The notes beneath the pieces are model-generated. The model was not told the origin of the DNA and searched no databases. It worked only from the letters and a program-made list of their open reading frames with translations. From Leisingera sp. ANG-M7 (lineage in GTDB: Bacteria; Pseudomonadota; Alphaproteobacteria; Rhodobacterales; Rhodobacteraceae): 64,000 bases of DNA. How positions within the stretch are numbered: position 1 is the first letter of the stretch; every line of letters starts with the position of its first letter. Where the stretch lies: contig NZ_JWLI01000017.1 of the NCBI RefSeq assembly GCF_000813965.1, positions 69,478 to 133,477 of the forward strand, given 5' to 3'. A program made the translations under genes and the position numbers. Of the stretch, positions 1 to 64,000 are shown in pieces.

Positions 1-597
1 GCGGCCGGGGAGGGGGGGCCTCCCCCAACCCCCCCGCGGGGCCGGCGGGTGCCCCCAAGGGGGGCCCCCGCCTTGCGGCTGATGGGCGCGCCCCTAAAAC
101 CCAAGGCCCCGCAGGGGCCAAAACCGCCGGAAGCCATCCCTGCCGCCGCCACCGCCAACCGCCGCAAGCAACTGGCGCAGGCGATCTGGCTGCACCGCCG
201 GGTTGAGGAGCACGTCGCCGCAGGCGAGCATGTGATGGTGCTGGGCGATCTCAATGATGGACCCGGGCTTGACCAGTATGAACAGCTGTTCGGCCAGTCC
301 TCGGTGGAGATCGTGATGGGCGATCTGCTGCACGACCCCCACGCCCAAAGCCTGCTGCAGCCGCGCCCGGCCATCCCGCCCAGCACCTCGAGGTTCTATA
401 ATGCGGAAACCAAGCGTTTCACCCGGGCGCTGCTGGATTACGTGATGATTTCGCAAAGCCTGATGGGCCTGCGCCCCCAGTGGCGTATCTGGCACCCGTT
501 TGAGGACGGCGAATGCTACGCCGATGCAGACATGCGCCAGGCGCTGCTGGATGCGTCCGACCATTTTCCGGTGACACTGGATATTGAGGCGGGGTGA
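1..597 (+). CDS. Endonuclease/exonuclease/phosphatase-fold protein, 3' part
   Basis: The reading frame is open from base 1, so the gene starts outside the window or in the damaged-looking G/C-run stretch at 1-110. The C-terminal half carries the EEP-fold signatures GDLND, LDYVMIS and SDHFPV, which hold the metal-binding Asp/Asn and the catalytic His of Mg-dependent phosphodiesterases. A weak GTG at 49 exists but lies in low-complexity sequence and is not a credible start. The substrate (nucleic acid, lipid or other phosphoester) cannot be told. The polished part begins near codon 37 (the KAPQGPKPP segment), which resembles the HLKSK-type strand of the family. Confidence 0.7.
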   Translation, partial: AAGEGGPPPTPPRGRRVPPRGAPALRLMGAPLKPKAPQGPKPPEAIPAAATANRRKQLAQAIWLHRRVEEHVAAGEHVMVLGDLNDGPGLDQYEQLFGQSSVEIVMGDLLHDPHAQSLLQPRPAIPPSTSRFYNAETKRFTRALLDYVMISQSLMGLRPQWRIWHPFEDGECYADADMRQALLDASDHFPVTLDIEAG

Positions 598-739
598 GAC
601 GCGGGCGGTGCAGCAGCGACCGCGTGGCAAAAGGCAGACCGCAGCAAGCACATTTTGCGCTGATACCATTCTCACGCCACAAATCTGCCTGATACTCAGG
701 GGAAATTCTCCCTATTACATTGCTAAAAAGAGATTTTCT

Positions 740-1612
740 ATGTTCTCCCGCATCTTTCGCCAATACCGCCGCTTCTTACTTGGCTGTGCTCTCTTGACGC
801 TGGGCACAATACTCGCAACTGAACTCGGATTTTCTGAACCGTTTGAGGTGGAAGGGCCTCCTGTCCTGACTGCCATATCCCTGATCCTTGCCGTCGTTAT
901 TCTCATGGGGCTGCTGATCACCGTATTCACTTTGCTCCTCCCGGCCTGGCTGCCGATGGTAGAGGTTGTCCTCTTGGCCCTCCTGCTCAGCTTGCCTTTG
1001 GAACCGGTCTGGCAGTTGGTAGCGGCTAAGACTGGGGCACCGGATTGGATCAGTTGTTTCCTGCTGGCAGGGCTCATTGTGGCCGTAGAACGCTTTATCT
1101 ACGGCTCCTGGCAGCCTCGGTCATGGCGCCGCGATCTGAAGCCGTGCACCACAACATTTACTGTTCCAGGCACTCCGGAAATCGTGTGGGCGAAACTTGC
1201 CCCCATTCCCGCTCACAAGGAGAGCTATTACTGGCCTGATGCGTCCTTTTTGCCGTCGAAGGAAAACAGCAGTGCGGATTTTATTCTGAGCTTGCCTCGT
1301 AAGGATATCTACAAGGATGTGCTTGTTGAAATCCGGATAAACAAATCTGATGCGCCGCGGCACCTGAGCTACCGTGCGGACCCCCTGGCGAAGGGCAACG
1401 AAGTTGCCTACGCAGTGGAATTCCGCATTGATCCCATCAGCCACGAAAGATGTCGGGTAACCTACAGCCGGCAACTTCTGTCGGTGACACCGGGAAAACG
1501 TCTTTTCCTCTATCTTACAAATGATTTTCGCGACATGCGTGCCAGTCTGCGCGCTCGGCTGTCCGGCCGTCGCGATCGTTCTATTCAGGGGTTGCAGATG
1601 CTGCGCAGTTAA
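740..1612 (+). CDS. Membrane protein with C-terminal SRPBCC/START-like domain
   Basis: 290 aa. The ATG at 740 is chosen because it follows AAAGAGA and begins a typical positively charged N terminus (MFSRIFRQYRR); the frame is open further upstream but has no better start. Residues 10-32, 48-75, 80-100 and 105-120 are hydrophobic and form three or four membrane segments. The rest is a soluble domain with alternating strands that looks like a polyketide-cyclase/START fold (TTTFTVPGTPEIVWAKL opening). Function is unknown. Base composition is lower in G+C than the flanking genes. Confidence 0.6.
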   Translation: MFSRIFRQYRRFLLGCALLTLGTILATELGFSEPFEVEGPPVLTAISLILAVVILMGLLITVFTLLLPAWLPMVEVVLLALLLSLPLEPVWQLVAAKTGAPDWISCFLLAGLIVAVERFIYGSWQPRSWRRDLKPCTTTFTVPGTPEIVWAKLAPIPAHKESYYWPDASFLPSKENSSADFILSLPRKDIYKDVLVEIRINKSDAPRHLSYRADPLAKGNEVAYAVEFRIDPISHERCRVTYSRQLLSVTPGKRLFLYLTNDFRDMRASLRARLSGRRDRSIQGLQMLRS

Positions 1613-1955
1613 GGGCGGCCGAAGGGCGGTATGATGCCCGGAGTTTGCGCGGGAGGAACCAGCACCGGACCATTACCCGGCGGCGCAGGATATCGGGACG
1701 GGGGGCAGTGGCCGCCTCTACCGGAGCATTCGCGGCTTTCGCAGACACGCTTAGCTTGACAGGCTCCAGTCCACAGATTACGTGACCGCCGCACGAGGGG
1801 CATGATGCCTCTTGCAATGGAGATTTTATGAAAGAGTCCCGGGCCTGACGCCCGTTCCTGGCGAACTTCACAGGAACACCCGCAAAGATAGGCACACTCA
1901 CGCGCTGACGCTGAGTGATCCTGTTTCTGTGCTTTCATAAAATCGAGACATCCCA
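1613..1955. other. Gene-free leader region upstream of yjhX
   Basis: No convincing coding frame on either strand across 343 bases. It holds a hairpin at 1795-1811 and a large closed structure at 1822-1944 (listed separately). The proximal end serves as leader of the yjhX-like gene. Confidence 0.5.
1822..1944 (+). ncRNA. Candidate multi-hairpin structured RNA element
   Basis: A 13-bp perfect outer helix is formed by GATTTTATGAAAG (1822-1834) and CTTTCATAAAATC (1932-1944). Inside lie GGGC/GCCC (1841-1853), GTTCCTG/CAGGAAC (1854-1877) and CACTCA/TGAGTG (1895-1917), giving a closed three-arm junction of 123 nt. The only purine-rich ribosome-binding candidate (GAGA, 1945-1948) touches the outer helix and sits 8 nt before the yjhX ATG. 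It could be a cis-regulatory leader, a small RNA, or a small inverted-repeat mobile element. No known family is recognised. Confidence 0.4.
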
Positions 1956-2213
1956 ATGAATATCTCAAAGCACGAGCAACGTGTTTTGCATGAACTCGCT
2001 CTGGGCGGCGAGATCAAATACGCACGCGGCGGCAACGGCAAAGTGCACTCCGTCCAGTGTTTTACACGTGACGGATTTGTCCTCTCCACCTGTACAAAGG
2101 ACGTGTTCAAGCGCCTGAAAGACAAGCGCTTCATCAAGTCGAAGAACGGCAGCCCCTATCGCATCACGCATTTAGGGAACCAATCCGTGCGCGTGCAAAT
2201 GAACCAGCGATAG
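1956..2213 (+). CDS. yjhX: YjhX (TopAI)-family toxin
   Basis: 85 aa, the usual length of the UPF0386/YjhX family. It matches E. coli YjhX along its whole length as remembered: MN(L/I)S-x-EQ start, FKRLKDKRFIKS core, NGxPYRI end. In E. coli, YjhX (TopAI) binds topoisomerase I and stops growth, and is neutralised by the neighbouring GNAT-type protein YjhQ. Two GNAT genes follow here, the first 11 nt downstream, which supports a toxin-antitoxin unit. Translation start has only a weak ribosome-binding site next to a strong helix. Confidence 0.85.
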   Translation: MNISKHEQRVLHELALGGEIKYARGGNGKVHSVQCFTRDGFVLSTCTKDVFKRLKDKRFIKSKNGSPYRITHLGNQSVRVQMNQR

Positions 2214-2224
2214 GACAGAAAAAG

Positions 2225-2671
2225 ATGACAGATAACACGTTCTCTATCCGCCCTTACCGCGCCGGTGACACGGATGCGGTGATTGCCGTCTGGCAAAGGG
2301 CCAACGCGCTTGCTCATCCGTTCCTCAGCCCGGACTTCGCGGCAGAGGTGCAGCAGGCCATGCGCAGCATCTATCTGCCAAATGCGGAAACCTGGGTGCT
2401 GGAGGAGGCAGGCGCCGTCATCGGTTTCATTGCATTGCTTGGCAATGAAATCGGCGGCCTGTTCCTGGAGCCGTCCAGACACGGTCGGGGATACGGCAAG
2501 GCGCTGGTAGATCATGCCGTTGCCCTGAAGGGGCCGCTGAAGGTGGAGGTCTTTCGAGACAACACCATCGGGCGGCCGTTCTATGAACGCTACGGCTTCG
2601 AATTTGCCGGGGGCGTGCTTCACGAACCTTCCGGACAGGTGAGCCGGAAGATGGCGATGCCCGGTGCCTGA
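2225..2671 (+). CDS. GNAT family N-acetyltransferase
   Basis: 148 aa. The acetyl-CoA binding loop of the family is visible as RHGRGYG (residues 85-91), followed by the V-shaped strand and a C-terminal FYERYGFE motif near residues 119-126. It begins 11 nt after the yjhX-like gene, so the two are probably co-transcribed. In E. coli the antitoxin partner of YjhX is a GNAT-like protein; this gene or the next one could fill that role. Substrate unknown. Confidence 0.75.
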   Translation: MTDNTFSIRPYRAGDTDAVIAVWQRANALAHPFLSPDFAAEVQQAMRSIYLPNAETWVLEEAGAVIGFIALLGNEIGGLFLEPSRHGRGYGKALVDHAVALKGPLKVEVFRDNTIGRPFYERYGFEFAGGVLHEPSGQVSRKMAMPGA

Positions 2672-2732
2672 CCGCCTTCAACAGGTCGCCCCTTGCAGGG
2701 CGGCCATGCTATTCATCCAATGGAGACCAGAA

Positions 2733-3254
2733 ATGGACCGCATGGAAAAAGAAAACATCATCGACGTTCACCGCCGTGCCTTTGGCCCGGAGGAAGGACC
2801 GGAAGTCGCAAAGCTTGCAGAAAGCTTCCTTGATCACCCCGACACGATCTCAATCAGTGTCAGCCGGGAGGGAAGGATTGCGGGCAATGTGCTGTTCACG
2901 CCCTTCGTTTTCGAGGACCACCCCGGCACAAAATGCTGCCTGCTCGCGCCCTGCGGCGTTTTGCCGGAGTATCAGGGCCATGGAGTGGGCAAGGAGCTGA
3001 TGAAAAGCAGCATCGCACACCTCAGGTCCGCAGGATTTGACGCAGTGTTCGTGCTGGGCGTCCCCGCATTCTATCCCCGCTACGGCTTTGTCCCGACGGA
3101 CAAGCAAACGCCGTACCCGGATCTGCTGACCATTCCGGAATCCTGGATGGCACTGGAACTGACCGCCGGAACCGTTGCAAAGCTGAGTGGCAAGACGACG
3201 GCAATTCCTGAGTTCATGCAGCCAGAGATGTGGGACACCTCCGCATACGGCTAG
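2733..3254 (+). CDS. GNAT N-acetyltransferase, YhbS/COG3153 type
   Basis: 173 aa. The ATG at 2733 follows GGAGA with a 6-nt gap and is preferred over the in-frame ATG at 2664, which overlaps the previous gene. The CoA loop is QGHGVG (81-86); LGVPAFYPRYGFVP is typical of the YhbS branch. It is third in the yjhX-GNAT-GNAT run. E. coli YjhQ may belong to this same branch, in which case this is the better antitoxin candidate; that assignment is from memory and not verified. Confidence 0.75.
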   Translation: MDRMEKENIIDVHRRAFGPEEGPEVAKLAESFLDHPDTISISVSREGRIAGNVLFTPFVFEDHPGTKCCLLAPCGVLPEYQGHGVGKELMKSSIAHLRSAGFDAVFVLGVPAFYPRYGFVPTDKQTPYPDLLTIPESWMALELTAGTVAKLSGKTTAIPEFMQPEMWDTSAYG

Positions 3255-3298
3255 GTGCTTGAAACCCGGATCTGTGCACCCCGGACGGTTTGACGGGG

Positions 3299-3330
3299 AA
3301 GGCCGGCGCGGAATTCGCGCTGGCCTTTCA
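3299..3330 (+). terminator. Terminator hairpin after the GNAT genes
   Basis: A 12-bp stem (AAGGCCGGCGCG / CGCGCTGGCCTT, one G-T wobble) with a GAATT loop, then TTC. It lies 45 nt after the second GNAT stop and would end the yjhX operon. Confidence 0.6.
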
Positions 3331-3488
3331 GATAGCCAGCGCCTGAAAGGCATGGGCTCCGTTCTGGTTTTCATTAAATTTTAGGCAACTAGCGGCAGAC
3401 TTGCACTTGCGGGCGCGCGTGCTGCCCTCCACTTTTGGTTGTGGTGGGCGGCGTTCGCGGTGTGATCCGCATACGCAGGTGCCGGAGT

Positions 3489-3683
3489 ATGAGCGAGCAA
3501 GACAGAAACAGGGTCTTTGCGGCTGAGCTGGAAGCCCGGTTCGGCGCGGAGCTTGACAGCCGCGAGCGCGAAACCGCGGCGCAGGCACTGGGCCGGGATG
3601 CGGCCCGCTGCCGGCTGCGTCCGGGCGGGTTGCGCGCGCTGTTCAAGGCGCTGGAGGAAACCGAACCCGCGGGCCAGGGCTGA
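3489..3683 (+). CDS. Small charged helical protein upstream of Hint gene
   Basis: 64 aa, rich in Glu, Arg and Ala (EQDRNRVFAAELEARFG start), predicted almost entirely helical; no family recognised. The start ATG has GGAG too close for good initiation, and the frame stays open upstream to a GTG at 3435, so the N terminus is uncertain. It ends 8 nt before the Hint-domain gene, so the two are likely co-expressed. Confidence 0.45.
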   Translation: MSEQDRNRVFAAELEARFGAELDSRERETAAQALGRDAARCRLRPGGLRALFKALEETEPAGQG

Positions 3684-3691
3684 GCTTTGCC

Positions 3692-4807
3692 ATGGCGGAA
3701 TATACGGCAGAAGCCTTCAAGTGGTCCGGCACCGGCTACAACGCGCAGTACAACACCTCCCACACCGCGGTGTTCAAGGACAACGATGCTGCTTACCAGG
3801 GCGAAGGCGACAACGGAGAGCGCATCAGCATCGACGGCGGCTCCTTCGGCAAGACCGCCGGCGACCCTTATGCCATCGACATCTCTTTCACCGGCACTGA
3901 CGGGGCGCAGCACACCGAAACCTTCTATTTCTTCAATACCGGCGGGGAGTGGTATTTCGTGCCGGGGCCGGGCTCTGCCTTCACCACCGGTGCCACGCTG
4001 GGCAGCTATCAAAGCCATACCAGCGGCTGGAACTATGCGGATGTGGTCTGTTTCGCCCGCGGCACCCTGATCAGCACCGCCGAGGGCCCCTGTCCGGTGG
4101 AGATGCTGCGCCCGGGGCAGCAGGTCCTGACCGCCGATGGCGGCTATGCCGTGCTGCAAATGGTGACCTGCCGCGCAGTCAGTGCAGAACAGATCCGCCG
4201 CAACCCGAATTTGTGTCCGGTGCTGATCCGCGCCGGTGCGCTGGGCGCGGGACTGCCGCTGCGGGACTTGCGGGTGTCACGCCAGCACCGGCTGCTAGTC
4301 AGTTCCCGCATTGCAGGCCGCATGTTCGGTCAGGAACAGGTGCTTGCGGCTGCCCGCCAGCTGACGGCGCTGCCCGGCATCCGCATCGACGACACGGTGG
4401 CTGAGATAGAGTATTTCCACCTGATCTTCGGCCAGCACGAGGTGGTGCTGGCCGAAGGCACCCCGGCGGAAAGCCTGCTGATGGGGCCGGAGGCGCTGAA
4501 GACCCTGCCGCCCGCCGAACATGCCCGGCTCAAGCGCCTGTTTCCGGCGCTGGACGGCGCGGCCCCGCCACCCGGGCCTGCGCGTCCGATCCCTGCGGGC
4601 AAGCAGCAGCGCAAGCTGATCGCCCGCCACAAAAAGAACAGCCAGCCATTACTGCAGACCTATGTGTCGGATCCGGCGGCTGCCGCGGGCAAGGCTCCAG
4701 CCGCCGCAGGGCACAGCTGCCCCCCTTGCAGCACCGGCCCTGGCAAGCCGCCGCTGATCCTGTCGGAACCGCTGACCGGGCCGGATCCGGGAGGCAGGCC
4801 TTCGTAA
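3692..4807 (+). CDS. Hint (hedgehog/intein) domain protein
   Basis: 371 aa. Residues 1-115 are a Gly/Thr/Tyr-rich beta-type extension. The Hint domain starts at VVCFARGT with the catalytic Cys at 120, continues through SRQHRLLV (196-203, the TxxH-like block) and ends near EVVLAEG (250-256). This is the Hint_2 type common in Roseobacter secreted and RTX-like proteins. A Pro/Ala/Lys-rich tail of about 90 residues (280-371) follows. No HN-Cys splice junction is seen, so cleavage without splicing is the likelier chemistry. The molecular target is unknown. Confidence 0.8.
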   Translation: MAEYTAEAFKWSGTGYNAQYNTSHTAVFKDNDAAYQGEGDNGERISIDGGSFGKTAGDPYAIDISFTGTDGAQHTETFYFFNTGGEWYFVPGPGSAFTTGATLGSYQSHTSGWNYADVVCFARGTLISTAEGPCPVEMLRPGQQVLTADGGYAVLQMVTCRAVSAEQIRRNPNLCPVLIRAGALGAGLPLRDLRVSRQHRLLVSSRIAGRMFGQEQVLAAARQLTALPGIRIDDTVAEIEYFHLIFGQHEVVLAEGTPAESLLMGPEALKTLPPAEHARLKRLFPALDGAAPPPGPARPIPAGKQQRKLIARHKKNSQPLLQTYVSDPAAAAGKAPAAAGHSCPPCSTGPGKPPLILSEPLTGPDPGGRPS

Positions 4808-5017
4808 ACTGCGGCGGTGCAGTTCACCCGAACCGGGACAACCTGACCGTAGGGCCAAGTGCCGCCTGAATCAAAAACTATTAGCTTTCAACAGGCATCT
4901 GTTACCGATCTGTAAGGCACCATTTTGAGTGCAACTGTATCGATGCAAGTGTAAAGGTGGATTATGCTCTGCTCTAGATGACGTTTCTTCATCTTCACAT
5001 TTAAGGATTTGATTTTT

Positions 5018-5677
5018 ATGCCGAAGTTTACTGGCCGCTTGTGTTTTGCGGGTGCCATTGCGCTAGTGCTGGCTAGTCCGGTTTCAAGCATTGAGGCTGC
5101 AGGAGAGGCTGCGGGCAAACCTTCTCGGGCAAGTTTTGACCAAGCGGCAGAAATGTTCAAAGACATCTGCTTGGATACTCTCCCTGAATTCCGGCACTCC
5201 AAAGAGATCGCGGTTGGAAAATATGGCGCCGAATTTGACGGTCGAAAAGACCTCTCATGGCATTCCTTCGATCCCAGCAGCTTCGTCAAGACGATCACCA
5301 TCAGCAGACGCAAGGAGTGTTCGATAACAGTGGAAACTGACGGCAGAGGTGAGCACCATGTCGAGGCATTTCGAGCAATCCTGCCGGATCTTCCTTCCAC
5401 TGGCCTTTACTCTGAGCGAACCGGGAAGGGGGATGATTTGGATCACTTGGCCCAGTGGCAGTACTTATTCAGTGCCAACGAGGCTACCCCTTACCGACTG
5501 CTCAAAAAATACAGCTACCGAAATACTAAGCTGGGAGACGCAGTGAGCCTGACACTCAGCGTTTCATACCGAAGTTTTCAATGCACAGTTTCAAAAGAAC
5601 AGTTGGAACTTTTCGGCATTACCGGCGAGCCACCAAGAAAGGATCTGCTGCTGTCTGATGCGGAACGATGGTGCTGA
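5018..5677 (+). CDS. Secreted protein of unknown function
   Basis: 219 aa. The ATG at 5018 has AAGGA 10 nt upstream and is preferred over TTG at 5009. The N terminus is a clear Sec signal peptide (MPKFTGR, hydrophobic core ALVLASPVSS, cleavage near EA-AG). The mature part has three or four Cys residues (CLDT, KECS, FQC, ending RWC) that could form disulfides. The body resembles Roseobacter periplasmic proteins opening with FKDICLDTLP. Base composition is nearer 50% G+C, unlike its neighbours. Confidence 0.65.
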   Translation: MPKFTGRLCFAGAIALVLASPVSSIEAAGEAAGKPSRASFDQAAEMFKDICLDTLPEFRHSKEIAVGKYGAEFDGRKDLSWHSFDPSSFVKTITISRRKECSITVETDGRGEHHVEAFRAILPDLPSTGLYSERTGKGDDLDHLAQWQYLFSANEATPYRLLKKYSYRNTKLGDAVSLTLSVSYRSFQCTVSKEQLELFGITGEPPRKDLLLSDAERWC

Positions 5678-5803
5678 GCAATCTGCGCCGTTCGCACCGG
5701 GATCGGCGTTGCCTGCAAGAGTTTTGCCAAACTGGCTTTGTCCAGCCCTGCGCCACCTCCCGCCCCCCTGTTACACCCCGCAGCCGCTCCCTATATTAGC
5801 CCT

Positions 5804-6184
5804 ATGAAACATCTCATCCTGCCTGCCGCTCTGATCACCCTGATGTCCGCGCCGCTTTCCGCTCAGGAGGCGGAAGAGGAGGGTACCGGCCCGTCGCTGA
5901 TGGAACGCGGCGCGGAGCTGTTCTGGGAAGGGCTGCGCAAGGAGATGGCGCCCGCTCTGGAAGACCTGCAGGGCATGATGGAGGAGATCGGTCCCTCGAT
6001 GGGTGCCTTCCTGGCCGAGATGGGGCCGGCGCTGGCGGACATTGCCGATCAGGTGGAGGACTGGAGCGCCTATGAGCTGCCGGAAATCCTGCCCAACGGC
6101 GATATCATCATCCGCAAGAAGCCTAAGGACAACGCGCCTGCCAAGGAAGACAAGGATGAGGACGAAGGCGTCACTGAAATCTGA
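5804..6184 (+). CDS. Secreted conserved hypothetical protein
   Basis: 126 aa with an N-terminal signal peptide (MKHLILPAALITLMSAPLSA-QE). The mature protein is acidic and Met/Glu-rich, with helical MEEIGPSMG-type repeats, a short ELPEILPNGDIIIR block, and a very acidic Lys/Asp/Glu tail (KEDKDEDEG). Family members are widespread in Rhodobacterales and often mislabelled as ATPases; no nucleotide-binding motif is present here. Convergent with ppx, 24 nt away. Confidence 0.65.
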   Translation: MKHLILPAALITLMSAPLSAQEAEEEGTGPSLMERGAELFWEGLRKEMAPALEDLQGMMEEIGPSMGAFLAEMGPALADIADQVEDWSAYELPEILPNGDIIIRKKPKDNAPAKEDKDEDEGVTEI

Positions 6185-6208
6185 CGCCGCTGCGGCCTCC
6201 TGTAGCTG

Positions 6209-7795
6209 TTATTCCGGCGCCTGCTCCGGCAGAGCTTCCGGTGCGGGTTTGCTGAACTTCAGGTCAACCTCCGCCCCCAGCGCCTTGGCCAGCGACTTCA
6301 GCCGCGATTCCGCCACTTCGCCGTAAAGCGGCCGGGCCGCGTCCGGCAGGGTCACATGCAGCACCCGTTTGCGCGGCTGCCACTGCAATTCACCGATTTC
6401 GCCGTTGCTGGTCACCATCAGCATGGCGCCGAAGCGCATCGCCTTGCCCAGCACCTCGGCTTCGTGCTGGCCCTTTTCGTCCAAGAGATCATAGAGATAC
6501 TCAAAGGAACTGCCGTGCCGCTTGTTGCTGTAGCGGTGCAAGAGCGCGAGCCCCAGGAACACCCGTTCAGAATGCTTGAGCCCGCCGAGGTTGGCGCGGG
6601 TGGCGTTGTCGAAACAGACCTCGGCGCGGTAGTCGGGATGCGCCCGCCAGCTGACGTCATGCAGCAGGCAGGCCGCCTTGACCAGCCGCCGCTTGCTGTG
6701 GCGGGCATTGGCGAACAGCGGATGCACGAAGTCATAAAGCGTCTTGCCAAAGCCCGGGACGCGGGCGTCCTTCATCTCGGCAAAGCGCGAGGCCTCGACC
6801 AGCGGGTCGCGGGCGCGCAGCCGCTGCGGCATCTGCTCGTACAGCAGCCCCTCGCGGATGCCGTAGCTGGAGACCGCGATGTCCTTGGGCTTGAAGGTTT
6901 TCACGAGCCGGGTCAGCACGTCGATGGCATAGGGCACCAGCGACATCCGGCTGGCGGACACCCCGCAAGCGCCGCGCAGCTTATCCAGATCGCTGGTCTC
7001 AATATAACGGGCAGTTTCGCGGACGTCCTTTGCGGACATCCGGTATTCGTGCAGCACTTTCAAAGGGTAGCCGCGGCGGTGCATGTCGATGCGGGCAATC
7101 GCGCGCCAGCTGCCGCCGACCAGGAACAGGCGGTCGCGCTGCGGGCCCATTTCGCCCTTCAGCCGTTCGATCACTTCCTTGATGTGCTCTTTGCGGCCGC
7201 GACGCCCGCCCTTGATATCACGCAGCTTCAGCGGCCCAAGGGATGAGGTCACCCGTCGCCCGACAGAGTTTTCCTGGATCTCCGCCAGCTCCATCGAGGA
7301 GCCGCCGATATCGCAGACCAGACCATAGGCGCCGGGCCAGCCCAGCAAAACGCCCTGCGCCGACAAACGCGCCTCTTCACGCCCGTCGATGACGTGGATC
7401 TTGAGGCCGGTCTCGCGCAGCACTTCCTCGCAGAACTCCGGCCCGTCCTCAGCGTCGCGCACCGCGGCGGTGGCGACAGCGGACAGGGGCGGCAGCCCCA
7501 TGCCCTTGGCCAGATGCTGGAACCGGCGCAGCGCCGACAGCGCCCGGGCGCGGCCCTCGGGGTTCAGGCGGCCCGATTCCGACAGGCCGGCACCCAGCGC
7601 GCACATGATCTTTTCGTTGTAGAAATAGGCCGGGCTGCGGGCGGCGCCGTCAAACACCACCAGGCGGACCGAGTTGGAGCCGACATCGACCACCCCCACC
7701 CGCGACAGCGCCCGGGCCTTGGGGTCATCAAAGATCGGACGCCCGAAGGGGCCCCAATCGGTGGCGGCGGCGGCGGGGTCCTGGGACAGGTTCAT
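6209..7795 (-). CDS. ppx: Exopolyphosphatase / Ppx-GppA phosphatase
   Basis: 528 aa. The sugar-kinase/actin-like fold shows both phosphate-binding loops: DVGSNSVRL (37-45) and CDIGGSSMEL (161-170). The C-terminal part carries an HD-like helical region (LLHDVSWRAHPDYR). It releases orthophosphate from polyphosphate or converts pppGpp. The ATG at 7795 follows GGAG; the longer frame would run into hdaA. It lies 52 nt after hdaA on the same strand. No ppk gene sits between them; polyphosphate synthesis is represented in the window by the PPK2 gene at 33.3 kb. Confidence 0.88.
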   Translation of the reverse strand: MNLSQDPAAAATDWGPFGRPIFDDPKARALSRVGVVDVGSNSVRLVVFDGAARSPAYFYNEKIMCALGAGLSESGRLNPEGRARALSALRRFQHLAKGMGLPPLSAVATAAVRDAEDGPEFCEEVLRETGLKIHVIDGREEARLSAQGVLLGWPGAYGLVCDIGGSSMELAEIQENSVGRRVTSSLGPLKLRDIKGGRRGRKEHIKEVIERLKGEMGPQRDRLFLVGGSWRAIARIDMHRRGYPLKVLHEYRMSAKDVRETARYIETSDLDKLRGACGVSASRMSLVPYAIDVLTRLVKTFKPKDIAVSSYGIREGLLYEQMPQRLRARDPLVEASRFAEMKDARVPGFGKTLYDFVHPLFANARHSKRRLVKAACLLHDVSWRAHPDYRAEVCFDNATRANLGGLKHSERVFLGLALLHRYSNKRHGSSFEYLYDLLDEKGQHEAEVLGKAMRFGAMLMVTSNGEIGELQWQPRKRVLHVTLPDAARPLYGEVAESRLKSLAKALGAEVDLKFSKPAPEALPEQAPE

Positions 7796-7847
7796 GAGGG
7801 CTCCGTCTTGCGATCCGCGGACAGGATGGGGGATGGGCGGGCAGCGG

Positions 7848-8555
7848 TCAACAGCTTGCGGATGCGTCATTTTCCGCCGCCTCTTCGCGCACTTCCGTTA
7901 GCGCCCGCACTGCCAGGGGCCGTGTCAGGCTGCGTTTTTCGGCCAAGGACAGCTGGTCCAGCCGCCGCACGATCTGCGCCGCGGCCGCAAAGGAACGGTC
8001 CATATGCGCCACCAGATAGGGAATCACATCCGGCTTGGGGGTGATCTGGCGGTCGTTGAACAGCTTGGCCAGCACCACTGCCAGCAGCTGGTCGTCGGGC
8101 GGCTGCAGTTCAGCATGGGTGGCGGCCTGCACCCGGCTTTGCAGGTCGGGCAGCGTCAGTCCCCAGAGGTTCGGTGCGCCGCGCCCGGTCATCACCAGGG
8201 AATGGCCCTGCGCCAGCACCAGATTGTGCAGGTGGAACAGGGCGTTCTGCTGCTCTTGGTCATCGGCGATCTGCGGCACGTCCTCAACCACGACCGGGCC
8301 TTGCGCCAGCTCCGGCACCAACTGTTCGCTCAGGCTCGCAGCGGACAGGATCCGCGCCCCGGTCTGGCTGGCCCAGACATGCGCCAGATGGGTTTTTCCT
8401 GCGCCTTTGGGGCCGGTCAGCACCAGCTTTCCACTGGGCCAGGCGAACTGCGGGTCCAGCAGGGCCACCGCCATCGCGTTGGAGGGCGCGACAAAGAAAT
8501 CCTCCCGCCCCAGCGCCGGTTTCGCCGGGAGATCAAAGCTCAGCTGCTGTGCCAT
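7848..8555 (-). CDS. hdaA: HdaA, DnaA regulatory inactivator
   Basis: 235 aa, DnaA-like AAA+ without the DNA-binding domain IV. The N terminus holds QLSFDL (residues 4-9), which fits the sliding-clamp binding motif of Hda proteins; Walker A is GPKGAGKT (48-55) and Walker B reads VVVEDV. With the DNA-loaded beta clamp it stimulates ATP hydrolysis on DnaA after initiation. The ATG at 8555 is chosen because it puts the clamp motif at the very N terminus. It begins 4 nt after the permease stop. Confidence 0.85.
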   Translation of the reverse strand: MAQQLSFDLPAKPALGREDFFVAPSNAMAVALLDPQFAWPSGKLVLTGPKGAGKTHLAHVWASQTGARILSAASLSEQLVPELAQGPVVVEDVPQIADDQEQQNALFHLHNLVLAQGHSLVMTGRGAPNLWGLTLPDLQSRVQAATHAELQPPDDQLLAVVLAKLFNDRQITPKPDVIPYLVAHMDRSFAAAAQIVRRLDQLSLAEKRSLTRPLAVRALTEVREEAAENDASASC

Positions 8556-8559
8556 CGGG

Positions 8560-9648
8560 TTACTCCGCGCCTGCGTCGCGTTTCTCAGCATTGGGATGGC
8601 TTTGGCCCTGATACAGGCGGCTGTCCAGATACTGTTCAGTCACAAAGCGCGCGATCACGCCAAGCGCCGCCGCCACGGGCACCGCCACCAGCATGCCGAC
8701 AAAGCCGAACAATGCGCCAAAGACCGACAGCGCCAGCAGCAGCCAGACCGGATGCAAACCCACCGAGCCGCCCACCAGCTTGGGCGTCAGGATATTGCCT
8801 TCTGCCACCTGACCGATGGCAAAGATGGCGGCCACCAGCCCGATCGACACCCAGTCGCCCCAGAACTGGAACAGCGCCAGGCCGATGGCCAGCGCGCCGC
8901 CAATGAGGGCGCCGAGGTAGGGAATGAAGGTGACAAGCCCCGCGATGAAGCCGACAGCGAGGCCGAAGTTCAGCCCTACCAGCATCAGCGCCACTGCGTA
9001 ATAGGTGCCCAGGATCAGGCAGACGGTGCCCATGCCGCGGATGAAGGAGGCCAGCACCGCATCGATTTCGCCCGCCAGGCGGCGGATCACCGGCTGGTGG
9101 TCGCGCGGCAGCAGCTCGTCGATCCGGGCAACCATCCGGTCCCAGTCCAGCAGCAGATAGACCGCCACCACCGGCACGATGACCAGCAGGATCACGATGT
9201 TCAGGAAGGAGGCCGCGCCGCCCAGCACTGATTGCAGCACCTCCATCGCACGCGATTGCAGCGTCTGCATGAAGGAGGTGACAGCCTGGTGTATGCGGCT
9301 GTTCTCCTCGAAAACCGTGGGGAAATGCTCGGTCGCAAAGGCGCGGGCATCGCGCAGCAGCTGGGGCAGCACCTGCGCCAGGTCGATCATCTGCGAGATC
9401 AGCGTCGGCACCACCACCACCAGCAGCAGGAGGAAGATCAGCAGGGTGCCCACGGTGATCGCGGCGGTGGCGCCGGCGCGGCTCATGCCCCAGGCCTCCA
9501 GCCGGTCGGCCACCGGATCGATCATATAGGCGATGGCCGCGCCCAGCACGAAGGGCATCAGCACATTGCCAAGCGCCCACATCACCACCGCAAAGACAAT
9601 CGCCGCGATGCCCCAGTATTTCAGCTGCTGTTTTGCCGGTAAGGCCAT
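8560..9648 (-). CDS. AI-2E family (PerM/TqsA-like) transporter
   Basis: 362 aa. Eight or so membrane segments are arranged as in the AI-2E transporter family, with a long periplasmic/soluble segment between residues 80 and 150 and the conserved central GLVTFIPYLGALIGG and GNILTPKLVGGSVGLHPVW blocks. Members export autoinducer-2 or act as Na+/H+ antiporters; the substrate here is unknown. First gene of the minus-strand run permease-hdaA-ppx, an order common in Rhodobacterales. Confidence 0.8.
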   Translation of the reverse strand: MALPAKQQLKYWGIAAIVFAVVMWALGNVLMPFVLGAAIAYMIDPVADRLEAWGMSRAGATAAITVGTLLIFLLLLVVVVPTLISQMIDLAQVLPQLLRDARAFATEHFPTVFEENSRIHQAVTSFMQTLQSRAMEVLQSVLGGAASFLNIVILLVIVPVVAVYLLLDWDRMVARIDELLPRDHQPVIRRLAGEIDAVLASFIRGMGTVCLILGTYYAVALMLVGLNFGLAVGFIAGLVTFIPYLGALIGGALAIGLALFQFWGDWVSIGLVAAIFAIGQVAEGNILTPKLVGGSVGLHPVWLLLALSVFGALFGFVGMLVAVPVAAALGVIARFVTEQYLDSRLYQGQSHPNAEKRDAGAE

Positions 9649-9825
9649 GGTCCGCGTGCCGCCCTTGGTCCGTTTGTATCAGGTTCCTGGCGCCAGTCTT
9701 TCCTGATGCCGCAGGGGCTTGCAAGGGGGCAGGGCAAATCCCCTGTGGGCAAGGCGGGGATAAGGCGGAAAAGGCCGGGGGCAACTGGGGGATGGCTTTG
9801 CCATGCAACGCTTGGGCGAACCTGC

Positions 9826-9855
9826 AAAAAAGCCCGGACCAAATTGATCCGGGCT
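9826..9855 (-). terminator. Rho-independent terminator of fasciclin gene
   Basis: An 8-bp stem AGCCCGGA / TCCGGGCT (9831-9838 and 9848-9855) is followed, in minus-strand sense, by TTTTTT. It lies 24 nt after the fasciclin stop codon. Confidence 0.85.
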
Positions 9856-9879
9856 CAGATGCCAAGGGGGAGGGGCGCC

Positions 9880-10398
9880 TTAGTGGCAGTCAGGCCGGGC
9901 GCCGGGCAGCAGAACCTTGTCGACCACATGGATCACACCATTGTCCGCCTTGATGTCCGCAATCACGACGTTGGCGGAACTGCCGGTTCCGTCAGCGATG
10001 CTGACGCCTTCGGAGGTTTTGCTGATGCACAGCCGTTCAGAGGCCAGAACGGGTTTGAAATAGTTGGAACCGCTGGGGATCATCTCAGCCGTCAGTTTTC
10101 TGTCATCGACGTGGTAGAGCAGCACATTTGTCAGCTGATCCTTGTTCTCGGGTTTCAGCAGGGTTTCCACCGTGCCTTCGGGCAGGGCGGCAAAGGCTTC
10201 GTTGACCGGCGCGTAGACGGTGAAGGGACCGGGGCCTTGCAGGGTTTCAGCCAGCCCGGCTGCCTGGACGGCGGCAACCAGGGTCGAGAACCGGTCGTCA
10301 GAGGCGGCAATGTCGACAATGGTGTTTGCGGACGCAACGCTGGAAAAGCTCAGAACGGCGGCGGCGGCACAGGCCGCGTGTTTGATCTTGGAAAACAT
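9880..10398 (-). CDS. Fasciclin (FAS1) domain secreted protein
   Basis: 172 aa. A signal peptide (MFSKIKHAACAAAAVLSFSSVASA-NT) is followed by one complete FAS1 domain: the H1-type FTVYAPVNEAFAALP block, LLYHVDDRKLTAEM, and the H2-type VIHVVDKVLLP near the C terminus. FAS1 domains mediate adhesion or matrix binding, so the protein probably acts in the periplasm or at the surface. Single-gene unit with its own terminator and a 119-nt upstream region. Confidence 0.88.
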   Translation of the reverse strand: MFSKIKHAACAAAAVLSFSSVASANTIVDIAASDDRFSTLVAAVQAAGLAETLQGPGPFTVYAPVNEAFAALPEGTVETLLKPENKDQLTNVLLYHVDDRKLTAEMIPSGSNYFKPVLASERLCISKTSEGVSIADGTGSSANVVIADIKADNGVIHVVDKVLLPGARPDCH

Positions 10399-10517
10399 GA
10401 AAAGTCCTCTCTGCTGAAGCTGTGTTTGGCGTCATGACACGAGCGTTACGGCGCCAGCAGGGGGATTGGATTATTCCGCTCACGCGTCCGTGAACGGGTG
10501 TGAACGCATGATCTTCA

Positions 10518-11495
10518 TCAGCTGTGGATCGTGCCCAGCTCCGGCGTGTCTTCGCCCGCGTTCTCATCCGGCCAGTTGGTGCGCCAGATTTCCGCTGACC
10601 AATGGCCGCAATGGACGGCGGGACGGTCGAAGCCCGGAAGCGGAGGCAGCAGCGGCTGCACCACCACGTCATGGCGCGGCACGGCGAAATAGGGGAAGGA
10701 GTAGCGTTCCCGCCCGGTTTTGTTGACCACCCGGTGCGGGGTGGACACCAGACGGCCGCCGGACCACAGCTCCAGCATGTCGCCAATGTTCACCACAAAA
10801 CCGCCGTGCGGGCAGTCCGGAGTGATCCAGCCACCGTCCCGGGTCTGCACCTCAAGGCCCCCGACCGGGTCCGGCGCGATGATGGTCAGCGCGTCGGTGT
10901 CCTTGTGCGGGTGGATGCCGAACCCTTCCTCCTCCGGCGCCTGCGGCGGGTAGTGCAGCAGGGACATGTTGGTGAGCGGGGCTTCAAACGGTTCGCGGAA
11001 GGCTGCCGGGTCCAGCCCCAGCCCCTCTGCCAGCGCGCCGAGGAGCAGGTGGAACACATCGTCCAGTTCGGTCCAGTAACCCAGGATCACGTCACGCGCT
11101 TCCGGCACCTCAACCGGCCAGCGGTTGGGGCCGTAGAGCGGGCATTCGCTGCGGACCGGATCGTCCGCCGCCACCTCATGGTGCAGTTTATAACCCTCGT
11201 ATTTGTCCGCCGTGCCGGAGCCGTCATTCGGCGTGAAGAACCCCATGGGGATGTAGCCGCGGTAATTCTCCCGCGTAATTGCTTGATCCCACTTGGATTT
11301 CTCCGGTACGGCAAAGATCGTCTGCACCGTGTTCCGCACCGCCTCCACGGTTTCCCGCGCGACGCCGGTGCCGGTGATCGAGAGGAACCCGATATCCTCC
11401 GCCGCGGCCAGAATCGCGGCAACCGTTTCCTGCCGCCGGGGATGGCCCGCCTCGCGCAGTGGCGTGATGTCGATGGTGGGGATGGCTTGGGTCAA
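10518..11495 (-). CDS. 2-oxoglutarate/Fe(II) oxygenase, isopenicillin-N-synthase type
   Basis: 325 aa with DIOX_N domain (residues 5-115) and the double-stranded beta-helix core. Iron ligands are His197 and Asp199 (HKD) and His254; Arg264 with Ser266 (RYS) is the 2-oxoglutarate site. The start is a TTG overlapping the stop of the upstream FAD gene (TTGA), with a G-rich ribosome-binding stretch. Translational coupling with the FAD oxidoreductase suggests both act on one substrate, perhaps one brought in by the divergent BCCT carrier; that link is inferred. Confidence 0.8.
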   Translation of the reverse strand: MTQAIPTIDITPLREAGHPRRQETVAAILAAAEDIGFLSITGTGVARETVEAVRNTVQTIFAVPEKSKWDQAITRENYRGYIPMGFFTPNDGSGTADKYEGYKLHHEVAADDPVRSECPLYGPNRWPVEVPEARDVILGYWTELDDVFHLLLGALAEGLGLDPAAFREPFEAPLTNMSLLHYPPQAPEEEGFGIHPHKDTDALTIIAPDPVGGLEVQTRDGGWITPDCPHGGFVVNIGDMLELWSGGRLVSTPHRVVNKTGRERYSFPYFAVPRHDVVVQPLLPPLPGFDRPAVHCGHWSAEIWRTNWPDENAGEDTPELGTIHS

Positions 11496-12856
11496 TGGAT
11501 CCGCACCCCCTGGCGCTTCAGCTCTCCTTGCACGGCGGTGATATCCACCGCGTCAAACTCGCAACCCGATTTCACGGACAGCGCCGCGGCGATGCCCGCG
11601 CCTTGTCCCGCCACGGCGCAGCAGGCCATGTTGCGGGTGGCGGCATGAGCGATCTTGTCGCCGCCGATGGCGCGGCCGGTGACCAGCAGCCCCTGCACGC
11701 CTTTGGGCAGCATCGAGCGGTAGGGGATTTGCATGTAGCGCCCGGTGGTGGGCAGGATCAGCACCCCGTAGCCGTCGATGAACTCCGGGTAGATGCCGAT
11801 GGTGTCCTCGAACCGGCCCTGATTCCGTGTCTCGTCCTCGGTGATGTTGTGATGCGCGTCGATCTTGCGGGTGTCGCGGATGCCGATGGTCATGCCGAAG
11901 TTGCGCAGCCGCGCACCTTCGCAGCCCGGCGTATAGGCGCGCAGTGCGTTGATGGCGTGCATCGCCTGCTGGCGGCCCTCGATCTCGCCGCGGGTCATGC
12001 TGTCGGGGTCGGTGCCGTCGATGCCTGCCAGATGCACCAGGTTCATATAGGTCATCTCGCCGCTGTCATGCACCGCGCCCCAGGTGCCGCCGATGGTATT
12101 GAGATGCGCCGGGATCACCCCGTCGCGGATCGCCTGGCCAAAGGGCTTGGCCAGGAAGGGGGAGAACATCTCATCCTCCTTGCCTGAGGTCTCCACCTGC
12201 CATTCGCCGGTCGACCAGTTGGCGTAGGTCTGCGGATCAGCCTTCACGCCCTCCATGAACTTCTGCTTGTCGACGCCGGCGATGTGGAACATCACGCTGG
12301 CCGCCTGCATTTGCTCCACCGGTGTCTTGAGGGTCGGCGCGCCCATCATGTGGGCAATGTCCGCATCACCCGTGGCGTCGATCACACGTTTCGCCAGGAT
12401 GGCCTCGCGGCCCGCCTTGCTCTCGACGATGACGCCGGTGATCCGGTTTCCCTCGCGGATCGGGGCGACAAACACCCGGTGCAGCATCGGGTGAATGCCG
12501 GCCTCTTCGACCAGCTTGTCCGCGACCAGCTTGAAGCCCTCGCTGTCCAGCTCATAGCTGAGCGACTGGCTTTCGGGCACCGCCGCGCCCATCATCTTGG
12601 CGCGTTCCTCGAACTCCCAGCCGATGCCGCCGGCCTCCACCGTTTCCTCGTGCCGGTACCAGGCAAAGCCCTCGACCCCCACGGTGGTGATATTGCCGCC
12701 GAAACAGCCGAAGCGGTCCAGCAAAGCGACCTCCACCCCCGCCCGCGCCGCCGCCAAGGCCGCTGCCAGCCCGCCGGGGCCGGAGCCCACGACCAGCACT
12801 TCGGTTTCATGGATAACCGGTATCTCGCGGGCCGGTTCGGTAATTGTTTTGGCCAC
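11492..12856 (-). CDS. FAD-dependent oxidoreductase
   Basis: 454 aa from a GTG start at 12856 that follows AGGGAGAGA; an ATG at 12904 would add 16 residues with no ribosome-binding site. The N terminus has the dinucleotide-binding GSGPGGLAAALAAARAG motif and the following strand VALLDR. The rest matches the FAD_oxidored group (RFGCFGGNITTVG). It ends four bases inside the start of the oxygenase gene. Substrate unknown. Confidence 0.8.
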   Translation of the reverse strand: MAKTITEPAREIPVIHETEVLVVGSGPGGLAAALAAARAGVEVALLDRFGCFGGNITTVGVEGFAWYRHEETVEAGGIGWEFEERAKMMGAAVPESQSLSYELDSEGFKLVADKLVEEAGIHPMLHRVFVAPIREGNRITGVIVESKAGREAILAKRVIDATGDADIAHMMGAPTLKTPVEQMQAASVMFHIAGVDKQKFMEGVKADPQTYANWSTGEWQVETSGKEDEMFSPFLAKPFGQAIRDGVIPAHLNTIGGTWGAVHDSGEMTYMNLVHLAGIDGTDPDSMTRGEIEGRQQAMHAINALRAYTPGCEGARLRNFGMTIGIRDTRKIDAHHNITEDETRNQGRFEDTIGIYPEFIDGYGVLILPTTGRYMQIPYRSMLPKGVQGLLVTGRAIGGDKIAHAATRNMACCAVAGQGAGIAAALSVKSGCEFDAVDITAVQGELKRQGVRIH

Positions 12857-12912
12857 GTCTCTCTCCCTAAGTCGTGCCGCCGTGTTTGGCGTTTCCGCTA
12901 ACACTTTCGAAT

Positions 12913-12930
12913 CTTGAACGGCGGTTCAAG
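12913..12930. promoter_or_regulatory. Operator-like inverted repeat, FAD/BCCT divergent region
   Basis: A perfect repeat CTTGAAC-GGCG-GTTCAAG lies 57 nt upstream of the FAD gene start and 149 nt from the BCCT start. The size and symmetry fit a dimeric regulator site. No regulator gene is adjacent. Confidence 0.5.
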
Positions 12931-13078
12931 TTCCTTTGCGCCAGAATGCGGCAAAAGCGACATCATGCTGAGAGAGGGGCGCATACCGGTCCCAGGGCGG
13001 GTTTGCGGCGCAAATTAGGAGATTTCCGAATTTAATGCGACACTTGAGGCAGAATTAACGAGTAAGAGGGGAGGCGTC

Positions 13079-14680
13079 ATGCCTGAAACAAAGAAAATGC
13101 TCGATCCCGACCCGAGGGTCTGGGACTTCGAGACAGAGTATGAACTGGGACAGGACAACATCCGGCCGTTCGGCCTGGACATCCATAATCCTGTCTTCCT
13201 GATTTCCAGTATCCTGATTGCCGCCTTCGTGCTGATCGCGCTTGCCAACCAGGAAGCGGCAGCGGCCTTTTTCGGCTGGCTGCGGCCCTGGCTGACCAGC
13301 ACCTTTGATTGGTTCTTGGTCTTGTCGGTGGATGCCATCACCCTGTTCTGCCTGGCACTGATCGTCCTGCCGGTCGGCTCTGTCCGGATCGGCGGCAAGG
13401 ATGCCAAGCCGGATTATTCCTATGCCGGGTGGATTGCGATGATGTTCGCGGCCGGCATCGGTATCGGCCTCTTGTTCTTCGGCGTGCTTGAGCCGGTCTA
13501 CTACAACTTCTCAGAAGGCGGCGCCGCGCGTCCGCTGGGGATCGATATCAATGAGCCGGGCAATGAATACATCGGCATTGTCGGCACCATTCACCATTGG
13601 GGCCTGGAGGGCTGGGCGGTTTACGCCGCGGTCGGCCTGTCGCTGGCGATCTTCTGCTACAACCTCGACCTGCCGCTGACCCTGCGCTCGGCCTTTTATC
13701 CGATCCTGGGCGAGCGGGTCTGGGGCTGGTGGGGCCATGCCATTGATACGCTGGCGGTCTTTGCCACGCTGTTCGGGCTGACCACCTCCTTGGGCCTTGG
13801 CGCGCAGCAGGTTGCGGCCGGCCTTTATGAGGTGTTCGGGATCGAGCCATCTCCGACGGTTGTCGTGCTGCTGATCATCGGCATCACCGCAATTGCGCTG
13901 GGCTCGGTGCTGATGGGCATGGATGCCGGTGTCAAACGGCTGTCGGAAATCAACATGGTGATGGCGGTGGCGCTGTTCATCTTCGTTCTGCTGGTCACTG
14001 GCATAGGCACTGCAATTGCACGCTATTTCAACGTGATGGTGGACTATATTCAACTGCTTCCGGCGCTCTCCAATCCCTTCGGGCGCGAGGACACCAGCTA
14101 CTTCCACGGCTGGACCACCTTCTACTGGGCCTGGTGGATTGCCTGGTCGCCCTTTGTCGGCATGTTCATTGCCCGCATCTCCAAGGGCCGCACGGTACGC
14201 GAGTTCGTGCTGTGCGCGCTGATCGCCCCGACCGCGGTCTGTGCCCTGTGGATGTCGACCTTTGGCGGCGGCGCCATCGACATGCTGAACGCCGGCGGCG
14301 CCGAGGGCGTCAAGGCCACGGTGATCGACAGCTACAAGCCCGAGGGCGCGCTGTTCGGCTTCCTCAAGGAGCTGCCTTTGTACTCGATCGTCGCACCTAT
14401 CTCGCTGGTGCTGATCGTGATCTTCTTTGTGACCTCATCGGACTCCGGCTCGCTGGTGATCGACACCATCACCGCAGGCGGCAAGATGGACGCCCCGGTG
14501 ATCCAGCGGGTGTTCTGGTGCACTCTGGAGGGTCTGGTGGCCATCGCGCTCCTGCTTGGCGGCGGGCTGTCGGCGCTGCAGGGCGCGGCGGTCTCGACCG
14601 GCATCCCGTTCACGCTGGTGGTGCTGATGATGTGTTACTGCCTGTGGCTGGCGCTGCGCGCTGAGCGGGCGAAAATGTAA
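13079..14680 (+). CDS. BCCT family betaine/choline/carnitine-type transporter
   Basis: 533 aa with twelve hydrophobic segments. The BCCT signature is visible in the segment-8 region as YWAWWIAWSPFVGMFIARIS (just after FHGWTTF), which holds the Trp-rich substrate box. Glycine stretch MMFAAGIGIGLLFFG marks segment 3. Members import quaternary amines or sulfonium compounds with Na+ or H+. A strong ribosome-binding site (GAGGGGAGG) precedes the ATG. Divergent from the FAD/oxygenase pair. Confidence 0.88.
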   Translation: MPETKKMLDPDPRVWDFETEYELGQDNIRPFGLDIHNPVFLISSILIAAFVLIALANQEAAAAFFGWLRPWLTSTFDWFLVLSVDAITLFCLALIVLPVGSVRIGGKDAKPDYSYAGWIAMMFAAGIGIGLLFFGVLEPVYYNFSEGGAARPLGIDINEPGNEYIGIVGTIHHWGLEGWAVYAAVGLSLAIFCYNLDLPLTLRSAFYPILGERVWGWWGHAIDTLAVFATLFGLTTSLGLGAQQVAAGLYEVFGIEPSPTVVVLLIIGITAIALGSVLMGMDAGVKRLSEINMVMAVALFIFVLLVTGIGTAIARYFNVMVDYIQLLPALSNPFGREDTSYFHGWTTFYWAWWIAWSPFVGMFIARISKGRTVREFVLCALIAPTAVCALWMSTFGGGAIDMLNAGGAEGVKATVIDSYKPEGALFGFLKELPLYSIVAPISLVLIVIFFVTSSDSGSLVIDTITAGGKMDAPVIQRVFWCTLEGLVAIALLLGGGLSALQGAAVSTGIPFTLVVLMMCYCLWLALRAERAKM

Positions 14681-14689
14681 CAGGCCAGT

Positions 14690-14722
14690 GCTGCGGGCGG
14701 AGAGACCGCCCGCAGCGTTCTC
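14690..14722 (+). terminator. Terminator after BCCT gene
   Basis: An 11-bp perfect stem GCTGCGGGCGG / CCGCCCGCAGC with AGAGA loop lies 9 nt after the stop, followed by a mixed T-rich stretch (GTTCTCT). Confidence 0.65.
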
Positions 14723-14817
14723 TATCTGCTTCTTTAGTTATGTCGCAAATGCGCGCGGCAGGCGTCGCCTGTCCCGTACCCTGAGTCTTGGGAGCAGAGC
14801 AGGGAGCGCGATTCGCC

Positions 14818-15861
14818 ATGACACGCAGCAAGTACAGCAAGGACACGCCGCGGGTGGCGGTGCCGCAGATCGAGGCCTTCCGCATTGCCGAGGCCATTCT
14901 GTCTGCCAAGGGCTGCCCCGCGGACATCGCGGCTGAGGTGGCGGCGCATCTGGTCGATTCCGACCTGTCGGGGGTGGAATCGCACGGTGTGTGGCGGATC
15001 CTGCCTTATGCGGGCTACTACGACAGCGGCTATCTGACCGCCGGGGCGCGCCCGGAGCTGCAGCAGAACGCCCGCGGCGCCTGGAGTGTTACCGGCCATG
15101 GCGGCATCGGCATTCCGGCAATGTCGATTGCGATCCGCGATGTGGTGGCGCGGGCGCAGGATAGTGGCATTGCGGCCATCGCTGTTATTGAGGCCGGCCA
15201 TACCGGGCGGCTGGGGGCCTTTGCCGAATATGCAGCTGAACAGGGCTGCCTGGCGATCATCATCGGCGGCGGCGGACGCGAGGCCTGGCGGCTGGTCGCC
15301 CCTTACGGAGGACGCAAGGCGCTGATGTCCACCAACCCCTATGCCATCGGCATTCCCGGCGGCCGGCGCGGGCCGGTGATCGTTGATTTCGCCACCTCAG
15401 CGGCGGCTGCGGGCTGGGTCTACGGCGCGCGGATTGCTGGCGCCAAGCTGCCGGAGGGCGTGCTGATCGACCGCGACGGCAACCCCAGCACCGACCCCGA
15501 GGCCTATTTCGAGGGCGGCGCCATCCTGACGGCGGGCGGTGCCAAGGGTTATGCGCTGTCGGTGGCGGCTGAGATGATCGCCGAGGCGATGCTGGGGCCG
15601 GTCACCACCGAATGCAACTGGCTGATGCTGGCGCTGGACTGCAGCCTGTATCAGGAGTCCAGCCGCTTGCAGGAGATTGCCGAGGGCATTCTGGACGAGT
15701 TCCGCAACTGCCCGCCGGCGCCCGGGTTCGACCGGGTCGAAATCCCCGGCGAGCGCGAGGCCGATGCACGGGCGGAGAATGCGGAGAAGCCGATCCTGCT
15801 GCCGGAAGCCACCTGGGCGGAGATCCGGATGCTGGCAGACGGGCTGGGGGTGAAGGTTTAG
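14818..15861 (+). CDS. Ldh family (malate/L-lactate type) NAD(P)-dependent oxidoreductase
   Basis: 347 aa. The fold family of YlbC, malate/L-lactate/ureidoglycolate dehydrogenases and piperideine-2-carboxylate reductases is recognised by ESHGVWRI (catalytic His), GHTGRLGAFAEYAA and STNPYAIGIPG. The ATG at 14818 follows GGGAG; an in-frame TTG at 14788 is less likely. Substrate specificity cannot be read from sequence. No same-strand partner is close. Confidence 0.8.
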   Translation: MTRSKYSKDTPRVAVPQIEAFRIAEAILSAKGCPADIAAEVAAHLVDSDLSGVESHGVWRILPYAGYYDSGYLTAGARPELQQNARGAWSVTGHGGIGIPAMSIAIRDVVARAQDSGIAAIAVIEAGHTGRLGAFAEYAAEQGCLAIIIGGGGREAWRLVAPYGGRKALMSTNPYAIGIPGGRRGPVIVDFATSAAAAGWVYGARIAGAKLPEGVLIDRDGNPSTDPEAYFEGGAILTAGGAKGYALSVAAEMIAEAMLGPVTTECNWLMLALDCSLYQESSRLQEIAEGILDEFRNCPPAPGFDRVEIPGEREADARAENAEKPILLPEATWAEIRMLADGLGVKV

Positions 15862-15883
15862 GGGCGCATTTTCTGCACCACGA

Positions 15884-15947
15884 GGCCCGGGACTGACCTT
15901 GGGGAGGCGCGCATGCGCCTTCCCGGGGGGAAGGTCAGGCGCGGGCC
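15884..15947. repeat. 64-nt palindromic dispersed repeat, copy 1
   Basis: The element runs from GGCCCGGGACTGACCTT to AAGGTCAGGCGCGGGCC and folds into one long hairpin. A second copy of identical length lies at 27742-27805 in the opposite orientation, with about five base differences. It sits between the Ldh-type gene and proS. Confidence 0.75.
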
Positions 15948-16107
15948 GTGCGGCTGGCGCCACACGTCCCAAAGTGACGGGCGGCCAATGTTTCGGCTCA
16001 AGCAGGTGCTGCGGCATCCCTGTAAGGGCGGATCCTCCTCTTGCCCGCACCCCCATCACCCACTAAACCGGGCGGGAACTCGAACACACATCACCGATGG
16101 AGCCAAG

Positions 16108-17463
16108 ATGCGCCTGTCCCGCTATTTTCTGCCGGTTCTGAAAGAGAACCCCTCGGAAGCCCAGATCGTCAGCCACCGGCTGATGCTGCGCGCCGGGATG
16201 ATCAAGCAATCCGCTGCCGGGATCTATTCCTGGCTGCCCTTGGGCTTTAAGGTGCTGAAGAAGATCGAAAGCATCGTCCATGACGAGCAGATCCGCGCGG
16301 GCCATATTCCGATGCAGATGCCGACCATGCAGTCGGCCGACCTGTGGCGCGAGTCGGGCCGCTATGAGGCTTACGGCCAGGAGATGCTGCGGGTGAAGGA
16401 CCGGCATGACCGCGACATGCTGTTTACCCCCACCGCCGAAGAGCTGATCACCGACATCTTCCGCGCCCACGTCAGCAGTTATAAGGACCTGCCGCTGACC
16501 ATGTACCAGATCCAGTGGAAGTTCCGTGACGAGATCCGCCCGCGTTTCGGCGTGATGCGCGGCCGCGAATTCTACATGAAGGACGGCTACAACTTCGACC
16601 TGACCAAGGAAGACGCGCTGCACGCCTACAACCGCCACCTGGTCAGCTACCTGCGCACCTATGAGCGCATGGGGCTTCAGGCGATCCCGATGCGCGCCGA
16701 CAGCGGCCCGATCGGTGGCGACGACACCCATGAATTCCTGGTGCTGGCCGAGACCGGCGAGTCCGAAGTCTTCTATGACAGCGCCGTCACCGATCTGACC
16801 TTCGGCGACCGCGAGATCGATTATGACAGCGTCGAGCAGTGCCAGAGCGTGCTGGAGGAGTTCACCTCCAAATACGCCCGCACCGACGAGACCCACGACG
16901 AAGCCTTGTTCAACCAGATCCCCGAGGAGCGCCGCCGGGTGGCGCGCGGCATCGAGGTCGGCCAGATCTTCTATTTCGGCACCAAGTATTCCGACGCCAT
17001 GGGCGCCACCGTGCAGGGCCCCGACGGCAAGAACGTGCCGGTCCACATGGGCTCCCACGGCATCGGCGTCAGCCGCCTGCTGGGTGCGATCATCGAGGCC
17101 AGCCACGACGACAAGGGCATCATCTGGCCCGAAGGCGTGACCCCGTTCCACTGCGGTATCGTCAACCTCAAGCAGGGCGACGACGAAGCGGATGCCGCCT
17201 GCAACCAGCTTTATGCGGCACTGACCGCGGCCGGTCTGGACCCGCTCTATGATGACCGCAACGAGCGCGCGGGCGGCAAGTTTGCCACCATGGACCTGAT
17301 CGGTCTGCCCTGGCGCATCACCGTCGGCCCGCGCGGGCTGAAGAACGGCGTGGTTGAGCTGACCTCCCGCCGCACCGGCGAGAGCGAGGAGCTGTCCCCG
17401 GAAGAGGCCGTGAAGAAGGTGGTTGAGGTCTACAAGGCGCATCCCACCGGGCGCGGTTTCTGA
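16108..17463 (+). CDS. proS: Prolyl-tRNA synthetase
   Basis: 451 aa, the short alphaproteobacterial class II form that lacks the large editing insertion. Class II motifs are visible: motif 2 region [24 protein letters not shown] (quoted in part), and motif 3 [16 protein letters not shown]. The C-terminal anticodon-binding domain begins near LKQGDDEAD. The ATG at 16108 follows TGGAG with 5 nt spacing; the frame upstream of it is just the palindromic intergenic region. Confidence 0.95.
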
Positions 17464-17490
17464 GCCAGCCTGCCGGTTTGAAGGATACAG

Positions 17491-17518
17491 CCCCGCTGGC
17501 GAGAGCTGGCGGGGTTTT
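17491..17518 (+). terminator. Rho-independent terminator of proS
   Basis: A 10-bp stem (CCCCGCTGGC / GCTGGCGGGG with two G-T pairs) closes a GAGA tetraloop and is followed by TTTT. It lies 27 nt after the proS stop. Confidence 0.85.
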
Positions 17519-17596
17519 CCTTTGCCTTGCAAGGCGCTGACAGAGGGCGGCCCGGATGCTAACCTTGTCCTGAACCGGAACAGGGGCAGGGCAAGC

Positions 17597-18112
17597 ATGG
17601 GCAATTTCAGCGGTATCGCAGCAGACAGCGGGCTGACCCATGTGCTGTCCTCCTTTCCGCAGAACTCCGAACAACTGCTGCGCTTGCTGGACCGCATCAT
17701 GTGCAGCGGCGGTGCGCTGACCCGGGGCGAGCGCGAGGCAATAGCCGCGCATGTCTCCGGCCTGAACGGCGTGGCCTATTGCGTCCATTTCCACAGCCTG
17801 TTCTCTGAGGTGTTCTGCGGCCCGGTTGCGGCGACGCAGGACCGGATCCGGCCCCTGCTGGATTATGCCGACGCCTTGCACGAAGAGGAGGCAGAGGGCA
17901 TCTCGCAGGCCTTTGAGGCCGCCACCAGCGCGGGCTGGAGCGATGCGGCGCTTTACGAGGTGGTGGAGGTCTGCGGCATGTTCAGCTTCATCAACACCAT
18001 TGTCAGGGCGGCGGGGCTGGCCGAGCCAGACCAGAAACCGGACCCGCAGCCGACGGCTGAGGAGCTGGAAGGTTCCTATGCTGCAATGGCAAAGGTTGTG
18101 CGCGGAACGTAG
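17597..18112 (+). CDS. AhpD-like / carboxymuconolactone decarboxylase family protein
   Basis: 171 aa. The CMD core is visible (EREAIAAHVSGLNGVAYCVHFHSLF, in parts, residues 46-69) with Cys62 and His66. The usual CxxC pair of AhpD has its first Cys replaced by Val59, so a thiol-disulfide peroxidase cycle of the standard kind is unlikely. The ATG at 17597 follows GGGCAAGC. It stands alone between proS and the SGNH gene. Confidence 0.7.
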   Translation: MGNFSGIAADSGLTHVLSSFPQNSEQLLRLLDRIMCSGGALTRGEREAIAAHVSGLNGVAYCVHFHSLFSEVFCGPVAATQDRIRPLLDYADALHEEEAEGISQAFEAATSAGWSDAALYEVVEVCGMFSFINTIVRAAGLAEPDQKPDPQPTAEELEGSYAAMAKVVRGT

Positions 18113-18217
18113 TCCTTGCGCGGACCGCGCCCGCCAGTCCGCAGCACAAAGGGACGGTCTTTTCTCTTGCCCGCACCACCCGTCCGCCGCAGGGTGCCGG
18201 AAACGGGAGGATACGGC

Positions 18218-18841
18218 ATGAAACAGATCCTGGCTTTTGGTGCCAGCCAGACCTGGGGCAGCGACCCCCGTACCGGCGGGCGCCATGCGGCAGCGGACCG
18301 GTGGCCGGTCGCGCTGGGTGAAGGCCTGCCGGATGCAGAGGTGATCACCGAAGGGCTGCGCGGGCGCACAGCGGCTCACTCCCGCCACACGGCTTGCGTT
18401 GAGATGCGCGGCGATGCAGTGCTGCCGATGCTGCTGCACAGCCACGCGCCGCTGGATCTGGTGGTGATCATGCTGGGCACCAACGAGATTTACGAGACCC
18501 GTCCCAACCATCTGATCCGCGACGGTCTGGAGCGGCTGGTCGAGATCATCCGCCACCACCCCTGGCGGATGCCGGAACCGGTGGCGCCGCAGGTGCTGCT
18601 GGTCTCGCCGCCGCCGGTGACGCTGTGCGAAACCTCGGATGTGACCCCGGCGATGGTCGAACAGTCAGAGGCACTGGCAGACGTGATCGAGGCGCTGGCA
18701 GACCGGCTTGGCTGCGGCTTTTTCGATTCCGGCCAGGTGGCGCGGGCCTCAGCCGCGGATGGCTACCATCTGGAGGCGGCGGACTCGCGCGCCCTGGGCC
18801 AGGCGCTGCGGCTGCCGGTGGCGGCGATGCTGGCGCTCTGA
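18218..18841 (+). CDS. SGNH/GDSL family hydrolase (arylesterase-like)
   Basis: 207 aa from ATG 18218, preceded by GGGAGG at 7 nt. Block I reads FGASQTWG with nucleophile Ser10, where most relatives have GDSLTWG; block III is LGTNE; block V is DGYHLEAA with the Asp-x-x-His pair. Close relatives are GDSL arylesterases/acyltransferases. No signal peptide, so the enzyme is probably cytoplasmic. Confidence 0.78.
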   Translation: MKQILAFGASQTWGSDPRTGGRHAAADRWPVALGEGLPDAEVITEGLRGRTAAHSRHTACVEMRGDAVLPMLLHSHAPLDLVVIMLGTNEIYETRPNHLIRDGLERLVEIIRHHPWRMPEPVAPQVLLVSPPPVTLCETSDVTPAMVEQSEALADVIEALADRLGCGFFDSGQVARASAADGYHLEAADSRALGQALRLPVAAMLAL

Positions 18842-18853
18842 CGCAAGCTCCGA

Positions 18854-19342
18854 TCAGCCCTGTTTCAGCGGGTATTCGTGGCCTGAGAACCGGTGGAACA
18901 GGGCGGCAATCGCCACCAGCGCCACGGCCCCGGTCAGCACCGGGAAAAGCAGGAAGGAGACGCCGGGATCGGTGGCAAAGACCACCAGCGGGTCGGCGCC
19001 CGCGGGCGGATGGGTCAGCCGCAGCGCTGCCATCAGGGCAATCGAAAGGCCAACCGCCAGCGCCAGCGCCCACCAGGTATCGGGCAGCAGCGTGTTCAGT
19101 GCCAGGGCGACGGCGGTCGCCAGCACATGGCCGCCGACCACATGCGCGGGCTGCGACAGCGGGCTGGCAGGGACCGAGAACAACAGCACGCAGCTGGCGC
19201 CGAAGGGGGCCATCAGCAGCAGCAGATTGGCGTGGGTGGTAAGCAGCGACAGCGCCGCAATTGCCAGAAAGGCGCCAAGCCCCGCCATGATCACCATGCG
19301 CAGCGAGGGATGCGGCAGCGCGCGTTTGAAGTACCTGTCCAT
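18854..19342 (-). CDS. HPP family membrane protein
   Basis: 162 aa with four or five membrane segments and the family hallmark LTHPPAGADPL, plus AHVVGGH. HPP proteins are inner-membrane proteins linked in some bacteria and chloroplasts to nitrite/anion transport. The ATG at 19342 is preferred to GTG at 19351, having GGTGGA just upstream. It converges with the SGNH gene, 12 nt away. Confidence 0.75.
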   Translation of the reverse strand: MDRYFKRALPHPSLRMVIMAGLGAFLAIAALSLLTTHANLLLLMAPFGASCVLLFSVPASPLSQPAHVVGGHVLATAVALALNTLLPDTWWALALAVGLSIALMAALRLTHPPAGADPLVVFATDPGVSFLLFPVLTGAVALVAIAALFHRFSGHEYPLKQG

Positions 19343-19458
19343 CGTTTCCACCCATTAAAACCGGAACCCGCCTGATAAAGCCCTAGCACCGGGCGAATAC
19401 AAGGCAATGGGCATATGCGGCAGGTCACGATGCGGTGACGCCGTGCGGAACGGGTGCG

Positions 19459-19509
19459 CAAGAGTTTTGAAGGAAAACTCTTGGCAAATCTCTTCCTCAA
19501 AAGATTTGC
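19459..19509. repeat. Adjacent pair of hairpins
   Basis: First hairpin: 10-bp arms CAAGAGTTTT / AAAACTCTTG (19459-19483). Second: 8-bp arms GCAAATCT / AGATTTGC (19484-19509). The two abut and have related loops in opposite orientation (TTTTGAAGGAAA versus TTTTGAGGAAGA), as if one element had been duplicated and inverted. They lie between HPP and the DUF2937 gene. Confidence 0.65.
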
Positions 19510-19586
19510 GTGCGGGATCCGCTTGCCTGAGCGCAGCGTTTGGCGTTTGATTGAAAGAAAACCAGGCGGCAGAAAAGAGAGCAGCA

Positions 19587-20087
19587 ATGCTGGCGAGGAT
19601 CATCACCCTGGCAAGCGGCACCTTCGGGGCGGCGGCCAGTTCGCAGTTCCCGGAGTATTCGCAGCAGTATCTGCAGCGGCTGGACGGCGCAGTGGACGAA
19701 CTGCGGCGGATTGCGGCCGGGTTCGATAGTGACGCGGCGGAACTGGGGCTGACCCGGCAGGAGGCCCTGGTACAGCTGTCCGAAGGCGGCGCGATGGGCG
19801 CGCAGCGGGCGGAAACCATGGCGGGAGTCCTGTCCCGGTTCCAGCAGCTGCAGGCCGATATGGCGGCGCTGCAGGATCTGACACCGCTGCAACGGGTGCT
19901 GAGCGCTGCCCGGTTCTCCGATCCGGAGGTTGCGACGGCCGCCTGGGCCAGTTTCCAGCCTGCAATTCCAGTCAGCGCGGACGGGCTGATATTTGCCGGC
20001 GGCGGCGTGCTGGCAGGTGTACTGGCGGCCGGCCTGCTCCTATCGGTTCTCCGCCTGCCGTTCCGGGCGCTTGGCCTGGCTGCTTGA
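19587..20087 (+). CDS. DUF2937 family membrane protein
   Basis: 166 aa from the ATG at 19587 (AGAGAG upstream), the usual family length. A first hydrophobic segment (IITLASGTFGAAAS) is followed by a helical soluble part opening PEYSQQYLQRLDGAVDEL and a C-terminal membrane segment (GGGVLAGVLAAGLLLSVL). Function unknown. Confidence 0.7.
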   Translation: MLARIITLASGTFGAAASSQFPEYSQQYLQRLDGAVDELRRIAAGFDSDAAELGLTRQEALVQLSEGGAMGAQRAETMAGVLSRFQQLQADMAALQDLTPLQRVLSAARFSDPEVATAAWASFQPAIPVSADGLIFAGGGVLAGVLAAGLLLSVLRLPFRALGLAA

Positions 20088-20140
20088 CCCTGTCCCGCCG
20101 CCCTCCTAGGGTCGCGCAAAATTTCCGGGCAGGACCGCTT

Positions 20141-21427
20141 ATGGCCACGACACCACCGCCGTTTTCACGTTTTGAATGGATCATCGCCTGGCGCTACCTT
20201 CGCGCCCGCAAGGCCGAGGGCGGGGTCAGCGTAATGACCTGGATCAGCCTCATCGGCATTACGCTGGCGGTATTTGCGCTGATTGCCACGCTGGCGGTAC
20301 GCTCCGGCTTCCGCTCAGAGTTTGTCGGCACCATTCTGGGCGCCAATGCCCATGTCACCGTCTATTCTTATGGCGAGGTGAATGAGGCGGGCGTGCTGGA
20401 CCGCTCGCTGAAAGACTACGAGGCGCTGGCGAAGACCGTCGCCGCGGTCCCCGGCGTCACCCGGGCCGCGCCGCTGGTCAAGGGGCAGGTGATGGCCAAC
20501 CTGCGCGACCGCAACGCGGGCGTCGAGGTGTTCGGCATCTCCGCCGAGGACATCCAAGGCATCCCCGGCGTCGCCCAGAGCGAAGAAGCCATCGGCGACC
20601 TTGCCCGGTTCGAGGAGGGCATCGCCATCGGCTCCGGTGTCGCGCGGGAACTGGGGGTTTCGGTCGGCGACAAGATCAAGCTGATCTCCCCCAATGGCGT
20701 CAAAACCGCCTTTGGCACCAGCCCGCGGGTCAATGCCTATGAGGTGGTCTATGTCTTCACCGCAGGCCGCTGGGACATCGACCGCACCCGGGTCTATCTG
20801 CCCTTTGGTGAGGCGCAGAGCTTCTTTAACCGCGAGGGTGTCGCGGATGAGATCGAGGTCATGGTGGAAGACCCTGAAAACGTGGATCAAATCGCCCTGC
20901 CGATCCTGACGGCAGCGGGTGGCGTTGCGGGCGTCTGGACCTGGCGCGATGCCTCCGGCGGCTTCCTGCGGGCGCTGGAGGTCGAGGACAATGTGATGTT
21001 CATCATCCTGTCGATCCTGGTGCTGATCGCGGCGATGAACATCGTCTCCGGCCTGATCATGCTGGTCAAGAACAAGGGCCGCGATATCGGCATCCTGCGC
21101 ACCATCGGCCTCAGCGAAGGGTCCGTCATGCGGGTGTTCTTCATCTGCGGCGCCTTCACCGGCGTCCTTGGCACAATCTGCGGTGTGGTGCTGGGCTGCC
21201 TGTTTGCGCTTTACATCGATCCGATCTTTTCCTTTGTGAACTACGTCATGGGCGGCGGCGTCTGGGATCCGTCGATCCGCGGCATCTATGCGCTGCCCGC
21301 CGAGCTGCGGCTGGCGGATGTGGTTTCGGCCACCGCGCTGTCCTTGGGGCTGTCGTTCTTCGTGACTATTTTCCCGGCCCGCCGCGCGGCGCGCCTCAAC
21401 CCGGTGGAGGCGCTGCGCTATGAGTGA
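20141..21427 (+). CDS. lolE: Lipoprotein-releasing ABC transporter permease LolC/LolE
   Basis: 428 aa. Topology is one N-terminal membrane segment ([22 protein letters not shown]), a large periplasmic domain (about 60-280) and three C-terminal segments, as in LolC/E. The coupling-helix block [23 protein letters not shown] is conserved. Together with LolD it extracts mature lipoproteins from the inner membrane and hands them to LolA. Alphaproteobacteria often have one merged LolC/E-type subunit, so the letter is not certain. The lolD ATG lies within its last codons. Confidence 0.88.
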
Positions 21428-22103
21428 GATCACGCTGGAGCTGAAGGGGATCACCAAATCCTACCTGACCGGCACGCCGGGGCAGGTCGACGTGCTGCGC
21501 GGCGCCGGCCTGAGCCTGCAGGCAGGCGAAGTTGTGGCGCTGGTGGCGCCCTCAGGCGCGGGCAAGTCGACGCTGCTGCATATCGCAGGCCTGCTGGACA
21601 CGCCGGACGCGGGCGAGGTGCGGGTGGCCGGTGAGGACGTTACCCGCAAGGGCGACCGCCGCCGCACCCGGGTGCGCCGCCAGGAAGTCGGGTTCGTCTA
21701 CCAGTTCCACCACCTGCTGCCGGAATTCACCGCGCTGGAAAACATCGTTCTGCCGCAGCTGGCCAATGGGGCCTCGCAGAAATCCGCAGTGGCACGGGCG
21801 GCGCAGCTTTTGGGAACCGTGGGGCTGGCAGGCCGCGCCGATCACCGCCCCGCGGCGCTGTCGGGCGGCGAGCAGCAGCGGGTTGCCTTTTGCCGGGCGC
21901 TGGCCAATGCGCCGCGGGTGCTGCTGGCGGATGAGCCGACCGGGAACCTGGATCCCGGCACATCGGATCAGGTGTTTGCGGCGCTGATGGAGCTGGTGCG
22001 CGGCACCGGCCTGTCGGCGCTGATTGCCACCCACAATCTGGAGCTGGCAGCGCGGATGGACCGGCAGGTGAAGCTGGAGAACGGGTTGCTGGTGCCGGTT
22101 TAG
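21420..22103 (+). CDS. lolD: Lipoprotein-releasing ABC transporter ATPase LolD
   Basis: 227 aa. Walker A is APSGAGKST (43-51), the ABC signature LSGGEQQR (147-154), and Walker [12 protein letters not shown] (168-178). The ATG overlaps the end of the permease gene by 8 nt, so the two subunits are translationally coupled. It energises lipoprotein release at the inner membrane. Confidence 0.92.
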
Positions 22104-22209
22104 ATCATTGGCTGAGGTCCCTTGGGAAGATTCGACGGTCAGTCTCTTGCATTCCGCCCGACCACACTTTCGTGTGCCGGTACCGTTCCCGCAGGTGGAC
22201 TAAGGTCTG

Positions 22210-22848
22210 TCAGACGCTTGGACGGAAGCTCGCCAGTTTCAGCCCGAAGCCGATGAACACCACACCCGTGATCCCCTTCAGCCAGCGCTGGAAGCCGGGG
22301 CTGCCGGCCGCCGCTGTCAGGCGGGTGAACAGCAGAACCATGGCGCCGAACCAGAGCGCAGCAATCGCCGCGTGCAGTGCCACCAGCAGGAAGGCAGAGG
22401 CGGCAGGTGTCCCGCCTGCGGTGATGAATTGCGGGAAGGCGGCAAGGTAGAACATTGACACCTTGGGGTTCAGCGCGTTGGTCAGGAAGCCCTCGCCAAA
22501 AGCGCGGGCCAGTGTGCGGCGGCGTTTGGCCGGGGTGACGCGGGCGGCGGGGCTGATGCTGTTGAAGGCCGCGATCAGTGCCTTGGCCCCGATCCAGCAG
22601 AGATAGGCGGCGCCCAGGTATTTCACGATGGCAAAGGCGGTGGCCGATTTCACCAGGATGACCGACAGGCCCAGGATCGAGAGCGCGCCATGCAGGAAAA
22701 AGGCTGCCACGAAGCCCGCGATATTGGAAAACCCCGCGCTGCGGCCGGAAGCGGGGACGGTCTTGGCAATCAGGAACCCATTGGGGCCGGGCGACATCAC
22801 CAGAAGGGCCGCGACAAAGGCAAACGCGGCAATTTCGGACCAGGCCAT
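22210..22848 (-). CDS. LysE/RhtB family amino-acid exporter
   Basis: 212 aa with six membrane segments. The family opening SPGPNGFLIAKT and the block GFLTNALNPKVSMFYLAAFPQF are present. Members export amino acids or derivatives such as homoserine lactone or threonine; the substrate here is unknown. GGAG stands 8 nt before the ATG. Single-gene unit. Confidence 0.85.
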   Translation of the reverse strand: MAWSEIAAFAFVAALLVMSPGPNGFLIAKTVPASGRSAGFSNIAGFVAAFFLHGALSILGLSVILVKSATAFAIVKYLGAAYLCWIGAKALIAAFNSISPAARVTPAKRRRTLARAFGEGFLTNALNPKVSMFYLAAFPQFITAGGTPAASAFLLVALHAAIAALWFGAMVLLFTRLTAAAGSPGFQRWLKGITGVVFIGFGLKLASFRPSV

Positions 22849-23035
22849 CAGAAAAACTCCGTCATGAAAATCAGCTGCTGGGGAGCCTAGCCGCAGGGCC
22901 GCCGGCGGGCAAGGCGGCGGAACCTTGCCGGCGGAGAAGGTGCGGCTTTGGCCCTTGGACAGCTGTTTGCTATCAGCTATTCAAATTGGTCCGGGCGGGT
23001 TAGGCTGTCCGGGGTTGCGCAGAAAGGGCTGAGAC

Positions 23036-23362
23036 GTGGTGAATTCGGTAATCGAGAAAGATGTGACGGTTGAAGGCAATATCACCTCCAGCAAGGGCAG
23101 CGTCGAGGTCCGGGGCCGGGTTGTCGGTGATGTGTCGGCGCTGGCGGTGACGGTGCTGGAAGGCGGCACCGTGGATGGGGCGCTGAGTGCGAAATCGGTT
23201 ACCGTGGAAGGCGCCTACAGCGGCAAGATCCAATGCGAGGACCTGCGTCTGGCAGCCAGCTCGCAGGTGCAGGCGGATGTCTCGGCGCAGACCATGTCGA
23301 CCGAGAACGGCGCCCAGCTGCAGGGCAATATCAAGGTCAGCGGCAAGACGAACGGCGCGTAA
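23036..23362 (+). CDS. Bactofilin family cytoskeletal protein
   Basis: 108 aa made almost entirely of the short beta-helix repeats of bactofilins ([22 protein letters not shown], in part, then [13 protein letters not shown] and similar turns every 16-18 residues). Bactofilins polymerise without nucleotide and position cell-envelope enzymes. The start is GTG at 23036 or the next GTG at 23039; the Pro-rich N-terminal extension often found is absent. Followed 73 nt later by yjdM. Confidence 0.8.
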
Positions 23363-23435
23363 GCGCAGACGCTTCGGCGGGCGTCAGGCGGTTTGCGTCT
23401 GGCCCCGGCCTGTCTGGCAGGTTAACAGTCCGGGC

Positions 23436-23777
23436 ATGACTGATACCCTGCCGCCGTGCCCCGAGTGTTCCTCTGCCTATACCTATCAGGTGGATGCCCT
23501 GCTGATCTGTCCTGAATGCGCCCATGAATGGGCGGCGGGTGAGGCCGCAGGCGATGCCAAGGAAGTGCGCGACAGTGTCGGCAATCTGCTGGCAGACGGC
23601 GACACGGTGACGGTGATCAAGGACCTGAAACTGAAAGGCACGTCCTCGGTGATCAAGGTCGGCACCAAGGTGCGCGGCATCCGGCTGGTGGACGGCGATC
23701 ACGACATCGACTGCAAGGTGCCGGGCGTCGGGCCGATCGGACTGAAGTCGCAGTTCGTGAAGAAGGTGGCCGGTTAG
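23436..23777 (+). CDS. yjdM: YjdM/PhnA zinc-ribbon protein
   Basis: 113 aa. An N-terminal zinc ribbon with Cys8/Cys11 and Cys25/Cys28 (CPEC twice) precedes the conserved [15 protein letters not shown] and [21 protein letters not shown] blocks. Historically called PhnA (alkylphosphonate utilisation), but its role is not established. Its stop codon overlaps the stop of the convergent YdcZ-type gene. Confidence 0.85.
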
Positions 23778-24208
23778 GCCATCTGGGTGATCCAGACCCC
23801 CAGCGCCATCACCGAAATGCCGGCCGCGCGGGTCAGGGTCAGCGGGCTGACCTGGGCGCCGAACAACCCGAAATGGTCGATGGCGGCGGCAGAGATCAGC
23901 TGGCCGATCAGCACGAAAAACACCGCGTTGCCGACGCCGAAATGCGGCGCCACATAGGTGATCGACAGGACGTAGAAGGCCACCAGCACGCCCGCCAGCA
24001 GCAGGTGCTTGGGCGCGGCTGGGATCTTGGCCAGTGCTTGCGGGCCCGCCATCAGCGCATAAAGCGATGTGGCAATCAGCGCGATCAGGAACAGCACCAC
24101 CGCGGCAGAGGCGGGGGAGCCGATCAGCTTGCCCAGTGCGGCGTTCAGAGCCGCCAGCACCGGAATGCCAAGGCCCGCGGCCAGCATGATGAGGGCGTAT
24201 TGGGTCAT
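23774..24208 (-). CDS. DMT family transporter, YdcZ/DUF606 type
   Basis: 144 aa, five hydrophobic segments, matching half-size DMT exporters of the YdcZ group (start [23 protein letters not shown], in part; middle [25 protein letters not shown], in part). The ATG at 24208 has GGAG 8 nt before it and is preferred over the longer frame at 24286. Usually acts as a homodimer or with a paralog. Upstream lies the palindrome cluster. Confidence 0.78.
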
Positions 24209-24243
24209 TGGGCGGCTCCTGCAGATTGCTTGGTGGATTTGTG

Positions 24244-24358
24244 GCCGGAAATCCGGCGTCAAGACAAGCCCTACGTTGCGGCGCAACGCCGGAATCCGGC
24301 GCGAATTCCGGCCATGAAAAATCGATTTTTCATGGCCGTTTTCATTGCATGAAAACGG
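24244..24358. repeat. Cluster of four consecutive palindromes
   Basis: In order: GCCGGA-AA-TCCGGC (24244-24257); GCCGGAAT / ATTCCGGC (24288-24312); a perfect 28-nt palindrome centred on 24323/24324 with half-site GGCCATGAAAAATC; and CCGTTTTCAT-TGC-ATGAAAACGG (24336-24358). The last two share two bases. The cluster fills the gap between the lipoprotein gene end and the YdcZ-type gene start, so it may be a terminator/operator array or a mobile REP-like cluster. Confidence 0.7.
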
Positions 24359-24362
24359 TTGA

Positions 24363-25043
24363 TCAATCGCAGATGCCGTTCAGTTCCGCGTCCTTCCAGG
24401 GCAGATAGACCGCGCTCTCGCGGCTATGCGGCAGCGGGCTGACGGGCATAGCAGCGGAGAGCATCCGGTGAAGACGCCGGGTGCGGGCGGCCTGCGGCGC
24501 GAGGGCGCGGCAGCAGACGTATTCCTCGACGATGGCGCCCTGCTGCTCAAACCCGTAGGTGAGGAAACTGGGGTCGCCTTCCAGGTCGAACAGATAGGGA
24601 TCTCGGTCCTGGCCGTGTTCCGCCGCAGCGCGCAAGGGGGAATAGCCGGTCTGGCGGCGGTTCTGCCATTGCCAGACATGGGTGGCCTCATGCGCCAGCA
24701 GCATCGCCTCCACCAGATGCAGCCGGTCCGGGTGTTCCGGCAGGTAATTGTCCAGATACCAGTCGCGGGTGAAGAAGATGCGGTTGAACAGCGCGACGGC
24801 GGCGGGTTTGGCGGTGACGATCTCTTCCTTCACGGGCGGCAGGATGCGCTCGCGGCAGGTGACGCGCGGGCGCGGCATGCGGCGGAAGGTGACCGGCCCC
24901 AAGGGCGCGCCCTCGACAAGGCGGACCTTATCTGTGTTGAGGCTGGTACCGTGCAAGGTGGCCAGATAGGCGCGTTCGGTCTCTGTCAGCGGGCGTCCGC
25001 AGGCAGAAAGGATCAGCAGGGCGAGGAGCAGGCAGCGGATCAT
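24363..25043 (-). CDS. Lipoprotein with HExxH metallopeptidase-like motif
   Basis: 226 aa. The lipobox LSAC (Cys15) ends a short signal peptide. Residues 118-122 read HEATH, an HExxH zinc motif, in the segment LLAHEATHVWQWQ, followed by an acidic region with FEQQGAIVEEYVCC (a candidate third-ligand Glu). It looks like a membrane-anchored, small zinc protease or a relic of one; substrate unknown. It starts 13 nt after the glycosylase gene, same strand. Confidence 0.7.
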   Translation of the reverse strand: MIRCLLLALLILSACGRPLTETERAYLATLHGTSLNTDKVRLVEGAPLGPVTFRRMPRPRVTCRERILPPVKEEIVTAKPAAVALFNRIFFTRDWYLDNYLPEHPDRLHLVEAMLLAHEATHVWQWQNRRQTGYSPLRAAAEHGQDRDPYLFDLEGDPSFLTYGFEQQGAIVEEYVCCRALAPQAARTRRLHRMLSAAMPVSPLPHSRESAVYLPWKDAELNGICD

Positions 25044-25056
25044 ATGCGGCTGTGCC

Positions 25057-25713
25057 TCAGCAGCTCATCGCCAGCACGCGGCTGATTTCGGTGAGGGTGC
25101 GGCCGGATTGATCCATCCATGTGTTGAAGGCGGATTGCACGGACTTCAGAGCGGTCTTGGAGGTGGCGGGTTTGTCGATCACACCTTCGGCGATGAGGCG
25201 GGCGGTGACGTCCTGGGACAGGATAAAACTGTCGCGCCCGGCAAAGCGCATGGCGTATTGGCCGGTGTTGTCGCCCAGCCTGCTTCCGCGTTTCTTGAGT
25301 ATGTCCAGCAGCCCGATGTAATCGGATGAGGGCCAGCCGCCCAGCACCTGACCTGCGCCGCCCTGATCGCGCAGCTCCATCAGGAAGGCGGCGTTTTGCC
25401 GGACCGTGGCGAGTTTGGCGCCGTTCCGGACCACGCGGGTGTCGCTGAGGATGCGGTCGAACTCGTCCTCGCTCATGAAGGCGCAGGGGCCGGGGTCGAA
25501 GCCGTGAAAGACCTCCTCGAACCCGTCCCATTTCGCCTCGATCACTTTCCAGTTGAAGCCCGCCTGGAAGATGCATTTGGTCATGGTGGCGAGCCAGCGG
25601 TCCTCCGGCAGGTCCGTCACCTTCGGGTCGGGTTTGGAGAGTTTTTCCTCCAGCGCAGCGGGGCCGCCGTGGCGGTCTGCGGAAATGGCATAGATCTCGT
25701 CAAAGCTGCGCAT
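25057..25713 (-). CDS. DNA-3-methyladenine glycosylase I-like protein
   Basis: 218 aa of the Tag/COG2818 family: WLATMTKCIFQAGFNWKVIE and ILSDTRVVRNGAKL are typical, and FDP corresponds to the substrate-pocket region. The N-terminal Cys and the C-terminal His/Cys that bind structural zinc in E. coli Tag are not obvious, so this belongs to the Rhodobacterales branch lacking the zinc snap. It would excise 3-methyladenine from alkylated DNA. Confidence 0.78.
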   Translation of the reverse strand: MRSFDEIYAISADRHGGPAALEEKLSKPDPKVTDLPEDRWLATMTKCIFQAGFNWKVIEAKWDGFEEVFHGFDPGPCAFMSEDEFDRILSDTRVVRNGAKLATVRQNAAFLMELRDQGGAGQVLGGWPSSDYIGLLDILKKRGSRLGDNTGQYAMRFAGRDSFILSQDVTARLIAEGVIDKPATSKTALKSVQSAFNTWMDQSGRTLTEISRVLAMSC

Positions 25714-25740
25714 GGGCGGGTCCTGCTGGGTCGCTTCAGG

Positions 25741-26505
25741 TTAGCGGCGCGCGCGCAGCTCGACAATGGATTTGCCGAGGCGGAAGGGGGCGGCGAAACT
25801 GACGAGGCACAGCGCGATAATCTGCAAGACCAGGATATGGGCGTTCGATTGCAGGTATTCCCATTCCTCCTTGAGCTTGGACACATGGGCGATGAGGTCG
25901 TCATAGGCGCGGGCGATGATCAGGAAATCGCCGGCGATGGCGGGGACCTTGCGGCGCATGGTGTCGACGGCGGCCTGTGTCGGGGTGTCAAGCGCGGTGA
26001 AAACCAGGAAGGCTTCCGGGTCAAAGGCGCTGGCCTGGGCTTCCATGTCCTTCATCTCGTCCATCTCAGCGCGGCCGCCGCCGAATAGGAAACTGAGGCC
26101 CTGCAGCGGCGCGACCTCATCTGTCACCGCGATGAACAGCGGCAATTCGGCGTTGCCCGCGGTGGAGGCGGAGAGGAATTCGACCTTTTCGCACAGGACC
26201 GCGATGTCGGCGTCATAGGCCGGGTCGCAGAAGCGCAGGCGGAAGCGGGCGGCGTCGCGGTCAAAGGCCGCCGTTGCGGCATAGGCGATGTCGATCTGGC
26301 GTTCGAGCCGGGAGCTATCCGCGGCGTAGATGCCGGAGATCACCGCCACCAGCGCGCCGAAGCCGCCGAGCAGCACCCAGACAAGATCCGCCAGTTTCCA
26401 GGCCCGGTGGCCCGGCGGCTTGCGGAACAGGAAGGCGGTGGCGATGAGGCCCGCGAAGAAGAACAAGAGGAGCAGGGGCAGCTGGTTGTCCGCGATGAAG
26501 GCCAT
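25741..26505 (-). CDS. Membrane protein of unknown function
   Basis: 254 aa. Two N-terminal membrane segments (LPLLLLFFFAGLIATAFLF and LVWVLLGGFGALVAVISGIYA), a soluble middle of about 150 residues, and a C-terminal segment (ILVLQIIALCLVSFAAPF). The ATG at 26505 is preferred; the longer frame adds 12 residues without a ribosome-binding site. It is followed 27 nt later by the glycosylase gene, so the three minus-strand genes may be one unit. Confidence 0.6.
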   Translation of the reverse strand: MAFIADNQLPLLLLFFFAGLIATAFLFRKPPGHRAWKLADLVWVLLGGFGALVAVISGIYAADSSRLERQIDIAYAATAAFDRDAARFRLRFCDPAYDADIAVLCEKVEFLSASTAGNAELPLFIAVTDEVAPLQGLSFLFGGGRAEMDEMKDMEAQASAFDPEAFLVFTALDTPTQAAVDTMRRKVPAIAGDFLIIARAYDDLIAHVSKLKEEWEYLQSNAHILVLQIIALCLVSFAAPFRLGKSIVELRARR

Positions 26506-27084
26506 GGCTGTCCCCGTTCTGTGATTGGCTGGCCTAACCATAAGAAGGGAAAGCGGTTTCAGGCAACAGCCCTCACGAAGCTGTCACCGGATGCGCGGGT
26601 TTGGCCGGGCGGGAGGGGGTCCCTGTCCGGTGGCCGTCAGTCTGGCCGTCTGCTTGTCTGGGGCCGTTGGGCCGTTTTGTTTGTGTGGCCGTTTCGTGCT
26701 GGCCGGATAAGAGGTGGCGGCGCCGCCAAGAGGCCTGGAGGGGCCGGAGGCGGAGGGCCGGGCAGGGGGTCGCAAGCCCCCATGTCCGCTCGAAAGCTTC
26801 CGTTGTGCGGAGAACCCCTGCACCCGGTGAAGAGGTGGTCTTGGGGGCTCCCGTATCTCCTGTTGATGCGGCGTGTCAGTCCGCACCGGTGTCGCGACGG
26901 ATTGGAGTATGGCAGAGCGGGGTTAAGGGCGCGCAACCGGGGCGTGCGGTGGATTGGGAGTTGGCGCAACGGGGGGTGGCAGAGTACGTATTCAAAGCTC
27001 AAACTTAGGGGAGCGCGAGGGTCTGGCAGGGTAAATCAGCTTATGGTAGTGCGGAGCCCATAGGCAACAGGAAGCGTGTGCAAT
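26506..27084. other. Gene-free interval before the A/T-richer islet
   Basis: 579 bases with no supported gene. Frames on both strands are open but compositionally abnormal. Five copies of GGCCGT occur within 26632-26692, and a G-run rich block (26750-26790) includes GGGGGTCGCAAGCCCCC. Nothing recognisable as RNA gene was found. Confidence 0.4.
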
Positions 27085-27705
27085 ATGGAATTTGTACTAT
27101 TAGCCGCAGTCGGGGTGGCGGTTTGGTTTGTGATAAGGTCAAACAGAAAAAGCTACTCCTACAGAAAACATCCGCGGCCACTGGAGAGGCCGGAACCCGT
27201 TGAAAGGCAGGCGGACAGGCCAAGCCGCAAAAATAACTGGGGATTGACGGATCCCAAGAACCAAGCGGCGGCTGTGGCGAAAGTCAACTTTGAGAAGACC
27301 AAGCTTATGAATGCGTCTGAGTTTCGCGTGTTTGCGGCTTTGGAAAAAATAATCGCTGATCTGGACGAGGGCTATCGCGTCATGGCGCAAACCAGCTTGG
27401 GTGAGGTGATAAAACCGAAGTCCAGTTCCGGGGACTGGAAGGAGCGCAAGAATGCGTTTGCTTCAATCAACTCCAAGAGATTGGATTTTGCGGTGATTGA
27501 TAAATTCGGTTTTGTGGCACTGGCAGTCGAATATCAAGGCAGCGGACACCATCAGGAAACAGCGTTTATTCGGGACGCGGTAAAAAAGGAAGCGTTGCGC
27601 CGCGCTGGCATCCGGCTTCTCGAGGTGGAGAAGGGAACAACGCCAAAGGAGCTGAAGCAGTCGGTTCTTACGTCACTCGGCAAAAACGGGACCGATGCAG
27701 CCTGA
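27085..27705 (+). CDS. DUF2726 family, nuclease-like protein
   Basis: 206 aa. An N-terminal membrane segment (EFVLLAAVGVAVWFVI) and a basic linker precede a DUF2726 domain: MNASEFRVFAALEKI, then LDFAVIDKFGFVALAVEYQGSGH, whose Asp...Glu-x-Gln arrangement fits a PD-(D/E)xK-type fold. The ATG at 27085 has AGGAAG 10 nt upstream; a GTG at 27076 would be too close. Base composition is A/T-richer than the flanks. Confidence 0.68.
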   Translation: MEFVLLAAVGVAVWFVIRSNRKSYSYRKHPRPLERPEPVERQADRPSRKNNWGLTDPKNQAAAVAKVNFEKTKLMNASEFRVFAALEKIIADLDEGYRVMAQTSLGEVIKPKSSSGDWKERKNAFASINSKRLDFAVIDKFGFVALAVEYQGSGHHQETAFIRDAVKKEALRRAGIRLLEVEKGTTPKELKQSVLTSLGKNGTDAA

Positions 27706-27741
27706 GTTCACTCTGCCTTGGGACGTGGCGCGCAGCGGCAC

Positions 27742-27805
27742 GGCCCGCGCCTGACCTTCCCCCCGGGAAGGCGCATTCGCGCCCTCCCAAGGTCAGGCGC
27801 GGGCC
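27742..27805. repeat. 64-nt palindromic dispersed repeat, copy 2
   Basis: A 17-bp perfect inverted repeat (GGCCCGCGCCTGACCTT / AAGGTCAGGCGCGGGCC) encloses a second stem of about 10 bp. Same length as the copy at 15884-15947, but reverse orientation. It lies 36 nt after the DUF2726 stop and may serve as its terminator. Confidence 0.75.
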
Positions 27806-27858
27806 TTGTGTTGTGGAAGAGATCAACAAATGACCGTACGAAAAGACACTATGAACAG

Positions 27859-28773
27859 TTAGGAAGTCTTGGGTGTTCGTCTAAATGCAGCGTTTCCGAA
27901 CACTCGAACATCTTCAGCGATTGCATCTAGCATCGGCTTGCTCTTCCCCGAAAAGTCTGCCTCACTTACGGCCTTGTTAATAACTGCCTGCTGCCGATCA
28001 GAGATTGTCTCAGTCGCAGACTTGGCGAGTTCGGCGCGATCAATCATGAACTCGTGTAAGGTCGGAGGGAAAATTGCTCGTTTATTAGTGATCTTACTGG
28101 AGGTAGGAAAAACCTCCCCGCCGTACCAAGGTTGACCATTGTTTCGAATAAGACAAAAAGACAACCAAGGACCGATTTTGAAGTAACTTCCAAAGATGCT
28201 TCCACCTTCAGAGTGAATTAGGTCCATTTCGGTGTGTCGCCTAATATACCTGTGCCAATTTGAGGGCATATCTTGAAGATTGTTCGGAACGCCAAGGCCG
28301 AAAGGTATGAGGTACAATTTCTGAGGCGATACCGAGTAACGTTGGCCGCTCAAATACCCTCGAATTTCTGCGATTGAATGAAGAAGGGCTTTTCTCTCAT
28401 GTCGCGTCAGCTCATCCAGCTTGTCACTGTTTCTAACGTAGTATGTTTGAATTCTATGGTGAACGCTGGCTACGAATTGGTAGGTTGACCGTTTAAAATT
28501 TTTTGGAAGCTCGCCGTCTCCGATTGAGGGTATGAAAATGTCCCTCGAGAACTCGTTCTCAAATACACTGGTCTCTCTTTCGCATGTCTTGCAAAGTAGC
28601 GGGGCCTTTAGACCATCTTGCACCCGCTTATTTGGGCTTCCAGCATTTCGGAGGAATTTTGTTCCGCCAGTTTCAACCATCCACTTGAAAACGAACTTTG
28701 GAATGACATGACTGTTCTTTATGGGCGGCCTCTGCCTGCAAAGAATACATCTTTGATAGCCTAGATTCCTCAA
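27859..28773 (-). CDS. Zinc-finger, HNH-like protein of unknown function
   Basis: 304 aa. CxxC (Cys9, Cys12), a SHVIPKF segment with His22, and a second CxxC-E (Cys61, Cys64, LLCKTCERETSVFENEFS) resemble treble-clef HNH-type zinc sites. The rest shows no recognised motif. The gene is clearly richer in A/T than its neighbours, which suggests lateral gain, and starts only 12 nt after parE on the same strand, so it probably depends on read-through from parE. Confidence 0.6.
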   Translation of the reverse strand: MRNLGYQRCILCRQRPPIKNSHVIPKFVFKWMVETGGTKFLRNAGSPNKRVQDGLKAPLLCKTCERETSVFENEFSRDIFIPSIGDGELPKNFKRSTYQFVASVHHRIQTYYVRNSDKLDELTRHERKALLHSIAEIRGYLSGQRYSVSPQKLYLIPFGLGVPNNLQDMPSNWHRYIRRHTEMDLIHSEGGSIFGSYFKIGPWLSFCLIRNNGQPWYGGEVFPTSSKITNKRAIFPPTLHEFMIDRAELAKSATETISDRQQAVINKAVSEADFSGKSKPMLDAIAEDVRVFGNAAFRRTPKTS

Positions 28774-28785
28774 AAGGTATGCCTC

Positions 28786-30744
28786 TCAAACATCCAGCTC
28801 CTCCACGAACTTCGCATTCTCCTGAATATACTGGAAGCGGAGCTCGGGTTTCTTGCCCATCAGGCGCTCGACCAGGTCGCCGGTCTCGCCGGGCTCGTCC
28901 TCGTCGATGGTGACGCGGATCAGCTTGCGGGTCGCCGGGTCCATCGTGGTTTCCTTCAGGTCCTTGGCGTCCATTTCGCCAAGACCCTTGAAGCGGCTCA
29001 CATCGATCTTGCCCTTGCCGCCCAGGCCCTTTTCCAGCCATGTGTCGCGCTCTGCCTCGTCCAGGCAGTAGACGCGCTTGGCGCCCTGGGTCAGGCGGAA
29101 CAGCGGCGGGCAGGCGAGGTAGAGGTGGCCGCCGTCAATCAGCGGGCGCATCTGGGTGAAGAAGAAGGTCATCAGGAGCGAGGCGATATGGGCGCCGTCG
29201 ACGTCCGCATCGGTCATGATGATGATCTTGTCATAGCGCAGATCGTCGAGGTTGAACTTGGTGCCAAGGCCGACGCCAAGCGCCTCGCAGAGGTCGTTGA
29301 TCTCGGCGTTTGAACCCAGCTTGTTGGAGGCGGCGCCCAGCACGTTCAGGATTTTACCTTTGAGCGGCAGAAGCGCCTGATTGGTGCGGTTGCGCGCGCC
29401 CTTGCCGGAGCCGCCCGCGGAGTCGCCCTCGACAATGAACAGCTCGGTGCCTGCGCGGTCCTTGGAGGTGCAGTCGGTGAGCTTGCCGGGCAGGCGCAGT
29501 TTCTTGGTGGCGGATTTGCGCTGGGTCTCTTTTTCCTGCTTGCGGCGGAGGCGTTCCTCGGCGCGCAGGATCAGGAAGTCGAGGATGGCGCCGGCGGATT
29601 TGGTGTCGGCGGCCAGCCAGTTGTCGAAATGGTCGCGGACCGAGTTTTCCACCATCTTGGAGGCGGCCTCAGTCGACAGGCGGTCCTTGGTCTGGCCGAC
29701 GAACGCGGGGTCGGCGATGAAGCAGGAGACCAGCGCGCAGCCGCCCGCCATCAGGTCGTCGCGGGTGATCTGGGCGGCCTTCTTGTTGCTGACCAGCTCG
29801 CCATAGGCCTTGATGCCCTTGAGGATCGCGGCCCAGAAGCCGGTCACGTGGGTGCCGCCCTCGGGCGTCGGGACGGTGTTACAGTAGGACTGGGTGAAGC
29901 CGTCGCGCGAGGGCGTCCAGTTGATCGCCCATTCGACATAGCCCGGCGCGCCGAATTTCTCGCGGAACTCGACCTTGCCGGCGAAGGGCTGGTCTGCGTA
30001 GACGGAGGATTTGCCGAGCACCTCTGTCAGGTAATCCTTGAGGCCGCCGGGGAAGTGGAAGGTGGCCTCGGTGGGCGTCTCGCCGTCGTCGATTTCGGAC
30101 TTCCAGCGGATTTCGACGCCGGAGAACAGGTAGGCCTTGGAGCGCACCAGGGTGAAGAGGCGCTTGGGCTTGAAACGGTGGTGGCCGAAGATTTCCTCAT
30201 CGGCGTGGAAGGTCACGAAGGTGCCGCGCTTGTTGGGGGCGGCGCCGATTTTCTCAACCGGGCCGAGGGGCAGGCCGCGGGAGAAGCGCTGCTCGAACAG
30301 CTCCTTGTTCTTGGCCACTTGCACGACCATGGAATCCGACAGTGCGTTCACCACCGAGGAGCCGACGCCGTGCAACCCGCCCGAGGTCTGGTAGGCTTTG
30401 CCGGAGAACTTGCCGCCTGCGTGCAAGGTACACAGGATTACTTCCAGCGCGGATTTGTCCGGGAACTTGGGGTGCGGGTCGATCGGAATGCCGCGGCCGT
30501 TGTCGGAGATGGTGACGGCGTAGTCGGAATGCAGCGTCACCTCGATCCGGTTGGCGTGGCCTGCGACGGCCTCGTCCATCGAGTTGTCGAGGATTTCCGC
30601 CACCATGTGGTGCAGCGCGCGTTCATCGGTGCCGCCGATATACATGCCGGGGCGCTGGCGGACCGGTTCGAGGCCTTCCAGAACCTCGATAGAGGACGCG
30701 TCATAGGTTTCCGATGCAGGCGTGCTGAGGAGGTCGTCGGCCAT
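28786..30744 (-). CDS. parE: DNA topoisomerase IV subunit B
   Basis: 652 aa. The GHKL ATPase site is visible (EILDNSMDEAVAG, NGRGIPID, GGLHGVGSSVVNAL) and the TOPRIM motifs are EGDSAGGSGKG and IIIMTDADVDGAHI. Pairs with ParC to decatenate replicated chromosomes. The GAPNKRG-type transducer region and the C-terminal MGKKPELRFQYIQENA end are normal. No parC in the window. Its 300-nt upstream region is shared with the divergent decarboxylase gene. Confidence 0.95.
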   Translation of the reverse strand: MADDLLSTPASETYDASSIEVLEGLEPVRQRPGMYIGGTDERALHHMVAEILDNSMDEAVAGHANRIEVTLHSDYAVTISDNGRGIPIDPHPKFPDKSALEVILCTLHAGGKFSGKAYQTSGGLHGVGSSVVNALSDSMVVQVAKNKELFEQRFSRGLPLGPVEKIGAAPNKRGTFVTFHADEEIFGHHRFKPKRLFTLVRSKAYLFSGVEIRWKSEIDDGETPTEATFHFPGGLKDYLTEVLGKSSVYADQPFAGKVEFREKFGAPGYVEWAINWTPSRDGFTQSYCNTVPTPEGGTHVTGFWAAILKGIKAYGELVSNKKAAQITRDDLMAGGCALVSCFIADPAFVGQTKDRLSTEAASKMVENSVRDHFDNWLAADTKSAGAILDFLILRAEERLRRKQEKETQRKSATKKLRLPGKLTDCTSKDRAGTELFIVEGDSAGGSGKGARNRTNQALLPLKGKILNVLGAASNKLGSNAEINDLCEALGVGLGTKFNLDDLRYDKIIIMTDADVDGAHIASLLMTFFFTQMRPLIDGGHLYLACPPLFRLTQGAKRVYCLDEAERDTWLEKGLGGKGKIDVSRFKGLGEMDAKDLKETTMDPATRKLIRVTIDEDEPGETGDLVERLMGKKPELRFQYIQENAKFVEELDV

Positions 30745-31044
30745 GTGCGGGAGCTGCTCTTCCTTGGTGTTGATTGGTGAGCATTATGGCAGGTGTTGGG
30801 GCCGGGTGGAAGAGGGACGCAAGGGGCTGTGGATAAGGCGGCCAGTGCTTTGCATTGTTTTGGGAATTGAACGGAGTTGCCGAGCTGCGCCGCGGGTCTG
30901 TTTCCAGTTGGCAGTTCGTGCGGAGCAAGTTTTCAATCCTTCGAAGGTAAGTTCCGGTAATCAGGCTGCGGCGATATTCTCCGTGCGGGTGCAGCATTTG
31001 CAGGCTAAACCTTCGCCAGCGGCAGGCAGGAGGAGGGCGCGCGG
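30745..31044. promoter_or_regulatory. Divergent control region, parE / PLP decarboxylase
   Basis: 300 bases with no gene. It must contain promoters for both flanking genes. The only striking short signal is the perfect palindrome CCTTCGAAGG at 30938-30947. Confidence 0.35.
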
Positions 31045-32460
31045 GTGGCTGAGAAAGGGATCAAGACGCAGGATTGGGCGGCGTTCCGGGCGGAGGCGCA
31101 GCGGATGCTGGATGCGGCGCTGGATCAGATGCAGCAGGCGGCGGAGCGCCCGTGGCAGCCGGTGCCGGAGGATATTGAGGCGCGCTATGCGGTGACGGCT
31201 GAGGCGCGCGGGCCGCAGGAGACCGTGGACCGGATCATCGAGGACGTGCTGCCCTATCATGGCGGCAATATCCATCCTCGGTTCTGGGGCTGGGTTCAGG
31301 GCTCGGGGCTGGCCTCGGACCTGATCAGCTCTCTGGCCGCGGCGGCGGTCAATGCCAATATGGGCGGCCGCGATCACGGGGCGAACTACATGGAGCGCGC
31401 AGTGGTGGACTGGACGCGTGCCAGGATGGGGATGCCGGAGAGCGCCAGCGGCATTCTGGTGACCGGCACCTCGCAGGCGACGGTGATTGCCTTTCAGGCA
31501 GCGCGGCTGCGGGTCATGAAGGATCTTCGCAGGACCGGGCAGGGCGCGGTGCGGCTTACGGCCTATGCGGGTGAGGGCGTGCACAATGCGACGCTGAAGG
31601 CAGTGGAGCTGCTGGGCATCGGTTCTGATAACCTGCGCAAGGTGCCCCTGACCGATGGCAAGCTGGACTGCGGCGCGCTGGCGGCGATGGTGGCCGAGGA
31701 CAAGGCTGCCGGAACCGTTCCCTTTCTGGTTGTGGGCAATGCGGGCACGGTGGATCTGGGGCTGTTCGATGATCTGAATGCCTTGGCGGATGCTGCGGCG
31801 GCGCTGGGGCTGTGGCTGCATGTGGACGGGGCCTTTGGCGCCTGGACGCGGATTGCGGATGAACCCTACCGGTCGCTGTCTGATGGCATTGGGCGGGCCG
31901 ACAGTATTGCGCTTGATTTCCACAAGTGGATGTATGTCGGATATGACTGCGGCATGGCGCTGCTGAGGAACGAGGACGAGCACCGGGCGGCCTTTGCGGC
32001 GCGGCCTGCGTATCTGGAAGGGGCCGAGCGCGGGCTGGCGGGTGGCGAGCCTTGGTTCTGCGACTACGGCATCGACCTTAGCCGAGGCAACCGGGCGCTG
32101 AAGGTCTGGACGGCGCTGGAAACCTATGGCGAGGCGGCGTTCTCTGAGGCGATCAACGGCAACTGTGAGCTGGCTGGTTTCATGGCGGCAGAGGTTGAGG
32201 CGCAGCCTCTAATGGCGCTGGGGGCACCGGTGGTGTCGAACGTCTGCGTGTTCACCGCGCGCAGCGATCTGGCCCCGGAGGCGCAGTCAGCGCTGAATGC
32301 GGATATCGCCCAGACCCTCCAGGAGAGCGGCGAGGCGGTGTTCTCAACCACCCGTGCAGGCGGCAGGGTAATGTTGCGCGCCGCTATCACCAACCACCGC
32401 AGCCGCGAGGCGGATGTGCGGGCGGCGATTGCAGCGGTGGCGCGGGAGGCGGCGAAGTAA
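31045..32460 (+). CDS. PLP-dependent group II decarboxylase family protein
   Basis: 471 aa, similar to aromatic amino-acid/glutamate decarboxylases. The PLP Lys is Lys294 in LDFHKWMYVGYDCG; HVDGAFGAW holds the Asp that pairs with the pyridine nitrogen; NIHPRFWGWVQGSG forms the substrate side. The start is a GTG with AGGAGGA 11 nt upstream. The true substrate is not clear; some relatives act in tryptophan or sulfinate metabolism. Confidence 0.82.
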   Translation: MAEKGIKTQDWAAFRAEAQRMLDAALDQMQQAAERPWQPVPEDIEARYAVTAEARGPQETVDRIIEDVLPYHGGNIHPRFWGWVQGSGLASDLISSLAAAAVNANMGGRDHGANYMERAVVDWTRARMGMPESASGILVTGTSQATVIAFQAARLRVMKDLRRTGQGAVRLTAYAGEGVHNATLKAVELLGIGSDNLRKVPLTDGKLDCGALAAMVAEDKAAGTVPFLVVGNAGTVDLGLFDDLNALADAAAALGLWLHVDGAFGAWTRIADEPYRSLSDGIGRADSIALDFHKWMYVGYDCGMALLRNEDEHRAAFAARPAYLEGAERGLAGGEPWFCDYGIDLSRGNRALKVWTALETYGEAAFSEAINGNCELAGFMAAEVEAQPLMALGAPVVSNVCVFTARSDLAPEAQSALNADIAQTLQESGEAVFSTTRAGGRVMLRAAITNHRSREADVRAAIAAVAREAAK

Positions 32461-32552
32461 AGCGATGAGCCCGGCGCGCCGTGACGTTGGGTTCGGTCTT
32501 TCCGTCGCGTCAGATCCCGTTACTCTCCGTGCCAATAATCAGGGAGAGAGAC

Positions 32553-33161
32553 ATGGCCTGGATCAGGACCGTTCCGTTTGAAGAGGCAACCGGCAAGCTG
32601 AAGAAGCTGTATGAGCGGGTGACCGGGCCGGGCGGCAACGTTGACAACATCATGATGGTGCATTCCCTTCGGCCGCATTCGATGGAAGGCCATATGGCGC
32701 TGTACAAGAATGTGCTGCACCACACCGGCAATAAGGTCCCGAAATGGTTTCTGGAGGTGCTGGGGGTCTGGGTGTCGTCGCTGAACGATTGCGCCTATTG
32801 CGTAGAGCATCACTTTGCCGGGCTGCAGCGGCTTTTGGGCGACACGGATCGCGGTCTGGCGATACGGGCGGCGATCGAGGCGCGCGATCCGGGTGCCGCG
32901 CCGCTGGAGCCGGCGCAGGTGCTGGCGATGGGCTATGCGCGGATGCTGACCGAGGAGCCTGCCAGTGTGAGCGAGGCAGACATTGAGGCCCTGCGCGAGG
33001 CGGGGTTCGAGGATGGCGAGATCCTGGAGATCAACCAGGTGACGGCCTATTTCTCCTATGCGAACCGGACAGTGCTGGGGCTGGGGTGCTCCACCAAAGG
33101 CGACGTGCTGGGGCTGAGCCCGAACAATTCGGAGAACCCGGAGGACTGGGGGCATAAATAG
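32553..33161 (+). CDS. Peroxidase-related CMD family enzyme (AhpD-like)
   Basis: 202 aa. The CMD domain shows the full redox motif Cys80-x-x-Cys83 with His87 (NDCAYCVEHHFAGL), unlike the second CMD gene at 17.6 kb. Belongs to the uncharacterised peroxidase-related family (opening MAWIRTVPFEEATG). Ribosome-binding site AGGGAGAGAG is directly upstream. A strong terminator follows. Confidence 0.82.
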   Translation: MAWIRTVPFEEATGKLKKLYERVTGPGGNVDNIMMVHSLRPHSMEGHMALYKNVLHHTGNKVPKWFLEVLGVWVSSLNDCAYCVEHHFAGLQRLLGDTDRGLAIRAAIEARDPGAAPLEPAQVLAMGYARMLTEEPASVSEADIEALREAGFEDGEILEINQVTAYFSYANRTVLGLGCSTKGDVLGLSPNNSENPEDWGHK

Positions 33162-33220
33162 GGGCGCTGCCCCTCGGCCCGTTTGGGTCTCCCCCTGGAG
33201 TGTTTGAGACCAGAAAGAAA
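33160..33220. repeat. Roseobacter-type intergenic repeat, form A
   Basis: A small hairpin GGGGC-GCT-GCCCC is followed by TCCCCCTGGAGTGTTT and ACCAGAAAGAAAC. The same layout, hairpin then CTCCCCGGGATATTTT then CCAGATGAAGA, recurs at 54623-54672. Such blocks are recalled as common between Rhodobacterales genes. Confidence 0.45.
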
Positions 33221-33222
33221 CA

Positions 33223-33252
33223 GGCGGCCCGTTTCGGCCGTCTTTTTTTTTT
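33223..33252 (+). terminator. Rho-independent terminator of CMD gene
   Basis: Stem GGCGGCC / GGCCGTC (one G-T pair) with CGTTTC loop, followed by ten T residues. Confidence 0.9.
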
Positions 33253-33345
33253 GTTGTGCAGACGGCTAATCTTTTGATGCAGGTCAGGGCGGGGGAGCGG
33301 TGGCAGTATTAGGGTTGCGGCGCAGATTGAAAGAAGGAGTTTTTG

Positions 33346-34287
33346 ATGGACGCCGCAGTGAAAAAGAGTGCCGGTAAAACCGCAAGCCCAATGCCGGTTC
33401 AGCCCCCCGCCAGCGCCTCGGCCGAGGCCCGGGGACCCAGTGCCGAGGACATCCGCCGGGCGTTTGAGAGCGGCAAGTACCCGTACCCCAAGAAGATGCA
33501 GCGCAAGGCCTATGAGGCGGAAAAGGCGCGGCTGCAAGCAGAGCTGCTGAAAGTGCAATTGTGGGCGCAGGAGACCGGCGAGAAGTTTGTTTTGCTGTTC
33601 GAGGGCCGCGATGCGGCAGGCAAGGGCGGCACCATCAAGCGGTTCACAGAGCATTTGAACCCGCGTTCTGCCCGGGTGGTCGCCTTGAACAAGCCCTCGG
33701 ACGAGGAGCGCGGCCAGTGGTATTTCCAGCGTTACGTGCGGCATCTACCGACCAGCGGCGAGATCGTGTTTTATGACCGGTCCTGGTACAACCGCGCGGG
33801 CGTCGAGCGGGTAATGAGTTTCTGCGAGCCGAACGAATACCTGGAATTCATGCGCCAGGCGCCGGAGTTTGAGCGGATGCTGGCGCGGTCGGGTATCCGG
33901 CTGTACAAATACTGGTTCTCGGTCACCCAGGCCGAACAGAAGCGGCGGTTCGACTCGCGAGAGACCGACCCGCTGAAGCAGTGGAAGCTGTCGCCGATCG
34001 ATAAGGCGTCCTTGGGCAAGTGGGATGATTATACCGAGGCCAAGGAGGCGATGTTCTTTTATACGGACACCGCGGACGCGCCCTGGACGGTGATCAAGTC
34101 GAACTGCAAGAAGCGTGCGCGGCTGAACTGCATGCGGCACTTCCTGGCCTCGCTGGACTATCCGGGCAAGGACCCGGAGATCGCGCGGGCACCGGATCCG
34201 CTGATTGTCGGCCAGGCGCATCATGTGATCCACCAGTCCGATCACATCCTGGGCAAGGCGCTGCATCCTGAAACACGGACGCGCTGA
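33346..34287 (+). CDS. ppk2: Polyphosphate kinase 2
   Basis: 313 aa, one PPK2 domain. Walker A-type GRDAAGKGG is at 87-95 and the lid/Walker B block FYDRSWYNRAGVERV around 142-155. It transfers phosphate between polyphosphate and nucleoside di- or monophosphates. The N-terminal 30 residues are Ala/Pro-rich and probably disordered. The ATG at 33346 follows AAGGAG with 6 nt; an in-frame TTG just upstream is too close. It may be the polyphosphate-making partner of ppx at 6.2 kb. Confidence 0.92.
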   Translation: MDAAVKKSAGKTASPMPVQPPASASAEARGPSAEDIRRAFESGKYPYPKKMQRKAYEAEKARLQAELLKVQLWAQETGEKFVLLFEGRDAAGKGGTIKRFTEHLNPRSARVVALNKPSDEERGQWYFQRYVRHLPTSGEIVFYDRSWYNRAGVERVMSFCEPNEYLEFMRQAPEFERMLARSGIRLYKYWFSVTQAEQKRRFDSRETDPLKQWKLSPIDKASLGKWDDYTEAKEAMFFYTDTADAPWTVIKSNCKKRARLNCMRHFLASLDYPGKDPEIARAPDPLIVGQAHHVIHQSDHILGKALHPETRTR

Positions 34288-34349
34288 TCCCCGCTTGCGG
34301 TGCGGCCCTGCGCTTGCGGGGCCGCCGAACTGGGCTTAAGTCTTTGGGC

Positions 34350-34985
34350 ATGAAACATCTTGCTCCACTTCTGGCACTTGCGCTGCTGGCCCCTGCGGGT
34401 GCCGGGGCGCATCCGCATATCTTTGTCGACACCGGAATGAAGCTGGTGGTCTCAGACGGCGGGCAATTGCAGGCGGTGGAGATCACCTGGGCTTATGATG
34501 AGTTCTATTCGCTGCTGATCTTTGAGGACCGGGGGCTGGACAGTGATTTCGACGGAAGCCTGACGGCAGAGGAACTGGCGCAGCTGCAAGGCTTCGATCT
34601 GGCCTGGAGCGAGGGCTTTCAGGGCGACACCTATCTGACCCTTGGCGGCGAGGCGCTGGGCCTGGGCGCGCCGGAGCATCTGTCGACCGAGGTGAAGGAC
34701 GGGCGGATCACCACAAGGCACCGGCGGGTTCTGACACAGCCGCAGGCGGCGGACGGCGTGGTGATCAAGGCTTATGACCCGACCTATTACACGGCCTACA
34801 CGGTGAACCAGGGGCTGGAGGTCAGCGGCGGCTGCCAGGGCAGTATCACCCCGCCCAATCTGGATCAGGCCTATACCCTGGTGGAGGAGCTGCTCTATGC
34901 GATGCCCGCGGATCAGGCTGAGGAGGCCTACCCGGAAGTGGGCGAGGCTTTTGCCGATACCGTCCGCTTGAGCTGCGGTGCGTAA
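34350..34985 (+). CDS. DUF1007 periplasmic protein of NicO-type transporter
   Basis: 211 aa with a signal peptide ending [25 protein letters not shown] is the DUF1007 opening and suggests a metal-binding N-terminal His pair. DUF1007 proteins are encoded next to NicO-family nickel/cobalt carriers and are thought to help deliver or sense metal in the periplasm. Its stop overlaps the start of the transporter gene. Confidence 0.82.
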
Positions 34986-35931
34986 GGTGAAGATTTTCTT
35001 AACAATTGCAGCGCTGGGCGTAGCGGCGTTGGCAGTTTGGCTCTGGGGCTTTGGCGGCGCCGGGGCGGTGTCCGTTTGGGCCGCCGAGGGTCAGCGCGAG
35101 GCGCAGAATGCGATGGCGCGGGGGCTGCGGGCGTTGCGCGCCGGGGAGCCTGGTGCGCTGATAGCGCTGCTCAGCTTGTGCTTCGCCTACGGCTTCTTTC
35201 ACGCTGCCGGGCCGGGCCATGGCAAGCTGGTAATCGGCGGCTATGGCATGGGCAAACCGGTGCCGCTCATGCGGCTGGCGGGGCTGGCACTGGCGTCTTC
35301 GCTGGCGCAGGCGGGTACAGCCGTTCTGCTGGTGGCGGGCGGGCTGCTGCTGCTGGACTGGGGTCGCGAGCAGCTGACCAGTGCGGCGGAGAATGTTCTG
35401 GCGCCCTTGTCATACGGGCTGATCGCGCTGGTCGGGCTTTGGCTGCTGGTGCGGGGGCTGCGGAGGCTGATGGCGAGCCGTACTGTTCAGGCGGCAAGCC
35501 ACCCTGAACCCCTTCACCAAGGGCACCACGGTCACGATCATCATCACCACCATCATGATGACGGGGTCTGCGCTTCCTGCGGCCACAAGCACGGGCCGAC
35601 GGTTGAGGAAGCGGCCAACGTGCATTCGCTGCGCGATGCACTGGCGATCATCGGCGCGGTGGCGCTGCGGCCCTGCACCGGCGCGGTGTTCCTGCTGCTC
35701 TTGACCTGGCGGATGGGGGTGCTGTGGGCCGGGATTGCCGGTGCCTTTGCCATGGGGCTGGGCACCGCCACGGTGACGGTCGCGGTGGCGGTTGCAGCCG
35801 TCACAATGCGCAAAGGCGCGCTGGCGCAGATGGAAGGCACTGGTGCCTTGCGCGCAGCGGCGGTGCTGGAGATCCTTGCCGGAGCCGTGGTGGCGGTGCT
35901 GGCCAGCCAGATCATGCTGCGGGCCTTGTAG
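34978..35931 (+). CDS. NicO/RcnA-type nickel-cobalt transporter
   Basis: 317 aa with six or so membrane segments. [18 protein letters not shown] near residues 78-95 is the NicO signature; a cytoplasmic loop holds a His-rich stretch ([15 protein letters not shown]) followed by CASCGHKHG, both likely metal-binding. [16 protein letters not shown] is the second conserved core. Start is GTG at 34978 or 34987. Overlap with the DUF1007 gene indicates coupled translation. Confidence 0.85.
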
Positions 35932-35934
35932 GCC

Positions 35935-36585
35935 TCAATCAGCCAGAGCACTGTCCAGCAGGGCAAACATCGGTTCCTGCGTCAGGTAAGCGGACATCAG
36001 CGCGCCCATCGGGGCGGCTTGCTCGCGCGCGCTCATCTCATGCCAGACCGTCAGCGATTTGCGCTGCAGCAGCGCGCCGTGGGGGTGGGCCTTGCCATAG
36101 GGGGCGGGGACGCGTTTCAGCTCCGGGTCTTTGGCGGCAAAGCCTTTGAGGGCGAGAATATCCACCAGGGCTGCGGTCTCATCGCCGAAAGCGCCGTCGA
36201 TGGCCTGCCGCCAGCGCGGCAGCTGCGCCTTGCTGAAGCCCATGAGGCCGCCGCCTGCCGTACAGTAATCCGGCGCGATGCCGAAGAACAGCGCGCAGCC
36301 TGCGCCGTTCAGGGTCCACATCATGTGCAGGTGAGTGTTGTACGGCGTCTTGTCCTTGGAAAACCGCACGTCGCGCTGCGGGCGAAACAGCTTGGCAGTG
36401 ACTTGCGCGCCGCTGCGGCGGCTGATCGCCTGCGCCACCTCGTCCATCAGCAGGAGCGTGGGGGATTTCAGCTGCGTCTCATACCGGTCCTTATGCGCGG
36501 TGAACCAGTCCCGGCTGTTGTTCTTCGCAAGCTCCCCGAGAAAGGTGCGGGCGTCGGGGATCAGCTGGGCAAAGGCGTCGGTCAT
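35935..36585 (-). CDS. DUF2461 (TIGR02453) family protein
   Basis: 216 aa. The family blocks FLGELAKNNSRDWFTAHKDRYE and RPQRDVRFSKDKTPYNTHLH are present (each quoted in part). Members are widespread, cytoplasmic and of unknown function. GGAG lies before the ATG. Convergent with the transporter gene, 3 nt away. Confidence 0.82.
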   Translation of the reverse strand: MTDAFAQLIPDARTFLGELAKNNSRDWFTAHKDRYETQLKSPTLLLMDEVAQAISRRSGAQVTAKLFRPQRDVRFSKDKTPYNTHLHMMWTLNGAGCALFFGIAPDYCTAGGGLMGFSKAQLPRWRQAIDGAFGDETAALVDILALKGFAAKDPELKRVPAPYGKAHPHGALLQRKSLTVWHEMSAREQAAPMGALMSAYLTQEPMFALLDSALAD

Positions 36586-36697
36586 TCAAAAGGGCTCCTG
36601 CGAAGGGTTGCCTGTGCAGAATACCACCATGGGCCTGTGCGCAGGCAAGGAAACTCTTCTCTTGCCGGGGCGTGCGGGGGCGCCTAAGGCTGGCGGG

Positions 36698-38077
36698 ATG
36701 AGCACGTTAGCGACCAAACACACCGAGATGCCCCTGCGCGGCCACGTGCGGGCGATTGCCGTTCTAGGCTTGCCGCTGATCGGCGGCCATGTGGCGCAGT
36801 TTGCCATCGGCCTCACCGATACCGTCATGCTAGGCTGGTACGGGGTGGCGGAATTGGCGGCGGTGACGCTGGGCTCGTCCTATTTCTTCTCGATTTTCCT
36901 GTTGGGCTCCGGCTTTGCCTTTGCGGTGATGCCGATGGTGGCGGCCGCGGCCGGCGCGGGAGAGGAGCGGCAGATCCGCCGCTCGACCCGCATGGGGCTG
37001 TGGCTGTCGCTGGCCTATGGCGTTGCGGCGATGCCGCTCTTGTGGTGGTCGGAGCCGATCCTGCTGGCGCTGGGGCAGGAGGCAAAGGTGGCGCATGATG
37101 CGGCGGAATACCTGCGGATTGCCGGCTGGTCGCTGTTTCCGGCGCTATTGTACATGGTTGCGAAATCCTATCTGGCGGCGCTGGAGCGCACCCAGATCGT
37201 GCTGTGGCTGTCGGTTTTTGCCGCGGTGATCAACGCGCTGGTGAACTATGCGCTGATCTTCGGCAACTGGGGCGCGCCGGAGCTGGGGATCACAGGGGCG
37301 GCGATCGCCTCACTGGTGACCAACGGCGTGTCCTTTGTGCTGGTGCTGGCCTATGCGCTGAAGGTGCTGCCGCAGCATGAACTGTTGAAGAATTTCCACC
37401 GGCCGGACTGGGAGATGCTGGGCAAGGTTTTCCGCATGGGCACGCCGATCGGGCTGACGACCCTGGCGGAGGCCAGCCTGTTTGCGGCGTCCGCCATGTT
37501 GATGGGCTGGCTGGGCACGGTGCCGCTGGCCGCGCATGGCATTGCGATCTCTTTGGGCGGGCTGACTTTCATGGTGCATTTGGGGCTGTCCAATGCCGCC
37601 ACCATCCGGGCAGGCAATGCCTTTGGCCGCGGCGACCGGGAGCACCTGGCGCGCGGCGGCAAGGCGGTGACGGTGATGTCGCTGGCGGTGTCGGCGGTGG
37701 CGATAGTCCTGTTCCTGACCATTCCGGGCCCGCTGATGTCGCTGTTCCTGGACGCGGAAGATCCGCAGAAGGATGCGATTCTGCTGATTGGCGGCGGTCT
37801 GCTGGCGGCGGCGGCGCTGTTTCAGCTGATGGACGGGATGCAGGCAGTGGCGCTGGGATTGCTGCGCGGAGTGCAGGACACCGGTGTGCCGATGGTGATT
37901 GCGGCGCTCAGCTATTGGGCGGTGGGCATTCCGGCCTCTTATGTCTTTGGCTTCCTTCTGGATTGGGAAGGCCTGGGGGTATGGATGGGGCTGGTTGCCG
38001 GCCTGACCTGCGCCGGGCTGTTCCTGATGCTGCGGTTCTGGCGCCGCTCAATCCAGAAGGTGGGCACCGCCGCCTGA
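36698..38077 (+). CDS. MATE family efflux transporter
   Basis: 459 aa with twelve hydrophobic segments in two pseudo-repeats; the opening RAIAVLGLPLIGGHVAQFAIGLTDTVMLG (in part) and ITGAAIASLVTNG in the first half match NorM-type MATE pumps. Exports cationic drugs or metabolites using Na+ or H+. The ATG at 36698 is chosen because the frame upstream overlaps the divergent DUF2461 gene; no strong ribosome-binding site (GGCGGG). Confidence 0.85.
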   Translation: MSTLATKHTEMPLRGHVRAIAVLGLPLIGGHVAQFAIGLTDTVMLGWYGVAELAAVTLGSSYFFSIFLLGSGFAFAVMPMVAAAAGAGEERQIRRSTRMGLWLSLAYGVAAMPLLWWSEPILLALGQEAKVAHDAAEYLRIAGWSLFPALLYMVAKSYLAALERTQIVLWLSVFAAVINALVNYALIFGNWGAPELGITGAAIASLVTNGVSFVLVLAYALKVLPQHELLKNFHRPDWEMLGKVFRMGTPIGLTTLAEASLFAASAMLMGWLGTVPLAAHGIAISLGGLTFMVHLGLSNAATIRAGNAFGRGDREHLARGGKAVTVMSLAVSAVAIVLFLTIPGPLMSLFLDAEDPQKDAILLIGGGLLAAAALFQLMDGMQAVALGLLRGVQDTGVPMVIAALSYWAVGIPASYVFGFLLDWEGLGVWMGLVAGLTCAGLFLMLRFWRRSIQKVGTAA

Positions 38078-38188
38078 GCCGGGCTTCACAGCTGATTTAC
38101 CCCGTTCCCTGACGGGCTTGACCGGCCTGAACCCTGCGGGCAGGCTTTCGTGAGAGCATTGTATTCATACACAAAGAGGCCGTTTCCC

Positions 38189-38635
38189 ATGATGACAGAC
38201 GACGACAAGCGCCTGCTGCGCATTGCCTATGAGGAAGCCAAGGCCGGGTTTGACGAGGGCGGCTGCCCGATCGGTTCAGTACTGGCCCGCGGCGGCCAGG
38301 TGGTGGCGCAGGGACGCAATCAGCGGGTGCAGAAGGGGGATCCGATTGCCCATGGCGAAATGGACGCGCTGCGCAAGGCCGGACGGCAGAAAACATACCG
38401 GGACACGGTTCTCTATACCTCTCTGTCGCCCTGCATGATGTGCAGCGGCACCATCGTCCAGTTCGGCATCCCGCGGGTGGTGATCGGCGACACGCAGAAT
38501 TTCGGCGGCAACGAGGACTTCCTGCGCGCCAAGGGCGTCGAGGTTGTGATTGCCGATGATCCGGACTGCATGGCACTGATGGACCGCTTCATCCGAGAGA
38601 AGCCAGAGCTGTGGGCGGAGGACATCGCGGAATAG
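38189..38635 (+). CDS. Nucleoside/cytosine deaminase family protein
   Basis: 148 aa, the cytidine deaminase-like fold close to yeast cytosine deaminase. Zinc ligands are His55 in HGE (Glu57 is the proton shuttle) and Cys82/Cys85 in PCMMC. The C-terminal MDRFIREKPELWAEDI block is also seen in yeast-type cytosine deaminases. A GTG at 38150 would add 13 residues with no ribosome-binding site. Likely function: deamination of cytosine or a related base. Confidence 0.82.
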   Translation: MMTDDDKRLLRIAYEEAKAGFDEGGCPIGSVLARGGQVVAQGRNQRVQKGDPIAHGEMDALRKAGRQKTYRDTVLYTSLSPCMMCSGTIVQFGIPRVVIGDTQNFGGNEDFLRAKGVEVVIADDPDCMALMDRFIREKPELWAEDIAE

Positions 38636-38943
38636 GATTCGGGGTGCCGGGGCTGGAGGGCGAAAACGGAATGGCGGATCGGTTCCCGCCACCGGTGCAT
38701 TTTTCATAGGCCGGGCGGAAAGTTGCAGGAAGGGGCCGCGGGCCTGCGCGGACAAAGGCCGGTCTGGCTGGAAGGGCGGTAACCTGCTTATTTGAAACAG
38801 GAAAAACGGCGCCGTTGCGCCGGGTTTCGAGCCGGATGCGGTTGGGGGATGGTACCGCATCAGGGCGCGTCATAGCTGTTTGCCACGGCTCGCGGGACAC
38901 ACCGCGGGCTGCAACAAACCAAATGATGACTGGAGTGTCTCAC
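38636..38943. other. Gene-free interval upstream of EF-hand gene
   Basis: 308 bases without a supported gene. It should contain the promoter of the EF-hand gene; no obvious conserved motif or strong hairpin was seen. Confidence 0.3.
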
Positions 38944-39192
38944 ATGAAAAAGTTTGCCCTGACCGCCGCCGCTGTTGCTGCTCTGACCGCTTCGCCGCTG
39001 GCTGCAAAGGACCTGGCTGCAGAGCTGGATGCCGATGGCAACGGTACTTTCTCGCTGGAAGAGCTTCAGCTGGCGTTCCCTGAGCTGACCGCGGAAACCT
39101 TTGCCACCATTGACGCCAATGCGGATGGCGAAGCCGATGCGGCAGAAGTGAGCGCAGCGATCGAGGCGGGCGTTCTGACCCAGGCAGGCTGA
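38944..39192 (+). CDS. EF-hand calcium-binding protein, secreted
   Basis: 82 aa. A signal peptide (cleavage near LAA-KD) is followed by two EF-hand loops: DADGNGTFSLEE (29-40) and DANADGEADAAE (57-68), each with Asp/Asn at positions 1, 3, 5 and Glu at 12. Likely periplasmic Ca2+ binding. GGAG lies 8 nt before the ATG, and a strong terminator follows. Confidence 0.85.
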   Translation: MKKFALTAAAVAALTASPLAAKDLAAELDADGNGTFSLEELQLAFPELTAETFATIDANADGEADAAEVSAAIEAGVLTQAG

Positions 39193-39294
39193 TCCCGGCC
39201 AAAGCCGCTGGTGCGCCGTCTTGCTGCACCCCTCTTGCCTTTCGGGGGGAGGCGCATCGTCCCTTCCAGCCGCGCAGGTGACGGCACAGCGCAG

Positions 39295-39325
39295 AAAAGG
39301 CCCCGCGGATTGCGGGGCCTTTTTT
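39295..39325 (+). terminator. Rho-independent terminator of EF-hand gene
   Basis: Stem AAAAGGCCCCGC / GCGGGGCCTTTT with GGATT loop, ending in six T residues. Confidence 0.88.
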
Positions 39326-39464
39326 ACATGTCCGGCGGGGTGGCGGATGCGGTGCATTTCCCGTCGGGTTTCGGGGGCTGCACCAGGCGGCTTGCCTGTA
39401 GGGTCAGCGCAGATTTGAAACCTCGTGCGCCGGGCAGCGGCCCACGCCGTCAGGAGGCTCTGCC

Positions 39465-40448
39465 ATGTCCAAACCGATTGTTCTTATCACCTCGGCCACC
39501 GGCCGCATCGGCCGTGAACTGGTGGCGCGGCTGGCGCAAGGGCAGCAGTTCACCGTGCGCGCGTGCTACTTCAGCGAGGCTAAGGCGGAACAGCTGAAGG
39601 CTCTGGGAGCAGACGAGGCAGTGAAATTCGACCTGTCGGACCCGGGCACCTGGGCGGCTGCGCTGGAAGGCGTATCGGCGGTCTATTCCGCTTCGCTGGA
39701 TCCGATGCTGGAGGGGCATCTGAACTTCTGCAAGGCGCTCGGAGAGCGCAAGGATCAGATCAAGCATGTGGTGCGTGTCAGCTGCATGGGAGCGGACACT
39801 AACACTGCCGATTATGATGCCGGTACCCATGCGTCGCGCGCCGGTGCGGGTATTCCGCTGATGCTGCAGCACTACTGGTGGGGGGAGAAGGCGCTGATTG
39901 ATGCAGGGCTGAATGTCACCGCGCTGCGCAACAACTTCTTCATGAACCACCTGTTGAAGACAGACTGCGAAACTATTGAAAACGAAGGCTGGTTCTCCAA
40001 TCCGCTGGGGGGTATGCGCAACTCCTTTGTCGCCACCCGCGATATTGCCGAGGCGGCGGCAGTGGTCCTGGCGGAGGGGCCGGAGCGGCACGGCAACAAG
40101 TTCTATGACATCACCGGCCCGGCGCCGCAGTCGATGGCGGAAATCGCTGCCGATCTGGGCCGCGCCATGGGGAAGGAGATCGAATACCGTGCTCAGTCGA
40201 TGGAGCAGTTCGAGGCGGATTTCGGTGCCACCCGGGCGGAATTCTTCGAATATCTGACCAACGGCTTCTACACCCGCTGCAGCCCGGATTTCTACAACAT
40301 CACCGGCCACAAGCCGACGTCCTATTATGACTACCTGACCACCAAGGGCGCCAGCGGTGAGACCGGGCTGGAAGAACTGTGGCAGGGCAACCTGTGGAAG
40401 AAGGGCGTGGACGCGATGAAGGACGCGGCAGGCGCCAAGGCGTCCTGA
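39465..40448 (+). CDS. NmrA-like NAD(P)-binding family protein
   Basis: 327 aa, atypical SDR. The nucleotide loop is TSATGRIG (residues 9-16). No Tyr-x3-Lys catalytic pair is seen at the usual spot, which fits NmrA-like sensors or azoreductase-like proteins. The C-terminal part (EFFEYLTNGFYTRCSPD) is conserved in fungal and bacterial NmrA relatives. Could act as redox sensor or quinone reductase. Confidence 0.75.
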   Translation: MSKPIVLITSATGRIGRELVARLAQGQQFTVRACYFSEAKAEQLKALGADEAVKFDLSDPGTWAAALEGVSAVYSASLDPMLEGHLNFCKALGERKDQIKHVVRVSCMGADTNTADYDAGTHASRAGAGIPLMLQHYWWGEKALIDAGLNVTALRNNFFMNHLLKTDCETIENEGWFSNPLGGMRNSFVATRDIAEAAAVVLAEGPERHGNKFYDITGPAPQSMAEIAADLGRAMGKEIEYRAQSMEQFEADFGATRAEFFEYLTNGFYTRCSPDFYNITGHKPTSYYDYLTTKGASGETGLEELWQGNLWKKGVDAMKDAAGAKAS

Positions 40449-40655
40449 GGTGCCGGGCGGATTTTCAGATGCTTCCGGCGGATATGACCGGAAGAACCCT
40501 TGTTTCTGAATGTCAGGTGAACGGAGCCTTGCTGCTATACTTTAACGGTACAGCGGCGGCTTCTGTTTCCCAGGGGGCGGCCTAGACGGCTGACTTTGGT
40601 TCCTGCTGGCGAAAATCAAGTTTTGGTTGTATCGTATTGGAAGTGTAGCACGGGC

Positions 40656-40682
40656 GGGTGCCTTCGTTTTCGGTGCCCTTTT
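40656..40682 (+). terminator. Probable terminator before the unknown pair
   Basis: Stem GGGTGCC / GGTGCCC (two wobble pairs) with loop TTCGTTTTC, followed by TTTT. Confidence 0.5.
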
Positions 40683-40717
40683 AACGAGTATGGACTTTCT
40701 TGGCGGAGTGTCTGGTT

Positions 40718-41125
40718 GTGTTCGATGACCCTATCCGTATCGCGCAGGCAGGTGTAGGGGTTACCCTGGTGGCTGCAATTGTAGCCATCTGCCAGTTATC
40801 AGCTGCAAATAAAGCTTTGAATCTTGGCAATGCATTTGAGGTGCGCCGGGAACTGGCAAGCAATGCCAACGATCTGCTGTCAGTTATGGCCTCCACCAGC
40901 GACGGCGACCGCCAGACAGAGGCATATAATCTATGGAATTTGCGGTTCGACTATATTGAAAAGCTGGTTTCCGAGGGCGGGATGACGGCGGAATCCTGGG
41001 ATGCGATCCTGCAAGAGCAATGCAGATTGTACGAGCCAACTAAGTTTGGCGCGTATCTCCCGGAGAGCGGTCAACTGGAATTCCGGCAGGCGCGGCTGCG
41101 CACGTTGTGCAAAGGAGGCGAGTAA
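40718..41125 (+). CDS. Membrane-anchored protein of unknown function, pair member 1
   Basis: About 135 aa. One N-terminal membrane segment (VGVTLVAAIVAICQLSAA) and a helical soluble part of about 100 residues with a YNLWNLRFDYIEKL helix; the layout resembles DUF4760-type proteins but that is only a guess. Start is uncertain: GTG at 40718 has GGCGGAG 9 nt upstream; an in-frame TTG at 40700 is also possible. Its stop shares a base with the next start (TAATG). Confidence 0.5.
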   Translation: MFDDPIRIAQAGVGVTLVAAIVAICQLSAANKALNLGNAFEVRRELASNANDLLSVMASTSDGDRQTEAYNLWNLRFDYIEKLVSEGGMTAESWDAILQEQCRLYEPTKFGAYLPESGQLEFRQARLRTLCKGGE

Positions 41126-41715
41126 TGCGAAGAACCCCGGTAAACTTGGTTTCCCTGGCTGTTCTCGGGCTTTGCCTTGCTTGGCTGGTTGCACAGGCGC
41201 AGGACGTCTATGAGGAATACGGCAAGAGAATTCTTGAAGCGCAAACGCGCAACAACCCTGACCAAGGCGTTGTCATAGCCGTTGTTGAAGCGCTGGATCT
41301 GGAAGAGACGCTTGATGCCGCCTACCGCAGCTACCTGAATGTTACGGCCGAGGAGATGGTCGAGACACTGTCCGAGATCTCTGGCCGGGCGTCTGAACTG
41401 GCCGAGAATTTTCGTGCCTTTGGGGCTTCGGAGCTGATGCAAAATACTGAACTGGGTGTTTTGGCCAAGCTTCGTATTCTGGAGGATTACGATGCGGACC
41501 CGGAAAAGCCCGAACAGCAGTACGCGGATTCGCTGGCAGATCTGCTGAATGCGATTGCGCAGCAATCGGAAGCGTTGGGTGAACTCTCAGAAGCTCTGGC
41601 AAAGCTGGAGCTGGAACCGGAGGAGCTAGGTGTGGCGTTGGAAATCATGAGCGGGATAAAGCAGGCCTGCGGAGCCATCGTGGGATTGAAAACCGTCGAG
41701 CAGTCAGACGCTTAG
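41125..41715 (+). CDS. Exported or membrane-anchored coiled-coil protein, pair member 2
   Basis: 196 aa. The N terminus is a signal or anchor segment (LVSLAVLGLCLAWLVAQ), the rest a Glu/Leu-rich helical region with heptad-like spacing (VETLSEISGRASELAENF; SEALGELSEALAKLELEPEEL, in part) and no recognised domain. It has a near-perfect ribosome-binding site (AAAGGAGG) inside the previous gene and overlaps its stop by one base, so the two proteins are made together. Function unknown. Confidence 0.55.
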   Translation: MRRTPVNLVSLAVLGLCLAWLVAQAQDVYEEYGKRILEAQTRNNPDQGVVIAVVEALDLEETLDAAYRSYLNVTAEEMVETLSEISGRASELAENFRAFGASELMQNTELGVLAKLRILEDYDADPEKPEQQYADSLADLLNAIAQQSEALGELSEALAKLELEPEELGVALEIMSGIKQACGAIVGLKTVEQSDA

Positions 41716-41782
41716 CGACGAGGTGAGAGCGAAAGCAGGGGCTCGCTCGTTTCCGGTGGGTTTGTTTGCAAGGCGGTAGGGC

Positions 41783-42664
41783 ATGGCTCTATCCGGGGCG
41801 CATGGTTTCAAAATGTCAAATGCCGAAATGAACTCTGTCTCGATCAATTGCAAAAAATGGCTGGGGAGCGGACCGGCTAAGTCTGCACCCGCGGGCAGCA
41901 ACGGGGCGTTCCACGCGGCTGCAGCGTGCCTGCTCTGCGGGCTGCTGGCGCTTTTCTGGAGCGTTGCGGCAGTGGCCGCCGGGGACGGTGAACCGGAACG
42001 CCCGCCAGCGGGGCTGATGTGGAACCGCAGCGGCCTGCCCGCTGTCTTTCCCCTGCAGGTCAGGACACCTGAAGGTGACGACTATTTCCTGGTGCTGTCC
42101 GGCAGCAAAGGTGATGCGCTGGCGGCCTATATCCGGGGTGGGGAGTACTTTAAGGTTCTGGTGCCGCCAGGTCGCTTTGCGCTGCGTTTCGCCGGCGGTG
42201 CCGACTGGCTGGGCGAGGCGCGGTTGTTCGGGCCGGACACCGGGATTTTTGAATTGCCTGAGCCGCTGGAGTTTGCGGTCCGCGGCGCAGGGATCAAGGC
42301 GGGTCATCTGGTTACGCTGACCGGGGAGCCGCTGCACGGCGGTCTGCGGGCAGAGGTTGAGGGCCAGTTCGTCTGCCAGATTGCCGGCCTGGAGGGGATA
42401 AAACCGCAGCAGGCAGAGCCGGAGCGGTTTCGCGGTTTCGGCTTGGGCGGTGATGCGCAGGCAAGGGCCGTAACGCACTTGAGATGGCGGCTGGGGCTGA
42501 CAGGGGTGGAGCCGGGCACGCCGGACGCCCTGTGGCAGCGCGGCCAGTTTGTTCTGGGAAATCCGAACCTGCCCAGGCACCCGCCGCATAGGGCTTGGCC
42601 GGGCCTGCCGCAGGTGCAAAGCGGGTTCCGGTCTTATTCTGTCAGGTCGCTGTATTGCGGATGA
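41783..42664 (+). CDS. Membrane/secreted protein of unknown function
   Basis: Up to 293 aa; ATGs at 41813 and 41828 are equally possible starts. A hydrophobic segment at residues 47-66 (AAACLLCGLLALFWSVAAVAA) follows a polar N terminus and could be a signal anchor. The rest has beta-type character (FPLQVRTPEGDDYFLVLSGS, PPGRFALRFAGG). No family recognised. It follows the unknown pair by 67 nt on the same strand. Confidence 0.45.
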   Translation: MALSGAHGFKMSNAEMNSVSINCKKWLGSGPAKSAPAGSNGAFHAAAACLLCGLLALFWSVAAVAAGDGEPERPPAGLMWNRSGLPAVFPLQVRTPEGDDYFLVLSGSKGDALAAYIRGGEYFKVLVPPGRFALRFAGGADWLGEARLFGPDTGIFELPEPLEFAVRGAGIKAGHLVTLTGEPLHGGLRAEVEGQFVCQIAGLEGIKPQQAEPERFRGFGLGGDAQARAVTHLRWRLGLTGVEPGTPDALWQRGQFVLGNPNLPRHPPHRAWPGLPQVQSGFRSYSVRSLYCG

Positions 42665-42681
42665 GCCGGTGGCCTGTGCCT

Positions 42682-43095
42682 CTATTCCCCGCCGCGGTCC
42701 TTCATCAGCCGGTCGGCCTTCTTGCGCACCAGAACGTTGCGCAGGTCGTGCATGGCCATCAGAAGCGCATCGGTGACTTCCTCCAGCTGTGCATCCGTGG
42801 CTCGGCTATTGACCCAATGGGCGGTGAGGTTCAAATGGTCGATGGCGCGGTGGATGTCGTCGACATCGCGGGCTGCCAGGGTGGCGGCGCGGGCTTCCAT
42901 CCAGGATTTGATCTCAGCAAGGTCCTGTTCGCTCAGCTGGCGCTGGCCGTGCGGTTTGATCTCGCCGTTGCGGATGTTCACCACGGCGATCTGGTCCATC
43001 TCGATCCGCCGGTTGCGGTTCGCGGTATCGACCCGGAAGACAAAAGCGCCGTTCTCACGGACGCGGAAGTAATACTCCGGCAGATCGGCGCTCAT
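42682..43095 (-). CDS. Conserved hypothetical protein, downstream of aminotransferase
   Basis: 137 aa. A short N-terminal beta part (LPEYYFRVRENGAFVFRVD) is followed by helices (DVDDIHRAIDHLNLTAHWVNSRAT). Widespread in Rhodobacterales; function unknown. AGGAGA precedes the ATG. It begins 14 nt after the aminotransferase stop and is probably co-transcribed with it. Confidence 0.65.
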   Translation of the reverse strand: MSADLPEYYFRVRENGAFVFRVDTANRNRRIEMDQIAVVNIRNGEIKPHGQRQLSEQDLAEIKSWMEARAATLAARDVDDIHRAIDHLNLTAHWVNSRATDAQLEEVTDALLMAMHDLRNVLVRKKADRLMKDRGGE

Positions 43096-43109
43096 GCTCT
43101 TGTCTCCTG

Positions 43110-45093
<1,984 letters not shown>

Positions 45094-45169
45094 TAAAATT
45101 CCGGCTTAACCGATTTTTCGGGAATTGTTGGCATCTTGTCTCAGAAGCAAATTCGAGTCGGAGATGCGA

Positions 45170-45667
45170 ATGAGTATGGAATTGCCAATTGGCCAGGTGG
45201 ACCGCAAGGGTTTCATGACTGGCTATCTGGAGGCGCTGGGTCTGCTTGAGCGCCTTCATCGTCTGCTGCTGGATGTCATCAAGGACGAGTTTGAACGCGT
45301 TGGTGTATTGGAAATCAATGCCGTTCAAGCGCTGCTGCTGTTTAACATCGGCGACAACGAGGTGACCGCCGGGGAATTGAAAACCCGCGGCTACTATCAG
45401 GGCAGCAATGTCAGTTACAACCTGAAGAAACTGGTCGAAATGGGCTATATGCACCATCAGCGCTGCGAGATTGACCGCCGCTCTGTGCGGGTGCGCCTGA
45501 CCCAGCGCGGCCGCGAGATCCGCGATATCGTTTCGGCGCTGTTCTCCCGCCATGCCGAAGGGCTGGAAGGCAAGAACGTGATTTCCTCCGAAGGGATCGA
45601 GGACATTACCGCCTCGCTGAAGCGTATGGAACGCTACTGGTCCGACCAGATCCGTTACATTTACTAA
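45170..45667 (+). CDS. ldtR: MarR family regulator, LdtR-like
   Basis: 165 aa. Winged-helix MarR domain with the highly conserved stretch VQALLLFNIGDNEVTAGELKTRGYYQGSNVSYNLKKLVEMGY (quoted in pieces: NIGDNEVTAGEL, RGYYQGSNVSYNLKKL) that marks the alphaproteobacterial LdtR/CC-type group. LdtR controls an L,D-transpeptidase gene and stress genes in Liberibacter. Three in-frame ATGs (45164, 45170, 45176); 45170 has GGAG at the best distance. Single gene, target genes not adjacent. Confidence 0.8.
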   Translation: MSMELPIGQVDRKGFMTGYLEALGLLERLHRLLLDVIKDEFERVGVLEINAVQALLLFNIGDNEVTAGELKTRGYYQGSNVSYNLKKLVEMGYMHHQRCEIDRRSVRVRLTQRGREIRDIVSALFSRHAEGLEGKNVISSEGIEDITASLKRMERYWSDQIRYIY

Positions 45668-46115
45668 GAGTCTGCCGGGAAAACTTTCCAGCAGGCATCA
45701 GGCCGCGCAGCCGGGGAACACCGGCAGGCCGCTGACAGGGCATGAGGGGAAACCGTGCTCTGACCGGATTGATGGGTAAGGCGCCGGGTCTCGCGCAGGC
45801 CACGGCTGAGGCTGCAGAAGCAGCCGCCCTTTCCGTCTGGTATGAACGGGCACAGAACAGGCGTTTTTGCACGGACAGCCCAGGCAGGGCTGAGCCGGCA
45901 TTTTTGCGTGGGTGCCTGTTGCGTTCCGGGCTATTGTTCGCGGTGGCTGCACTCGCTTCGGCATCCGCTTGTGCCGGCCTTGGCTTACGCCCTGCACCAC
46001 GAAAGCGATACAGGGCTGGCAGTCAGAGGCCAGCTCACTCTGCGGCCGGCTCTGTCAACATCCAGGCCTGACAGTGACGCGGCCCGCCAGTGACCAGACC
46101 AATCAGTGACCGGGC
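45668..46115. other. Gene-free interval with direct repeats
   Basis: 448 bases between the regulator and gloA stop codons. Frames on both strands are open but rich in Arg/Ala/Pro and lack homology signs. Four 16-bp direct repeats start at 46072 and run into gloA. Confidence 0.45.
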
Positions 46116-46135
46116 CTACCAGTGACCGGTGTTTT
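46072..46135. repeat. Four 16-bp direct repeats
   Basis: Units start at 46072, 46088, 46104 and 46120, each beginning CAGTGACC or CAGTGACG. The second half of each unit varies (CGGCCCGC, AGACCAAT, GGGCCTAC, GGTGTTTT after CAGTGAC-x). The third and fourth units run over the last codons of gloA. Confidence 0.7.
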
Positions 46136-46544
46136 CCATGCTGGCCCAGGGCTCTGCCGCGGGCAGGGAGGGGCCGTTCTGCAGCAGTTCGACCGAGATA
46201 TTGTCGGGCGAACGCACAAAGGCCATATGCCCGTCGCGCGGCGGGCGGTTGATGGTGACGCCGTTGTCCATCAGGTGCTGGCAGGTGGCATAGATGTCAT
46301 CCACGCCATAGGCGAGATGTCCGAAATGGCGGCTGTCGCTGGGCAGCCCATCGTCGCCGTCCCAGTTGTATGTCAGCTCGACCGGGGCGTCCTCCTGGCC
46401 GGGAGGCGCCATGAAGACCAGGGTAAAGCGGCCCTGTTCATTGTCCCAGCGGCGGGTTTCCTTGAGGCCGAGGAGTTCGAAGAAGGCCATGGATTTCTCC
46501 AGATCCTTCACCCGGACCATGGTGTGCAGATAGGTAAGCGGCAT
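46116..46544 (-). CDS. gloA: Lactoylglutathione lyase (glyoxalase I)
   Basis: 142 aa, VOC fold. Metal ligands align with E. coli GloA: His7, Glu56 (PVELTYN), His76 (HFGHLAYGVDD) and Glu119 (SVELLQ). Converts the methylglyoxal-glutathione hemithioacetal to S-lactoylglutathione. The ATG at 46544 gives the family length; the longer frame adds 90 residues that run under the thyA upstream region. Its 3' end lies inside the 16-bp repeats. Confidence 0.92.
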   Translation of the reverse strand: MPLTYLHTMVRVKDLEKSMAFFELLGLKETRRWDNEQGRFTLVFMAPPGQEDAPVELTYNWDGDDGLPSDSRHFGHLAYGVDDIYATCQHLMDNGVTINRPPRDGHMAFVRSPDNISVELLQNGPSLPAAEPWASMENTGHW

Positions 46545-46772
46545 GATGGTTTTCCCCTGATTGGTTTTGCCGGCAGTATTGACCGGGCTGGGCAGAAGGA
46601 AAAGCGGCAAAGAGGGGGCTTCCGTCACGATCCTGTGCTCATTTTGCGGCTTTTGATTCCGGGCGGGCCAGATGTAGTATGTCCCTAGGGGCAGGGCGCA
46701 AGGGATTCCCGCTTGGCCCCGCCCGGTCCGGAAGGTAAGACCGGGCCAGCGCCAGAGGGCAGGGAGCAGGCC

Positions 46773-47606
46773 ATGCAACAGTATCACGATCAGCTGCAGT
46801 TCATTCTGGATCACGGGGTGCCGTCAGACGACCGCACCGGTACCGGCACGCTGTCCTGTTTCGGGATGCAGGCACGCTATTCCCTGGCGGACGGCTTCCC
46901 GCTGGTGACCACCAAGAAGCTGCATCTGCGCTCCATCATCCATGAACTGCTGTGGTTCCTGTCCGGCGACACCAACATCCGCTACCTGAAGGAAAACGGG
47001 GTGTCGATCTGGGACGAGTGGGCTGATGAGAATGGCAACCTGGGTCCTGTATACGGCCACCAATGGCGCCGGTTCCCCAAGCTGGAGCTGGCAGAGGGCA
47101 CGTTGGGGGATGAGCCGCTGTACCGTGCGGGCAGCGTCGATCAGATCGCGGATCTGGTGGAGATGATCCGCAAAAGCCCGGACAGCCGCCGCCTGATCGT
47201 GTCGGCCTGGAATCCTGCAGATGTCCCGGACATGGCGCTGCCGCCCTGCCATACGCTGTGGCAGGTGCGGGTTGCGGGCGGCAAGATGCACATGCAGCTG
47301 TATCAGCGCTCTGCCGATATGTTCCTGGGGGTGCCGTTCAACATCGCGTCTTATTCTCTGCTGCTGGCCATGGTGGCGCATGTGACCGGTTACGAGGCCG
47401 GGGATTTTGTGCACACCATGGGTGACGCGCATATCTATTCGAACCATGTGGAGCAGGTGCAGCTGCAGCTGTCGCGCAGCCCCAAGCCGCTGCCGCAGTT
47501 GCGGATCCAGCGTCAGGTGAACTCGATTTTCGACTTCACTTTCGAGGATTTTGAGATCCTGAACTATGACCCCGACCCGGTGATCAAGGCGCCGGTGGCG
47601 GTTTAA
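46773..47606 (+). CDS. thyA: Thymidylate synthase
   Basis: 277 aa. The catalytic Cys159 stands in LPPCHTLWQ; the dUMP-binding Arg loop [13 protein letters not shown] and the folate-side [10 protein letters not shown] block are present, and the C terminus ends KAPVAV as in the family. Makes dTMP and dihydrofolate. folA follows 18 nt later and recycles the dihydrofolate. Confidence 0.95.
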
Positions 47607-47624
47607 GACACAAGGACAACAGGC

Positions 47625-48104
47625 ATGATTACCCTGATCGCTGCGCGAGCGCGCAACGGCGCCATCGGCAAGGACAATGATATCCCGTGGTTTGCGCCCG
47701 AGGATCTGAAGGCGTTCCAGCGCGAGACTTTGGGCGGTGCCATCATCATGGGCCGCAATACCTGGGACAGCCTGCCGGTGAAGCCGTTGAAGAACCGGCT
47801 CAATCTGGTGGTGTCTTCCAACCCGCAGGCGGCAGAGATCGTGCTGCCCTCGATCGAGGCTGCGGTGCAGGAAGCCTATGCCCAAGGCTACCGGCGCGTC
47901 TATGGCATCGGCGGCGAGGGGATCTATCGCGGAATGCTGGAGATGGCAGACAGGCTGCTGGTTACCGAGGTGGATCTGACCATCGAGGATGCAGATGCCT
48001 ATTTCCCGGAGTTTCAGGCTGACGACTGGGCAAAGGCCGGGGAAACGGTGCTGCGCGGAAGCGATCCGGCTTGTGTGATGGTGGAATACTTGCGGAAGGG
48101 CTGA
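47625..48104 (+). CDS. folA: Dihydrofolate reductase
   Basis: 159 aa. MITLIAARARNGAIGKDNDIPWFAPEDLKAF (in part) has the active-site Trp and the acid Glu26 (shown as PEDL); GGAIIMGRNTWDSLP is the NADPH/folate block. Reduces dihydrofolate made by thyA. Convergent with the cold-shock gene across a GC-rich hairpin at 48121-48147. Confidence 0.93.
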   Translation: MITLIAARARNGAIGKDNDIPWFAPEDLKAFQRETLGGAIIMGRNTWDSLPVKPLKNRLNLVVSSNPQAAEIVLPSIEAAVQEAYAQGYRRVYGIGGEGIYRGMLEMADRLLVTEVDLTIEDADAYFPEFQADDWAKAGETVLRGSDPACVMVEYLRKG

Positions 48105-48120
48105 GACAGCACGTCAGTGC

Positions 48121-48147
48121 CTGCGCCCGGTCAATGTCCGGGCGCAG
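48121..48147. terminator. GC-rich hairpin between folA and cold-shock gene
   Basis: Perfect 10-bp arms CTGCGCCCGG / CCGGGCGCAG with loop TCAATGT between convergent genes. No T-run follows on either strand, so it may be a weak or Rho-assisted bidirectional terminator. Confidence 0.45.
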
Positions 48148-48162
48148 CGCAGGCATGAGACC

Positions 48163-48369
48163 TTACATCGCCTTGATGTCGGCCGCCATTTGCCGGCCGT
48201 CCCGGCCCTCGGTCAGCTGATAGCCGACTTTCATGTTGTCGGCGAGACCGGTCATGCCCGACCGCTCCACCGCTGAAATGTGCACAAACACATCCTTGCC
48301 GCCTTCATCGGGTTCAATAAACCCGTACCCTTTGGTGGTGTTGAACCACTTCACGGTGCCGCTTGGCAT
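48163..48369 (-). CDS. Cold-shock protein, CspA family
   Basis: 68 aa, one cold-shock domain with RNP1 KGYGFIEP and RNP2 VFVHISAVE. Binds single-stranded RNA/DNA as a chaperone. AAGGAG is placed before the ATG. A 190-nt region to the next gene could encode a long 5' leader, common for cold-shock genes. Confidence 0.93.
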   Translation of the reverse strand: MPSGTVKWFNTTKGYGFIEPDEGGKDVFVHISAVERSGMTGLADNMKVGYQLTEGRDGRQMAADIKAM

Positions 48370-48558
48370 TTCCCGTGTCTCCTTCTACTTTGCACGTCGC
48401 CCCGGGATGCCCAGGGGTATCCGGCCCGTTCCCTGATTGCGGGGAACATGGTTAAACCGAACAACCTAGAGTTTTGCACGGGCTGAATGAAAATCAAGAG
48501 AAACCGGTGAATTCTACCATAAATTGTGTGAATTCCGGATGGGGAGCATGAAGGCATC

Positions 48559-48876
48559 ATGAAAATCTATGGGCTCAAGAACTGCGACACCTGCCGCAAG
48601 GCGTTGAAAGCGCTTCCTGATTCGGTTCTGTCGGATATCCGCGCGGATGGCATGCCGGAGGGTTTGCTGGAGGCTGCGCATACGCAGTTCGGCGACAAGC
48701 TGATCAACACGCGGTCGACCACTTGGAGAGGCCTGAGCGAGGAAGAGCGCGCCAGCGAGCCGCTCGACCTGCTGCGGGCGCACCCGGCATTGATGAAGCG
48801 GCCGCTGATCGAGCGTGACGGGGAATTATTCCTGGGCTGGGATCAGAACACCAAGGCGGCTCTTGGCGCGGCCTGA
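48559..48876 (+). CDS. ArsC/Spx-like family protein
   Basis: 105 aa, ArsC fold. The N-terminal motif is KNCDTCRKA with Cys9 and Cys12, the CxxC of the Spx/YffB branch and not of true arsenate reductases. KRPLIERDG near residues 75-83 holds the conserved Arg-Pro cis turn. Likely a thiol-redox or glutathione-dependent reductase of unknown substrate. Confidence 0.8.
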   Translation: MKIYGLKNCDTCRKALKALPDSVLSDIRADGMPEGLLEAAHTQFGDKLINTRSTTWRGLSEEERASEPLDLLRAHPALMKRPLIERDGELFLGWDQNTKAALGAA

Positions 48877-48918
48877 GGCGGCGCATATGTCATTCCCGCA
48901 GTTTCTGGGAGAGAATTG

Positions 48919-49287
48919 ATGCGTAATGCAGCCCTTGTTCTGGGGATCATCGCCGGGATTTTCGGCATGGTGGTGGGGTTGTTCGGCTATGGCTACACCG
49001 CTGCGGTGGAGCATTTCGGCGAGGTTGAGGGGCTGGCCGAGCAGGTCGAGAACGTCGAGAAGCTGCGGCTGCTGGCGGTGCTGTCGCCTATGCTGGCGAT
49101 TGCCGGCGGGGCGATGGCACGGGCGCGGGCCTTGTGGGGCGGTATTCTGCTGCTGGGGTCGGCGGCGGGGATGTATGCGGGCTTTGGCCTCAACGTCTTT
49201 ACCATTTTCCCGCTCAGCTTTGCCGCGGTGGGCGGCTTGATGGCGCTTGCGGCGGGCAAGCCGGACGAACCCAAGGCGCATTTCTGA
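48919..49287 (+). CDS. Small membrane protein
   Basis: 122 aa with four hydrophobic segments: LVLGIIAGIFGMVVGLFGYGY, LAVLSPMLAIAGGAMA, ALWGGILLLGSAAGMYAGFG and FPLSFAAVGGLMALAAG. A Glu-rich loop follows segment 1. No function assigned. ATG at 48919 is used; TTG at 48916 is adjacent. It shares a bidirectional terminator with the bufferin operon. Confidence 0.6.
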   Translation: MRNAALVLGIIAGIFGMVVGLFGYGYTAAVEHFGEVEGLAEQVENVEKLRLLAVLSPMLAIAGGAMARARALWGGILLLGSAAGMYAGFGLNVFTIFPLSFAAVGGLMALAAGKPDEPKAHF

Positions 49288-49306
49288 TCCATAGCGAAAC
49301 CGCATG

Positions 49307-49340
49307 AAAAAGGCGCCGCTGCCGGGGCAGGGCGCCTTTT
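49307..49340. terminator. Bidirectional terminator, membrane gene / buf operon
   Basis: Outer stem AAAAGGCGCC / GGCGCCTTTT with inner CTGC / GCAG and a CGGG loop. T-runs exist on both strands, so it can end the plus-strand membrane gene and the minus-strand bufferin operon. Confidence 0.85.
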
Positions 49341-49360
49341 GCGTTTGACAACTGGTGGTG

Positions 49361-49924
49361 TCAGGCGATGGCCGGTTCCATCCGGTTGCGCAGCAGGGCG
49401 TCCACGGATAGCGCGCCTGCGCCTTTGACCACCAGAACCGCCAGAAGGAAAACCCAGAACAGCCGCTGGTCCAGGATCACCGCGTCGGGGAAGCGGTCGA
49501 ACAGTGCGCCAAGGGTTTTGTCGTCGGTCGCACCGTGGCCGTAGATGTCGGTCAGCGATTGCACGATGACAAAGCCGATCATGCCGAGCGAAGCGAGGCG
49601 GGTCAGAAGGCCGATGACGATCAGCAGAGGCAGGATGAACTCGGCGTAGGTGCCGGCCAGCACCACCAGTTTCTGGAACAGCCCGAACTGGGAGACGTCA
49701 TAGCCGACAGCCTCCAGCTGTTTCGGGAAGATCTGGCTGTAGGCGCCGATCGAGGGGCTGAACAGGCCGAGGATGCCGTCGCCCAGCTTGGTCAGGCCGG
49801 AGTTCCAGAAGTAGAGCAGCAGGGTGGAGGCGAAGACAAAGCGCGCTGCCAGCGGCAGCAGCCAGTTGCCGCCCCTTTCCACCTGGCGGAAGACGGCGTC
49901 GTGAATGGAGACAAGTGCATGCAT
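49361..49924 (-). CDS. bufD: DoxX family membrane protein of bufferin operon (BufD-like)
   Basis: 187 aa. DoxX fold with four membrane segments (LAARFVFASTLLLYFWNSGLTKL, then YAEFILPLLIVIGLLTRLASLGMIGFVIVQS, in parts). The ATG at 49924 lies 4 nt after the DUF2063 stop. In known bufferin operons a DoxX protein is the fourth gene and is thought to act in redox or membrane steps. The name is by context and the family. Confidence 0.78.
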   Translation of the reverse strand: MHALVSIHDAVFRQVERGGNWLLPLAARFVFASTLLLYFWNSGLTKLGDGILGLFSPSIGAYSQIFPKQLEAVGYDVSQFGLFQKLVVLAGTYAEFILPLLIVIGLLTRLASLGMIGFVIVQSLTDIYGHGATDDKTLGALFDRFPDAVILDQRLFWVFLLAVLVVKGAGALSVDALLRNRMEPAIA

Positions 49925-49928
49925 GGAT

Positions 49929-50684
49929 TTACCCTTTGCTGTCCAATCCGGTGATCGCGCCGCCCTGCAACAGCAGGGCCAGCGTGGCACCCAGGTCGAA
50001 AGTTTCGTCTGCGGCGGCGGCCTGTTCCAGCGCTTCGCCGATGGTGGCGCCCTTCATAAGGGCGCGGATCCAGGTGGCCCCGCCGGGCGGCAGAACCTGG
50101 GGAATGGGGTCGAATTCAGGACGGGTGACCAGCACGTCCTGGGCCTGCGGCTCAGGCTTGGGCGCGCCGTTTTCGGTGTTGTAGCGCCAGATGGCGTGGA
50201 TTGGCCAAGGAGAACAGACAACCTGCACCGCGGGTGCAAGAGAGAGGCGGGTATCCATCAGCTGACCCGGCGTTAGCGCGCCAAGCGCGTCAGGCGCAAT
50301 TGGCGCGGCATCGGCGGCATGGTAGGCGCGGCGCAGAGCCAGCTCCAGCCGGGCCACATCGCCGAGGTAACCCAGATGCTGGAGCTGCTCCATGCCTTCC
50401 AGAAAGGCGGGGAAGTGTTCGCCGTAGAACATCATCAGCGGCGAGGACGGCGGATGCTGGCGCAGATAGATGCCTGCCAGCCCGTCCATGTTCTGCTTGC
50501 CCAGAAGCTTGGCAATCACCGGAAAGGCGCTGTGCATGGCCTCTGTCAGCGAGACGGCGACATTGTTTCGGTAGACACTGAAACGGCGCCCGGCGGGCTG
50601 GTCCTGATGGTCGATCAGACCGTCCGGCACCGGCTGGCCCGCATCCATCATGGCGCGGGTGAACTCTGTCTGGCTGACGCTCAT
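49929..50684 (-). CDS. bufC: DUF2063 RiPP-partner protein (BufC-like)
   Basis: 251 aa. The N-terminal helical domain (FSVYRNNVAVSLTEAMHSAFPVIAKLLG, in part) is the DUF2063 fold; the C-terminal part likely binds the precursor's leader. Partner proteins of this family present the peptide to the MNIO enzyme in methanobactin and bufferin pathways. Start ATG overlaps the stop of bufB (ATGA), so the two are coupled. Confidence 0.85.
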   Translation of the reverse strand: MSVSQTEFTRAMMDAGQPVPDGLIDHQDQPAGRRFSVYRNNVAVSLTEAMHSAFPVIAKLLGKQNMDGLAGIYLRQHPPSSPLMMFYGEHFPAFLEGMEQLQHLGYLGDVARLELALRRAYHAADAAPIAPDALGALTPGQLMDTRLSLAPAVQVVCSPWPIHAIWRYNTENGAPKPEPQAQDVLVTRPEFDPIPQVLPPGGATWIRALMKGATIGEALEQAAAADETFDLGATLALLLQGGAITGLDSKG

Positions 50685-51535
50685 GCCGGGACGCGCTCCA
50701 GCGCGGTTGCGGCGCGGGCGGCCTCTGCCTCCAGCACCGGCCAGTCCGGCACGTCGTTGTCCCATTCGATCAGCACCGGTTTGGGGCCGGATTTTGCCAG
50801 CGTGTAATCCAAGAGCGCCCAGACCGGGTCCACCACCTCGCGCCCGTGGCTGTCGATCAGCAAGGGACGGCCGTGGCCGTCCTCATCCTCGTCGTGGCCG
50901 CCAAGGTGAATCTCGCCGACCTTGTCCAGCGGGAAGGCGTCGATGTAGCCCTGCGGCGAGAAGTCGAGGTTGGTGGCGGAGACAAAGACGTTGTTCACGT
51001 CCAGAAGCAGCCCGCAGCCGGTGCGGCGGGAGATTTCGGCCAGGAACTCAGGCTCGGACCAGGTGCTCTCGGCGAAGGCGAGGTAGCTGGAGGGGTTTTC
51101 CAGCAGCATCCGGCGGCCGATGGTGTCCTGCAGTTCGTTGATGTGATCGCAGATCCGCTGCAGGCTGGTGTCCGTGTAAGGCAGCGGCAGCAGGTCGTTG
51201 TAGAAATGACTGTCGTGGGTGGACCAGGCCAGATGTTCAGAGAAGCTGGCAGGGTTCAGCCAGCCCACCAGATGCTTGAGCCGGGCAAGGTGGTCGGTAT
51301 CCAGGGGCCCTTCGCCGCCGATCGACAGGCCGACGCCATGCACCGACATGGCGAAGTTTTCAGACAAATGGCGCAGCTGCGCAATTGGACGTCCGCCGTC
51401 ACCCATGTAGTTTTCGGCGTGGATTTCCAGCCACTTGACGCTGCCCGGATCGGCGGTGATCTGGGCGAAATGCTGCGGCTTGTAACCGACGCCGGGAGCG
51501 GCGGGCAGCCTGTCATGTGCAGCGGTGTCAAGCAT
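50681..51535 (-). CDS. bufB: MNIO (DUF692) multinuclear iron oxidase (BufB-like)
   Basis: 284 aa, TIM-barrel DUF692 protein. Conserved metal-site strands are visible: WLEIHAENYMG, SVHGVGLSIGG, FSEHLAWS, LLENPSSY, LLLDVNNVFVSA, GEIHLGGH and LIEWDND, each placing His/Glu/Asp toward the barrel. The family oxidises Cys residues of precursor peptides to thiooxazole or oxazolone-thioamide groups. Here the substrate would be the upstream DUF2282 peptide. A terminator-like hairpin lies in the 69-nt gap after the precursor gene. Confidence 0.9.
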   Translation of the reverse strand: MLDTAAHDRLPAAPGVGYKPQHFAQITADPGSVKWLEIHAENYMGDGGRPIAQLRHLSENFAMSVHGVGLSIGGEGPLDTDHLARLKHLVGWLNPASFSEHLAWSTHDSHFYNDLLPLPYTDTSLQRICDHINELQDTIGRRMLLENPSSYLAFAESTWSEPEFLAEISRRTGCGLLLDVNNVFVSATNLDFSPQGYIDAFPLDKVGEIHLGGHDEDEDGHGRPLLIDSHGREVVDPVWALLDYTLAKSGPKPVLIEWDNDVPDWPVLEAEAARAATALERVPA

Positions 51536-51558
51536 GGAGGGTCCTGTGGTCCGGGTGC

Positions 51559-51588
51559 AAAAGGGGCGGGAATTGACACTCCCGCCCC
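51559..51588 (-). terminator. Attenuator-like terminator between bufA and bufB
   Basis: In minus-strand sense, stem GGGGCGGGA / TCCCGCCCC (9 bp, loop 8 nt) is followed by TTTTGC. Partial termination here would give more precursor than enzyme mRNA, as expected for a RiPP operon. Confidence 0.75.
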
Positions 51589-51604
51589 GGAAATCAAGCC
51601 GGTG

Positions 51605-51910
51605 TTATGCCGGCAGGTCGCGCTCCAGCGGCTCCAGCGAGCCCTTGCGCTCAGTGCCGTCTGCCATCGCCGGCAGTTCCATGCCCTCGCAGGTGCCTGC
51701 GTCAACCAGAGTCCAGGCGTTGCCCTGGTAGTCGGTGGTCGAGGTGCCTGCGCAGGTGGTGCCGGGGCCGGCGGCGCAGTCGTTCTGGCCTGCCAGCGAA
51801 ACGCCGTAGCATTTTTCCTTGGTGGCAGCAGCAGCGGGGATGGTCGAAGCTGCGGTCAGAGCGGCGGCAACGGCGCTGGCAACGGCCAGGGATTTTGCGG
51901 TGGTCGACAT
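51605..51910 (-). CDS. bufA: Bufferin-type RiPP precursor, DUF2282
   Basis: 101 aa. A Sec-type signal sequence ([20 protein letters not shown]..., cleavage near AAA-ATKEK) is followed by a core with exactly four Cys: 34, 45, 53 and 74 (KCYG, NDCAAG, TTCAGT, GTCEG). [16 protein letters not shown] and YQGNAWTLV are DUF2282 hallmarks. In Caulobacter, BufA1 Cys residues are modified by MNIO and the product binds copper. An acidic tail ([15 protein letters not shown]) follows the last Cys. Confidence 0.88.
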
Positions 51911-51999
51911 CTCGTGAATTCCTTTCGGTTTAACGTGCGGTGTCGTGTTGACAGGAAAACACTAACCCGAGGTTTTCAGGAATTTAAGTCACGAGGCCG

Positions 52000-52031
52000 T
52001 GTCTCACGTCTGCGTCAGCGTATGTGAGACA
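52000..52031. promoter_or_regulatory. Inverted repeat in buf control region
   Basis: TGTCTCAC / GTGAGACA (8-bp perfect arms, 16 nt apart) lies 90 nt upstream of the bufA start, in the gap after thrS. It could be an operator for the bufferin promoter or a terminator-like structure; no T-run follows. Confidence 0.5.
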
Positions 52032-52078
52032 GGATTGCAGCGCAAAGAGCTGAAATCGCGGGGTTTTACCGGATTTTG

Positions 52079-52106
52079 AAACAAAACGGCCCCCGGATGG
52101 GGGCCG
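52079..52106 (-). terminator. Rho-independent terminator of thrS
   Basis: Stem CGGCCCCC / GGGGGCCG with a 4-nt loop, followed in minus sense by TTTTGT. Lies 26 nt after the thrS stop and separates it from the buf operon. Confidence 0.88.
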
Positions 52107-52131
52107 CTGATGCTGTTTTCGGGACGGAATG

Positions 52132-54078
52132 TTACAGAAGGTCCGGCGGGGTGGCTTCCACCGCCAGTGCCTTTGTAACATTTTCGAGGCTTTCCACCTT
52201 GGTCTGTTTTTCGCCAAGACGGCGGACAGAGACGGTGCGCTCCTCCACCTCGCGGTGGCCGACGGCGAGAATGACCGGAACCTTGCCCACGGAATGTTCG
52301 CGGACCTTGTAGTTGATCTTCTCGTTGCGGATGTCGGCCTCGGCCCGCACGCCGGCTTTCTTCAGTTCGGCCACGACGTCCTGCACATAGTCATCGGCGT
52401 CGGAGGTGATCGAGGCGACCACCACCTGGCGCGGCGCCAGCCAGAACGGCAGCTTGCCAGCGTGTTCCTCGATCAGGATGCCGATGAAACGCTCAAAGGA
52501 GCCGAGGGTGGCGCGGTGCAGCATGACCGGGCGGTGCTTGGCACCGTCGGCGCCGATATAGGTGGCGTCCAGGCGTTCGGGCAGAACAAAGTCCACCTGG
52601 TGGGTGCCGCACTGCCAGTCGCGGCCGATGGCGTCGGTCAGAACGAATTCCAGCTTGGGGCCGTAGAAGGCGCCTTCGCCCGGGTTCAGTTCCGGCTCGA
52701 TCCCGGCGGCGCGGGTGGCGGACAGAAGCGCGGCCTCTGCCTTGTCCCAGACCTCATCGGAACCGGCGCGGGTGTCCGGGCGGTCAGAGAATTTGACCGA
52801 GAACTTCTCGAACCCCAGATCCTTGTAGATCTTTGACAGGAAGTCGATGAACTCCGCGGTTTCGGATTCGATCTGATCCTCGGCGCAGAAGATGTGGCCG
52901 TCATCCTGGGTAAAGCCGCGCACCCGCATGATGCCGTGCAGCGCGCCCGAGGGCTCATACCGGTTGCAGGAGCCGAACTCGGCCATCCGCAGCGGCAGGT
53001 CGCGGTAGGATTTGAGGCCCTGGTTGAAGATCTGCACGTGGCAGGGGCAGTTCATCGGCTTCAGCGCGTTCACCGCCTTTTCGCGGGCGTGCTCCTCGTC
53101 GACTTCGACGATGAACATGTTCTCCTGGTATTTGTCCCAGTGGCCCGAGGCTTCCCACAATTTGCGGTCGACGACCTGCGGGGTGTTCACTTCGACATAG
53201 CCGCCCTTGCGCTGCTGGCGGCGCATGTAGTCCTGCAGCTGGGTGTAGACGGTCCAGCCGTTCGGGTGCCAGAAGATCTGGCCCGGTGCCTCTTCCTGCA
53301 TGTGGAACAGGTCCATTTCGCGGCCCAGTTTGCGGTGGTCGCGCTTGGCGGCCTCTTCCAGCATGTGGAGATGCGCTTTCAGCTTTTCCTTGCCGGTGAA
53401 GGCAACGCCGTAGATCCGCTGCAGCATTGCGCGGGAGCTGTCGCCGCGCCAGTAGGCGCCTGCGATGCTCATCAGCTTGAATGCATCGCCGGGCAACTGG
53501 CCGGTGTGCTGCAGGTGCGGGCCGCGGCAAAGGTCCTGCCAGTCGCCGTGCCAGTACATCCGCAGCGGCTCATTGCCGGGGATGCTTTCGATCAGTTCGA
53601 CCTTATAGGGTTCGTTGTTGTCGGTGTAATGCTGGATCGCGCGGTCGCGTTCCCACACTTCGGTGCGGACTTCATCACGCTTGTTGATGATTTCCTTCAT
53701 CTTTTTCTCGATGGCGCCGAGATCCTCCGGGGTGAAGGGCTCAGCCCGGTCGAAGTCGTAGTACCAGCCGTTCTCAATGACCGGGCCAATGGTGACCTTG
53801 GTGTCGGGCCAGATTTCCTGCACCGCGCGCGCCATCACATGCGCCAGGTCGTGGCGGATCAGCTCATTGGCCTGGACCTCATCCTTCATGGTGTGGATGG
53901 CGATGGTGGCGTCGCCTTCGATTGGCCACTGCAGGTCCCAGTGCTGATCGTTGACGGTGGCAGAGATGGCCTTCTTGGCCAGCGAGGTCGAGATGCCGGC
54001 AGCCACCTGCGCAGGGGTTATACCTGCGTCGTAGGATCGTGCATTGCCATCGGGGAAAGTGAGAGAGATTTGGGCCAT
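52132..54078 (-). CDS. thrS: Threonyl-tRNA synthetase
   Basis: 648 aa with TGS domain (residues 1-62), the [13 protein letters not shown] second domain, class II catalytic core ([10 protein letters not shown] zinc region; [19 protein letters not shown], in part) and C-terminal anticodon domain. ATG 54078 follows GAGGAG. The frame stays open further upstream but that portion has no homology. Own terminator; the downstream buf operon is separate. Confidence 0.96.
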
Positions 54079-54358
54079 GGTCTGGCTGCTCCTCGTCGGT
54101 TTGGCGCCCACAGAACGCCCGGTTGCGGGTATGTGTTTGGTCTGCGCGTTTTGCTGCCAATACAAGGGCAAGTCAAGGCGGCATTGCATGTGATTGTAAT
54201 TGCGCAGGAATTTCCGTTTGTGTGCCTGTGCATGCGATTGTACAAATATGTATACCGCTAAGCAATTGAAAAATAACAAAAAAATTGTTGCCATGAATGG
54301 CGATCCGGGGCAGGGTGGCCGAAATCTTAGGCCCAATGGACATACCAGGAGTGTTCCG

Positions 54359-54607
54359 ATGACCCGCCCGAACCCGAACTTTGACCTGACGGTTGAAGAT
54401 GTGGATCTGATTGAAACCGCACTGTGCCAGTCGCAGAAAATCCTGTCGCACCGCCATCTGTCTTATGAGCACGGCGCGCAGATCGAAGGCGGAGCAAACA
54501 TGGAGAAGGCGGTGCAGACCGGGGAGGTCCTGAGCCGGATTCAGAACCTGCTGGGCCGTTTGCAGATGCAAAAGGTGAGCGGGACACCTGCCGCCGGACT
54601 GTCCTGA
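54359..54607 (+). CDS. Small helical protein of unknown function
   Basis: 82 aa, soluble and mainly helical ([19 protein letters not shown], ...[23 protein letters not shown]). AGGAG lies 7 nt before the ATG, so translation is well supported. No family recognised. It is divergent from thrS. Confidence 0.6.
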
Positions 54608-54622
54608 TCCTCCGCCGGGCAA

Positions 54623-54672
54623 GCGAGGGGCCAGCCCCTCGCGCTCCCCGGGATATTTTCAGCCAGATGAAG
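54623..54672. repeat. Roseobacter-type intergenic repeat, form B
   Basis: Perfect hairpin GCGAGGGGC-CA-GCCCCTCGC followed by TCCCCGGGATATTTT and CCAGATGAAGA. Same layout as the block at 33160-33220. Confidence 0.5.
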
Positions 54673-54683
54673 ACGATCCCGGT

Positions 54684-55688
54684 TTATTGGGCTGGTGAGG
54701 GCACGCCTTCGCGGATCATGGCGGAGTAGTCGGGACCGACCCCATGCGCCTGTGCGATCGGTGTGACGCTGCCAAGCGCGCGCAGGTTTTCGACGCTGCG
54801 GCTCTGGTCAAGCACGCCTTGCTCCCAGGCAAACTCCGGCAGGTAGCCATTGGCCAGCACCCGCCAGTCCAGCGGCACCTCGTCCGCAAAGCTGCGGATC
54901 AGGGTCATCACCACCGTGGTGCAATTGGTGGTCAGGGAGTTGTACCACTGGGGCCGGGCTGCCAGGCTGTTGGCGGTCTCAACATATTTCAGCAGCAGTT
55001 CCCGCCCGGTGTCGGGGCTCACACCGATGCGGAACAGCTGCACATCCTCGCCGCGGGCATTGGTGCGGGTGCCGACCAGATCGCGCTCGTCGGCGGCGAT
55101 CAGAACCAGGGTGTTGGATTTGAACAGGTCGGCAATGGGAGAGAAACCGCCGCCCAGCTGACGCCGCACCTCGACGGACCAGGCGATGTGGTCGCCGCCC
55201 TCAAAGCCGAAGCTGACGATCATATGTGCCATCTGCGGGCCTGCCCAATAGGACATGAAGAGGTCGGTGGATTGCAGCTTGGTCAGGTCGTAGCTGCGGG
55301 TCTCCCAGGCCTCGGCGAAGTCTTCCGGCGTTTCCCATGCGAAGTTGCGCACGTTTTCGAGGGTGAGGATGTCGCCCTCGAACGTGCCGGTCACCTGGCG
55401 GGCCACATCGGGCGACCAGTTGCGCTCTGCGGGCGGGGTGAGGGTGGACCACCACAGGATGACGGCAGCCATCGCCAGCGCAAAAGTGGTGAGCGCGCGC
55501 AAGGCGCGGCGGCGGAACATGCTTGCGATTACGGCAACACCCAGCAGGCCAAAGCCGCTCGCCAAGGCCCCGCGGCCCAGTGTCTCAAAGGGCAGCCGGT
55601 ACCATAGGGCCATGACGGCCCAAACTGTTGCCAGGGCCACTGCAATGATCGCGGCGCCAGTGAAAATGCCCTTGATGAGTCTGAACAT
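54684..55688 (-). CDS. DUF4105 family membrane protein
   Basis: 334 aa. Three N-terminal hydrophobic segments (MFRLIKGIFTGAAIIAVALATVWAV, in part, then two more up to residue 80) precede the DUF4105 domain with SFGFEGGDHIAWSVEVRR and NCTTVVMTLIRSF. The Cys/His arrangement (TNCTT and GDHIAWS) recalls papain-like folds, but activity is unproven. ATG at 55688 is used; the longer frame has no support. Confidence 0.75.
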   Translation of the reverse strand: MFRLIKGIFTGAAIIAVALATVWAVMALWYRLPFETLGRGALASGFGLLGVAVIASMFRRRALRALTTFALAMAAVILWWSTLTPPAERNWSPDVARQVTGTFEGDILTLENVRNFAWETPEDFAEAWETRSYDLTKLQSTDLFMSYWAGPQMAHMIVSFGFEGGDHIAWSVEVRRQLGGGFSPIADLFKSNTLVLIAADERDLVGTRTNARGEDVQLFRIGVSPDTGRELLLKYVETANSLAARPQWYNSLTTNCTTVVMTLIRSFADEVPLDWRVLANGYLPEFAWEQGVLDQSRSVENLRALGSVTPIAQAHGVGPDYSAMIREGVPSPAQ

Positions 55689-55821
55689 GCCCCCGGGGTC
55701 CTTCAAAAAATTTTGCGGACCATAAGGAAGTCGGCAGGGGAGTTGCAAGCAGGCAGTGCAGCTGCTTGCGGGGCGGGCGGAGCCGTGCCACATCTTGGGA
55801 AAAGCACAGGAGAGCAAAGAC

Positions 55822-56571
55822 ATGCCAGCTGCATCATACCTTGAGACCGCCCAGGGCCGCCGGATTGCCTATCATCTGAGCGAGGGGCAAGGGCCGTGCG
55901 TGGTATTCCTGGGCGGGCTGAAGTCGGACATGGAAGGCACCAAGGCGGTGCATCTGGAGGCCTGGGCGAAGGCACGCGGACAGGCGTTTCTGCGGTTCGA
56001 CTATTCCGGTCATGGCGAAAGCTCCGGCACGTTCGAGGAAGGCTGCATCGGCGACTGGCATGAGGACACGCTGGAGGCGGTTGCGCAGCTGACTGAAGGC
56101 GTGATCGTACCCGTGGGCTCCTCCATGGGCGGCTGGCAGGCGCTATTGCTGGCGCGGGAGATGCCGGAACGGATCAAGGGCCTGGTGACCATCGCGGCGG
56201 CGCCGGATTTCACCGAGGACGGCTATTGGGCCAATTTTTCGGATGCGCAAAAGGCCGAGCTGGAGAGCCGCGGCTATGTGGAGCTGCCGAGCGACTATAT
56301 GGAGCCCTACCATATCTCCAAGCGGATGATCGAAGACGGACGCAAGCGGCTGGTGCTGCGGACGCCGCTGTTCCTGCCCTTCAAGGTACGCTGTCTGCAG
56401 GGAACGGCGGATACCGCGGTGTCGACAGAGACCGCGCTGCGGCTGATGGAGCATGCGACTTGTCCCGACATGCGGCTGAACCTGGTGAAGGACGCGGATC
56501 ACCGGTTCTCGGACGAGGCCTGTCTGCAGATGATCGAGGATGCGGTACTGGACGTCCTGGGCACCGCCTGA
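55822..56571 (+). CDS. Alpha/beta hydrolase (ABHD10-like)
   Basis: 249 aa. The oxyanion strand VVFLGGLKSDMEGTKA, the nucleophile elbow GSSMGG (Ser101), GTADTAVS (acid) and DADHRFSD (His) complete the triad. Close to bacterial esterases resembling mitochondrial ABHD10. Its stop overlaps the next gene's start by one base (TGATG), so it heads a three-gene run. Confidence 0.82.
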   Translation: MPAASYLETAQGRRIAYHLSEGQGPCVVFLGGLKSDMEGTKAVHLEAWAKARGQAFLRFDYSGHGESSGTFEEGCIGDWHEDTLEAVAQLTEGVIVPVGSSMGGWQALLLAREMPERIKGLVTIAAAPDFTEDGYWANFSDAQKAELESRGYVELPSDYMEPYHISKRMIEDGRKRLVLRTPLFLPFKVRCLQGTADTAVSTETALRLMEHATCPDMRLNLVKDADHRFSDEACLQMIEDAVLDVLGTA

Positions 56572-57560
56572 TGCGCCGGTTCGGGCGTGCCTTGGGGCGA
56601 GGGCTGCTGGCCCTGGCGGTGCCCGTTGCGGCGCTGACGGTCTTTGGCCCTTACGAGGAGGTGGACCTGACCGCCAGTTTCGATGCACGCAAGTTTGGCG
56701 AAGGTGTTCAGGTTTATTTCGAAAGCGTCGAGAGTCGGTTCGATGACATTACGCCCGGCACGGAAAAGCGCGTGGTTTGGGCCGGGCAAGCAGAGACACG
56801 GACGCCGGTGTCAGTCCTTTACATCCATGGGTTTTCCGCCACCTCCGAGGAAGTCCGACCGGTGCCGGACCGGGTGGCTGCAGGCCTTGGCGCCAATCTG
56901 GTCTTTACCCGGCTGACCGGCCATGGGCGCACTGGCGTGGCGATGCTGGAAGGCACGCCCAAGGCCTGGATGCAGGACACCGCCGAGGCGCTGGCGGCTG
57001 CAGCGCACGTTGGGGACCGGGTCGTTGTGATTGCCAATTCCACAGGTGCAGCCCTTGCGACTGTGGCAGCGCTGGACACGGACCTGGCGCAGAACATCGA
57101 TGCGATGGTGCTGATGTCGCCGAATTACGGGTTGAACTCGGTGTTTGCACCCCTGCTGACCTGGCCTGCAGCACGTTATTGGCTGCCGCCGCTGGCCGGG
57201 CGCGAGATTGAACTGCCGGTGCGCAGCGAAGCCTATGAACGGTTCTGGACCACGCGTTATCCGTCTCAGGCGGTGCTGCCAATGGCGGCAATGGTGAATG
57301 CGGTCCGGGAGATGGATCTCAGCGATACTGATGTTCCCGTATTGTTCTGGTATTCCGTTGGCGATAAAGTGGTGCGGCCGGACCTTGCAGCGGAGGTCGC
57401 CGCGGCCTGGGGCGGCCCGGTTGCGGTGAGCCTGGTTCCGCCGGGGGCTGCGGACGATGTGCATGGCCATATTCTGGCCGGGGATATCGTGTCGCCCAGC
57501 CAGACGCAGGCAACGGTGGACGGCATTTTGAATTGGTTGAAAACACAAGGATTTGAATGA
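56571..57560 (+). CDS. Alpha/beta hydrolase with atypical elbow, membrane-anchored
   Basis: 329 aa. An N-terminal hydrophobic stretch (LLALAVPVAALTVFG) looks like a signal anchor, so the enzyme may face the periplasm. The oxyanion strand is YIHGFSATSEE; the nucleophile elbow reads ANSTGA (Ser157), missing the first Gly of GxSxG; the acid and His are in YSVGDKVVRPD and DDVHGHI. Stop overlaps the start of the VOC gene (ATGA). Confidence 0.75.
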   Translation: MRRFGRALGRGLLALAVPVAALTVFGPYEEVDLTASFDARKFGEGVQVYFESVESRFDDITPGTEKRVVWAGQAETRTPVSVLYIHGFSATSEEVRPVPDRVAAGLGANLVFTRLTGHGRTGVAMLEGTPKAWMQDTAEALAAAAHVGDRVVVIANSTGAALATVAALDTDLAQNIDAMVLMSPNYGLNSVFAPLLTWPAARYWLPPLAGREIELPVRSEAYERFWTTRYPSQAVLPMAAMVNAVREMDLSDTDVPVLFWYSVGDKVVRPDLAAEVAAAWGGPVAVSLVPPGAADDVHGHILAGDIVSPSQTQATVDGILNWLKTQGFE

Positions 57561-57985
57561 TGGAACAAAGGGTGAGCCTGATTACACTGGGCGTGCCGGA
57601 TATGGAAAAGGCCGCCGCCTTTTACGAGGCTCTGGGTTGGAAGCGGGCTGAAAGCCCGGATGGCGTCATTGCATTTGATCTGATTTCGCAGACACTGGGC
57701 CTCTATCCGCTGGCGGCGCTGGCGGAGGATATCGGCCTGCCGCCAGAGGCCTTGGGAACCGGCGCCATGACGCTGAGCCACAACACCCGCAGCAAGGAGG
57801 AGGTGGCACAGCTTCTGGCAGCGGCAGAGGACGCGGGGGCGGAGGTGCTGAAGCCTGCGCAGGATGTGTTCTGGGGCGGCCATCACGGGTATTTCCGCAG
57901 CCCGGACGGGCATGTCTGGGAAGTCGCCTTTAACCCGTTCTCGCCGCTGGCCGAGAACGGTGCGTTCCGCTGGAACGGTTACTGA
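57557..57985 (+). CDS. VOC family protein
   Basis: 142 aa, glyoxalase/bleomycin-resistance fold, two beta-alpha-beta-beta-beta units (RVSLITLGVPDMEKAAAFYEALGW and HGYFRSPDGHVWEVAFNPF, in part). Only weak metal-site signs, so substrate and chemistry are unknown. Third gene of the overlapping hydrolase run, probably co-translated with it. Confidence 0.75.
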   Translation: MMEQRVSLITLGVPDMEKAAAFYEALGWKRAESPDGVIAFDLISQTLGLYPLAALAEDIGLPPEALGTGAMTLSHNTRSKEEVAQLLAAAEDAGAEVLKPAQDVFWGGHHGYFRSPDGHVWEVAFNPFSPLAENGAFRWNGY

Positions 57986-58106
57986 GCGTGGCGCGCTGGC
58001 GGCAGTTCTTTTGTAAATTGCCGCCATTCCGCGGATTTCCTTGATCCGCAGGTTTGCTGTGCGCAGAATTCCCTTACGGGTGTGAGGCAAACCGCGAGGG
58101 CAGGAC

Positions 58107-58868
58107 ATGCCTAATGATCAGCAACCGTGCCGCGAACCTTTGGTTCTGCTGCCGGGCATGATGTGCGACGGCCGGATTTTCTACGCTCAGGTTCGAACGT
58201 TTTCCGGCAGCATGCCGGTGATGGTGCTGCCGCTGGCCGGCGGCGACACGGTCGAGAAGATCGCTGCCCGGATGCTGAGCCATCTGCCGCCGCGTTTTGC
58301 CCTGGCGGGATTTTCGATGGGCGGCATTCTGGCAATGGAACTGGTGCGCCGGGCGCCGGAGAGGATCAGCCGCCTGTGTGTTATCGGGGCCAGCCCGCTG
58401 GCCGAGACGCCGGACCAGGCCGCCAGCCGGGAGCCGCAGATCGTCGCAGCCCGCGCCGGACGGCTGGAGGATGTGCTGCGCGAGACGATGCCGACTGAAG
58501 CGCTTGCCCCGGGGCCCCTGCGCTTGGAGGTGCACAAGCTGTTTTGCCGGATGGGCATGGAGCTGGGGCCGGAATTGTATGTGGCGCAGGCACGTGCGCT
58601 GCAGCGGCGGCCGGACCAGCAGGCCGCGATGCGGCGGGTGCATGTGCCCACACTGGTTCTGGGCGGTGAGCATGACACGATCGTGCCGCCGGCCAAGCTG
58701 GACCTGCTGGCACAGCTGATCCCCGATGCGCGGCTGGAAATCCTGCCGGATGCCGGGCATTTTCCGGTGCTGGAGCAGCCGGATGCAGTGAACCGGGCGC
58801 TGCTGCACTGGCTGGCAGAGCCGGTTGCCGAACCGGATACCACCCCCGCCATGTGTGCTCAGGGGTAG
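58107..58868 (+). CDS. Alpha/beta fold hydrolase
   Basis: 253 aa. Oxyanion strand LVLLPGMMCDGRIF, nucleophile elbow GFSMGG (Ser70), acid GEHDTIVPP, His DAGHFPVLEQP. Related to esterases and haloperoxidase-like hydrolases; substrate unknown. It ends 10 nt inside the convergent DUF6151 gene. Confidence 0.8.
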   Translation: MPNDQQPCREPLVLLPGMMCDGRIFYAQVRTFSGSMPVMVLPLAGGDTVEKIAARMLSHLPPRFALAGFSMGGILAMELVRRAPERISRLCVIGASPLAETPDQAASREPQIVAARAGRLEDVLRETMPTEALAPGPLRLEVHKLFCRMGMELGPELYVAQARALQRRPDQQAAMRRVHVPTLVLGGEHDTIVPPAKLDLLAQLIPDARLEILPDAGHFPVLEQPDAVNRALLHWLAEPVAEPDTTPAMCAQG

Positions 58869-59431
58869 AGTTTTGCGCGCTCTGCCTTGCTGATCAGCTG
58901 AGGCTCTGCCACCGGTTTGCCGGTGTCCGCATCAAAGAATGGCGTGTCCTTCCACCGGCCGGACAGCCGCGCGGTGATCATCCGGCTGAGGATGCCCCAG
59001 GCCATGGCGCCGCCGCCCTTGGTGCGGGCTTGTTTGTCGGGGGCGGGGATGAAGGCCCTGGCCCGGATCTTGCCTAGGGCGGACTTGTCTTGAAACATGT
59101 CAGAGCGCATGCCGGCAAAGGGCAGCCCGGGTTTGGCCAGGGTGTTGGCAAAGGGTGTGCCGCAGCAGGATGCATACCAGCGCAACGGCCCGCGGGGGCC
59201 GAGGCGGAGCGCCTTCAGATGCTCCGCGCCTTGGGTGATGGAGATTGTATCAGGGGCGAGCTGGAACAGATCGACTGGGTCCGGGGCCGGGTCGGGCTGG
59301 CCGTGGTACAGCTCATTGGCGCGGCAATCGGCGCAATAGCAGACAACGCGGGTGCCGGTTTTGATGCCTTGCGCCGCAACTTCACCGCGCAAGGTCCCGC
59401 AATTGCAGGAAAACGCCAGCCCGTCCGCCAT
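58859..59431 (-). CDS. DUF6151 / GFA-like zinc protein
   Basis: 190 aa. Cys motifs CNCG (near residue 9), CYCADC (near 31) and CCGTPF (near 88) resemble the glutathione-dependent formaldehyde-activating (GFA/Mss4) zinc sites. The family is of unknown activity. It lies 4 nt after phaZ on the same strand and is probably in its transcript. Confidence 0.72.
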   Translation of the reverse strand: MADGLAFSCNCGTLRGEVAAQGIKTGTRVVCYCADCRANELYHGQPDPAPDPVDLFQLAPDTISITQGAEHLKALRLGPRGPLRWYASCCGTPFANTLAKPGLPFAGMRSDMFQDKSALGKIRARAFIPAPDKQARTKGGGAMAWGILSRMITARLSGRWKDTPFFDADTGKPVAEPQLISKAERAKLYP

Positions 59432-59435
59432 GCGG

Positions 59436-60713
59436 TCAGGCGGCCGTGTTCTTGTTGGCGGGTTTTCGGTCCGGCGTCTTCTGGCGGCTGTTGGCGTTCA
59501 TGAAGTCGATCACCAGCGGGCGGATGTTGTTGCGCCAGCTGCGGCCCGCGAAGATGCCGTAGTGGCCGGCACCGGGCTCCACATGGCTGGCTTTCTTCTC
59601 TTCCGGCAGGCCGGTGCAGAGGTCCAGTGCGGCGATGCATTGGCCGGGGGCAGAGATGTCGTCCTTGGCGCCTTCAACGGTTTTGACCGCCACATCGGTG
59701 ATTTTGGAGAAGTCCACCTTGTGGCCGTTCACGACGAACTCGTTGCGGGCGATTTCGCGGTTCTTGAAGATGCGTTCGACAGTGGACAGGTAGAATTCTG
59801 CCGTCATGTCCATCACCGCCAGGTATTCGTCATAGAAGCGGTTGTGGGCATCGTGGTCGGAGGCTTCGCCGCGGGACACGCGCTGGATCTGGTCCATGAA
59901 GGCCTTGGAATGCCGTTCTCCGTTCATCGACATGAAGGATGCCAGCTGCAGGAGGCCCGGGTAGACCTTGCGGCCGACGCCCTTGTACTTGTAGCCGACG
60001 CGCTGGATCATGGTTTCCTCGAGCTGGCCCATGGTGACACGGCGCCCGAAGTCGGTGACTTCGGTCGGGGTGGCGTCCGGGTCCACCGGGCCGCCGATCA
60101 GCGTCAGCGAGGACGGTTGCGCCTTGGGATCCTGCTCTGCCAGATAAGCGGTGGCAGCCAGGGTCAGCGGCACCGGCTGGCAGACCGCAACAACATGGAT
60201 GTCGGGACCCAGCTCACGCATGAAGTCGACGAGGTAAAGGGTGTAATCCTCAACGTCGAATTTACCTGCAGAAACAGGGATGTCGCGGGCGTTGTGCCAG
60301 TCCGTCACATAGACTTCACAGTTCCTGATCAGACTTTGAACGGTAGAGCGGAGGAGCGTGGCGTAATGGCCGGACATCGGGGCGACCAGCAGTACTTTAC
60401 GCGGCTGCTCCTCGCGTCCGCTGACCTTGAAATGGATGAGGTCGCCAAAGGGGCGTTCCACCACATTGGTGATTTCAACGACGTGGTCCTTGCCGTCTTC
60501 GCAGGTGAAGGAGGGAATGCCCCAATCGGGTTTCACCACCATGCGCTGGTAAGTACGTTCCGTCACTTCGCCCCAGGCGGCCATCCAGCTGAGGGCAGGG
60601 TTTGGCAAGGCGGAAAAGACCGGGTAAGATGCCATGGAGAGGGCGGTGGCTCCCAACCATTGGTTGGTGTTCCGGACGGTCTCCATCAGGTCGTAGGTCA
60701 TCATGTATCGCAT
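59436..60713 (-). CDS. phaZ: Intracellular polyhydroxyalkanoate depolymerase
   Basis: 425 aa, PhaZ of the native-granule type. Catalytic Cys178 is in VAVCQPVP, and the His in PGAGHYGIFAGRSWR near residue 386. APMSGHYATLLRSTV is the conserved oxyanion-side block. Degrades stored PHA to hydroxyacids. ATG 60713 follows AAGGAG. Divergent from phaC across a 133-nt control region with PhaR-like operators. Confidence 0.92.
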   Translation of the reverse strand: MRYMMTYDLMETVRNTNQWLGATALSMASYPVFSALPNPALSWMAAWGEVTERTYQRMVVKPDWGIPSFTCEDGKDHVVEITNVVERPFGDLIHFKVSGREEQPRKVLLVAPMSGHYATLLRSTVQSLIRNCEVYVTDWHNARDIPVSAGKFDVEDYTLYLVDFMRELGPDIHVVAVCQPVPLTLAATAYLAEQDPKAQPSSLTLIGGPVDPDATPTEVTDFGRRVTMGQLEETMIQRVGYKYKGVGRKVYPGLLQLASFMSMNGERHSKAFMDQIQRVSRGEASDHDAHNRFYDEYLAVMDMTAEFYLSTVERIFKNREIARNEFVVNGHKVDFSKITDVAVKTVEGAKDDISAPGQCIAALDLCTGLPEEKKASHVEPGAGHYGIFAGRSWRNNIRPLVIDFMNANSRQKTPDRKPANKNTAA

Positions 60714-60797
60714 GCGCGTCTCCTTCGGGCTTTGCCCCAGCGTCATCGGACCAACAAATCCGGACTATCGGACCAATCGCCGCTTTGCCCTGAAAAT

Positions 60798-60824
60798 TGC
60801 AGAAGAGTATTCTGCATAGCAGAA
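60798..60824. promoter_or_regulatory. PhaR-type operator, phaZ/phaC control region
   Basis: Two overlapping inverted repeats: TGCAGAA-N5-TTCTGCA (60798-60816) and TTCTGC-ATA-GCAGAA (60810-60824). The second contains CTGC-N3-GCAG, the consensus known for PhaR in Rhodobacter/Paracoccus. It is centred about 35 nt before the phaC ATG, so would block phaC translation-start proximal transcription. Confidence 0.75.
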
Positions 60825-60846
60825 AGCCTATGAGGGATTCTTTTAT

Positions 60847-62649
60847 ATGACAACTAGTGACGAATTATCCGCAGCCCCGAATTCTGAGAGCATTGAAAAG
60901 CTTAAGGAAAACATGACCCGTGTGGAGGAGCTGAGCAAACGTCTGGCTGATGTCATGTCCAGGAAGGTGCCGCATAACCCGGCTTTGGACGGTCCGAATC
61001 AAGAGCTTTATGCGCGCGCAGCAACTGCCTATTGGGCCGAAGCGATGCAGAACCCGGCAAAGATCCTGGAACAGCAGGTCGAGTACTGGAGCAAATCCGT
61101 GCTGAATTTTGCCGAAGCGCAGAAAGCCCTGGCTGGAAAACTGGAGAATACGGATGACGGCGGCCCGAAGGACCGCCGTTTTTCGAATCCGCTGTGGGAG
61201 ACCAGCCCGTACTTCAATTTCGTGAAGCAGCAGTACATGACCAACGCGGATGCGATCCGCAAGGCGGTGCAGGAAGCTGTGGACCTGGACCGCAAGGACA
61301 AGCAGCGGCTTTCATATTTCGCCGATCAGATCATTGAGATGATGGCACCGACCAATTTCCTGCCTACCAACCCGGATGCGCTGGAAAAGGCGGTGGAGAC
61401 CGAAGGCCAGTCGCTGATCGACGGCCTGGAAAACTTGGTCACAGATCTGGAAGCCAACAACGGCGAGCTGGTGGTGCGGCTGGCGGATGAGAGCGCCTTT
61501 GAGCTGGGCGGCAATATCGCCACCACGCCGGGAGACGTGGTTTACCGCAACCGGATGATGGAACTGATCCAGTACAAACCGGTAACAGAGACCGTGCATG
61601 AGACGCCGATCGTACTGTTCCCGCCCTGGATCAACAAGTTCTACATCCTCGACCTCAAGGCGCAGAACAGTCTGATCAAATGGATAACCGAGCAGGGCTA
61701 CACGCTGTTTGTTGTGTCCTGGGTCAACGCGGATTCCAGCCATGCCGAGGTCGGCATGGAGGATTACATCCAAGAGGGTTTCCTGACTGCTTTTGATAAG
61801 GCCAAAGAGATCTGTAAGGTCAAGCAGGTCAACGCGGTGGGCTATTGCATCGCGGGCACTACGCTGAGCCTGACGCTGTCGCTGCTGAAACAGCGCGGCG
61901 ACAAGTCGGTGAAATCGGCGACCTTCTTTACCACGCTCACGGATTTCGGCGATCAGGGCGAGTTTACGCCGTTTCTGCAGAATGATTTCGTCGACGGAAT
62001 TGAGGCGCAGGTGGAAGAGGAGGGGCTGCTGCGTTCCTGGGTTATTGCACGGACCATGTCATTCCTGCGCTCCAAGGACCTGATCTACGGCCCAGCGGTT
62101 AAAAGCTACATGATGGGTGAGACGCCGCCCGCGTTTGATCTGCTTTACTGGAACGGTGATGGCGCCAATCTGCCGGGCCGGATGGCGGTGCAGTATCTGC
62201 GGGGCCTGTGCCAGAACAACGAGTTTGTCGGCGAGGGCTTTGAGCTGATGGGCCACAAGCTGCATATCAAGGACGTGGATGTGCCGCTGATGGCGATCAC
62301 CTGCGAGACCGACCATATCGCCCGATGGAAGGACTGTTATGCCGGTGTGCAGCAGATGGGGTCGCGCAGCAAGAGCTTCATCGTGTCGGAGTCCGGCCAT
62401 ATCGCGGGCATCGTCAATCCGCCCAGCAAGAAGAAATACGGCCATTACACCAACGAAGACCTGAAGGGCGATCAGGAGGCCTGGATGGCGGGGGCAGAGT
62501 TCCACGAGGGGTCGTGGTGGCCGCGCTGGAACGACTGGCTGAGGAAACGCTCCGGCAAGCAGGTTCCCGCCCGCGAAGTGGGAGATTCGGGCTTCCCTTC
62601 TTTGATGCCGGCGCCGGGATCCTATGTGAAGGTGAAGGCAAACCGTTGA
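60847..62649 (+). CDS. phaC: Class I polyhydroxyalkanoate synthase
   Basis: 600 aa. The nucleophile elbow is GYCIAGTT with catalytic Cys334; the acid is Asp489 (CETDHIA) and the base His518 (SGHIAG). The N-terminal 180 residues are the usual regulatory/dimerisation domain. Polymerises (R)-3-hydroxyacyl-CoA into granules. GAGGGA precedes the ATG. phaP follows 132 nt later under its own operator. Confidence 0.96.
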   Translation: MTTSDELSAAPNSESIEKLKENMTRVEELSKRLADVMSRKVPHNPALDGPNQELYARAATAYWAEAMQNPAKILEQQVEYWSKSVLNFAEAQKALAGKLENTDDGGPKDRRFSNPLWETSPYFNFVKQQYMTNADAIRKAVQEAVDLDRKDKQRLSYFADQIIEMMAPTNFLPTNPDALEKAVETEGQSLIDGLENLVTDLEANNGELVVRLADESAFELGGNIATTPGDVVYRNRMMELIQYKPVTETVHETPIVLFPPWINKFYILDLKAQNSLIKWITEQGYTLFVVSWVNADSSHAEVGMEDYIQEGFLTAFDKAKEICKVKQVNAVGYCIAGTTLSLTLSLLKQRGDKSVKSATFFTTLTDFGDQGEFTPFLQNDFVDGIEAQVEEEGLLRSWVIARTMSFLRSKDLIYGPAVKSYMMGETPPAFDLLYWNGDGANLPGRMAVQYLRGLCQNNEFVGEGFELMGHKLHIKDVDVPLMAITCETDHIARWKDCYAGVQQMGSRSKSFIVSESGHIAGIVNPPSKKKYGHYTNEDLKGDQEAWMAGAEFHEGSWWPRWNDWLRKRSGKQVPAREVGDSGFPSLMPAPGSYVKVKANR

Positions 62650-62656
62650 TTTTGCA

Positions 62657-62685
62657 GGTGCAGAAGTATTTTTTCTGCACCGCAG
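62657..62685 (+). promoter_or_regulatory. PhaR-type operator upstream of phaP
   Basis: GGTGCAGAA-N7-TTCTGCACC (62657-62681) and, overlapping it, CTGC-ACC-GCAG (62675-62685). Same two-part layout as the phaC operator, about 100 nt before the phaP ATG. Confidence 0.75.
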
Positions 62686-62781
62686 CAAAAAATCCTTGAA
62701 ATGCTGCGGTGCGGCACTCATATTCCCCTCATGCTAAGAGCGCAGGATGGTCCTGCTGCAGCTTTCTGAGGAATTAGAACT

Positions 62782-63231
62782 ATGGCAAAGACCCAAGACT
62801 TCACCGCGATGATGAAAGACTTCATGGGCGCCTTCCCGGTCGACACCAAAGCGATGGAAGACGCATTCAAGAACACCGCAGCTCTGAACGAGAAGCTGTC
62901 CGCTGTTGCCCTGGACGCAGCCGGCAAATCCGCCGAGATCTCCAGCAAGTGGACCAAAGAAACCATCGCCAAGCTGGGCGACGTTTCCAAAGTCAAGGCA
63001 GAGCCGGCCGACTACGCCAAAGCCGCAACCGATTTCGCTTCCGCTTCCGCTGAAGTGGCTGCCGAGAACATGGCTGCATTTGCCGAGATCGCCAAGAAGG
63101 TCCAGATGGACACCGTTGAGCTGCTGATGGCTGCTGGCAAAGACGCAACCGAAGAAGCAACCGCTGCCGTGAAAAAGGCCACCGAAGAGGTGACCACCGC
63201 AGCGAAGAAAGCTTCGGCAGCAGCCAAGTAA
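62782..63231 (+). CDS. phaP: Phasin, PHA granule protein
   Basis: 149 aa, all-helical, Ala/Lys-rich phasin_2 type (MAKTQDFTAMMKDFMGAFPVD, in part; tail of TAAVKKATEEVTTAAKKASAAAK-like repeats). Coats PHA granules made by PhaC. GAGGAA precedes the ATG. A strong terminator lies 55 nt after the stop, so no phaR is co-transcribed. Confidence 0.92.
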   Translation: MAKTQDFTAMMKDFMGAFPVDTKAMEDAFKNTAALNEKLSAVALDAAGKSAEISSKWTKETIAKLGDVSKVKAEPADYAKAATDFASASAEVAAENMAAFAEIAKKVQMDTVELLMAAGKDATEEATAAVKKATEEVTTAAKKASAAAK

Positions 63232-63283
63232 GAACGACCACGATCCGGCCCTCGCTCTCCTCCCTGACGGAGCCGGACCGTGA

Positions 63284-63314
63284 AGAAGGGCAGGCCGCAA
63301 GGCCTGTCCTTTTG
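63284..63314 (+). terminator. Rho-independent terminator of phaP
   Basis: An 11-bp stem (AAGGGCAGGCC / GGCCTGTCCTT, one G-T pair) with a GCAA tetraloop, followed by TT. Confidence 0.88.
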
Positions 63315-63343
63315 CATTTCAGGGATCACCCGGATTTCACATC

Positions 63344-64000
63344 TCACTCAGGCAGACCGGCGCGGCGCAGGCCGTCGCAGTAATGCTCCAGGTCTTCTGG
63401 CCTGGCGAAGGGCAGCGTGCTGCGGATGCGGGCGACAGAAAAACCGGGTTCCAGCTGCAGGATACGCCCGCATTCCTGAGCTGCAGCAGCCTGGTCACCC
63501 AACTGACCGTAGCAGGCCGCCAGATGGCGGCGGGGTGCGGGGAAGCCTGGGAATAGCCCGACCGCCTTGTTCACCTCAGAGATGCCCGGTTGGTATTCCT
63601 GGCACATATACAGCGCCAGTCCCTTGAACCAATGGAAATAGGTTGGATGGAATGGGTTGCGTGCGGTGGCCTCTTCAAGCTCGGCGAGGGCTTGTTTCGG
63701 CTTACCCTGGTAGACCATTGCCAAGCCACGGAAGGCCATGGCGTCCGTGTCATTCGGGTTGAGCGCCAGGGCGCGCTGGAAATGATCCTCTGCCAGGGAA
63801 AACTCCCCCTTAAACAGGTGCATGACGGCCAGGCGGCGCTGCACGACGCTGTCCAAAGGGTCGATGCGGGCGGCACGACGCAGCAGCGGGAAGGCCCGGT
63901 CCAGGGTTTCAGCAGGTGATTTGCCCCAGCCGCTCATCCATTCCACCAGGTAAGTGAGCGCGAGGCCTGAACAGGCCGTGGCATTACCGGGGTCGGCGTC
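63344..64000 (-). CDS. TPR-repeat protein, C-terminal part (runs off window)
   Basis: The frame stays open to the last base (read here as ...LALTYLVEWMSG before GTG 63946), so the gene is cut by the window end. TPR units appear in DPLDSVVQRRLAVMHLFKGEFSLAEDHFQRALALNPNDTDAM and the repeats after it (quoted in part). The layout resembles the C-terminal TPR tail of adenylate-cyclase-like or OmpR-type proteins in Rhodobacterales; the N-terminal domain lies outside and decides the function. Confidence 0.7.
   Translation of the reverse strand, partial: DADPGNATACSGLALTYLVEWMSGWGKSPAETLDRAFPLLRRAARIDPLDSVVQRRLAVMHLFKGEFSLAEDHFQRALALNPNDTDAMAFRGLAMVYQGKPKQALAELEEATARNPFHPTYFHWFKGLALYMCQEYQPGISEVNKAVGLFPGFPAPRRHLAACYGQLGDQAAAAQECGRILQLEPGFSVARIRSTLPFARPEDLEHYCDGLRRAGLPE

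Follow-up and report, generated by a model that had tools for sequence, protein, structure and literature searches.

A Buf1-type bufferin operon in Leisingera sp. ANG-M7 and a conserved tandem-palindrome element upstream of its precursor gene

The locus at positions 49361-51910 of the analysed stretch of Leisingera sp. ANG-M7 DNA (64,000 nucleotides, contig positions 69478-133477, hereafter the window) is very probably a biosynthetic operon for a bufferin (captophorin) of the Buf1 type, with the mechanism and control proposed below. The operon itself is ordinary, a textbook member of a very large class. What is fresh is a conserved element before the precursor gene bufA, which suggests an on-switch other than that of Caulobacter, a moderately interesting side-finding on an ordinary operon. 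If the element is real, it would offer a starting point for identifying the regulator that acts on copper-buffering peptides in a widespread group of marine bacteria, and two or more different switches would serve the same RiPP operon within a single family.

Four genes lie on the minus strand in the order bufA-bufB-bufC-bufD (Table 1). The bufB stop and the bufC start share the letters ATGA, an overlap of 4 nt, and a further 4 nt separate the bufC stop from the ATG of bufD. This order, the two junctions and a precursor with four cysteines had been read from the sequence in the initial annotation, and the coordinates confirm each of them. The profile search suggested there also bears out the annotation, as all four proteins exceed the curated cut-offs of their Pfam families: PF10048 (DUF2282) scores 85.5 bits on BufA against a cut-off of 22.4, PF05114 (MbnB_TglH_ChrH) 337.5 bits on BufB against 25, PF09836 (DUF2063) 82.3 bits on BufC against 27.2, and PF07681 (DoxX) 31.1 bits on BufD against 23.6. 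The family assignment of all four genes is supported; at the level of NCBIfam equivalogs, BufC and BufD fall below the cut-offs of HvfC and HvfX, respectively. The genome of 4.58 Mb holds one DUF2282 match and one MNIO match.

Table 1. Positions in the window of the bufferin operon genes and of sequence features around them.
Feature	Position	Strand	Description or basis
bufA	51910 (ATG) to 51605 (stop)	-	DUF2282 (Buf1) precursor, 101 aa
bufB	51535 (ATG) to 50681 (stop)	-	MNIO enzyme (formerly DUF692), 284 aa
bufC	50684 (ATG) to 49929	-	DUF2063 (PME1-type) partner protein, 251 aa
bufD	49924 (ATG) to 49361	-	DoxX-family membrane protein, 187 aa
Tandem-palindrome element TGACG-CAGA-CGTGA-GA-CAC-GGCCT-CGTGA	51989..52017	-	Conserved; putative activator operator
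Further half-site TCACA	52023-52027		Beside the tandem-palindrome element
Putative promoter: -35-like TTAAAT (51987-51982), 17 bp, -10-like TAGTGT (51964-51959)	51959..51987	-	Column conservation
Terminator-like hairpin of thrS	52085..52108	-	Terminator scan; separates thrS from the buf control region
bufA-bufB hairpin GGGGCGGGAGT-GTCA-ATTCCCGCCCC, then TTTT	51559..51588	-	11-bp GC-rich stem; putative partial terminator or mRNA 3' stabiliser
Hairpin AGGCGCC, 13-nt loop, GGCGCCT and T run after bufD	49311..49337	-	Read from sequence; likely operon terminator

The precursor family DUF2282 is found in all 21 genomes of the genus, the present one included, and in 279 of the 394 family genomes (about one genome per genus). 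As regards novelty the operon is therefore ordinary, one more member of a very large class that is common in its family. Among the matches listed, the closest relatives of BufB belong to Leisingera. When the window is taken together with the best 80 of at least 570 confirmed loci of BufB relatives, the order bufA-bufB-bufC-bufD on one strand is kept in 81 of 81 loci, which excludes a chance association of the four genes. In this set of 81, bufB and bufC overlap by 4 nt in 63 loci, by 7 nt in 13 and by 10 nt in one, and are separated by a gap of 20-26 nt in the other four. Thousands of bufferins with the same core are described in a published survey (PMC12452194).

Order and content of the four genes (DUF2282-DUF692-DUF2063-DoxX) are the same as those given for CC3254-CC3257 of Caulobacter, a Buf1 operon of the SigF regulon (PMC3511200). 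The two homologous operons of Caulobacter are reported to depend on SigF, for which the binding sequence GTAACC-N16-CGAA is given, to be restrained by NrsF, and to be induced by chromate and cadmium under SigF (PMC3511200). The Caulobacter system had initially been annotated as inducible by copper or gold; induction by copper is indeed reported (PMC8224329), whereas induction by gold is described instead for Cupriavidus and Legionella (PMC8224329, PMC5413113). The gig operon of Cupriavidus metallidurans and lpg2105-2108 of Legionella pneumophila encode the same four families, the latter on an integrative element and with a metal response that is tied to RpoS (PMC5413113). In Caulobacter, nrsF and sigF (CC3252, CC3253) are described as preceding the operon, whereas neither is adjacent to the Leisingera operon, which carries the tandem-palindrome element instead. 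Searches by tblastn with one ECF and two NrsF queries found no match around the operon (window 47401-56000), and NrsF has no match at E 0.001 in the whole genome (7 of 11 first-look candidates scored).

The gene upstream of bufA is thrS. An ungapped stack of upstream regions from the best-80 BufB set (79 of 80 regions; L061 gave none, and the short, low-scoring L076 was dropped) exhibits a near-invariant TNAC-N6-yTGACG-N5-GTGA-N2-CAC-N6-GTGA, followed by a -35-like TTNAA, 17 bp and a -10 resembling TA-N3-T, where the spacer between the two hexamers is poorly conserved. The strict form of the element, TNACG-N4-YGTGA-N2-CAC-N5-CGTGA, lies just upstream of the putative promoter. A consensus promoter scan reported 0 promoter-like sites at this position, and the hexamers are therefore proposed from conservation only; a terminator scan over the same stretch lists a weak terminator-like hairpin (51980-51966). 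Nothing in positions 49000-52600 scores above the gathering score of an Rfam family, and among the papers listed by literature searches outside the subscription journals there was no report on the element or on bufferin control in Rhodobacteraceae. A first operator candidate, the inverted repeat TGTCTCAC-N16-GTGAGACA, is intact only in the window and L003-L005 among the 80 rows, as well as in some further loci of the genus, and was given up for the wider tandem-palindrome element.

An element score of at least 20 is reached by 77 of the 80 upstream regions of the best-80 BufB set and by 5 of 2000 dinucleotide shuffles, and a looser double-palindrome pattern occurs in 66 of these 80 regions and in none of 2000 shuffles. 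Because the scoring consensus was derived from the very loci that were scored, a search of the 394 family genomes with the strict pattern is the more independent test. It returned 50 genomes with one copy each, while the reversed-pattern control returned 0. Thirty of these sites were examined as loci (the window and 28 of the other 29 have the element before bufA) and 11 by the coordinate of the DUF2282 match, so that 40 of 41 sites checked lie upstream of bufA; the remaining nine sites are in genomes without listed DUF2282 places. The one exception, L155, comes from a genome without a DUF2282 match (G132) and carries the strict element at 1501-1529 on the minus strand. There it precedes an L,D-transpeptidase-like (YkuD) ORF, which may be due to chance or may represent a second member of a regulon. 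Given exactly one strict site per genome in 50 genomes, bufA may be almost the sole full-strength target of the putative regulator. In the genome of the window, the full element with up to three mismatches has 23 matches (13 for the reversed control), namely one exact match, its opposite-strand counterpart with two mismatches, and 21 other places that all have three. Six of these 21 places were inspected; an ORF overlaps the site in 6 of 6 (some of these ORFs may not be genes), and none of the six lies before an obvious copper gene.

The distribution of the element was compared with that of the Caulobacter-type switch in the window and 130 further loci, which comprise the best 80 BufB matches (L003-L082), loci of the genus (L083-L102) and the best-scoring DUF2282 matches of the family (L103-L132). 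This set is no random sample and probably contains some species repeatedly. Of its 131 loci, 113 are linked to thrS, none of them with ECF/NrsF genes, and 102 of the 113 have an element score of at least 20. ECF/NrsF genes are linked to 11 loci, none of which has thrS or reaches this score. The other seven loci have neither neighbor, two of them carry the element, and L061 is cut off by a contig end. Within L103-L132, 6 of the 14 thrS-linked loci, none of the 11 ECF-linked loci and one of the remaining five score at least 20; the looser double-palindrome pattern is seen in three of these 30 loci, each of them thrS-linked. In three of the remaining five (L109, L114 and L116, element score 18), an NrsF gene does lie about 4 kb away from bufA, beyond the examined stretch. 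In L119, an apparent copy with 22 matches lies in the opposite orientation at about 1300-1336, upstream of bufA (1414) and outside the single-strand count.

Taken from these sequence comparisons, there is about an even chance that the bufferin operon of the Roseobacter-type lineage is no longer under SigF/NrsF control and that a regulator, possibly a copper-sensing one, binds a tandem TNACG-N4-CGTNA operator by the -35 region. Alternatively, the element could be shared through common ancestry and have little function, or could belong to the 3' region of thrS, and would then be no dedicated operator. The loci are relatives of one another and most have the same thrS-buf synteny, as the 102 of 113 thrS-linked loci above the score threshold reflect, and their rows are therefore not independent. 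This explanation is nevertheless unlikely, since the core columns of the element are near-invariant beside a variable spacer and since the element is also present before bufA in loci without an adjacent thrS match (L160, the pair L069 and L157 with their common upstream sequence and, more weakly, L123). Furthermore, the strict element occurs in just 1 of the 115 family genomes that lack DUF2282, and there it does not lie beside a thrS match.

Similarly improbable is that an unlinked ECF sigma factor still controls the operon and that the element is only auxiliary. The ECF search covered the surroundings of the operon only, the genome of the thrS-linked locus L126 (element score 20) contains an NrsF gene at a distance of about 52 kb, and one genome, G403, combines the strict element with an NrsF gene over the cut-off. 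Against this stand the absence of an NrsF match from the genome of the window, the 0 of 11 ECF/NrsF-linked buf loci that reach an element score of 20, and the rarity of the combination seen in G403: among the 279 genomes with DUF2282, 49 have the strict element, 42 have NrsF over the cut-off and this one alone has both (Fisher 0.0017, uncorrected for kinship). For all 394 genomes, the numbers with both, the element only, NrsF only and neither are 1, 49, 51 and 293 (Fisher 0.005, likewise uncorrected for kinship). As these tests are not corrected for phylogeny, the mutual avoidance of element and NrsF is only suggestive. The strict element is absent from 230 of the 279 genomes with DUF2282, and 189 of these are also without NrsF over the cut-off, which implies either that degenerate copies escape the strict pattern or that the operon is controlled in additional ways.

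The precursor BufA has cysteines at positions 34, 45, 53 and 74 and no more, and all four columns are invariant in an alignment of 25 sequences. A strict BufA motif with four cysteines is present in 127 of 130 loci and absent from L124, L128 and L132. By eye, the N-terminus resembles a signal peptide over residues 1 to about 28, with a positive start, a hydrophobic stretch and an AxA site. Beyond the last cysteine, P80, R88, G90, S91, L92, R97 and D98 are invariant across the 25 sequences, which are those of roseobacter relatives, and this conserved tail (window 51605-51650 for R88 to D98) is a possible recognition or stability motif. The NCBIfam model of BufA2 (NF050166) gives 19.5 bits, below its cut-off of 60, and BufA is therefore Buf1-like and not Buf2. 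A sequence search of BufA against solved structures gave no match at E 1, and an AlphaFold2 model of BufA was unusable (pLDDT 46).

BufB scores 369.2 bits against the cut-off of 310 with NF050167 (MNIO_BufB, "MNIO family bufferin maturase"), and lies below the NCBIfam cut-offs of HvfB (224.8 against 360), ApyH, MbnB and ChrH. Its alignment with 3BWW shares the motifs His-Gly, Ser-(Glu/Asp)-His, Glu-Asn, Asp-Val-Asn-Asn and Gly-His-Asp, which presumably include iron ligands. The AlphaFold2 model of the partner protein BufC (pLDDT 90.7) is predicted to fold like TglI and NGO1945: a Foldseek search at E <= 0.001 returned only two TglHI entries and 3DEE, with E 5.6e-07 for the TglHI partner chain and E 4.3e-04 for 3DEE. 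By sequence, BufC has no match to 3DEE at E 0.1; a weak match of BufC to a transporter (E 0.021) was set aside. EGKCG-repeat captophorins (fontiphorin, gonophorin and oxazolin) are likewise described as combining an MNIO-PME1 pair and a Cys-rich precursor into a thiooxazole metallophore (PMC13097082). The Leisingera precursor differs from these in being a DUF2282 protein with four cysteines and no EGKCG repeat, and its enzyme in the HvfB score given above.

In bufferin homologues, cysteines are converted to 5-thiooxazoles and the exported product is reported to bind copper (PMC12452194, PMC13097082); according to a figure legend, the inner cysteines are modified and the outer ones form a disulfide (PMC12452194, Fig. 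3). By analogy, thiooxazole chemistry, copper binding or buffering and export to the periplasm are inferred for the Leisingera peptide. BufB and its partner BufC would oxidise cysteines of BufA to 5-thiooxazoles in the cytoplasm, with the inner Cys45 and Cys53 as the likely targets by homology and Cys34 and Cys74 joined in a disulfide. The putative Sec signal peptide would then carry the modified peptide to the periplasm, where excess copper would be bound, and BufD would act as a membrane accessory. Transcription would be driven by the promoter with the conserved tandem-palindrome operator and not by a linked SigF/NrsF pair of the Caulobacter type, and the hairpin 3' of bufA would bias expression towards the precursor. 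A related MNIO pathway with another product or metal, in which BufB performs a different oxidation or the peptide mainly serves against gold, silver, cadmium or oxidative stress, would fit the diverse chemistries reported for MNIO enzymes (PMC12452194) and the gold, chromate and cadmium responses of related operons, yet is very unlikely given that BufB exceeds the BufB equivalog cut-off and none of those of HvfB, ApyH, MbnB and ChrH, and that all MNIO-PME1 cases described as characterised yield 5-thiooxazole (PMC13097082).

The hairpin between bufA and bufB may cause partial termination or protect the 3' end of the bufA message, so that more precursor than enzyme would be made. In the best-80 BufB set and the window, a stem of at least 6 pairs followed by a T run occurs in the bufA-bufB spacer of 54 of 81 loci. 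A stem of at least 8 pairs followed by at least three T is present in 47 of the 76 loci whose spacers lie within the size limits (five were left out) and in 74 of 760 shuffles, uncorrected for kinship. The terminator scan, which needs at least five T, does not list this hairpin; nor does the scan, at loops of 3-8, list the hairpin after bufD with its loop of 13 nt. Beyond bufD, the plus strand holds two ORFs that converge on the operon, one of the ArsC family (PF03960, 48559-48876) and a small membrane-protein-like one without a Pfam match (48916-49287). The bufA-bufB spacer is enlarged in L057 (358 nt), L020 (277 nt), L080 (207 nt) and L078 (195 nt), and measures 52-138 nt in the other 77 of the 81 loci.
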